This document shows positions 1 through 31,717 of a stretch of 31,717 nt of DNA, piece by piece. The notes beneath the pieces are model-generated. The model was not told the DNA's origin, made no database searches, and was given only the letters and a program-made list of their open reading frames with translations. Made by a program: the position numbers and the translations under genes. The stretch's first letter is position 1. Each line of letters begins with the position of its first letter. Source of the stretch: a virus; the IMG/VR virus record IMGVR_UViG_3300033149_000842, positions 1 to 31,717 of that record; one strand, written 5' to 3'.

Positions 1-187
1 TAGATGGTTTCTTACCAGCATAGACTTCTATTAAGTTCATAGAAGTCTGTCAGCGAGGGATGTTAAACGCTATCTATGCGTGACCCCCAACGACGTCCCT
101 CGCTTGAAAGTAAACACGCGGGCTGGAGCTTTCGTAGAGGAGCCTCCATATGTTACTTTAAGTTCCTCGAGCTTTGCTCCAGCCTGC
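1..187 (+). ncRNA. Dense structured noncoding segment (possible 3' part of a large RNA or structured leader)
   Basis: No gene was found before 213. Three stem-loops follow one another. The first is a perfect 9-bp stem, 22-30 with 40-48. The second is a 12-bp stem, 52-63 with 93-104, containing one G-T pair. The third is a 12-bp stem, 118-129 with 176-187, with one G-T pair and an inner 5-bp helix (137-141 with 164-168). The last helix ends 13 bases before the AAGGAGG of the first gene. The density of long stems suggests a folded RNA rather than spacer DNA: either the 3' end of a large phage RNA cut by the window edge, or a leader controlling the early operon. I could not match it to tRNA, tmRNA, RNase P or a group I intron core. 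The strand is assumed from the gene downstream. Confidence 0.35.
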
Positions 188-212
188 TTATTATATAAAT
201 AAGGAGGAAAAT

Positions 213-524
213 ATGGTAGATATAGATGAGATTATAAAGACTTTAGAACATGATAGTAGATGTATTGGTTATACTCCTACTCATATAAAGGATGCTATAA
301 AGATAATAAGAATGTGGCAAGCAATCAAGAGGGACAGCTGTGAGTTTGACCTAATAAGACGTATTGAAGAAGTGTTCTTCCCATCACTTATGACTAGAAC
401 TATCAAGATTAAAGTTGAAGTTCCTGTTGCTGATGGACTAGCTCGAGTTGAGCAAATAAAGAATTATACTAAGAAAAAACTAAAAATCTTTGATGATGTA
501 AAGGAGGTAATAATTAGTGTCTAA
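213..524 (+). CDS. Hypothetical protein, first gene of the early operon
   Basis: This 103-residue protein is not recognised. The start is the ATG at 213, which follows AAGGAGG (201-207) at good spacing; an upstream in-frame TTG lies inside the hairpin region and is unlikely. The N-terminal two thirds are predicted helical (VDIDEIIKTLEH, then IKDAIKIIRMW). The C-terminal third is basic and alternating (TIKIKVEVPV, then KNYTKKKLK) and could be a beta strand plus a helix. No signal peptide or membrane segment is visible. Its last 8 bases overlap the GTG start of the ParB-methyltransferase gene, so the two are probably translationally coupled. A DNA-linked early function is only an inference from position. 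Confidence 0.75.
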   Translation: MVDIDEIIKTLEHDSRCIGYTPTHIKDAIKIIRMWQAIKRDSCEFDLIRRIEEVFFPSLMTRTIKIKVEVPVADGLARVEQIKNYTKKKLKIFDDVKEVIISV

Positions 525-1776
525 AATAAAAATAGAAGATATTAAAGTAGGTCGACGATGTAGAGAGGACTATGGAGATATACAAGGACTTGCTATTTCT
601 ATCCAAAGGTTTGGTCTCCTTCATCCTATCGTAGTGGACGAAGACCTGAACTTATTAGCCGGTGAACGTAGACTACGTGCTCACAAGTTCTTAGACTTGA
701 AAGAAATAGACGTAACTTACAAGAAAGATTTAGATGCTGCTCAAAAGAAAGAGCTTGAGCTTGAAGAGAATTTAAAACGTAAAGACCTAAACTGGCCTGA
801 AGTAGTTACCGCTAACAAGACGCTTTTTGATTTAAGGGTTAAATTGTATGGGCCTAGAGTTAAAGGTCACGATAGCGATGGATATGGTAGGCAAGACCAT
901 GCTATGGCTTTAGGTAAAAGCCAAGGCATGGTATCGCAAGACTTAATACTTGCTGAAGCCTTAGAAAAGTTTCCTGAGCTAGCGAAAGAGAAAAGCAAGA
1001 CTGTAGCATTTAACAAGTACCAAAGGATGAAAGATGATTTGATGATGAAGGAGTATAGTAAAAGGGGAAAATTCTCAACTGACCCAAGAGTAATACATGG
1101 GGATAGCTATACAGAACTTAAGAAGATGAAAGATGAGTCTATTGACTTCTGTGTAACTGACCCACCTTTCGGCGTGGAGCTAGATGAGAAGGCTAAGCAA
1201 GCTAAAGCGGTAAAGGATGCGGGCTATGAAGATAGTCCTCATAAAGTGTTGGAGAACCTTAGACTGACAATAGGAGAATTGTATAGGGTTCTAAAGAATG
1301 ATAGTCATATGATTATAGCTTTCGCAAATAGTCATTATACAGAGATATTTCAAATGCTAACTGAGGCTGGATTTACTGTCGACCCTACTCCACTAATTTG
1401 GAATAAGATAACAGGTAGCACACCTTCAAGTGGTAAGTACTTCCCTTATGCTTATGAACCTGCGTTTTGGTGTATGAAAGGGAGAAGGGAATTATTCTCT
1501 ACTGCACCTAACATGTTTACCTACAAAAGAGTCCCTCATAAATTTAAAAAGCATCCTCTTGAACGCCCGCAAGCCCTTATGTCTGCATGGATTAATGCTG
1601 TATCTTTACCTGGTGAGGTAGGACTTGATTGCTATGCAGGAGGGGGCTCGTTTCTGGAAGCCTGTATATCCCTTGGTAGAAAGCCTATATGTATAGAGAA
1701 AAGTGAGAAACATTATCTAGCTATATTAGATAGGATAAGGGAAATTAAGGAAAGAGGGAAGCCTTTAGATGAGTAA
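517..1776 (+). CDS. ParB-like nuclease domain fused to a beta-class DNA methyltransferase
   Basis: The protein has 419 residues. The first ~90 look like a ParB/Srx domain: an early Ile-rich strand, SIQRFGLLHPIVV, then the LLAGERRLRAH motif around residues 44-54. The C-terminal half is an S-adenosylmethionine-dependent methyltransferase with catalytic motif IV, DPPF, at residues 215-218, and the AdoMet-binding motif DCYAGGGSF at 371-379. Motif IV precedes motif I, the order of beta-class amino-methyltransferases (N6-adenine or N4-cytosine). ParB-methylase fusions are known in phages, where they are thought to modify phage DNA against restriction; that role is inferred here. Translation starts at GTG 517 after AAGGAGG (501-507), overlapping the previous gene. 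The exact target base and site cannot be read from the sequence. Confidence 0.9.
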   Translation: MSKIKIEDIKVGRRCREDYGDIQGLAISIQRFGLLHPIVVDEDLNLLAGERRLRAHKFLDLKEIDVTYKKDLDAAQKKELELEENLKRKDLNWPEVVTANKTLFDLRVKLYGPRVKGHDSDGYGRQDHAMALGKSQGMVSQDLILAEALEKFPELAKEKSKTVAFNKYQRMKDDLMMKEYSKRGKFSTDPRVIHGDSYTELKKMKDESIDFCVTDPPFGVELDEKAKQAKAVKDAGYEDSPHKVLENLRLTIGELYRVLKNDSHMIIAFANSHYTEIFQMLTEAGFTVDPTPLIWNKITGSTPSSGKYFPYAYEPAFWCMKGRRELFSTAPNMFTYKRVPHKFKKHPLERPQALMSAWINAVSLPGEVGLDCYAGGGSFLEACISLGRKPICIEKSEKHYLAILDRIREIKERGKPLDE

Positions 1777-2071
1777 TAATACTATACGTGCAGTTATTAT
1801 CACCTGTTTCATTATTATTGTCTTGTGTCTTATTGGACTTGCTATCTTATCAGTAGTTGATGCAAGTGGGTTAAGTGATGAGACTATAGAGATAGTTAAT
1901 GATTTAAGATGGAAGCATTATGGTCTTGGTACTCTTTTTGCAAGTGATACCACAGACTGGGACTTTGTTTATGACTGGACAACTATATCATTTGATGATG
2001 AGCTCGGTATTTTGTATGTAGAAACTAATAATGGCACGTGGTTTGTAGAGATGCAAAGAAAGGAGGAGTAA
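1769..2071 (+). CDS. Small membrane-anchored hypothetical protein
   Basis: This 100-residue protein has one strong hydrophobic segment, about residues 8-30 (VIITCFIIIVLCLIGLAILSV). The remaining part is acidic and aromatic, rich in Trp and Asp (DTTDWDFVYDWTTISFDDE), and is probably a small beta domain. The N-terminus lacks the positive charge and cleavage site of a clear signal peptide, so a single-span membrane protein is more likely than a secreted one. It starts inside the end of the methyltransferase gene (8-base overlap), and its stop lies just before the start of the polymerase gene, so it belongs to the early operon. No family was recognised and the function is unknown. Confidence 0.65.
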   Translation: MSNNTIRAVIITCFIIIVLCLIGLAILSVVDASGLSDETIEIVNDLRWKHYGLGTLFASDTTDWDFVYDWTTISFDDELGILYVETNNGTWFVEMQRKEE

Positions 2072-2073
2072 AT

Positions 2074-4344
2074 ATGATAGTAAAACCAGTGGGTCCTCTT
2101 GATGCTAAAATTATGTTTGTGGGCGAAGCTCCAGGACGAAATGAAGAAATGCAGGGTATTCCTTTCGTAGGAGGAGCGGGTAAAATACTAAACCAACTCC
2201 TATCTCAAGCTATGATATTAAGAAGTGATTGCTACCTTACTAATGTAATGGTAGACAGACCAATTAATAACGACTTTGGAAAGTTCTACGAAGATAAAAG
2301 TAGAAAGGTTCCTTCAAAGTTTCTTCTCGAAGGTATACAAAGGTTGAAGGGAGAAATAGAAAAGGTAAATCCTAATGTAGTAGTACCACTAGGGAATGAA
2401 GCGCTCAGAGCTATCACAGGATTAAGAAGTATTACTAAGTACAGAGGCTCAATACTATTCTCCACGCTAGTCCCTGGTCAGAAGGTAGTACCCGTAATCC
2501 ATCCTGCAGCTATAATGCGGAATTGGGACTGGGCTCCACTTACGTTGGTAGACTTAGAGAGGATTAAAGTAGAAGCAAAAAGTCCCACTCATAAGTTTAC
2601 ACTTAGATTATTCCACAAGATTGAAAGCATTGAACGACTTAAGACAGAAGTGAAGAGAGCACTTAAAGCTGAGTATATAGCATTTGATATCGAGACTTGT
2701 AATAATCAGATAAGCTGCATAGGCTTTGCTACAAGTGAGTCCTACGCTTTTGTAGTGCCCATTCATATGTTCGAAACTTCTAACTGGTCGGAGACCGACG
2801 AGAAAATTGTCTGGAAACTTATAAAGAAACTTCTGGAAAGTGATGTAAAAAAGATAGGACAGAATGCTAACTTCGATATGTTCTTTATTAGGTCTACTGT
2901 AGGTATTGAGGTAAAAAATCTATGGCTTGATACCATGGTCGCCTTCCATTGTGTATATCCTGAGTTGCCAAAAAGCTTAGCTACTCTCTGCTCAATATAT
3001 ACTGACCAGCCTTACTATAAAGATATGATTAGAAGCAAATACTACGAGTACAATTCCCTCGACTGTATGATAACTTATGAGTGTGCTTTAAAGATTAAGG
3101 AAGAGTTGATAGAGTTTAGAACTTGGGCTGTATACAAAAATGTAGTCCATCCTATACTAGGTATACTTCTAGATATGGAGACGAAGGGACTTAGAGTAAA
3201 TTTAAACAAGAAGCACTTAGCAGCTGCATCCACGATGGAAGAAATAAAGATGCTCCAAGCGAAATGGGATAAAGCAGTGGGGCATACACTTAACGTGAAC
3301 TCTCCTAAAAAGATGGCTGAGTTCCTTTATGATGAGTTAGGACTTCCTGAGCAGTACAATAGGAAGAGCGGAAGAGTTACTACAAACGTCAAATCCCTAC
3401 ATAGGCTCGCTGCTAAGTATCCTAGCGTGGTATTTGATTATATAGAAAGGCTAAGGAAAGTGAGGAAGGTATACTCTACGTATCTAACCGCTATCGTGGA
3501 TAAAGATAATAGGATAAGATGCTCTTACGTGTTGTATGGAACTGAGTCAGGGAGATTAGCGTCTAAGATGAGTAGATTTGGCTCCGGTATGAACTTGCAG
3601 AATGTACCAAAGGGTATATGTAGAGAGATAGTAATCCCGGACGAGGGGTATATGTTTATATCTGCTGATTTGTCTCAAGCTGAGATGAGAGTAGTAGCTT
3701 GGTTAGCTAACGATACCATTCTTATAAATACATTTAACTCTGGAAAGGATGTATTTAAGGTAGTAGCTGGTATTGTATTCGATATTAAAGTGGAGGATGT
3801 TACTCGTGAACAACGGCAACTAGCTAAACATATTAGTCATGCATGCAACTATGGTATGGGACCTATGACCCTTAGTGAGATATCAGGACTTAGCTTTGCT
3901 GATAGCAAAGAGAAACTTAACTCGTACCATATCAACTTCCCACGAATACGGATGTGGCAAATGGAGATAGAAGCTAAACTTAGGAAGGTACGTATGCTGG
4001 AAACTCCCATGGGGAGAAGGCGTACATTCTTTGGTAGATGGAACAATGCTTTACTTCGGCAGGCTTATAGTTATATACCTCAGTCTACAGTCTCAGATGT
4101 AATACTTATGGGTATGATAGAGTTGAATAGAAGGCTACCGAAGAGTTGCAATATACTTCTAAACATACATGACGAAGTAGTTATACAAGTACCAATTACA
4201 GGAACTATGACTGATAGTACGTTTATAAAAAACATGAAGTATATAATGGTAGAATGTATGACTATCCCTATTCGGATAAGTGATAAAATATTAAGAATAC
4301 CTGTGAATACTAAGCATGGTATGAATTGGAACGAAGTAAGTTGA
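2074..4344 (+). CDS. polA: Uracil-DNA glycosylase (family 4)-3'-5' exonuclease-family A DNA polymerase fusion
   Basis: The 756-residue protein is the phage replicative polymerase. The start is ATG 2074 after AGGAGG (2061-2066); an upstream in-frame GTG lies inside the previous gene. Residues ~1-180 resemble family-4 uracil-DNA glycosylase: GEAPG at 17-21, then IPFVGGAGK, and a VIHPAA motif at 141-146. Next comes a DEDD exonuclease: DIET at 205-208, QNANFD (ExoII) and YNSLD (ExoIII). The polymerase domain has motif A ADLSQAEMR (Asp532), motif B ending in NYG (592-594) and motif C HDE (699-701). All catalytic positions look intact, so polymerase and proofreading should be active. Glycosylase-polymerase fusions exist in some phages with unusual pyrimidine metabolism; that link here is inference. 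A LAGLIDADG gene follows directly. Confidence 0.93.
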   Translation: MIVKPVGPLDAKIMFVGEAPGRNEEMQGIPFVGGAGKILNQLLSQAMILRSDCYLTNVMVDRPINNDFGKFYEDKSRKVPSKFLLEGIQRLKGEIEKVNPNVVVPLGNEALRAITGLRSITKYRGSILFSTLVPGQKVVPVIHPAAIMRNWDWAPLTLVDLERIKVEAKSPTHKFTLRLFHKIESIERLKTEVKRALKAEYIAFDIETCNNQISCIGFATSESYAFVVPIHMFETSNWSETDEKIVWKLIKKLLESDVKKIGQNANFDMFFIRSTVGIEVKNLWLDTMVAFHCVYPELPKSLATLCSIYTDQPYYKDMIRSKYYEYNSLDCMITYECALKIKEELIEFRTWAVYKNVVHPILGILLDMETKGLRVNLNKKHLAAASTMEEIKMLQAKWDKAVGHTLNVNSPKKMAEFLYDELGLPEQYNRKSGRVTTNVKSLHRLAAKYPSVVFDYIERLRKVRKVYSTYLTAIVDKDNRIRCSYVLYGTESGRLASKMSRFGSGMNLQNVPKGICREIVIPDEGYMFISADLSQAEMRVVAWLANDTILINTFNSGKDVFKVVAGIVFDIKVEDVTREQRQLAKHISHACNYGMGPMTLSEISGLSFADSKEKLNSYHINFPRIRMWQMEIEAKLRKVRMLETPMGRRRTFFGRWNNALLRQAYSYIPQSTVSDVILMGMIELNRRLPKSCNILLNIHDEVVIQVPITGTMTDSTFIKNMKYIMVECMTIPIRISDKILRIPVNTKHGMNWNEVS

Positions 4345-4356
4345 GAAAGGACTATT

Positions 4357-4956
4357 ATGGGAGGAGTAAGATTTAAACATTGTATCTTAAGTAATGAAGC
4401 TCTTGATTGGATAAATGGGGAGCTACTTGGGGACGGGTGCTTGGTATCCCACAATGTACTTACAGCAAAATTCGTATACAGCTCAAAGTATTTAGAGTAC
4501 ATTAACTATGTATCAAGAATGTTGAGCTCTTTTGGAGTAATGCAGTCAGGTAAGATAAATAAAACTTTCTTGGGATTTACCCAAAACGGTGTTTATCACT
4601 ATCAGTCTTGCTATTATTGTGAGTTAAAGCATCTTCGCAATATGTGGTATCGTAACAAAAAGTGCATACCTAAGACTTTGTTAGATTTTACTCCTATAAC
4701 GTGTAGGCAGTGGTATATAGGGGACGGGAATTTATTGCGCTCTAATCGCCACCCCTGTATCCAGATATCAACATGCTCTTTCTCTATAGATGACGTGGAC
4801 TGGTTAGTAGAACAGCTCGCTAATATAGGTATATCTGCTACGAGGCAACGTAGTAAGAACTTATTATACATTTCTACACATTCAACTAAGGACTTTTTAA
4901 GCTATATTGGAGAATGTCCAGTGGAGTGCTATAAATATAAATGGGAGGTGAGTTAG
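4357..4956 (+). CDS. Free-standing LAGLIDADG homing endonuclease
   Basis: The 199-residue protein carries the two characteristic helices of a single-chain LAGLIDADG enzyme: WINGELLGDG at residues 18-27 and WYIGDG at 119-124, each with the catalytic acidic residue (Asp26, Asp123). Spacing between the motifs (~95 residues) is normal for the double-motif type. These enzymes cut a long specific DNA site and promote their own spread. It begins 12 bases after the polA stop (ATG 4357, SD-like GAGAAAGG), and polA is uninterrupted, so it is neither an intein nor inside an intron. Its target may be a polA allele lacking this insertion. Its stop is immediately followed by the next gene's ATG. Confidence 0.88.
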   Translation: MGGVRFKHCILSNEALDWINGELLGDGCLVSHNVLTAKFVYSSKYLEYINYVSRMLSSFGVMQSGKINKTFLGFTQNGVYHYQSCYYCELKHLRNMWYRNKKCIPKTLLDFTPITCRQWYIGDGNLLRSNRHPCIQISTCSFSIDDVDWLVEQLANIGISATRQRSKNLLYISTHSTKDFLSYIGECPVECYKYKWEVS

Positions 4957-5199
4957 ATGGATGACAAGATAAGCATGTATTATCCGGTGTATTCTCTTAC
5001 AGGCAATACGTGGATAGTACTAAGTGATGGAAGTAAGAACGTAATCGTTAGACCAAGGGATGTAGTACAGGTGAATAGTGAAAGGGGCTTGTATTCTATA
5101 ATACTTCCAAAGAGTAAGGAAGGTGCACATAAGAGAGTGCACTGTATTATAATTGAAAGGGAAGATATTAAGGTAGTATATGAACATTATAATGATTAG
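4957..5199 (+). CDS. Hypothetical protein, small beta-rich
   Basis: This 80-residue protein is not recognised. Its ATG directly follows the stop of the homing endonuclease, and its ribosome site (GGGAGGTGAG) lies within the end of that gene. Alternating hydrophobic stretches (NTWIVLSDGSKNVIVRP, RDVVQV, LYSIIL, VHCIIIE) suggest a compact beta-barrel or SH3-like fold, but no family is claimed. There is no membrane segment or signal. It sits between the polymerase/homing-endonuclease pair and the helicase-like gene, so an early replication accessory role is possible by position only. Confidence 0.65.
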   Translation: MDDKISMYYPVYSLTGNTWIVLSDGSKNVIVRPRDVVQVNSERGLYSIILPKSKEGAHKRVHCIIIEREDIKVVYEHYND

Positions 5200-5213
5200 A
5201 AAGAGGTGATGCT

Positions 5214-6452
5214 GTGAGTATACCAAGAAAGTTTGAAGGCAGCTGGCTACGGCATTATCTCGACTTCACTAAAGGAATGGAGTCACCTGAGATATTTCAC
5301 TTCTGGGTAGGTATATCCTTGATAGCTACAGCTCTCGGTAGGAACGTATTTTTAGATAGAGGATACTTTAAATTGTATCCTAATATGTTTATTGTGCTTC
5401 TTGCCGAGTCAGAAGAGTGTGCCAAGTCTACTGCTATAAAAATAGGTGTAAATATGGTATTGAGAGACGATGAGATGGAAAGCTGCCCTATGATTTTTGC
5501 GCAGAAGGCTACTCCACAAGCTCTAGTTGAGACACTAGTAGATGAAACTGGAGTGCCTGATGCTGATAGGGTAATACATAAGAACGCAGAGGTATATGTA
5601 GCTGCATCTGAGCTAGCTGTATTCCTCGGCAAAAAGGAAAAGAACTCCGAGCTTCTAACTATGTTGACTGACTTATATGATTGTCCAGATAAGTGGGCAT
5701 ATAAGACTAGGTTCAAGGGATGGGAGCAAGTTGTAAATGTATGCCTTAACATGGTCGCAGGTACTACTCCCAAGTGGTTAAGGGAGACTATCCCTAGGGA
5801 TGCTGTAGCTGGTGGGTTTGTTTCAAGGCTGGTATTTATTTATGTAAATCATACAGATAGACAGTTTGCACATCCAAAGTATACAGAGGTAGAAGAAGAG
5901 ATTAGAGTGAAGCTAGTTCATGACTTGAGTCTCATTAGAAGGATTAAAGGTCCTTTCAAGTGGGGGCATGGGTCTAAAGATTGGTATACAGCATGGTACA
6001 AGACTAATGCTGAGAGATTGAGAAAGTCTCCTGAATTGTATGTAAGAAGAAAGAAGGACTTAGTCTTGAAGCTAGCTATGTGCATATCTGCATCCAAGTC
6101 AGATGATAGAGTGATTAATATTGAGGACTTAAATACTGGAGTTAGCGCTGTAAATAAAGTAGAAGAATATCTACCTATAGCTATAGCCCTTATTTCTTCC
6201 ACGACTATGGGAGATGATACTAGGAAAGTTCTTGAGATAGTAAGAAGAGAATTAAAAGTAGACCATAGTAATCTATTAAGAAGGCTTTGGCACGTGCTGG
6301 ATGCAAAGAGGCTAGGAGAAATAATTCTGACATTAGAAGAGTCGGGGCTTATAAGTACTGAATTTGATACTAAAACATCGAAGAAGATATATAGTTATAT
6401 TGGTAAAGATAAGAAAGTATCTTCAGCTAACTTAATGGGTTATCTACCGTAA
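5214..6452 (+). CDS. DUF3987-like helicase/primase-type ATPase
   Basis: The 412-residue protein resembles the phage replication ATPases annotated as DUF3987. The N-terminus has a conserved-looking block, with HFWVGISLIATALGRNVFLD followed by RGYFKLYPN. A P-loop-like segment, AESEECAKST, at residues 64-73 keeps Lys71-Ser72-Thr73 but lacks both glycines of a standard Walker A. AASELAVF (Glu133) is a plausible Walker B. The C-terminus (from ~340) looks like a winged-helix segment (LLRRLWHVLDAKRLGEIIL, then LEESGLIS). The GTG start at 5214 follows AAGAGGTGAT. With polA and the methyltransferase it forms the replication block; no other helicase or primase is visible, so this may supply that activity (inference). 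The stop overlaps a palindromic site at 6448. Confidence 0.75.
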   Translation: MSIPRKFEGSWLRHYLDFTKGMESPEIFHFWVGISLIATALGRNVFLDRGYFKLYPNMFIVLLAESEECAKSTAIKIGVNMVLRDDEMESCPMIFAQKATPQALVETLVDETGVPDADRVIHKNAEVYVAASELAVFLGKKEKNSELLTMLTDLYDCPDKWAYKTRFKGWEQVVNVCLNMVAGTTPKWLRETIPRDAVAGGFVSRLVFIYVNHTDRQFAHPKYTEVEEEIRVKLVHDLSLIRRIKGPFKWGHGSKDWYTAWYKTNAERLRKSPELYVRRKKDLVLKLAMCISASKSDDRVINIEDLNTGVSAVNKVEEYLPIAIALISSTTMGDDTRKVLEIVRRELKVDHSNLLRRLWHVLDAKRLGEIILTLEESGLISTEFDTKTSKKIYSYIGKDKKVSSANLMGYLP

Positions 6453-6472
6453 GTTCAATAATTGATAATACG
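6448..6472. promoter_or_regulatory. 25-bp imperfect palindrome, site 1 (candidate operator)
   Basis: The sequence has the form CGTA-N3-TCAAT-A-ATTGA-N3-TACG. Both half-sites are complete: TCAAT/ATTGA and CGTA/TACG. It spans the stop codon of the helicase-like gene and ends just upstream of the AAGGAGG of the next gene. Related copies lie at 18067 and 25818. The symmetric form suggests a dimeric DNA-binding protein rather than a transcription terminator. Which protein binds it is unknown. Confidence 0.5.
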
Positions 6473-6484
6473 AAAGGAGGTGAT

Positions 6485-6784
6485 ATGATGGAACTATCAC
6501 GCGAAGCAATGTCAAGAGGACCTGATGCTACGAAGGAAGGTCCTATTGGGAGAGCAGAGAGCAAGACTGCAGAGCTAAAAACAATGGCTTCAGATGTTCT
6601 TGAACTATCCATAGGTATAGAGAGTTTCTTACTAGGAGCAACTCCAATGGCTGCGTCTGAGAAAAGCGATAAGGAGTCTCCAAGTGGTTGGCTTGATTTA
6701 CTTTGTGATAATTTAGATGGTGTGAAAGATAAATTGGGGCTAGCATTAAACTGTCTAAGAGCAATAAAAAGAATAACTAAATAA
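6485..6784 (+). CDS. Hypothetical helical protein, last gene of the early strand
   Basis: This 99-residue protein is not recognised. The strong site AAGGAGG (6474-6480) precedes tandem ATG codons at 6485 and 6488; spacing favours the second (7 bases) but either may be used. The N-terminus is Ser/Lys/Glu-rich and probably disordered (REAMSRGPDATKEGPIGR). The rest is predicted helical, ending in a basic amphipathic helix (LGLALNCLRAIKRITK). There is no signal or clear membrane span. It lies between a palindromic site upstream and a strong hairpin downstream, so it may be controlled separately from the preceding genes. Confidence 0.65.
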   Translation: MMELSREAMSRGPDATKEGPIGRAESKTAELKTMASDVLELSIGIESFLLGATPMAASEKSDKESPSGWLDLLCDNLDGVKDKLGLALNCLRAIKRITK

Positions 6785-6790
6785 GAAGCA

Positions 6791-6828
6791 AGGGAGCGCT
6801 AGAACTTATGTCGACTCTAGCGCTCCCT
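6791..6828. terminator. 13-bp hairpin between convergent operons (probable bidirectional terminator)
   Basis: A perfect 13-bp stem, 6791-6803 with 6816-6828 (arm AGGGAGCGCTAGA), has a 12-base loop. It lies between the last rightward gene (stop 6784) and the last leftward gene (stop 6859). A short CCCT-CAGGG stem follows. Neither side has a good T-run, so it may stop transcription with a helper factor or protect mRNA ends. Nothing else is seen in the 74-base gap. Confidence 0.6.
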
Positions 6829-6858
6829 CTAGCCCTCAGGGAAAGGAGAAACCTGGAG

Positions 6859-7860
6859 CTAGGATAGAGTAGAAAGTATATCCAAAGCTTTCATACCTAT
6901 ATCCTGTCTATATTGCAACCATTCTATATCTAAATTGCTTATAGTTCTATATGCTCTTCTCCTACATTCCTTAATACTATCTCCTCTTGCTGTTACAGCT
7001 CCTATAATACTTCCAGTAACTCTTAGCTTTCCTTCTTCATCTCTATCTACTTCTCTCAACCATATATGCTTAGCGTTGCCTTCGCAATATCCCTTTATAT
7101 CTTTACGGAAAGACTCAAAAGGAGGTCGTGGGTATGGGTAAGGAGGAACTGAAATTCGTACTGCAATCGAATATTCATACTTGCAATATCTTATATTCTT
7201 CTTCCCTCCATTGAATATTTCAACTAACGTTCTACCTACTTCCTCTTGCATTGACTCCAAGATGGCATAGATAGAGTCAGCCCGGAAGTGCGGGTATATG
7301 CGTACAATTCCATTATAATCTTTTAATGTCTTTGCATCTTGATATGTGGCACAGTCTACCATTATGAAGCCTCTAAAGTTAGCACCTCTCAAGCAAGTCT
7401 TTAGCTTCCACAAAGTGTCCATAAATATTTTAGGAGGCTCTCTAAATATCCTGACAGTACTTCCCATAATGCAGGGGTACCCTCTATTTCTATCCATGAA
7501 GTAATTGTCGTCTACTATTCCAAATACAGGGTACACGAAGTCTATTCCATTGAACCAGCATCCTAGAGAGAACTCAGCTTCCTTTCTTGTATCAGGAAGA
7601 TGAGGGAATACTATAGGTGATGGCAAGCCCGCTACAAGCTTAATAGACTCTTCATACTCTCTAGATTTTGCTAGAAGCAAAGTAAACTTTGATACTCCTA
7701 TCCCTTCTCCATTACATCTAATAGGGTCAAGGGGTACATCACTTATAAGCAATGTACCATTCGTAGTTGTATGACCTTTAGTTACTTGGTGACCTTCTCT
7801 CTGTATCCTATTCCCAATAGAGAATAGTCTACCTCTTGAATAACTTAGAGCAAATCGCAT
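6859..7860 (-). CDS. PurD-like (phosphoribosylamine-glycine ligase-related) ATP-grasp protein
   Basis: This 333-residue protein is the last gene of the late operon. The start is ATG 7860, 8 bases after AAAGGAG; the ATG at 7866 is too close. Residues ~94-200 resemble the second half of the GAR synthetase ATP-grasp core (EAEFSLGCWFNGIDFVYPVF, IVDDNYFMDRNRGYPCIMGS). Residues ~228-327 match the PurD C-terminal domain (YSIAVRISVPPYPYP, GSIIGAVTARGDSIKECRRR, QYRQDIGMKAL). It is ~90 residues shorter than cellular PurD (about 420-430). The shortage is in the N-terminal half, and the metal-binding Glu/Asn of the PurD motif (usually EFNVRFGDPE) appear replaced in RIYPHFRADS. Purine synthesis is therefore doubtful. 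Another ligation or binding role is possible. The call rests on motif reading by eye. Confidence 0.7.
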   Translation of the reverse strand: MRFALSYSRGRLFSIGNRIQREGHQVTKGHTTTNGTLLISDVPLDPIRCNGEGIGVSKFTLLLAKSREYEESIKLVAGLPSPIVFPHLPDTRKEAEFSLGCWFNGIDFVYPVFGIVDDNYFMDRNRGYPCIMGSTVRIFREPPKIFMDTLWKLKTCLRGANFRGFIMVDCATYQDAKTLKDYNGIVRIYPHFRADSIYAILESMQEEVGRTLVEIFNGGKKNIRYCKYEYSIAVRISVPPYPYPRPPFESFRKDIKGYCEGNAKHIWLREVDRDEEGKLRVTGSIIGAVTARGDSIKECRRRAYRTISNLDIEWLQYRQDIGMKALDILSTLS

Positions 7861-7875
7861 AATCATTTCTCCTTT

Positions 7876-10800
7876 CTATTTTCTTAACATAAGATAGGGC
7901 ATTATCCTGTCCTTAACGGCGCTTATATCTTTATATCTTCCACTCTCTACCATTAATTCTATAGCACCAGGGATATCACCTCCAGTCAATAGTTTATCTA
8001 TACTAGCATCTAACTTCTCCTTTACGTATCCTTTCTTACTCCTAAACTTATACAGCTTCTGTGCAACTTCTCCATATACCCTGCCCATAGCTAAGTTCCC
8101 AAATAGTTCATGAATCTCTTTTGAGTTAAGAGACTTTACAAACTCTGCTTTCTCTTCCACTCGCATGGTGTTATAACTATGTGCAGATATACTTGAGCCT
8201 CTCCTTATCCAAGTCCCAGTGAAGTATGCCATCTTCTGCAGTGTAGTTTTTACTTCATTCTCTGAGTCCAGGAACTGGTCAAATGGAGTCCAAGCCCAAA
8301 GAGCATACTCAGCAGCATCTTTTATCTTCTCAGGCATTGATGCTTCTGGATGCATTATCTTCTTATTCTGCCACATACTATGGTTAATTAAAAGCTCAAG
8401 AGATGTCTTCATCATAGGCTCCATTTTATTCCATACTGTCCTTCTTGGTTGAGTAGCCCATCCTAGGTAGTCTCTCATATACCTAAGCAACGGCATTACG
8501 ACATATATATCCCTACCTTTATTATCTTTCATTCCAGTATACACGTCCAATTTATGCCCTGACTCATTTTCAAGTGCCCATTTATCTGTAAATAGTTTGT
8601 TAAGTAAATTAGTTAGTATGAATAGACCAAACATACCTTTTATAAGATGCCTAATATAGTGAGGAGCGAGTGCTTTCATATCTGCAGGAGACATCTCTTT
8701 CCTTGTCAAAGCTTTGATTGGAATGATATTAGACATAGGACCTATAGCTCCAGTCAACAACCGTAAGTTAGATATAGTCCAGTTCCTTGCAAGAAGGAAA
8801 TTAGATGCTACTCCCCACTCGAAGTTACTAAAGTATCTCTTTGGAAGTGTACCAAGTAAGTCATTAGTGAATGAGGCAGCTTGCTTAGGAGTAAGTCCTT
8901 GCTTCCTTTTTAAGGCGTATGTATACATCTGTGCGTTTCTAACTATTGTAGTCCAAAGTATATTATCGTTCCAAGCAAACAACTTACCCATTCCCTTTGT
9001 TATAACGTTCCTACCTTCGATAGGGATTAAGTCATATATCTCCTCTCTCATCTGCCTACCTAAACGACCAATATGTGCAAGGTTTAAGTTAGCCTTCAGC
9101 GCTTCTCTAGTCAATCTAGTATCATCTAGATATATCTTTGCTCCTTCTCCTCCCGGCTTAATAGCATTAAATGCTTTAAAGAAGTTAAAGTTAACTTCAT
9201 CAAGAACGTCAGAGAATATATTCCAACCATGGATAGCAGGATTAAGAAATATTAGCCTCTTAACTATTCCTTTTATCATTCTTATATTCCTCATAGGCTT
9301 AGATTGCATCCATGTAGGTACTGCTATCTCTTCGATGGCGTCTGCTACTTCAGGCTTCCATCTAATAGGAACTCTTTTCATCTTGCCTTTTCTCTCAACT
9401 AGCATGAACTTTGCAAATTCCGGATTATCAACTTGCTTGTAATCTCTCGCCCACTCTTCTCTACTATCTATCGTTGTAGCAACTGCATGCCCATTCTCAT
9501 CCGTCATATTCCTTACAAGATCTATAAAATTCCTATGGGCGACGACTTTAGATAGAGAGTACATATATTGACTAAGCTTCAGTCCTACTCTATGCTCAGG
9601 GATTAGTCCAAGTTTCTCTGCTTCATCATAATTCTGTATACTTCTCTCCATACCATGCGCAAAGAAAGTTCCTAGAACTCTTGTTATAGGTACATTAGCA
9701 TATGGATTTACTTTCATCCACTCGTGTATATTCTTAAACGTAAAGGGAGAGTAATTCCTCCACAGACCACCTATAGTTCCCGCCTTTTTAGCAATATCCC
9801 CTAGTCTCTTATACTGTCTAATTATCCAGTCTGCTTTATTCTGTAGCCCTTTATTAGTAATTTCAGCTTGATACTTCTCAGGCATGTCACAATACTTGTC
9901 TATAAGTTCTTCATCTTTTGCGTTGGGAACCATCTTCTCCCAAGTATCTCTAACCTGCTTACATACATACTCCGCCTCAGCGACAGTACCTTCCATCTCT
10001 GCCAAAGCGTCATATACATTTTTGGCAGAAGGGTCAAGAATTAAAGTGCCTCTTAATATCTTCATATACAACTGCATCTTCCCTGATAGCTTTACACCTT
10101 CTGGAGTAGGTAAGATAGGTACTTCCTCTTGTTCAGCTTTAACTGTAGAGTTGGCAACTTCCTGGTCGCCGTGGTCTAGTTCCTTTTTCTTCAACATCTT
10201 CTTAACAAACTCGTCTTTAGTCATAACATGAACATTAACTTTATGCTTGTTTACTTCCTTCTTCTTTTTCTCAAAGTTCTTAATCACTTCTTCCGCAGAT
10301 GCTTCTTTTTCCTTACCGTATCCAGCATCTTGCAAATCCTTTATAGTCTTACTTAAATCTTCTTCCTCTATCTCACCTTTAGGTATCTCTTCATATGTAA
10401 AGTCTTTTGGGTCTAGTCCATACTTATCACATGCACGAGCCTTATTTATTTCTATCATATCAAGTTCTTTATTTATACCCGTATCCGCAATAGTTTCCAT
10501 CCATAGCTTACCTTTATTATCTTCTGTCCATTGATGAAATTCAGGAGTATGTACTTTTCTTCTCTTCCCAGCTCTCCTAATTGAAGGCACTGCTATATGC
10601 CCAAGCTCATGCAATATTATTTTTACTAAGTTTCCGTGCGAAGGAGACCTTACTTGACCACCTAAAAGTTTATCACTATCTGCATATTTATACAATTGTT
10701 TCTCATAAGGTAAAGGCTTTGACTTAGGCAGTTTAATTCTAATACTATGTTTATTTCCTTCTAATTTATGATAGCCACTAAATGCTTGGCGATTAGTTTT

Positions 10801-12405
10801 ACCTAAATGCCATATAATAAGGTCTTTAATTCCTACAGCATCAGCTATACCATTTCCAAGTTTTACTAAACTTTCTATACCAGTAACTGCATATTCTGAC
10901 TTAGGAAACTTTGGAGTTACTTTATGCACGTTCTTCTTTACAAACTGCTCTTGAGGAGATACTTTAGCCTTTGGAACCTTTTCTTTAGCCTTTGGTATTG
11001 CTGGTTTCTCTTCCGGTAAGTACTCTCTTTTCTTTTCAACGGTTACCATGGGTCCTTCTACAGTCTCGTCTGCTACCTTCTCCGCTATATCCAAAGTACC
11101 TTCCCTTATTGAAAGGTCATGCTTTAGCATTTTATCTACTTTACTTTCTGCAAAGGTACGAACAGCAGAGTTCGTAGAGCCTAAGCCACCCATGATTAGT
11201 GCCATAGCTAAGCCCCCAGTTCCTGCTTGTATCATTTCCTCTTTAGGGAATAAATTCTCATTCTCGTCAAAGAGTAAATTATTTATTCCCTTCTCTAAAG
11301 GAACCATAACAACTTCCTGGGCAGTCTCAGTAATTAGTGACATCCCATAGTTTGCCATTAGAGGCATATACTTCTTTAAAATTGACTTAGCACCTCTATT
11401 AATAGTTTTACTCCCTCCAAAAGTCTTTAAGAACCTTTGAAAAGGAATAACTTCAGTAGCCACTTCCGCTGCAGCTCCAAGTGTTGCACCTGCAAGCAAA
11501 GCCAAGTAAGGGGCTTCCTCTCCTCTTTTATTAAATTCTTTTTCTATTCTATTAGCATGCCCCCCTAAGGAAGTTAAAGCAAATGGAAGCATCTGTACTG
11601 CTGCAAATCCTAGTGAGGCTACAGCAGCGGGGAAGGCTCCTACTAACATCGCTCCAGCTATAAGAGTAAGTGCTGTAAGAGGAACTGCTCTTCCTCCTAA
11701 AGCCACGAAATTCTTTAGTCTATTCTTACTTACTGCTTTATCCCAGCTATCTTCAGCTATAGTCTCTGACTTAACTACCATATCACTTATCCATTTACGC
11801 AGTGGGTCTTTTGTATGGTCAAGTCTATCCTTATCAAATACGTCGGATACTTTATCCCCAGCCTGCACCCCGCCAGTAGATAAAAGCTTACCTAAACCTA
11901 GTGCCATAGATTGAATATCAGCAAATCCAGCCTTATTAGCATATAACATTGCCTCAGCCCAAGTAGGCTCATCATACTTTGTGAAGTCTATCCTTTTCAG
12001 TTCATCTAAAGTTACTTGAGCTTGCTCTTGTTCTGTGGGCATAACCAGAGGTTTAGGGATAGGCTTAGCTTCTGGAGGTTGCCAAGTCGCTTTAACTACC
12101 TCTTCATCTTTGGTAATGGGCTTAGGAGGAGTCCAAGTAAGTTTTTTCTCTTTAACGGGTTCACCAGTTATTGTATTAACTCCATTAACAATTGTTCTCG
12201 GATGCCCCTCCTTCTTATATTTTGAGGGGAAATGCCCACTTAAGTCTGGAGTTAAACTACCTGTGTCCTTATATAGAGCTCTATAATTATAAAAATGCTT
12301 AGGGTCGTCAGGGTCTAATGATAAACCCATTTTAGCAGCCATATCTCTATATGCTTTTTGGAAGTCCTCTTCTTCAGTAATCGGTGGGTGCCATGTTAGT
12401 GCCAC
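7876..12405 (-). CDS. Very large polyvalent-like/internal virion protein with HELGH metalloprotease motif
   Basis: This is the longest gene of the window (1509 residues). GTG 12405 lies 8 bases after GAGGAGG. The N-terminus has three TWxPP motifs (Trp5, Trp91, Trp108) and a phage-typical block ending GHFPSKYKKEGHPR. Hydrophobic segments lie near residues 235-280, 295-320 and 390-412, with another near 1250-1272. An HExxH zinc site, IILHELGHIA (His599-His603), sits in the middle and suggests a zincin-type protease, followed by a Lys/Glu-rich linker. The C-terminal ~600 residues are helical and resemble regions of large phage polyvalent proteins injected with DNA. Position after the tail genes fits an ejected internal protein. 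Protease activity and injection are inferred, not shown. Confidence 0.7.
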   Translation of the reverse strand: MALTWHPPITEEEDFQKAYRDMAAKMGLSLDPDDPKHFYNYRALYKDTGSLTPDLSGHFPSKYKKEGHPRTIVNGVNTITGEPVKEKKLTWTPPKPITKDEEVVKATWQPPEAKPIPKPLVMPTEQEQAQVTLDELKRIDFTKYDEPTWAEAMLYANKAGFADIQSMALGLGKLLSTGGVQAGDKVSDVFDKDRLDHTKDPLRKWISDMVVKSETIAEDSWDKAVSKNRLKNFVALGGRAVPLTALTLIAGAMLVGAFPAAVASLGFAAVQMLPFALTSLGGHANRIEKEFNKRGEEAPYLALLAGATLGAAAEVATEVIPFQRFLKTFGGSKTINRGAKSILKKYMPLMANYGMSLITETAQEVVMVPLEKGINNLLFDENENLFPKEEMIQAGTGGLAMALIMGGLGSTNSAVRTFAESKVDKMLKHDLSIREGTLDIAEKVADETVEGPMVTVEKKREYLPEEKPAIPKAKEKVPKAKVSPQEQFVKKNVHKVTPKFPKSEYAVTGIESLVKLGNGIADAVGIKDLIIWHLGKTNRQAFSGYHKLEGNKHSIRIKLPKSKPLPYEKQLYKYADSDKLLGGQVRSPSHGNLVKIILHELGHIAVPSIRRAGKRRKVHTPEFHQWTEDNKGKLWMETIADTGINKELDMIEINKARACDKYGLDPKDFTYEEIPKGEIEEEDLSKTIKDLQDAGYGKEKEASAEEVIKNFEKKKKEVNKHKVNVHVMTKDEFVKKMLKKKELDHGDQEVANSTVKAEQEEVPILPTPEGVKLSGKMQLYMKILRGTLILDPSAKNVYDALAEMEGTVAEAEYVCKQVRDTWEKMVPNAKDEELIDKYCDMPEKYQAEITNKGLQNKADWIIRQYKRLGDIAKKAGTIGGLWRNYSPFTFKNIHEWMKVNPYANVPITRVLGTFFAHGMERSIQNYDEAEKLGLIPEHRVGLKLSQYMYSLSKVVAHRNFIDLVRNMTDENGHAVATTIDSREEWARDYKQVDNPEFAKFMLVERKGKMKRVPIRWKPEVADAIEEIAVPTWMQSKPMRNIRMIKGIVKRLIFLNPAIHGWNIFSDVLDEVNFNFFKAFNAIKPGGEGAKIYLDDTRLTREALKANLNLAHIGRLGRQMREEIYDLIPIEGRNVITKGMGKLFAWNDNILWTTIVRNAQMYTYALKRKQGLTPKQAASFTNDLLGTLPKRYFSNFEWGVASNFLLARNWTISNLRLLTGAIGPMSNIIPIKALTRKEMSPADMKALAPHYIRHLIKGMFGLFILTNLLNKLFTDKWALENESGHKLDVYTGMKDNKGRDIYVVMPLLRYMRDYLGWATQPRRTVWNKMEPMMKTSLELLINHSMWQNKKIMHPEASMPEKIKDAAEYALWAWTPFDQFLDSENEVKTTLQKMAYFTGTWIRRGSSISAHSYNTMRVEEKAEFVKSLNSKEIHELFGNLAMGRVYGEVAQKLYKFRSKKGYVKEKLDASIDKLLTGGDIPGAIELMVESGRYKDISAVKDRIMPYLMLRK

Positions 12406-12616
12406 TTGACATTCCTCCTCTTATGGCTCCAGATAATGGATTAGGAGCTAATGGACTTGCACTTGCCCCTATTTGAGTCATACCTATTTGAGCCTCCAGA
12501 TTCTTAAGATATCTTTCTACATAAGGAGCTAGGAAATAATTAAGAGGCGTGCCTCTCTTCTTTGATAACTGTCGAGATATAGCATTAGCGTTTTCAAAGA
12601 AACTTAGCTCATTCAT
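12374..12616 (-). CDS. Small late protein, unknown function
   Basis: This 80-residue protein starts at ATG 12616, 7 bases after AAGGAGG; a GTG two codons earlier overlaps the spacing region and is less likely. The start overlaps the stop of the preceding gene as ATGA, and the 3' end overlaps the large polyvalent gene by 32 bases, so the three genes are coupled. The N-terminal half is a helix (SFFENANAISRQLSKKRG, then YVERYLKNLEAQIG). The C-terminal part is Pro/Ser/Gly-rich and low-complexity (ASASPLAPNPLSGAIRGG). No family is recognised. It is probably a minor virion or assembly protein by position. Confidence 0.65.
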   Translation of the reverse strand: MNELSFFENANAISRQLSKKRGTPLNYFLAPYVERYLKNLEAQIGMTQIGASASPLAPNPLSGAIRGGMSSGTNMAPTDY

Positions 12617-14013
12617 TTCCACTCCTCCTTATGTGTCTTATAGTATTCTTTCATAGCACTTTCTAGGGCATGAGATATTTTACCGTTTACTTCTCCTTTA
12701 TATAAGCCCGCTTTCTTAGCTACATCCTGAAAAGCTTTTACTGTATCTTCATCCCAAGTACCCATCTCAGTTATAAGGTCTTGTTCAGTAATCTCTCCTA
12801 CTTCCTTAACTTCCGGTTCTTTAGTAATAGGCTTACCCGTCTCTCTACTTACTTGAGATTTATTGTAGAAAGGACCTGTAATTATTCTCGTCATAAAGTC
12901 TGCTAAATTAGCACCGAACTCAGGAGATATTCCTTTAGCTAGACCCTCAAATGCAGGACCTGCTACGCCTTCTTCAGCTGCTCTAGCCTCACCAAAAGGA
13001 ATTCCTGGGTACTTACTCATTGTTTCAGTGACTCCTAATCTTTCTTCTATAGCTTTATTAAGAGGCGAGCCTGGAGTTACTGCTTCCTTAACTCCGCTCC
13101 AAGCTTTACTAATAGTTCCTGGCTCAGGTGGCGGTTTAGGTTCAGGTACTAATGCTTCCCACATTGCTATACCGCTATTAATAGTTTCTTCACTAAATCC
13201 AGCTTCTTCTCCCATAGCTCTCATGCTATCTCTTACATCTTCCCAACCTTCTCCAGAAAGCATTGCTGTCATATAGTCAGGATTCTTACCAAACATATCT
13301 TCTATTAAGTCCTTAAATTGCTCAATCTCAGGCTTTGCGGCAGCTCCTGTAAGCTTGGGGTCTGCTACCCCAGTCTCTGGATTGTATGCTCCAATAGCTT
13401 CTAATGCAGTAAGCGGGTCATTAGGGTCTCCTACAGGTGTACTGCCTGGAAGATTTATAGTAGTGCCTCCAGATGAAATCGTGGATACAGGTCTATCCTC
13501 TTGTGCCCCAGCGTTCTCTGCACGTTTAGCTTCTAAAGTAGATATAAACTCATCTCTACTTGGTTTATCCATCTTCCATAGCATATCAAGGATTTCATAT
13601 CCTTTCTCCATAGATGTCTTTTGAGATGCACCTACTTGAGCTGCACCTGCTATCTTTGCCTGCTCAGTTCCAGCTTCTGCACCTACTCCCGCAATTCTTT
13701 CTTTAGACATAGCTTCAGCTAATCTTGAGTCTATATCCATTTGCTTTAAAGCTATTTCATGCTTTCTCTGTTGTTCAGCTAATAAGTCCTCTCTCCTTTG
13801 TTCCTTATCCATTTGATACTGAGTTTTTCCTTCACCTAGAGTAGAAGTAGGTCCTGCATAAGGAGTAACACCACCTGTGCCTGCAGACTTAATTGCCTTG
13901 GCTTGTGAAGTAGGCTTAGCTTTCATTTCTTTCTCATACATTTCAGCTTCAGCCTGCATCTTTGCTAAGTTTAATAACCAATTATAATCTAATCCTATTT
14001 GTTGTACTGCCAT
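12613..14013 (-). CDS. Putative internal virion protein with coiled coil
   Basis: This 466-residue protein has no recognised family. Residues ~65-135 form a charged helix, probably a coiled coil (MDKEQRREDLLAEQQRKHEI, then LKQMDIDSRLAEAMSKERI). The middle is rich in Ala, Gly, Glu and Pro. The C-terminal ~50 residues (AFQDVAKKAGLYKGEVNGKI, then SHALESAMKEYYK) vaguely recall a peptidoglycan-binding helix bundle, but this is weak. The motif PYAGPTSTL occurs at about residues 51-59 and again as the extreme C-terminus of the protein encoded just upstream, with different codons. Location between the fibre and polyvalent genes suggests an ejection-type internal protein. Confidence 0.65.
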   Translation of the reverse strand: MAVQQIGLDYNWLLNLAKMQAEAEMYEKEMKAKPTSQAKAIKSAGTGGVTPYAGPTSTLGEGKTQYQMDKEQRREDLLAEQQRKHEIALKQMDIDSRLAEAMSKERIAGVGAEAGTEQAKIAGAAQVGASQKTSMEKGYEILDMLWKMDKPSRDEFISTLEAKRAENAGAQEDRPVSTISSGGTTINLPGSTPVGDPNDPLTALEAIGAYNPETGVADPKLTGAAAKPEIEQFKDLIEDMFGKNPDYMTAMLSGEGWEDVRDSMRAMGEEAGFSEETINSGIAMWEALVPEPKPPPEPGTISKAWSGVKEAVTPGSPLNKAIEERLGVTETMSKYPGIPFGEARAAEEGVAGPAFEGLAKGISPEFGANLADFMTRIITGPFYNKSQVSRETGKPITKEPEVKEVGEITEQDLITEMGTWDEDTVKAFQDVAKKAGLYKGEVNGKISHALESAMKEYYKTHKEEWK

Positions 14014-14029
14014 ATTATTTCACATCCCT

Positions 14030-14950
14030 TTATAATGTTGAAGTCGGCCCAGCATAGGGCTCTATTGTTGGTGCTTGCATCATCTTTGCTATAGCATCCC
14101 CTATACTTGGATACCTTTTTTCTTCTGGAATATTATAATAATCCCAGTATTTTAATTTAGATACGAGTGAATTTGGGTCCCATACTGGGGGTGCAGAGGT
14201 TTGGGATTTATTCCCTGCACCCTGATTAAAACCCCCGGACGTCTTCCAGCTACCTCCTCCACCACTCATAGCATCTTGAATTGCTCCAGGTATGTACTCT
14301 GGATTTTGATAAGCTACCTGAGTAGGAGTATTAAGATAAGCTAAAATAGAATTAATAGTATCTGCTTGTGATGGATTAGCTGCTACATATGCTTTTATCC
14401 AATTGCCTAAGTTCTGTGACATCATACCACCATAGCCAAGAGCTGCTTGTAGAGCCCTCTGTGTTGCATCCATAGCCATCTTACCTCTTTCAGCAGCTAT
14501 GTCACCTTCTACAGCTTGTCTGCCCCTTTCTACAGCATGACCTCTAGCAGTTCCCCAAAATGTACCAGGACCTACAAACTCTTCTCTAGCTGCTGGAGCT
14601 CCATACTGCTTCCACTCTTCCCTCATAGGACCAGATACAGAAGTTCTAAAAGCTTCCTCATCCACTTTCCCACTCATAGCATTCTTAAGAGCAGCAAGTA
14701 CGTCGCTACCCCCAGGACCTCCAAAGGGGCTCTGTCCGGATGTAAATTGAGTAAGTCCGGATAGGAAGTCTTGCGGAGACTGAACACCAGATAACATACC
14801 TGTAAGTGCATCTGCTAAAGCAGTCTGATTAGGGTCAAGAGATGGCTGCATAGCTACAGGAGCATCTTGCCCTGTACCCCAAGTAGCTTTCTTTTTCTTT
14901 GGGAATAGCCTTGATATCCCTGGGTCTATTCCATAACTTGTCATTGGCAT
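14030..14950 (-). CDS. Putative internal virion protein, Ala/Gly/Gln-rich
   Basis: The start is ATG 14950, 8 bases after AGAGG (14959-14963); an in-frame GTG at 14959 lies within the ribosome site. The 306-residue protein has no recognised family. It opens with a basic patch (SRLFPKKKKATWG), has an Ala/Arg-rich helical middle (ERGRQAVEGDIAAERGKMAM, then DATQRALQAALGYGG), and a Gly/Ser-rich low-complexity stretch (SGGGGSWKTSGGFNQGAG). The last nine residues are PYAGPTSTL, shared with the next protein. It lacks membrane segments and a signal. Order and composition fit minor internal capsid proteins of podovirus-like phages; this is inference. Confidence 0.65.
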   Translation of the reverse strand: MPMTSYGIDPGISRLFPKKKKATWGTGQDAPVAMQPSLDPNQTALADALTGMLSGVQSPQDFLSGLTQFTSGQSPFGGPGGSDVLAALKNAMSGKVDEEAFRTSVSGPMREEWKQYGAPAAREEFVGPGTFWGTARGHAVERGRQAVEGDIAAERGKMAMDATQRALQAALGYGGMMSQNLGNWIKAYVAANPSQADTINSILAYLNTPTQVAYQNPEYIPGAIQDAMSGGGGSWKTSGGFNQGAGNKSQTSAPPVWDPNSLVSKLKYWDYYNIPEEKRYPSIGDAIAKMMQAPTIEPYAGPTSTL

Positions 14951-14984
14951 ATTTTTCACCTCTATTGTAAATGTGTTCGCTTAA

Positions 14985-16565
14985 CTAAAATCTTTCTTTC
15001 ATCACTTCTATATTATTATTTAATATTAGGACATTATCTTCCACGCCCTCAAACAAGTCGTCTATCGCTTTATTTAAATCCTTACCTACAACTATAGGTC
15101 TTAAGGTGACGTCAGTAAACTCGTGAGCCTCCTCATCAGGTTCATAGTCGTCGAGCCACTGCTTAATTATCGTGTTATTTTGATTTATAGTAGTAAACAT
15201 ATCTGAAATGTTAGATATAAAATTATTTATAATTGCGGTCAAGTCTTCAGGCTTATTTGATAGCTTGACTAATTGCATAGATGGCATTACTTCTTGTAAA
15301 TTAGAACTTTCATCGTAGTCCGTTCCACCATACGCCGCCTGTAGATACTCTCTAACCACGTTAGAATTATGATTAAGAGTTATACATATATCTGACATGC
15401 TAGTCTCAAAGTTAATACAATTCTTCTTAAGGTCTTTACCTTTAGATTCGCAAGGGAATATTATTGGATACAAGGGAAAATCTTCAAGTGTAGTAAATGA
15501 TACCTCAGCTCCATATCCATATCCAGCACTATTATACCCATATGCTTTAACATAAATCGTGGTTACAGGAGTAAGCCCAGTTAGAATGGATGTAAATGCT
15601 TCCGCTCCAAATGTACCCTCTTCTTCAACTATGTTATCAGCTACTGTAGGTGAGCCAGTAGTATTCCAACATACACCACGTTTAGTGCAATCTTCCCCGC
15701 CTGTATCAGTAATCTCTCCTCCTCCATTTGCTTTGTTTGGTAGGATGTTAGTTATCTCTTCAGTAGTTACAGTAGGTATAACTATAGAAATTATAAACGC
15801 TCCAGCTTTGTAGGCATACGTAGACCCACCTAAAAACTGTTCCCATATTAGATTTCTATCACTATCGTACTTTCTAGTTGCACCAACTCCGCCAGTTCCC
15901 CATCCAGAAACAATCAAATGATTATCTGCTGCCGTAAGACAATAAGCAGGGTCTGTTGGAGATGGAAAACTCCATTCAGTATAACCAGATAAATCCAGTG
16001 GCATATAATATATTTTATCTGCCCCTTCAGAAATATATAAATTAGAACCACAAATGCCAAAACCGGCATTTTCTAGTATATTACCTACATACAGTGATGC
16101 TAGTAGCACTCCTGCACTACTTCTTTTCTCTATCTTTTTTGTACTTGTATTATAGATATAAAAATTATCGTTCGAATCTAAACACATCCCTCCAGCATAA
16201 GAACCACCTAAAGTCATAACATCTTCTATAATAGTTAAGTCTGTAGTATTTCTTTTTGCAATAGCATATCCTGAAGCTCTAATTTCAAGCGTATATAAAT
16301 AACCATCAAGTCCAAGAATTAATGATACAAACCAATTATTACCACTCTCTATATCTTTAGTAACCAGCACATTCAAATTAGAATCGTATTTTTTTAAAGT
16401 GTCCCCGCCTTCATCTGTATAGACATTTCCTTGAGAGTCCATAGTTACTGCACAACCAGAATAACTCCAACCAACAACAGCGAGTTGTTTTAATAGGTTT
16501 CCATCCGCATCAAAGGTTCGTAGTTCACTTGGTGGATATACAATCAAAGTATATCTTAAGCCCAT
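14985..16565 (-). CDS. Beta-propeller/FN3-like fibre or receptor-binding protein with helical C-terminal repeats
   Basis: The start is ATG 16565, overlapping the preceding stop as TAATG with GGGAGAGG upstream. The 526-residue protein has three parts. Residues ~1-275 contain repeated NHL/PQQ-like blades (FDADGNLLKQL, MDSQGNVYT, YDSNLNVL, LDSNDNFYIYN, YDSDRNLIWE), a likely beta-propeller. Residues ~285-368 form an FN3-like domain (TKRGVCWNTTGSPTVADN, LTGLTPVTTIYVKAYGYNSA) of a type common in Bacteroidetes-like surface proteins. The C-terminus has three ~32-residue helical repeats beginning KDL, EDL and KDL at about 377, 440 and 495, each with an Asn-rich heptad-like core, a likely trimeric stalk. 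It lies next to the tail gene and probably contacts the host surface (inference). Confidence 0.7.
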   Translation of the reverse strand: MGLRYTLIVYPPSELRTFDADGNLLKQLAVVGWSYSGCAVTMDSQGNVYTDEGGDTLKKYDSNLNVLVTKDIESGNNWFVSLILGLDGYLYTLEIRASGYAIAKRNTTDLTIIEDVMTLGGSYAGGMCLDSNDNFYIYNTSTKKIEKRSSAGVLLASLYVGNILENAGFGICGSNLYISEGADKIYYMPLDLSGYTEWSFPSPTDPAYCLTAADNHLIVSGWGTGGVGATRKYDSDRNLIWEQFLGGSTYAYKAGAFIISIVIPTVTTEEITNILPNKANGGGEITDTGGEDCTKRGVCWNTTGSPTVADNIVEEEGTFGAEAFTSILTGLTPVTTIYVKAYGYNSAGYGYGAEVSFTTLEDFPLYPIIFPCESKGKDLKKNCINFETSMSDICITLNHNSNVVREYLQAAYGGTDYDESSNLQEVMPSMQLVKLSNKPEDLTAIINNFISNISDMFTTINQNNTIIKQWLDDYEPDEEAHEFTDVTLRPIVVGKDLNKAIDDLFEGVEDNVLILNNNIEVMKERF

Positions 16566-18052
16566 TACTTCCTCTCCCTTTCTTTCTGTTTGATACCATA
16601 AAATCTCAAGTACCACTTCTGCCCAGACGTAGCATCCCTAAATCTAAACCTAACCTTCCTCGTAGTCTTCAAGAAGTCATAATCGTAAAGAGCATATGCA
16701 GCTGTTAATTCCTTTTCGCTCGTACCAAGCCAATTTTCTCCTTCATCTATTGAGTACTCTAAAGTTAGCCTCGAAGAAGTGGAGTACCCCTTTAGGTCAA
16801 GTCCTAGTCCAAAGAACCTTCTATTTTTAATTAGATGCTCCACTTTGTCTATTACAAAATCTCCAGTTTCAAACTCGGTGCTAATAGCATCCCCTTTATC
16901 CGTAAGAGTCTCATAGTCATAATGATATACAGATACGGGGTCTGTAGACCTAGCCAAGAGTGTCCTTTCTACTCCATCTTTAACCACGCTTCCCATAGCA
17001 GTTGTTGCAGCTAATGTACCTCTGCTCCAACTTTCTTCTCTTATATTCCAAGTCCACATACGTTTAGGATAAGAAGTATCATCTATAGGTATAACAAGAT
17101 GAACCTCACCTTCATAATGGTTAACTACCATGAAAGAGTAATCTATCCAAGCCTTCTTTATTTCACTACGTATTTCATCCTTTATAGGGTCACCTATATG
17201 AACTAACTCTCTCCCTCCATTCCACTTATGTACATTTAGGTCACTTCCTAAGAATATATGGTAAGTTCCAAGGTTTGCAAGTGCTCTAGCCGCTGCTAGC
17301 CCTATACCATCTATCTGTACATTTAGAGCAAATGTACTAGCTCCCCCTATGTAACTCATTAAAATACAAGAGTAATCTTTATATACACCTACCCAATTAC
17401 CCATAAGAGCAGCGCCCCTTAGATTGACTCCCATTCCATCTGTTATGTCTATATAACCGGAACCTGTATCGTTTACATTATCAAAGTCGCCTGCTACGGA
17501 GTATATCATTCTTATAGGAGTACCTATTACACCCTTGTCATTAAATCCACATAATCTAAACTTGTACGGAAGTAAAGTGTATGGTCTGTAATCACTCCAG
17601 TTAGTAGTTTTTCCATCAGATAAATTAGTTAATGAAGCACCATCCCACTTTTTAGGAGCATAATAGCCATCGCTATATACAAAGTAATTTTGTATAGAAG
17701 CCATGCCAAAACCCCTTGTAAAACTACCCTTTACTACATCACTTCCTTCTGATATAGCAGTCCATACTCCATCTTTGTTATAATATACACCATCTTGAGT
17801 AGCTAGTATCTCATATTCTTTCCCGTTGAACCTTTGAAAACGAAAAAAAGCTATAGGGTGACTACTAGATATAGCAGTATAAGTACCATAAGCTTTATAA
17901 CCAGTCCTCGTGCTTACTATTCCATTCTTAAATCTTACATTATTACATTTGACGCAAGCACGAGGGTCTAGCATAGTAGTTGGTACGTTACCTATTACTC
18001 CCATCGTTGGCGCAGGCACAGGAAGAACTTCTATTATGTTATCCTTAGCCAT
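16565..18052 (-). CDS. Tail/stabilisation-type structural protein
   Basis: This 495-residue protein starts at ATG 18052 after AAGGAGA. The N-terminal block (DPRACVKCNNVRFKNGIVST, then RTGYKAYG) is typical of a phage tail-complex protein found in many podovirus-like genomes, in which a conserved opening is followed by beta-propeller-like repeats (FFRFQRFNGKEYEILATQDG, YFVYSDGYYAPKKWDG, LGTYHIFLGSDLNVHKWNGG). The C-terminal ~100 residues look like a beta-sandwich (FRFRDATSGQKWYLRF). No signal or membrane segment is present. It is coupled by TAATG to the fibre gene. A tail-hub, nozzle or stabilisation role is inferred from family appearance and position. Confidence 0.7.
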   Translation of the reverse strand: MAKDNIIEVLPVPAPTMGVIGNVPTTMLDPRACVKCNNVRFKNGIVSTRTGYKAYGTYTAISSSHPIAFFRFQRFNGKEYEILATQDGVYYNKDGVWTAISEGSDVVKGSFTRGFGMASIQNYFVYSDGYYAPKKWDGASLTNLSDGKTTNWSDYRPYTLLPYKFRLCGFNDKGVIGTPIRMIYSVAGDFDNVNDTGSGYIDITDGMGVNLRGAALMGNWVGVYKDYSCILMSYIGGASTFALNVQIDGIGLAAARALANLGTYHIFLGSDLNVHKWNGGRELVHIGDPIKDEIRSEIKKAWIDYSFMVVNHYEGEVHLVIPIDDTSYPKRMWTWNIREESWSRGTLAATTAMGSVVKDGVERTLLARSTDPVSVYHYDYETLTDKGDAISTEFETGDFVIDKVEHLIKNRRFFGLGLDLKGYSTSSRLTLEYSIDEGENWLGTSEKELTAAYALYDYDFLKTTRKVRFRFRDATSGQKWYLRFYGIKQKERERK

Positions 18053-18066
18053 GAATATTCTCCTTG

Positions 18067-18091
18067 CGTAAGTTCAATAATTGATATTATG
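18067..18091. promoter_or_regulatory. 25-bp imperfect palindrome, site 2
   Basis: The sequence has the form CGTA-N3-TCAAT-A-ATTGA-N3-TATG, with one half-site mismatch. Its first 20 bases are identical to site 1 at 6448-6467. It fills the gap upstream of the tail protein gene and overlaps the stop codon of the 64-residue gene. Confidence 0.5.
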
Positions 18092-18281
18092 CTTCCTTGT
18101 CTACTTGAAATATAAAGCACAAGAAAAACATTAAGATATCATCATACTTGTTATCTGTTTTTGATGCTTTTTCTCTTGCTTCTTTCAATGCTTTAACAAG
18201 ATTTTCACGTAATTCACCTGAGATAGATGCAACTAACTTATCAAGCATACCAACAAAGTCTAGTAATTTTAACCAATTCAT
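18087..18281 (-). CDS. Small late protein in the lysis region, unknown
   Basis: The 64-residue protein starts at ATG 18281 after GAAAGGAGG. It has an N-terminal amphipathic helix (NWLKLLDFVGMLDKLVAS), a charged middle (ENLVKALKEAREKASK) and a hydrophobic C-terminal stretch (DDILMFFLCFIFQV). The pattern resembles small phage proteins of unknown function that sit next to lysis genes. It follows the three membrane microproteins and may belong to the lysis group. A holin regulator or an accessory virion protein are both possible; neither is supported by a motif. Confidence 0.65.
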   Translation of the reverse strand: MNWLKLLDFVGMLDKLVASISGELRENLVKALKEAREKASKTDNKYDDILMFFLCFIFQVDKEA

Positions 18282-18307
18282 ATCAAATTCCTCCTTTCTA
18301 ATTTATT

Positions 18308-18385
18308 TTACCACGGTAGCTGTCCACCATTGAAAGCTAAAAAAGCAAAGAACGCTATTATAGCTCCAAAAATTATACCAATCAT
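18308..18385 (-). CDS. Membrane microprotein B (25 residues)
   Basis: A 25-codon gene below normal calling limits. ATG 18385 is preceded by AAGGAGGAGATATC, a strong ribosome site. The product begins MIGIIFGAIIAFFAFLAF and ends NGGQLPW: one transmembrane helix with a short polar tail. It resembles microprotein A encoded just upstream in length, the [IL][IL]FG[AG] start and the xLPx end, which suggests a tandem duplication. Position behind the endolysin suggests membrane action in lysis, but this is inference. Confidence 0.6.
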   Translation of the reverse strand: MIGIIFGAIIAFFAFLAFNGGQLPW

Positions 18386-18412
18386 GATATCTCCTCCTTC
18401 CTTAATTTATTC

Positions 18413-18490
18413 CTATCCAGGTAATTCTATCCAGCCAAGTACCAATGCAATTAACGCAAATATGAACCCACCAAATAACAAGCCTCCCAT
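18413..18490 (-). CDS. Membrane microprotein A (25 residues)
   Basis: The 25-codon gene starts at ATG 18490. It shares the A of the stop of microprotein C (TAATG), and its AGGAGGTGA ribosome site lies inside that gene. The product begins MGGLLFGGFIFALIALVL and ends GWIELPG: a single glycine-containing transmembrane helix. It is similar to microprotein B (same length, FG motif, LP near the end). Start coupling and strong SD argue for real translation. The function is unknown; a small holin-like or regulatory membrane peptide is possible. Confidence 0.62.
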   Translation of the reverse strand: MGGLLFGGFIFALIALVLGWIELPG

Positions 18491-18570
18491 TACTTATCAC
18501 CTCCTTTTCTGTTTATTATAACGAATATATAAAATAAAATAGCGAGTATTAATACTAAGATACAAGTCAT
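18490..18570 (-). CDS. Membrane microprotein C (26 residues)
   Basis: The 26-codon gene starts at ATG 18570, overlapping the endolysin stop as ATGA, and ends by overlapping the next ATG. The product begins MTCILVLILAILFYIFVII and ends NRKGGDK: one transmembrane helix with a positive C-terminal tail, so it should insert with the tail in the cytoplasm. The final codons double as the ribosome site of microprotein A. Its own ribosome site is weaker (AGGGG within the endolysin end), so translation may depend on the endolysin gene. It is unlike A and B in sequence. Confidence 0.58.
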   Translation of the reverse strand: MTCILVLILAILFYIFVIINRKGGDK

Positions 18571-19007
18571 CTTACACCCCTAATCAGTCTAATATTATTT
18601 ACTCCATATACAGACATATACTCTCCACTTTCTGCCCAATATGGAGGATTACTATCTAGACTTTTATCATAATAATGTCGTACATTAGGTATAGGATTAT
18701 GTCTCTCTGTACTTTGTATAACAACTATTGCTACACCTATACACACTTCCCAAAGGTTACCTGTAATTGTTCCTTTAATCTTTTTATAATTAGGGTCATT
18801 TTTATTCCAACAGCTAAACTGCTTCGGCTGTAAAACTACATCCTTGTATGTATCTCCATATCTTTTTGTATGTAACCTATTCCGTATTACCCAACCAACT
18901 GCAAGCATAGTTTCTATACTTTCTCCTCTTGCTTCACCATATATAGTCTTTGCAAGATGAAGAAGGTTTGTATCCAATGTTGCAAGTTTAGCTAACTTAG
19001 AAATCAT
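18567..19007 (-). CDS. Endolysin, SleB-type cell-wall hydrolase
   Basis: This 146-residue protein is a cell-wall hydrolase of the SleB (Hydrolase_2) type. Motifs are LAKTIYGEARGES (catalytic-type Glu25), AVGWVIRNR, VVLQPKQFSCWN and HYYDKSLDSNPPYWA, which together cover the usual fold. Family members cleave peptidoglycan glycan strands. There is no signal peptide, so it should be released by a holin. It starts at ATG 19007, overlapping the stop of the holin candidate (TAATG), and its own stop overlaps microprotein C. The arrangement lipoprotein-holin-endolysin-microproteins forms a compact lysis cassette. Confidence 0.85.
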   Translation of the reverse strand: MISKLAKLATLDTNLLHLAKTIYGEARGESIETMLAVGWVIRNRLHTKRYGDTYKDVVLQPKQFSCWNKNDPNYKKIKGTITGNLWEVCIGVAIVVIQSTERHNPIPNVRHYYDKSLDSNPPYWAESGEYMSVYGVNNIRLIRGVR

Positions 19008-19237
19008 TATCCTTTACCTTGTCCATTTTTATTCAACCGAGCTATCTCAGTCGTTAAAGATGCTATGCTAGTACCCATAGTTCTCGTGTTATTACTATCT
19101 TCTATTACTATCCCTTTTAGTTCTATTATTACTGTCTTAAGTCCATTAATTGTAGGTATTAACTTCCATATAAGTATAAGACATATTGCTATAGGAAAAC
19201 CTACTTTAGATATTATATCTACTAAATCAAGTTCCAT
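19007..19237 (-). CDS. Holin candidate
   Basis: This 76-residue protein starts at ATG 19237 after AAGGAGG. One transmembrane segment, about residues 12-29 (VGFPIAICLILIWKLIPT), follows a short acidic N-terminus (MELDLVDII). The rest is a soluble, probably coiled-coil tail (TRTMGTSIASLTTEIARLNK) ending in a basic Lys/Gly cluster. Size, one N-terminal membrane helix and direct coupling to the endolysin gene fit small BhlA/UviB-like holins. Family assignment is by topology, not motif, so a different membrane role is possible. Confidence 0.65.
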   Translation of the reverse strand: MELDLVDIISKVGFPIAICLILIWKLIPTINGLKTVIIELKGIVIEDSNNTRTMGTSIASLTTEIARLNKNGQGKG

Positions 19238-19247
19238 TATATCCTCC

Positions 19248-19328
19248 TTACTTTAGCTCTATCGGCTCTACAGGATTACACCCTGTCAGCATAAACATCA
19301 ATGCTATACATAATATTACATATTTCAT
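19248..19328 (-). CDS. Micro-lipoprotein (26 residues), possible lysis accessory
   Basis: The 26-codon gene starts at ATG 19328 after AAGGTG. The product is almost only a lipoprotein signal: MKYVILCIALMFMLTGC followed by NPVEPIELK. LTGC is a good lipobox, so the mature peptide would be a lipid-anchored decapeptide starting at Cys17. Its tail copies the end of the protein encoded just upstream (NPIEPITK). It sits directly before the holin candidate, in the position expected for a spanin-type lipoprotein, but is much shorter than known outer-membrane spanins. If real, the host may have an outer membrane. Confidence 0.6.
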   Translation of the reverse strand: MKYVILCIALMFMLTGCNPVEPIELK

Positions 19329-19338
19329 ATACTTCACC

Positions 19339-19599
19339 TTACTTTGTAATTGGTTCTATCGGATTTTCAGCTTCTATCTTCGCTTCATACTCTGCAATAA
19401 ATTCAGGTGTATAGATAGCATTGGCAATCTTTTTTGTTCTATCATCTTTATCTGTTACATCATCTTTAGGATTTACAGTAGTTCGATGATAAGACTTACT
19501 TAATTCCTTGCCATCTTCAAACACTCGTGTAATCTGTCTTATTTGTATAATCCCATCTTCTGTAATATGTTGGTCAAACGTTATCTTTTTTGTAAGCAT
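19339..19599 (-). CDS. Small late protein, conserved-looking, unknown function
   Basis: This 86-residue protein starts at ATG 19599 after AAAGGAG. The centre (EDGIIQIRQITRVFEDGKEL, then SKSYHRTTVNP) matches the look of small phage proteins found beside tail genes, with a short beta-hairpin followed by a charged linker (DDVTDKDDRTKK) and a helix (TPEFIAEYEAKIEAE). It ends NPIEPITK, echoed by the micro-lipoprotein downstream. There is no signal or membrane segment. It may be a fibre accessory or chaperone by position; no function is claimed. Confidence 0.65.
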   Translation of the reverse strand: MLTKKITFDQHITEDGIIQIRQITRVFEDGKELSKSYHRTTVNPKDDVTDKDDRTKKIANAIYTPEFIAEYEAKIEAENPIEPITK

Positions 19600-19611
19600 T
19601 GTTTCTCCTTT

Positions 19612-22113
19612 CTAATCTGTAAAGTAGGTTGCACCAAATACCATATAACTATTATCTGCAAAATCAGATTCATCCAAAGGTGTTCCTACCCCTGCTTCGG
19701 TAATTTCGTAGAAATTAATATAATCTTTACCTTTACCTATGTATCCTTGAAGCATATCTGCAAATGTAACATTGTTAACTCGAAATGCAACACCAGACTC
19801 ACTACCCGAAACATCTTTAGAAGAAAAGGGTAATCCATGCACTTCTACATTTCCCGTTGATGTTCCTTTTGCAGATAATAAAATAACTCCAGTTATAGTT
19901 ACCTGTCTACCTATTTTTGTATAAAAACCTGCATGTGTGGTATATATCATATCAACTGAAGCTCCACCAAAAGTTAGCGTAGGTGTCCAAGTCCCTTCCT
20001 CATAATCATCTAATGTATTTGCGTCTGCACTTGCGGATTGGGAGGCAGGGAAGGCTACTTGTGGTGTGTCTATTTTGGTTGTGAATGTGGGCGAATCATT
20101 TAATACTACCTTACCCGTTCCTTCTTCATCACTTATCACACCTGCAAGTTCTGCGGAAGTAGTTGCGGCAAATACAGACAGTTTATCAGTTGTTAAAGCA
20201 TTGTTCTCTATAATAGACTGATAATCAGTATCTGCTACTGCTGCACTTATATTCCCTGCACCATCAGCTTTTACTATTCCAGAAATTGCACCTACTACAC
20301 TATCAACTTCGGTAGCTGTAACAGTCACTGTATCCGCTGTGACTGCTGTTGTAGTTATTCCACCACCTACTATGGCAACGGAGTCATCTGAAGCCGTGGC
20401 TGTCGTAGTTCCACTATCACCTGTTACAGTCTGATAAATCATTTGTGCAGTTGCACCATTACCATATCCAAAGAACGGTCTAATATCTATAAAGTAAGCC
20501 CTTGCACCAAAAGCAGACTCACCATGCCTAAATATAAATTTAGCACTTGGCAAGATTATCCCTTCATGATGTGGAGGGAATTGAGCAGCTTCATCTAAAG
20601 CAGCACCTTCGGAAGCGTGTTCGGTCTGAGGATAAACATAAATTAAGGTATCCCCGTCCTCAATATATATCCAGCCCGTATACCATTTATTAGCTGATGT
20701 ACTTGTTTTTTGAGTTGCATTATCCCACTGACTGAAATTAATTCCTGCTTCAGCTCCACTTGTCCATGCGGAAGCCGAATGGTAATAAGCTGTTACATTA
20801 GTTCCATCGTGGGTTGCTGTAGAGGAATAAAGGATAGAAGATATAGTATTGAGTTCTAAAACGTCAGTATAATATGTTCCTGTAGCCACTTTAAAATCAT
20901 TAGCAAGAGTTGCGTCCGTGTCTATTGTAACGTTGCACCCTGATACACAAGCTGTAGGGGCTATTTTATCAAGAAACTCCCATATATCATATCGTAAAGC
21001 GCCAGACATAAGTGGGAAGTCAAACTTTTCGTGTATATCTCCATCATAGGTATGAAGTATACAAACAAGAGCAAATTCACCTACTACACTTGTTACAGGT
21101 TCAGTTGTATTCTCTTGCATAGTTGCGTTGTCTTTTAGAACATATAAATAAGTTGTAGCATTATCTGCAATATCTTCACTTGCGTCAGCGTCAACAGCAA
21201 AGACAGACCCGTCAACAAATGCCACACCTGATGTCCAGCTAATGTTAATTCCAGATACATCAGTTACAGTAAGCCCAGAATAAACACCATTACGAAGTCC
21301 TGCATCAAAAGCATTATCAATTGTGTATGCAGAACTAAGAACAGTTAATCCACCACCTGCACCAGCGTGAACAGTTGCAGTCAATGTACCAGTTGAAGGA
21401 TTATAAGTTAAGTCCCCATCTGTTTCTCCACCTTGAGCACCTGTAGCACCATCAACAAAAACTATTGGACAGTTAAGAGCTTCACTTTCATTATCAGTAC
21501 AAGTAAAGGTAGTTGCAAGAGTGGCTAAATCAATAGTAATATCATTAGGTATGTCTCCATCAACTACATTAGTCCAAGAATACTTATGCAAGTCACTATC
21601 TACTACAGCGTCTATAGTTCCATCGCTATCCTGATAAGTAAGAGCAATTAGTGTTTCTGTATTCCCAGTCCACATACCACCTGCTATATCTTGAACCTTT
21701 TCTGTGGTTGAGCCAGCAAGTCCATCCGCATACGCCTTTATACTTTGCTGTGTACAAAGAAAAGTAGCCGAGTCAGAAGTCATAGCATCTTCATCTTTAA
21801 CAGGCACTACTCCATCTATTGTGTTATCAGAGTCTTGATAAGTAAGAGTAAGAAATGTTTCCGTGTTACCTGTAAACATTGCACCCACTCTATCTTCTAG
21901 CCTTTCTCCTGTATCAAACTCCAATGGGTCATTAGCAAAGTCTTCAACTATGTTCCAGTTAGCAATCAAGTCAACTAGGATATCGTACTCAGGGTCTTCC
22001 TCTTCCCAAATAGGTAGAACTAGCCCTAGGTCAGTTGTAGTAGTTCTTGCAAATACAAACAGTCCAGTTAGTATTAAAATAGAAACTAAAACTATAATAA
22101 CATTTCTCTTCAT
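19612..22113 (-). CDS. Large fibre-type protein with N-terminal hydrophobic signal
   Basis: The 833-residue protein starts at ATG 22113, sharing one base with the preceding stop. It begins with a signal-like segment (MKRNVIIVLVSILILTGLF, then VFA) and a possible cleavage before RTTTT, which is unusual for a virion protein. It is Thr/Ser/Ala/Asp-rich and repetitive: two copies of a WTGNTET-LTYQDSD-TID module occur near residues 75-103 and 143-171. Long beta-type segments follow (CVSGCNVTIDTDATL, TYYTDVLEL). The last ~110 residues (DDYEEGTWTPTLTFGGA, then YTKIGRQVTITGVILL) strongly resemble the C-terminal domain of phage fibre/appendage proteins. It probably forms the main tail fibre. Export is inferred only from the N-terminus. 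Confidence 0.75.
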   Translation of the reverse strand: MKRNVIIVLVSILILTGLFVFARTTTTDLGLVLPIWEEEDPEYDILVDLIANWNIVEDFANDPLEFDTGERLEDRVGAMFTGNTETFLTLTYQDSDNTIDGVVPVKDEDAMTSDSATFLCTQQSIKAYADGLAGSTTEKVQDIAGGMWTGNTETLIALTYQDSDGTIDAVVDSDLHKYSWTNVVDGDIPNDITIDLATLATTFTCTDNESEALNCPIVFVDGATGAQGGETDGDLTYNPSTGTLTATVHAGAGGGLTVLSSAYTIDNAFDAGLRNGVYSGLTVTDVSGINISWTSGVAFVDGSVFAVDADASEDIADNATTYLYVLKDNATMQENTTEPVTSVVGEFALVCILHTYDGDIHEKFDFPLMSGALRYDIWEFLDKIAPTACVSGCNVTIDTDATLANDFKVATGTYYTDVLELNTISSILYSSTATHDGTNVTAYYHSASAWTSGAEAGINFSQWDNATQKTSTSANKWYTGWIYIEDGDTLIYVYPQTEHASEGAALDEAAQFPPHHEGIILPSAKFIFRHGESAFGARAYFIDIRPFFGYGNGATAQMIYQTVTGDSGTTTATASDDSVAIVGGGITTTAVTADTVTVTATEVDSVVGAISGIVKADGAGNISAAVADTDYQSIIENNALTTDKLSVFAATTSAELAGVISDEEGTGKVVLNDSPTFTTKIDTPQVAFPASQSASADANTLDDYEEGTWTPTLTFGGASVDMIYTTHAGFYTKIGRQVTITGVILLSAKGTSTGNVEVHGLPFSSKDVSGSESGVAFRVNNVTFADMLQGYIGKGKDYINFYEITEAGVGTPLDESDFADNSYMVFGATYFTD

Positions 22114-22391
22114 TAACTCACCTCATAATAAGTAGTAGTTGGTTTATCAATGGGATAGTACAAAGTAACATATCTCCCTTCTCCCAACTTCTTCCATGTA
22201 GTTAGTCCAAGTTCCCTTAACTTTCTCCACGTTCTAGCGACAGCACCTAACTTCTTCCATGTTCTTAATACAGATATTACAGCTATCTCGTAATAAGTAG
22301 TACTAATTTCAGGAAGAGTATACGTCGAAGTACTAATACTAGGTAAAGTATAAGTAGTAGTTGTAACTTCAGGCGCATTATAGTATGTCAT
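22113..22391 (-). CDS. Tyr/Thr/Trp short-repeat protein
   Basis: This 92-residue protein starts at ATG 22391 (ATGA overlap with the adaptor gene). It is built of short repeats: TTTYTLPSIS (11-20), TSTYTLPEIS (21-30) and TTYYEI (31-36) in a 10-residue period, then RTWKKLG, RTWRKLR and TTWKKLG with Trp at 45, 55 and 66, and a closing PTTTYYE. The first set should form beta strands and the second amphipathic basic segments. No family is recognised. It lies between the adaptor and the large fibre; a fibre-attachment or assembly role is possible but unsupported. Confidence 0.65.
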   Translation of the reverse strand: MTYYNAPEVTTTTYTLPSISTSTYTLPEISTTYYEIAVISVLRTWKKLGAVARTWRKLRELGLTTWKKLGEGRYVTLYYPIDKPTTTYYEVS

Positions 22392-23338
22392 TTAATACCT
22401 GGGTACATATACCCTTTACCCCTTATATTATCTCCCATATTACCTCGAGCAGGAAGGTTTATTCCCCTAAATCCTTTATCCACTAGGAATTCGTCAGGAT
22501 GTCTAGCAAGCACACGCATATGCCCTGCAAGCATCTTATCCAACTCTGCTTGAGCATTAGCTTGCTTTTCTACTTCCTCAAGTACTCTCCATCCAAATAT
22601 AGTAGCACCAAGACAGATTAAATCTTCTATATGTGATACTTCAGGCTCACTATCATCACCTGATAGAGCATCTTGCCACTTCCAATATACCAATTCGCCG
22701 CAAAGAGCCTCGCTTGGAGGATTACCTAGTTCGAATATATCTCCTTTGTCTATATACAAAGATGACTTATCAGATATTCTTTCAGTTATATCTGCTACAT
22801 GCTCTACAAAGTCCTCTTCAAGTATATACTCGAGCTTTCTACTATTAGTCCCATTATATATCTCCAGCATATGCGGAGCTGTTCCAGTATCTGTTAAGTC
22901 TATAGCAATCTCCTCAGTAGCAAGGGCACTTGTAGATGCAAGTTGAATAGTAGTAGAAGTTAGATTGATAACATAATAGAAGGTAAAAGCTGACAAGGGT
23001 GCAGGAGGGTCTGAATTAAGAAACTGTATCTTAGTACCTGTAGTTATATCAGTTGCTACAGTAATCACATCCGTACCTGTATTAATAGCACTAGATGCTA
23101 TGCTCTCCATCTTGTGGTCAAGAAGAGTTAAGGACTTAGCATACTTTAAGTCATCCGGAAAGGCATACTCCGTTTGACCTACTACAAATGGGAACTTAAC
23201 ACGCTTACGTAGTCCTTTAAAGTCGCACTGCCTATCAAGATAGTACATACCCCAATTTATCCAATTCTCTATATTATCATCTAGGTCATCTCTACCCAGC
23301 ATTAAAGCAATTTCTGTTACAAACTCACTTCTCTTCAT
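22388..23338 (-). CDS. Head-tail adaptor/tail tubular-type protein
   Basis: This 316-residue protein resembles podovirus head-tail adaptors. The N-terminal helical block (MKRSEFVTEIALMLGRDDL, then NWINWGMYYLDRQCDF) leads to a beta segment (FPFVVGQTEYAFPDDLKYAK). A beta insertion at about residues 84-158 (TGTDVITVATDITTGTKI, STTIQLASTSALA, DLTDTGTAPHML) is a small domain often seen inside phage structural proteins. The C-terminal half returns to helices (ISHIEDLICLGATIFGWRV is approximated by EDLICLGATIFGWRVLEE). It starts directly after the stop of the preceding gene. Order after portal, scaffold and capsid supports the call. Confidence 0.72.
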   Translation of the reverse strand: MKRSEFVTEIALMLGRDDLDDNIENWINWGMYYLDRQCDFKGLRKRVKFPFVVGQTEYAFPDDLKYAKSLTLLDHKMESIASSAINTGTDVITVATDITTGTKIQFLNSDPPAPLSAFTFYYVINLTSTTIQLASTSALATEEIAIDLTDTGTAPHMLEIYNGTNSRKLEYILEEDFVEHVADITERISDKSSLYIDKGDIFELGNPPSEALCGELVYWKWQDALSGDDSEPEVSHIEDLICLGATIFGWRVLEEVEKQANAQAELDKMLAGHMRVLARHPDEFLVDKGFRGINLPARGNMGDNIRGKGYMYPGIK

Positions 23339-23758
23339 CTACTCACCTTCTTTAGGTAACATAAATATCTGGTATACGCGATAGTGTTCCATAGTTAATT
23401 GCTTTGCTTCATCCAGCTTCTTAAGAGCATCTCTAATCATTCCAAGTGCAGCTTCTTCAAATACAAACTCTTTCTCAGGTACAGCAAGCCAACCAAGTTT
23501 CGCTTGTACGCTACCATCTTCTTGTGGCTCCAATCCTGCTTGAATATACTCTTCATCAGTAGCTCCTAACTCCATTTTAAGTTTAGTTACAATCTTCAAT
23601 GTAGCAAAGCTACCTTTTTGCGGAAGTAATTGCATGACTACAAGTCTCTCAAACAAATTCAACTTAGTCTTAAAAGGCTCAGCAGCTATAGCAAGAGCAC
23701 TCAAAAGAACAATTATACAAAGAACTAAAGCAATAATACTTAGTTTTCGCTTAAACAT
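23339..23758 (-). CDS. Small secreted-type late protein, unknown function
   Basis: The start is ATG 23758, 5 bases after AAGGAGGA; an upstream in-frame start would run through the terminator-like hairpin. The 139-residue product has a typical Sec signal (MFKRKLSIIALVLCIIVLL, then SALAIA) with likely cleavage before AEPFK. The mature part is helical and charged (LKIVTKLKMELGATDEEYIQ, LGMIRDALKKLDEAKQL). No family is recognised. It lies between two other genes with signal-like N-termini and may be exported or periplasmic; why a capsid-region gene should encode it is unclear. Confidence 0.65.
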   Translation of the reverse strand: MFKRKLSIIALVLCIIVLLSALAIAAEPFKTKLNLFERLVVMQLLPQKGSFATLKIVTKLKMELGATDEEYIQAGLEPQEDGSVQAKLGWLAVPEKEFVFEEAALGMIRDALKKLDEAKQLTMEHYRVYQIFMLPKEGE

Positions 23759-23770
23759 ATTTCTCCTCCT

Positions 23771-23804
23771 TTTTAAAAGAATTGCGGGGAATTTCACCCC
23801 GCAA
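23771..23804 (-). terminator. Rho-independent terminator-like hairpin
   Basis: On the minus strand an 8-bp stem, TTGCGGGG with CCCCGCAA (23797-23804 with 23782-23789), and a 7-base loop are followed by TTCTTTTAAAA. It begins 12 bases past the stop of the glycine-rich fibre gene and separates it from the next gene, so it may lower downstream expression. Confidence 0.65.
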
Positions 23805-23815
23805 GTATTCTAGTT

Positions 23816-25522
23816 TTACGGTACACAAACTGCACCTCTCCAAGTTGTTCCATCACATACTAAGAATGCTGTATTCAAAGTCTCTAATGTTAGTACTGCA
23901 CCAGCAGCATCATCCTGAATTGTAATAGTTTCTCCACCAGTATTAACGACAACAAGAAGAACGCCATCAGCGTCTGCCTCGTGTGGAAGCTTTAAAATCT
24001 CAGCGCCTGCACCGTTAGCATCAACGTACATAATGTTCCCTGTTATTAAAGTTCCAGTAGGTGTGCCAGGTACTAAAGTAGTAACTACAGTAGTATCATT
24101 CATGTCAATAGTTTGTACTCCCATATGCAAAAGACCAGCTGCAATGTCAACTTTACCAGGGGCACCTGCAGTACCTCCGCCAGCTCCGCCACCTGCTCCA
24201 GCAGTTAGTGTAATAGTTCCACCAGTACCACCTACGCCTGCACCTGCACCAGAATCTCCACCAGCGCCTGCAGTAATTGCAACAGCTCCTCCAACCCCAC
24301 CGTTTCCAGTACCATCACCAGTTAAACCAATACCAGTGATAAGAGAAAGTGCTCCACCTGCTCCACCTACAGCATTAGTTGTTACAGCAGCACTACCATC
24401 ACCAGTCTTCAAGCTAACAGCTCCACCAACCATTCCGGTTGAAGCTGTTCCACCATCGACACCACCATCTTCACTCTCTATATAAACAGCATGCCCTGCG
24501 GCATCATCTTCAGCAGCAAAACTAGATATAGCAGCTTCATCCATTTGCAACCAATCTACTCCACCGAACTGTACAGTTAATGGGTCTACAGAATTTAAAG
24601 TTAGCTCAGCAGTAGTTGTAATTATCTTGCCAGTAGCTATAGAAATGTTTCCACCTACAAATATAGCTTTAGCGACACCGAGACCACCATCAGTATGTAT
24701 TGAGCCTGTAGCTGCACTAGTAGAATCGGTAGTACCTGCAACGTCGAACTGAGTATCAGTTCCTACCAACATTAAGTCATCCGCACTTTCGTCCCAAAGC
24801 ATATGATTTCCAGATGTAGCAGAAAAGAACTGAACATCATGCCCCGTACCATTAACTCCAACTATAATTCCTCCGTTAGAAGTCACGAGTCCTGTAATAA
24901 CAACTGGAGGTGTAATAGTAATCGTGTCTGTACCAGTGCAAAATACTACCATGTCAGTAGTACCTGCCACAATACTTAGAGCATCTGCCTGTGCATCCTT
25001 AAGTGTAAGGTCATATACTCCAGTGGTACTTGTACTTAAATCTATATCATCTGTAAATAACACTTCCGGAATAATAGTAATTGTATCTGTATCCGTGCAG
25101 AACACCATCATATCAGTAACACCGCCTACGATAGACAAAGCGTCAGCTACACTATCTTTTAAGGTTATATCATAAACTCCAGTTCCGTTTACTGACATAT
25201 CAATGTCATCGCCAAGGTATAGTTGCTTAGTACAAGCAATTCCACCTTTAGTCTTTATCGAAGCAGTATCAAGGTCAGATGCGTCCGTAGTACTTGTAAC
25301 TGTTATACTTGTATAAGAAGTATCTACAGTCTCTACCGCAATTGTTACTCCATCCGTGTCATCTATTAGCATGATAGAAGTACCATCTGCGTCTACATAG
25401 TCTATATAAGTATTAGCAGCGTCTTTCTCTATGAATAGACCAGGGTCAGTAGCACTAACTCCACTTACAAAGCAAAATAGAGTAAGTAATACTATTAAAA
25501 ATATCGAAATTCTCTTAAACAT
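23816..25522 (-). CDS. Secreted-type glycine-rich fibre/decoration protein
   Basis: This 568-residue protein starts at ATG 25522 after GGGAGGTGAG. It opens with a Sec signal (MFKRISIFLIVLLTLFCFV, then SGVSA) and probable cleavage before TDPGL. Two tandem ~53-residue modules follow (GVYDITLKDSVADALSIVGG near 114 and GVYDLTLKDAQADALSIVAG near 167). A very glycine-rich part at about 361-455 contains four 22-23-residue units starting GGAVSL, GGALSL, GGAVAI and GGTITL, as in beta-helical or polyglycine fibres. The C-terminus (ILKLPHEADADGVLLVVVNT, then GGETITIQDDAAG) is fibre-like. It is likely a capsid fibre or surface-displayed protein; the export signal is unexpected. Confidence 0.7.
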   Translation of the reverse strand: MFKRISIFLIVLLTLFCFVSGVSATDPGLFIEKDAANTYIDYVDADGTSIMLIDDTDGVTIAVETVDTSYTSITVTSTTDASDLDTASIKTKGGIACTKQLYLGDDIDMSVNGTGVYDITLKDSVADALSIVGGVTDMMVFCTDTDTITIIPEVLFTDDIDLSTSTTGVYDLTLKDAQADALSIVAGTTDMVVFCTGTDTITITPPVVITGLVTSNGGIIVGVNGTGHDVQFFSATSGNHMLWDESADDLMLVGTDTQFDVAGTTDSTSAATGSIHTDGGLGVAKAIFVGGNISIATGKIITTTAELTLNSVDPLTVQFGGVDWLQMDEAAISSFAAEDDAAGHAVYIESEDGGVDGGTASTGMVGGAVSLKTGDGSAAVTTNAVGGAGGALSLITGIGLTGDGTGNGGVGGAVAITAGAGGDSGAGAGVGGTGGTITLTAGAGGGAGGGTAGAPGKVDIAAGLLHMGVQTIDMNDTTVVTTLVPGTPTGTLITGNIMYVDANGAGAEILKLPHEADADGVLLVVVNTGGETITIQDDAAGAVLTLETLNTAFLVCDGTTWRGAVCVP

Positions 25523-25556
25523 TATATTTTCTCACCTCCCTATGTCCTAAAACCTA

Positions 25557-25580
25557 TTGCAAGATACTGCACACTTGCAA
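25557..25580 (-). terminator. Weak hairpin after the 70-residue gene
   Basis: A 7-bp stem (TTGCAAG with CTTGCAA, 25557-25563 with 25574-25580) and a 10-base loop lie just past the stop at 25590. On the minus strand it is followed by TAGGTTTTA, which is only a short T-run. It may be a weak terminator or chance. Confidence 0.3.
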
Positions 25581-25589
25581 GAAGAGTAG

Positions 25590-25802
25590 TCAAATTTGTA
25601 CCAAGTCATACTCAAAGGTATACCCATCTTTGGATACTACATTTAAAAGTAGTAAGTATCTAAAAAGGTCACTAATGTCAGAAGCGTCTACTCCGTCAGT
25701 TGCATACGTACCTAAAGTCAAAGTACCAAAGTCAATCATTACGTTATAAGCATCTGGTATGGCTTTAGGATAGCGCAGTTCTGAACTTAAAGTTATACTC
25801 AT
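25590..25802 (-). CDS. Small late protein, unknown
   Basis: The 70-residue protein starts at ATG 25802 after GAGGAG. It is predicted to be mostly beta (MSITLSSELRYP, YNVMIDFGTLTLGTYATDG) with a hydrophobic helix (ISDLFRYLLLLNVV) and an acidic end. No motif is recognised. A palindromic site and a terminator-like hairpin lie directly upstream, so it may head a separate transcription unit that includes the secreted fibre gene. It probably serves a minor capsid or fibre role. Confidence 0.62.
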   Translation of the reverse strand: MSITLSSELRYPKAIPDAYNVMIDFGTLTLGTYATDGVDASDISDLFRYLLLLNVVSKDGYTFEYDLVQI

Positions 25803-25817
25803 TATTATTCATCTCCT

Positions 25818-25842
25818 CGTAATATCAATTATTGAATTTGCG
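25818..25842. promoter_or_regulatory. 25-bp imperfect palindrome, site 3
   Basis: The sequence has the form CGTA-N3-TCAAT-T-ATTGA-N3-TGCG, with one half-site mismatch. Read on the minus strand it gives TTCAATAATTGATATTACGA followed by GGAG, closely matching site 1 with its downstream ribosome site. It lies between a hairpin and the start of the 70-residue gene. Confidence 0.5.
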
Positions 25843-25864
25843 GGAGCCACGAAGACTCCCGCAA
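25838..25864 (-). terminator. Strong GC hairpin downstream of the decoration-like gene
   Basis: A perfect 9-bp stem (TTGCGGGAG with CTCCCGCAA) and a 9-base loop begin 6 bases past the stop at 25871. No T-run follows on the minus strand (ATTCAAT), so it could be a factor-assisted terminator or an mRNA-end protector. It overlaps palindrome site 3 by five bases. Confidence 0.5.
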
Positions 25865-25870
25865 GCTCTT

Positions 25871-26623
25871 TTATCCTAACTTGTAATCGACTAATAGAGA
25901 CTCATCAGAAGCTGCACAATACGAAGCTGCATTTCCTATCAAAGTATCTCCAACAGCCGTTAATACATCTACATCAGTAGCGGCAGCGCAAAGAGCAACT
26001 CCAACATGTATCTCTGAGTCTTTGTTTATAGCAGGACCTATCCCATTTACTAACAACCAGAAATAATATGCTTTAGTTACATCTATTGGTGCTACTCCTA
26101 ATGTCCTACCAGTATTGCTTGCCCCTCCAGTTACACTAGCATTAACTATAATCCCGTTATAAGGATTAGCTATTATCTTAACTGTATTAGTATCAGCTAT
26201 TGCCTCATCTAACTTATCCCTAAACTTAAAGGTAACTGTAGCAGCAGTGCCAGTAGTAAATGCGTTATGGGACTTAATCCTTCTAACTAATCCCTCAGAA
26301 GCTCCACTATCAATTAATAGCCATCCGCCTTCATAAGCATTAGCTACAAAACTAGCATGCCCAGTAGGGATAGTAACTTGTAACTCTTTATCATCAGTTA
26401 CTCCAGCTGTTGGAATAACAAGATTGACGTCATTGCTCTCGTCTACTGCAGGTGCCTGTTGTAGTTGCCCCATGACAAGGGCTGTATCCGCGCCACATTT
26501 AGAGTATACATAAATCCTACCATCGTTAAATGGCATTCTAAATCCTATTTCAGCAACCTTTTGTGATTGTGCTTTAAATATACTCTGTGGCGGTCTTACT
26601 TGTGCTAACATTCCACCGTCCAT
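25871..26623 (-). CDS. Putative capsid decoration/head protein
   Basis: This 250-residue protein follows the capsid gene. ATG 26623 comes after AAGGAGG. It is a beta-rich protein with Ala/Thr/Val/Gly bias (VTIPTGHASFVANAYEGGWL, AATVTFKFRDKLDEAIADTN, IIVNASVTGGASNTGRTLG). No signal, coiled coil or membrane span is seen. Abundant beta strands and location directly after the major capsid gene suggest a head decoration or structural protein. A family was not recognised with certainty; a minor capsid or head-fibre protein is an alternative. Its end is followed by a strong hairpin, consistent with a separately controlled, highly expressed head gene set. Confidence 0.6.
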   Translation of the reverse strand: MDGGMLAQVRPPQSIFKAQSQKVAEIGFRMPFNDGRIYVYSKCGADTALVMGQLQQAPAVDESNDVNLVIPTAGVTDDKELQVTIPTGHASFVANAYEGGWLLIDSGASEGLVRRIKSHNAFTTGTAATVTFKFRDKLDEAIADTNTVKIIANPYNGIIVNASVTGGASNTGRTLGVAPIDVTKAYYFWLLVNGIGPAINKDSEIHVGVALCAAATDVDVLTAVGDTLIGNAASYCAASDESLLVDYKLG

Positions 26624-26655
26624 TTTTAAATCCTCCTTCGATTTTTATGGGCTAT

Positions 26656-26686
26656 CTCCGAAGCACTATTGGCTTAATGCTCGGAG
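26656..26686 (-). terminator. Hairpin between capsid and decoration-like genes
   Basis: An interrupted stem, CTCCGA-GCA with TGC-T-TCGGAG (26678-26686 with 26656-26665, one bulged base), lies 13 bases past the capsid stop. There is no T-run, so it is more likely an mRNA-stabilising or attenuating hairpin than a full terminator. Confidence 0.4.
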
Positions 26687-26698
26687 GATATTCATTAA

Positions 26699-27682
26699 CT
26701 AACTTATATCATAAATTACACCAAGACTTGCGCGCCTATCGCAAATTAGTTGGAGAGCTATACAAATCTGCGCAGCCCTATCCTTAACTTGATTAGGAAT
26801 ATCTTTCCATGAAGTTAAGTCGAAGTTTGCTGCAGGGTCGATAACTAACTTAAGGATTTGTGTACCAACAACATATAACTTACCACTATTAGCATGCTCG
26901 GACCAAATAATTGGTCTGCCTTTAAACTGAATGTTCTCAAACTGAGCATCACCAAGTGTCTTATTATAAATTCTATGTTGCTCTAAGGTGTTATCTTCAA
27001 TCATCTCATATATATCTTGTGTAGTTATAAATGTATCCGGTTTATATGATTTCTTCCCTTTACCACAATCGTTAAGCATAGTTCTCATATATTTATCTAA
27101 CCATACAGAAGGCTTTAATCCAGACATAGATACAGCTTTATTCTCCCACCAAGTTTTAGAACTAGAAGCTACACCACCAAGTGTACCTCTACTACCAGAA
27201 GCAGCAGCAACGATTACATTATCCAGTCCATTAATATCGTCTCCAGCTCCATTACCAAATAGCTGTTGCTCTAACTGGTCGTTACATTCACTCTTAGCAG
27301 TATCCATCTCTATCTTCATCTGATTAAGTATCTGGTATTTTCCCCTGTTCTGTAAGTCTTCCTGCCAGTATCTTACGAGAGAAATTGCCGCATACGCCCA
27401 TTTGTAAATAGCGTCTGTAGCTTTCTCATCTCTAGACAAGTCAATAGTTCCACCTTTGTGCATCATCTTAAACGTAGTATTCCTACCATAGAGTAAAGGT
27501 CTAACTATAAACTTACCACCAGGAATATAGAGAACAGCTTTCTTAGCTTTATAGAACCAGAACCATAGTGGAGTCTCCACAAATATCTGGTCTATAGCTT
27601 CCTTCTTATGGTCTCTCCAAGTAGTTGTATATAGGTCGTCAAGGTCTTGAGTTAACTGCGAATTGGATATACTCCAAGCCAC
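26699..27682 (-). CDS. Major capsid protein
   Basis: This 327-residue protein resembles the HK97-fold capsid proteins of podovirus-like phages. An N-terminal helical region (LTQDLDDLYTTTWRDHKKEA) precedes a central part (YAAISLVRYWQEDLQNRGKY). The GNGAGDDINGLDNVI segment is typical of the loop after the long helix. The C-terminal half has QFENIQFKGRPIIWSEHA, as expected for the P-domain/A-domain end. GTG 27682 lies 8 bases after AAGAGG; the GTG at 27691 overlaps that site, so I prefer the later one. The acidic scaffold gene directly upstream strengthens the call. Head assembly is its role. Confidence 0.82.
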   Translation of the reverse strand: MAWSISNSQLTQDLDDLYTTTWRDHKKEAIDQIFVETPLWFWFYKAKKAVLYIPGGKFIVRPLLYGRNTTFKMMHKGGTIDLSRDEKATDAIYKWAYAAISLVRYWQEDLQNRGKYQILNQMKIEMDTAKSECNDQLEQQLFGNGAGDDINGLDNVIVAAASGSRGTLGGVASSSKTWWENKAVSMSGLKPSVWLDKYMRTMLNDCGKGKKSYKPDTFITTQDIYEMIEDNTLEQHRIYNKTLGDAQFENIQFKGRPIIWSEHANSGKLYVVGTQILKLVIDPAANFDLTSWKDIPNQVKDRAAQICIALQLICDRRASLGVIYDIS

Positions 27683-27694
27683 GATACTCACCTC

Positions 27695-28426
27695 TTATTT
27701 TCTAGATTTGCCAAAGATGTGGTCGAAGTTTCGTGAAGAGGCTTCATCCAAAGATAAGTCTTTTTGCTCAGTCATTTCTCTTAAGCCTTCTCCAGGCTTT
27801 AGAGTCTTATTAGGAATTCTAGCTTGAGGATATTGAGGAGCTTTCTTCCCAGAAACTAAAGAATATAAATCATCCATAGAATTTCCTCTAGTTGTATTAG
27901 CTTTAGCTTCCATAGCAGCTCCATACTTATCGAACTCAGCTTGTCCTACTCTATCTATAAAGTCTTTAACCGTGCCCTGTGCAGCGACATTAGCCTGACC
28001 AGAAATAAATGTAGCCATTTGAGTAGCTAACTTATCTATCTCAGGCTTAACAACATCAGTGGCAGCTTTACTTACTTTAGAAAGTGCATGAGATAAGAAC
28101 TCTTGTCTACTCATACCTTCAAGTCTATCCCTCTCTGCTTGCACTTGCTCCGCTGTAGGTATAGCTTTCACTTCCTTTACAGGTTCTTGCTTCATAGAAT
28201 TACCCAACTTAGCAAAGAACTCAGGAGATGTAAACACCTTCATGAGTCTTTCCTGACTTTCTTCAAGTCTCTTCATTCTTGTACTCGTTTCTTCTTCCTT
28301 CTTTGACACGTTTTCCTTGTCAGTAGTATCGTCTACTTTCTCTTTAGCATCTTCGCCTTCATCTGGCATATTGCCAGCTACGACAGTCTCGTCGATAATC
28401 TCAACTTCATTATCAGGTATCTTCAT
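27695..28426 (-). CDS. Scaffolding protein
   Basis: This 243-residue protein is highly charged and helical, with no hydrophobic core segments. The N-terminus is very acidic (EVEIIDETVVAGNMPDEGED, then AKEKVDDTTDKE), followed by a coiled-coil-like stretch (RMKRLEESQERLMKVF, QVQAERDRLEGMSRQEF). The C-terminus is basic (NFDHIFGKSRK), as expected for a scaffold that contacts capsid shells. It starts at ATG 28426 after TAGGAGG. Position immediately before the capsid gene is the standard scaffold place. There is no serine-protease motif, so capsid maturation cleavage is not indicated by this gene. Confidence 0.75.
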   Translation of the reverse strand: MKIPDNEVEIIDETVVAGNMPDEGEDAKEKVDDTTDKENVSKKEEETSTRMKRLEESQERLMKVFTSPEFFAKLGNSMKQEPVKEVKAIPTAEQVQAERDRLEGMSRQEFLSHALSKVSKAATDVVKPEIDKLATQMATFISGQANVAAQGTVKDFIDRVGQAEFDKYGAAMEAKANTTRGNSMDDLYSLVSGKKAPQYPQARIPNKTLKPGEGLREMTEQKDLSLDEASSRNFDHIFGKSRK

Positions 28427-28436
28427 AACATTCCTC

Positions 28437-29069
28437 CTATTTCTTTATAATTTCTTCTACTAATCGCACGCCCTTCTTAGAATTACAACTTCTACATGCA
28501 GGGGCAACATTTTCCTTTACGTTATTCCCACCTCGACTTATAGGAATAATATGGTCTATTGTAGGCAAGTTAGAATGACTAAAACTCTCACCACAATAAG
28601 CACACTTATACCTATAATCCTCTAATATCTCTAACCACTCATCAAAAGTTAGTGTATTAGCAAGCTTTCGCTCTCTATCCCTTCTCACAATATGTCCTCT
28701 TTGAACAGACGTCCTTCCAACACAGGTCTCACGCCATGCTTTTGCATATTCAGGATTCTTAGCCCTCCATTCTGCTTGATAATTTAGACAGCGCTCACGA
28801 TTTTTAGCCTGCCACTCTTTAGTACGTACCAAAATGCGCTCAGAATTTTTAGCAGAATACTTCTTGTTATAATCAGGATTATCATCTCTCCACTTTTTGC
28901 TATTTGCACTAGCATACCCAGGGTGCTTTTCTCTCCACTTTTTACCAGCTATACTAGCATACCCAGGATACCTAGCTTCTCTCCTTTTATTATACTCTTT
29001 GTAAAGCCTCCTACGCTCATCATCCTTCTTCTGTTCCTCAATTATAAACTCAAGCATAGGATTACCCAT
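28437..29069 (-). CDS. Free-standing HNH endonuclease with N-terminal repeats
   Basis: This 210-residue protein carries an HNH domain at about residues 155-200: CAYC (156-159), IDHIIP (Asp172-His173), Asn187, then CRSC (192-195) followed by Asn196. The cysteines form a structural zinc site, while His173 and Asn187 fit the catalytic set. Residues 30-112 are short Trp/Pro/Tyr repeats (RYPGYASIAGKKWREKHPGY, SANSKKWRDDNPDY, EWRAKNPEYAKAWRE), typical DNA-contacting modules of phage homing enzymes. It lies between the scaffold gene and a small unknown gene and interrupts the head cassette, so it is probably a mobile insertion. Start ATG 29069 overlaps the previous gene by 8 bases. Confidence 0.85.
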   Translation of the reverse strand: MGNPMLEFIIEEQKKDDERRRLYKEYNKRREARYPGYASIAGKKWREKHPGYASANSKKWRDDNPDYNKKYSAKNSERILVRTKEWQAKNRERCLNYQAEWRAKNPEYAKAWRETCVGRTSVQRGHIVRRDRERKLANTLTFDEWLEILEDYRYKCAYCGESFSHSNLPTIDHIIPISRGGNNVKENVAPACRSCNSKKGVRLVEEIIKK

Positions 29070-29427
29070 TTATACTTCTGTTCCTTACATATACACCATA
29101 TTCTAAAATTAAATGCTTTCCAGCCAAATTTATATCGCTTCCTGCCCATTCACCACTAAAGCTGACTGATATAGGCTCATTCTTATTCTTATCATTTATA
29201 GTAATATAAGCCTTTCTAATATGTGCAGGCAACTTCTCTTTAATCTTCTTTGATTTCTTTGAAAGCATCTTCAGTTTAAGCTTCGAAGACTCAGGCGTAC
29301 CACCTAAGCTAGCCTTTGCATCAGATGCACCAGCTTTTATACCCATTACTACAGCTTCTGTCACTTTACCCGGTGCTAAAGTCAAGTTAGCTAAATCTTC
29401 TAAAGCTCCTTTATCTTCCTTCTTCAT
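29062..29427 (-). CDS. Small late protein between zinc ribbon and HNH, unknown
   Basis: This 121-residue protein starts at ATG 29427 after GAAAGGAGG; the longer form begins inside the upstream gene without a ribosome site. The N-terminal half is Ala/Leu/Lys-rich and helical (ALEDLANLTLAPGKVTEAVV, then a Lys-rich KMLSKKSKKIKEKLP). The C-terminal half looks beta-rich (KAYITINDKNKNEPISVSFS, then GKHLILEYGVYV). No family is recognised. Its location in the head cassette suggests a minor head or scaffold-linked protein, with no further support. Confidence 0.65.
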   Translation of the reverse strand: MKKEDKGALEDLANLTLAPGKVTEAVVMGIKAGASDAKASLGGTPESSKLKLKMLSKKSKKIKEKLPAHIRKAYITINDKNKNEPISVSFSGEWAGSDINLAGKHLILEYGVYVRNRSING

Positions 29428-29441
29428 AGTTTTCCCTCCTT

Positions 29442-29729
29442 TCAATCTAATATTGGGGATATACAGTTATGTTCTTTAACCGCATCCCTTAATTGCTGTT
29501 TACTAGTCACTTTCACTATATCGTCATCTTCCTCAGTCATATGCTCCAATACCAACGGCTTATTCTCTCTTCCGTACATAGTAGTTCGTAAGTTCACGGA
29601 AGTAAGTCCAGCAAACCATATCTCTGTACTACCTCCGCATTCACACTTTATCTGAAGTCTATCTTCTATTCTAGCAAACTCATCAAATACTTTACCGCAT
29701 TTGAGGCACTTTACCCGGTACATTGGCAC
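29442..29729 (-). CDS. Small zinc-ribbon protein (FmdB-like start)
   Basis: This 95-residue protein starts at GTG 29729, 8 bases after GGGAGG, overlapping the portal gene end by 38 bases. Four cysteines form a zinc ribbon: Cys8 and Cys11 (VKCLKCGKVF) plus Cys29 and Cys31 (IKCECGGS), the FmdB-like arrangement common in small phage proteins. The rest is an acidic, mostly helical tail (MTEEDDDIVKVTSKQQLRDA). It lies directly after the portal gene, a usual position for such proteins. A regulatory or assembly role is possible; none is proven. Confidence 0.72.
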   Translation of the reverse strand: MPMYRVKCLKCGKVFDEFARIEDRLQIKCECGGSTEIWFAGLTSVNLRTTMYGRENKPLVLEHMTEEDDDIVKVTSKQQLRDAVKEHNCISPILD

Positions 29730-31410
29730 CTTTACTACCTCCCATTTCCTTCTTTATTTGTTGCCCTAAAGCGTTCCCAGGCATAGGTTGCTCCATATTA
29801 TTACCCCATCCCGGTTGATTTAGAAGTCTATCAGGATTAGCTTCAGGATATTGTTCAAGTAAGAAAGTGACAAGTTCCAAAGGATTGAATAATGGGTCTT
29901 GCCTACCTATACTATATAACTCTTGAGCATTCTGTTTCCTAACCTGCATATTATAAGGAAGGCATTCATCAGGGTTTACTATATAATCGTAGTCATCTAT
30001 TAAATCTCTTGCTTGATATGCAGCCCATTTAGTAACTCCATTAGGAGCTGTAATTGGTATAACTCCCTCACTAGTAGCTTGAAAGGTAGATACCATCTGC
30101 AATATCTTCTTAGCTATTTGAATGAGTACATCAGAAGCAACATCCCTTCTCTCATCTATACGTAATTCAGAAGCTGTTTGAACTATCGTAGCTTCTGTAG
30201 CCGTCTTTCTACCAGGGGAGTATGTAGCTGCCTGATTAGGTCCCATGCCTATCATCTCCCTAACGTCTTGTACCACTTGAGTAGATAGAATACCAAAGTC
30301 CATAGGTACATGAGGTTGGAGAAGTAAGACTGACTTTCTTACATCATCTACATTTACCTCTATTATAGGCATAACTTCTCCACTTAAGAACTTTTTCTTA
30401 GCCTCTGGGGTTAAAGAATTTAGAGGAACTATAGCCTTAATCGTGGCTGCAGCTCTATGTGCCCTAGCTTGCGTACGAATTTCATTAAGTTCATCTTGCT
30501 GAGGCATTATAATCCTTGCATCTGGTATACCCCAAAAGCTCGTAGGGTCTATGTTAAATATCATCTCAGCCGCAGGTAAGTCATTAAACTGTAGTTCATC
30601 TATTTCCTTAACTAAGAACTTATCATGGTCTATAGTAAATACATATATCATTCTAGTCTTATAGTCTCTAACTTCCCATATCTCTACATACTCGTCATCT
30701 TCCATCATCTCTCTATATATAGGGTCAGAGAAACTTCCTTCAGTCTCAATTTGCCTATTAGCTTTTATTTCCCTTCTATTAGGCAAATACCTCTCATCCT
30801 TCTGAACATCATCTACTAACCTAATAGACCTATGAGCTATCCAAGGTGTCGTAGATATTGAAGTAGCACCAAAGGGTACAATAGTGTCCAATGGACGTTC
30901 CCTAAGCATCCAAGGAGCTCCTGGAAATATGTTCTTATTATACTCGATATAGTTCATATCGGAAGCAAATCTATCAGTAGTTCCCATTCCTTCAAGTAAA
31001 GGAGAAGCACGATTGGGCCTGTATCCATATTCTCCATCATATCCAAAGAAGCATATACCATTCCCGTTAACATAGTTATCAGCTACCATCTTCTTCATTT
31101 CCTGCTTAATGTTAAGCTTCCTTATGTACCAATTCACAGTAGTTTCAGCAGCCTTAAGCTTCACATATGGTATCTGTGGATTATTAGGGCGTAAAGTAAC
31201 TCGAGGATTACGAGCATACACCTTTGGAATAATAGCTTTACCAAAAGCATGGATAAGATTAACAGGAATTATATCCCCTTTATCTTCCCAATCACACCTT
31301 AGTCTTTTCTCGTATATTTCCCAAGATGCAGGTCTACCATACTTGAACTGGTACTTTATACCTTTTTGTATTCTCTCTTTCCACGTTTGTAAGAGCTCAT
31401 CGTCTTTCAT
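29692..31410 (-). CDS. Portal protein
   Basis: This 572-residue protein has the organisation of podovirus-type portals. The N-terminal portion (WKERIQKGIKYQFKYGRPAS, IIPVNLIHAFGKAIIPKVYA, then RNPRVTLRP) is typical, as are VADNYVNGNGICFFGYDGEY and the central ARIIMPQQDELNEIRTQARA helix. PGRKTATEATIVQTAS is a conserved portal-like stem segment. The C-terminal part is Pro/Gln/Gly-rich (NNMEQPMPGNALGQQIKKEM) and likely flexible. Twelve such subunits would form the DNA channel at one capsid vertex. It overlaps the preceding gene by four bases and is followed by the zinc ribbon and scaffold-capsid genes, the normal head-gene order. Confidence 0.85.
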   Translation of the reverse strand: MKDDELLQTWKERIQKGIKYQFKYGRPASWEIYEKRLRCDWEDKGDIIPVNLIHAFGKAIIPKVYARNPRVTLRPNNPQIPYVKLKAAETTVNWYIRKLNIKQEMKKMVADNYVNGNGICFFGYDGEYGYRPNRASPLLEGMGTTDRFASDMNYIEYNKNIFPGAPWMLRERPLDTIVPFGATSISTTPWIAHRSIRLVDDVQKDERYLPNRREIKANRQIETEGSFSDPIYREMMEDDEYVEIWEVRDYKTRMIYVFTIDHDKFLVKEIDELQFNDLPAAEMIFNIDPTSFWGIPDARIIMPQQDELNEIRTQARAHRAAATIKAIVPLNSLTPEAKKKFLSGEVMPIIEVNVDDVRKSVLLLQPHVPMDFGILSTQVVQDVREMIGMGPNQAATYSPGRKTATEATIVQTASELRIDERRDVASDVLIQIAKKILQMVSTFQATSEGVIPITAPNGVTKWAAYQARDLIDDYDYIVNPDECLPYNMQVRKQNAQELYSIGRQDPLFNPLELVTFLLEQYPEANPDRLLNQPGWGNNMEQPMPGNALGQQIKKEMGGSKGANVPGKVPQMR

Positions 31411-31619
31411 TTGCGTTTCTTCCTTATAGCTTTACTTAGAGCGTTACTACCAGCACTACTTCTAGCGCTATCAAATGACATAGCTGAACAAATCTCCATC
31501 GCTTTTTTCTCAGAGTCTACAGGATTGCCACTTACTTTGCCAGTCTCGTGATAAACGTGCATACAATGAGAGATATTTGTACTTATAGTTTCTTTACTTG
31601 AGCCTTCTTTTAATGGCAT
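31407..31619 (-). CDS. Small conserved-looking phage protein upstream of the portal
   Basis: This 70-residue protein begins MPLKEGSSKETISTNI, a start I associate with a group of short phage proteins encoded next to portal or terminase genes. The middle holds two cysteines and two histidines (HCMHVYHETG, EICSAM), but spacing does not show a clear zinc site. The end is basic (NALSKAIRKKRK). ATG 31619 follows GGGGGTGAG. It overlaps the portal gene by four bases (ATGA). Function is unknown; a packaging accessory role is only positional. Confidence 0.65.
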   Translation of the reverse strand: MPLKEGSSKETISTNISHCMHVYHETGKVSGNPVDSEKKAMEICSAMSFDSARSSAGSNALSKAIRKKRK

Positions 31620-31624
31620 AGCAA

Positions 31625-31717
31625 CTACTCACCCCCTGTTATATACTTAGAAAGTAATGAGTTACAAAAACTCCTGAAGTCAGGGTATATAATAGAATAC
31701 TTAGTTTTATAATCAGA
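31625..31717 (-). CDS. C-terminal end of a late gene, probably terminase large subunit (partial)
   Basis: An open frame on the minus strand enters from the right window edge and stops at TAG (31627-31625) after 30 codons, ending SKYITGGE. It contains YPDFRSFCNSLLSKYI, which would suit the tail of a packaging ATPase. No catalytic motif is visible, so the terminase call rests on position just upstream of the small protein and portal. The 5' part lies outside the window. Confidence 0.45.
   Translation of the reverse strand, partial: SDYKTKYSIIYPDFRSFCNSLLSKYITGGE

Follow-up and report, generated by a model that had tools for sequence, protein, structure and literature searches.

Genes of the cassette

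The window, that is, the whole stretch of DNA analysed here (31,717 nt), is a contig of an uncultured phage taken from a virus record. The cassette under study runs on the minus strand throughout, in the order of 26-aa lipobox ORF, 76-aa holin-like gene, SleB endolysin gene, C, A, B, P64, and virion structural gene. Its features, in positions of the window, are as follows.

19248..19328, minus strand: 26-aa mini-lipoprotein ORF with lipobox LTGC, a possible part of the cassette (PF08139 LPAM_1, 15.4 bits, cut-off of 20 not reached)
19007..19237, minus strand: 76-aa holin-like protein of YvrJ type, N-terminal transmembrane (TM) segment and tail (phrog_4898 holin, 4.4e-5)
18567..19007, minus strand: endolysin, SleB-type cell-wall hydrolase lacking an N-terminal TM or signal segment (PF07486, 3.9e-15; phrog_938 endolysin, 1.3e-15; hydropathy)
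18490..18570, minus strand: C, 26 aa (MTCILVLILAILFYIFVIINRKGGDK), very hydrophobic TM helix with a positive tail (sequence)
18497..18506, minus strand: ribosome-binding site of A, AAGGAGGTGA, within the last codons of C (sequence)
18413..18490, minus strand: A, 25 aa (MGGLLFGGFIFALIALVLGWIELPG), one TM helix, GxxxG close to the N-terminus, terminal GWIELP (sequence, shuffles, homologs)
18393..18399, minus strand: ribosome-binding site of B, AAGGAGG (sequence)
18308..18385, minus strand: B, 25 aa (MIGIIFGAIIAFFAFLAFNGGQLPW), paralog of A without charged residues, GxxxG, C-terminal LPW (sequence, shuffles, homologs)
18290..18297, minus strand: ribosome-binding site of P64, AAAGGAGG (sequence)
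18087..18281, minus strand: P64, 64 aa, placed third in the module, amphipathic with three helices, motif A-x(2)-T-x(4)-D-D (homologs, alignment, AlphaFold2)
16565-18052, minus strand: virion structural gene right after P64 (phrog_3287 match)

A preliminary description of the locus had presented C, A, and B as membrane microproteins of 25-26 residues with one hydrophobic helix each, chained to the endolysin by ATGA and TAATG overlaps, and had assigned to B a strong ribosome site of its own. All of this agreed with our analysis: the genes lie at the coordinates listed, the junctions are exact (ATGA for endolysin/C and TAATG for C/A), and AAGGAGG stands before B in the A-to-B gap of 27 nt. That description omitted two ORFs, namely P64 (18087-18281), a member of the same module, and the upstream 26-aa lipoprotein ORF (19248-19328). 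The last codons of C (RKGGDK) double as the ribosome site of A, so that the charge at the end of C may result only from translation of this site. The cassette showed no terminator-like site, and an Rfam scan of the window for antisense RNA was empty.

The highest 17-residue hydropathy within the first 45 residues of the endolysin was 0.63, indicating that a SAR or signal segment is absent. Since an endolysin without an export signal needs a true holin, the candidate for this function is the 76-aa YvrJ-type protein. Its gene (19007-19237) may tentatively be called a holin gene; the score against PF12841 YvrJ was 26.1 bits, under the cut-off of 29.5. Relatives of this protein precede endolysins in contigs L020, L023, and L025, and the L020 relative scored above the YvrJ cut-off. 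Because such a gene already stands before the endolysin, an accessory role of the microproteins is more plausible than that of sole holin.

Directly before the holin-like gene, the ORF at 19248-19328 has a good SD and encodes a mature part of about 10 residues. It possibly encodes a minimal lipoprotein and might conceivably resemble an o-spanin, in which case a Gram-negative host would be indicated. Neither a lipobox nor a TM segment with periplasmic domain, the features of spanins, was found in A, B, or C. Elsewhere in the window, a uracil-DNA glycosylase domain is fused to a family A DNA polymerase (2038-4344) and a ParB-like domain to a DNA methylase (517-1776).

Coding evidence and family relations of the microproteins

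The Kyte-Doolittle maximum over 17 residues was 3.48 for C, 2.52 for A, and 2.75 for B. When both strands of the window were scanned for ATG ORFs of 20-35 aa with an SD match of at least 5 and a hydropathy of at least 1.8, only three matches were obtained, namely A, B, and the mini-lipoprotein of the same cassette; dinucleotide shuffles of the whole window gave 0.2 matches per strand. In the 309-nt interval, the two observed matches were reached in none of 20,000 shuffles, and at an SD match of at least 4 the three observed matches were likewise reached in none. Shuffled bases of C stayed open and equally hydrophobic at a frequency of 5e-5. The pooled synonymous codon score of A, B, and C was in the coding range, and 3.8% of out-of-frame windows reached the same score.

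The order A-B-P64 is intact in G013 (IMGVR 3300031673_000129; the record of L003), the genome of which is otherwise unrelated. Its microprotein A' is 64% identical to A; third positions hold 15 of the 26 nucleotide differences (pS 0.77, pN 0.22), and 11 of 25 codons differ only synonymously. Comparison of B with B' (MHNLIGVLFGAFIALMIALIFGVEIPWL) gave dN 0.42 and dS 1.00, and pooling of A and B gave dN 0.33 and dS 1.59, indicating purifying selection at the codon level; the ratios are only approximate because the sequences are short and dS is near saturation, and their direction is clear. The L084 and L004 microproteins, with 5 synonymous and 4 non-synonymous codons, are too close for such a comparison. 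The preliminary description had named missing conservation and missing codon constraint as evidence that would count against it; for A and B, the homologs and dN/dS values gave the opposite result.

Family links were assessed from alignment scores relative to shuffled sequences. The direct link of A to B reached p 0.03-0.07 only, whereas the links A-B', B-A', and A'-B' had p <= 0.0005, and the relation of A to B is thus established through A' and B'. By these scores, A and B are paralogs, as had been proposed. A was also linked to the microproteins of L082 and L004/L084 (p <= 0.0015), and the L004/L084 microprotein to that of L052 (p < 0.0005); each member was linked to some other member better than shuffled composition. 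Common to the members are a GxxxG or GG close to the N-terminus, a near absence of charge, and a Trp near the C-terminus, often in the context W-I-E-L or L-P-W. In the TM helix, GxxxG takes the form GLLFG in A and A', GIIFG in B, and GVLFG in B'. A, B, and C fall outside all families of Pfam, PHROG, and NCBIfam, a tblastn search of annotated phage records with A and B gave no match, and an A/B motif scan of viral contigs returned out-of-frame chance matches only; the scan missed A' and B' because its pattern required exactly one residue after LP.

ORFs of 25 codons are common in principle, and it might be argued that the microprotein ORFs are products of chance or artefacts. This is hardly credible; the shuffles, the conserved order, and dN/dS rule it out for A and B, which, judged from their sequences, are real, conserved genes under codon-level constraint. 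For C, no homolog was found, which gives the objection some footing, so its status depends on arrangement and hydropathy, and these speak against chance. Within the operon, C probably encodes one more membrane peptide, which is not conserved. The proposed set of three holds for A and B; a relation of C to them was not detected, and its slot is filled by other short TM genes in L082, L003, L052, and L018.

These TM genes immediately follow the endolysin (L082 4689-4832, L003 5452-5625, L052 4774-4911, and L018 4867-4998). They form a largely coherent family, three of them with a Cys-x(3-4)-Cys-Pro tail, and gave no Pfam match where tested; C did not match them above shuffled composition (p 0.06 or more).

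The module in other phages and the P64 family

The A/B family is defined here as single-helix microproteins of 25-28 aa with their own ribosome site and followed within 19-39 nt by a microprotein or P64. Such genes were found in six contigs, in all of which the module genes are 19-39 nt apart and each has its own ribosome site. Besides the window and G013, four contigs (L082, L084, L004, and L052) carry a one-copy form, a 26-27 aa microprotein and P64. G013 was reached by a P64 profile over all records, and L082 and L084 by one further scan. In L004, a small-hydrophobic-ORF filter applied to all fetched loci brought up a microprotein of 27 aa related to A, with a 52-aa protein related to P64 encoded behind it, and the same pair is present in L052. 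A search of 294 genomes of the phylum of a Planctomycetota MAG gave a match in that MAG only.

A same-strand endolysin lies upstream of the module in 6/6 contigs (0-4.5 kb), in line with the lysis neighbourhood claimed beforehand for A and B. It is directly before C in the window, and at 0.2 kb in L082, 0.9 kb in L052, 2.5 kb in G013, 4.0 kb in L004, and 4.5 kb in L084; the G013 value depends on its contig ends, which overlap by 49 bases, so that the contig is probably circular. Other genes stand between module and endolysin in G013, L004, and L084. The SleB endolysin of the window is 82-83% identical to those of L003 and L004, the flanks of which are unrelated to the window. Both of these phages, the only others with a SleB endolysin of >80% identity, have the module despite their different flanks. 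As the DNA just after their endolysins cannot be aligned, L003 and L004 were first read as cases of non-conservation; this was rejected because the module lies further downstream.

Relatives of the window were recognised by the capsid gene (90%) or the tail gene (35-53%) and, where complete enough, resemble it in gene order, with a holin-like gene and an endolysin followed by variable small membrane genes and then the tail gene. Several relatives sharing the tail gene (L019, L020, and L023) do not have the module, which is thus not essential. In the related L018/L019, a recognised LLH holin (PF09682) occupies the slot ahead of the tail gene. The endolysin itself has been exchanged, with SleB in the window and M15 peptidases at the same slot in the capsid/tail relatives.

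Further TM microproteins were noticed in these contigs. The lysis region of L018 contains three micro-ORFs with SD, at 5315-5410 (31 aa), 5431-5508 (25 aa), and 4058-4156 (32 aa), unrelated in sequence to A/B; the first two are within a stretch absent from the close relative L019. L029 (3013-3102) and L023 (3023-3124) encode TM microproteins of 29 and 33 aa, their genes lying a few kilobases ahead of the capsid gene; the two are related, with a match better than all 3000 shuffles.

The AlphaFold2 model of P64 (pLDDT 78) consists of three main amphipathic helices, and its hydropathy of 1.32 gives no clear TM helix. P64 homologs adjoin microproteins in L083, L082, L084, L004, and L052; weak P64-like matches in L079, L080, and L081 were left out. 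A single-sequence search of viral contigs with P64 returned nothing, whereas the five-row alignment did give relatives. Likewise, the P64 sequence of the window on its own did not match PHROG 2738 or 402, and the P64-family alignment matched the cyanophage-type alignment (PHROGs 2738/402) in hhalign with 95.8% and E 8e-9. These two PHROGs, of unknown function, comprise small phage proteins including cyanophage ones, and agree with the P64 family in their helical layout and in having the A-x(2)-T-x(4)-D-D motif. Unlike P64 here, the genes in the cyanophages examined have no recognised microprotein neighbour. No relation of P64 to LLH holin was found by hhalign, a fold search with the P64 model gave nothing below E 1, and the solved structures searched contained no credible match. 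A 23-base stretch (TATCAATTATTGAACTTACG core) occurs with 96% likeness at 6448-6470 and 18067-18089 (minus strand), that is, at a second intergenic site and at the P64/tail gene junction, and is possibly regulatory.

The neighbours of P64-type genes bear on its function. In L089 (4449-5168), a phage lysozyme ORF runs stop-free and in frame into a P64-type domain, which has its own SD (AAGGAGGT) and ATG and may thus be made fused, alone, or both; a weakly holin-like gene adjoins it. In L090, an endolysin (phrog_10051, 1.7e-72) and a TM/coiled-coil gene are followed by a P64-type gene. In T4-like marine phages and cyanophages, P64-type genes are near tail, terminase, or other genes, and no annotated endolysin adjoins them. 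A role in virion assembly (tail or packaging) could be considered from such positions, as P64 precedes the structural gene 16565-18052 in the window, cyanophage relatives sit between tail fibre and terminase genes, and a probable tail-sheath gene comes after the P64-type gene in L086-L088. Nevertheless, T7-like phages, too, have their lysis genes between tail fibre and terminase, a single TM helix would be unusual for a tail part, and the tail-gene scan did not return the contigs of L003, L004, L082, and L084, which makes this role improbable.

The module moves among unrelated phages, and it might merely travel beside lysis genes as a late host-takeover or superinfection-exclusion unit, or as a small membrane toxin partnered by P64. 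A and B resemble Hol_Tox (PF16935) and type I toxins such as PepG1 in being short hydrophobic peptides. The scores are far below the cut-offs (15.2 bits for A with PF16935, gathering cut-off 23.3; 12.3 bits with NF041589 PepG1, cut-off 70), and the endolysin upstream in all six contigs and the P64 domain in frame with lysozyme further argue that this explanation is quite unlikely.

Proposed role and comparison with known systems

From the gene status, order, protein-level selection, and neighbourhood of A, B, and P64, which are established here, we infer a function. A conserved set downstream of cell-wall-cutting enzymes in several differing phages probably helps to burst the host. In our reading, A/B and P64 would be a late, co-expressed accessory part of the lysis module that acts on the holin step, to which we assign a probability of about 0.5; judged from the gene arrangement, they are probably holin partners or timing factors. 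GxxxG is a helix-packing motif. The nearly uncharged helices of A and B, with insertion deduced from hydropathy, would assemble in the inner membrane, and P64, a partner suggested by its constant adjacency, would be at the cytoplasmic face with them. Given their neighbourhood, the three proteins may serve as antiholin, co-holin, or timing factor for the 19007-19237 protein, and thereby set the time at which the cytoplasmic SleB endolysin reaches the wall. Against this reading, none of the microprotein or P64 relatives has a tested function.

Alternatively, A and B might be hole-forming holin subunits whose GxxxG helices oligomerise into lesions, with P64 or the 76-aa protein as regulator. The location, the motif, the duplication into two similar subunits, and the weakness of the holin call for the 76-aa protein would fit, and a phage may have several holin-like genes. 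In mycobacteriophages, deletion of a single-TM protein caused a severe lysis defect (PMC13056207), which also counts in favour. On the other side, no holin this small was among those found described, the single-TM lysis-cassette proteins surveyed in Gordonia phages being 79-145 aa (PMC9671378), and relatives with the same type of holin-like gene do without the module. Pinholins, moreover, accompany SAR endolysins, which the window lacks. We regard hole formation by A and B as rather unlikely. It is similarly doubtful that the A/B family represents the smallest lysis effectors known in dsDNA phages, tandem 25-residue near-chargeless GxxxG helices that, with P64, would make up the holin lesion or control its opening.

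A and B are missed by ordinary gene finders, as the limit of standard callers is roughly 30 codons. A conserved family below this limit at a lysis-gene site suggests that genes of the same size are hidden in other lysis cassettes. Fremin et al. 2022 reportedly catalogued predicted small genes of phages in general, and the A/B family could be listed there without a function. With the widespread P64 type (PHROGs 2738/402) linked to lysis neighbourhoods, its function can be tested directly. If A/B and P64 are indeed lysis effectors, this would be the first function for the large cyanophage PHROG 2738/402 family. Helices of 25 residues are also easily synthesised for membrane studies.

Among known systems, the pinholin S21-68 of phage 21 resembles A and B in its small size and in the GxxxG of its TM helices, and a pinholin had been among the earlier suggestions for the microproteins. 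The assignment to class II holins of the S21 type was rejected: S21 has two TM helices within 68 residues (about 65-75 in this class), a dual start, and a SAR endolysin, whereas the window encodes one helix per microprotein and a cytoplasmic endolysin without SAR or signal segment. The large periplasmic domain of class III holins (T4 T type) is absent from the microproteins, which have nothing beyond the helix. The single-TM holin-like proteins of actinobacteriophages (LysF1b and Ms6 gp27), which affect lysis timing, are like A and B in having one TM helix and in standing behind the endolysin in a cassette with several membrane genes (PMC13056207, PMC9671378). Proteins of that type comprise 79-145 aa with a charged cytoplasmic domain, whereas the A/B proteins are domainless and almost chargeless at 25-28 aa and are compared here by layout, not by sequence relation. 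Accordingly, single-TM lysis proteins are a known kind, and those described are 3-5 times longer than A and B.
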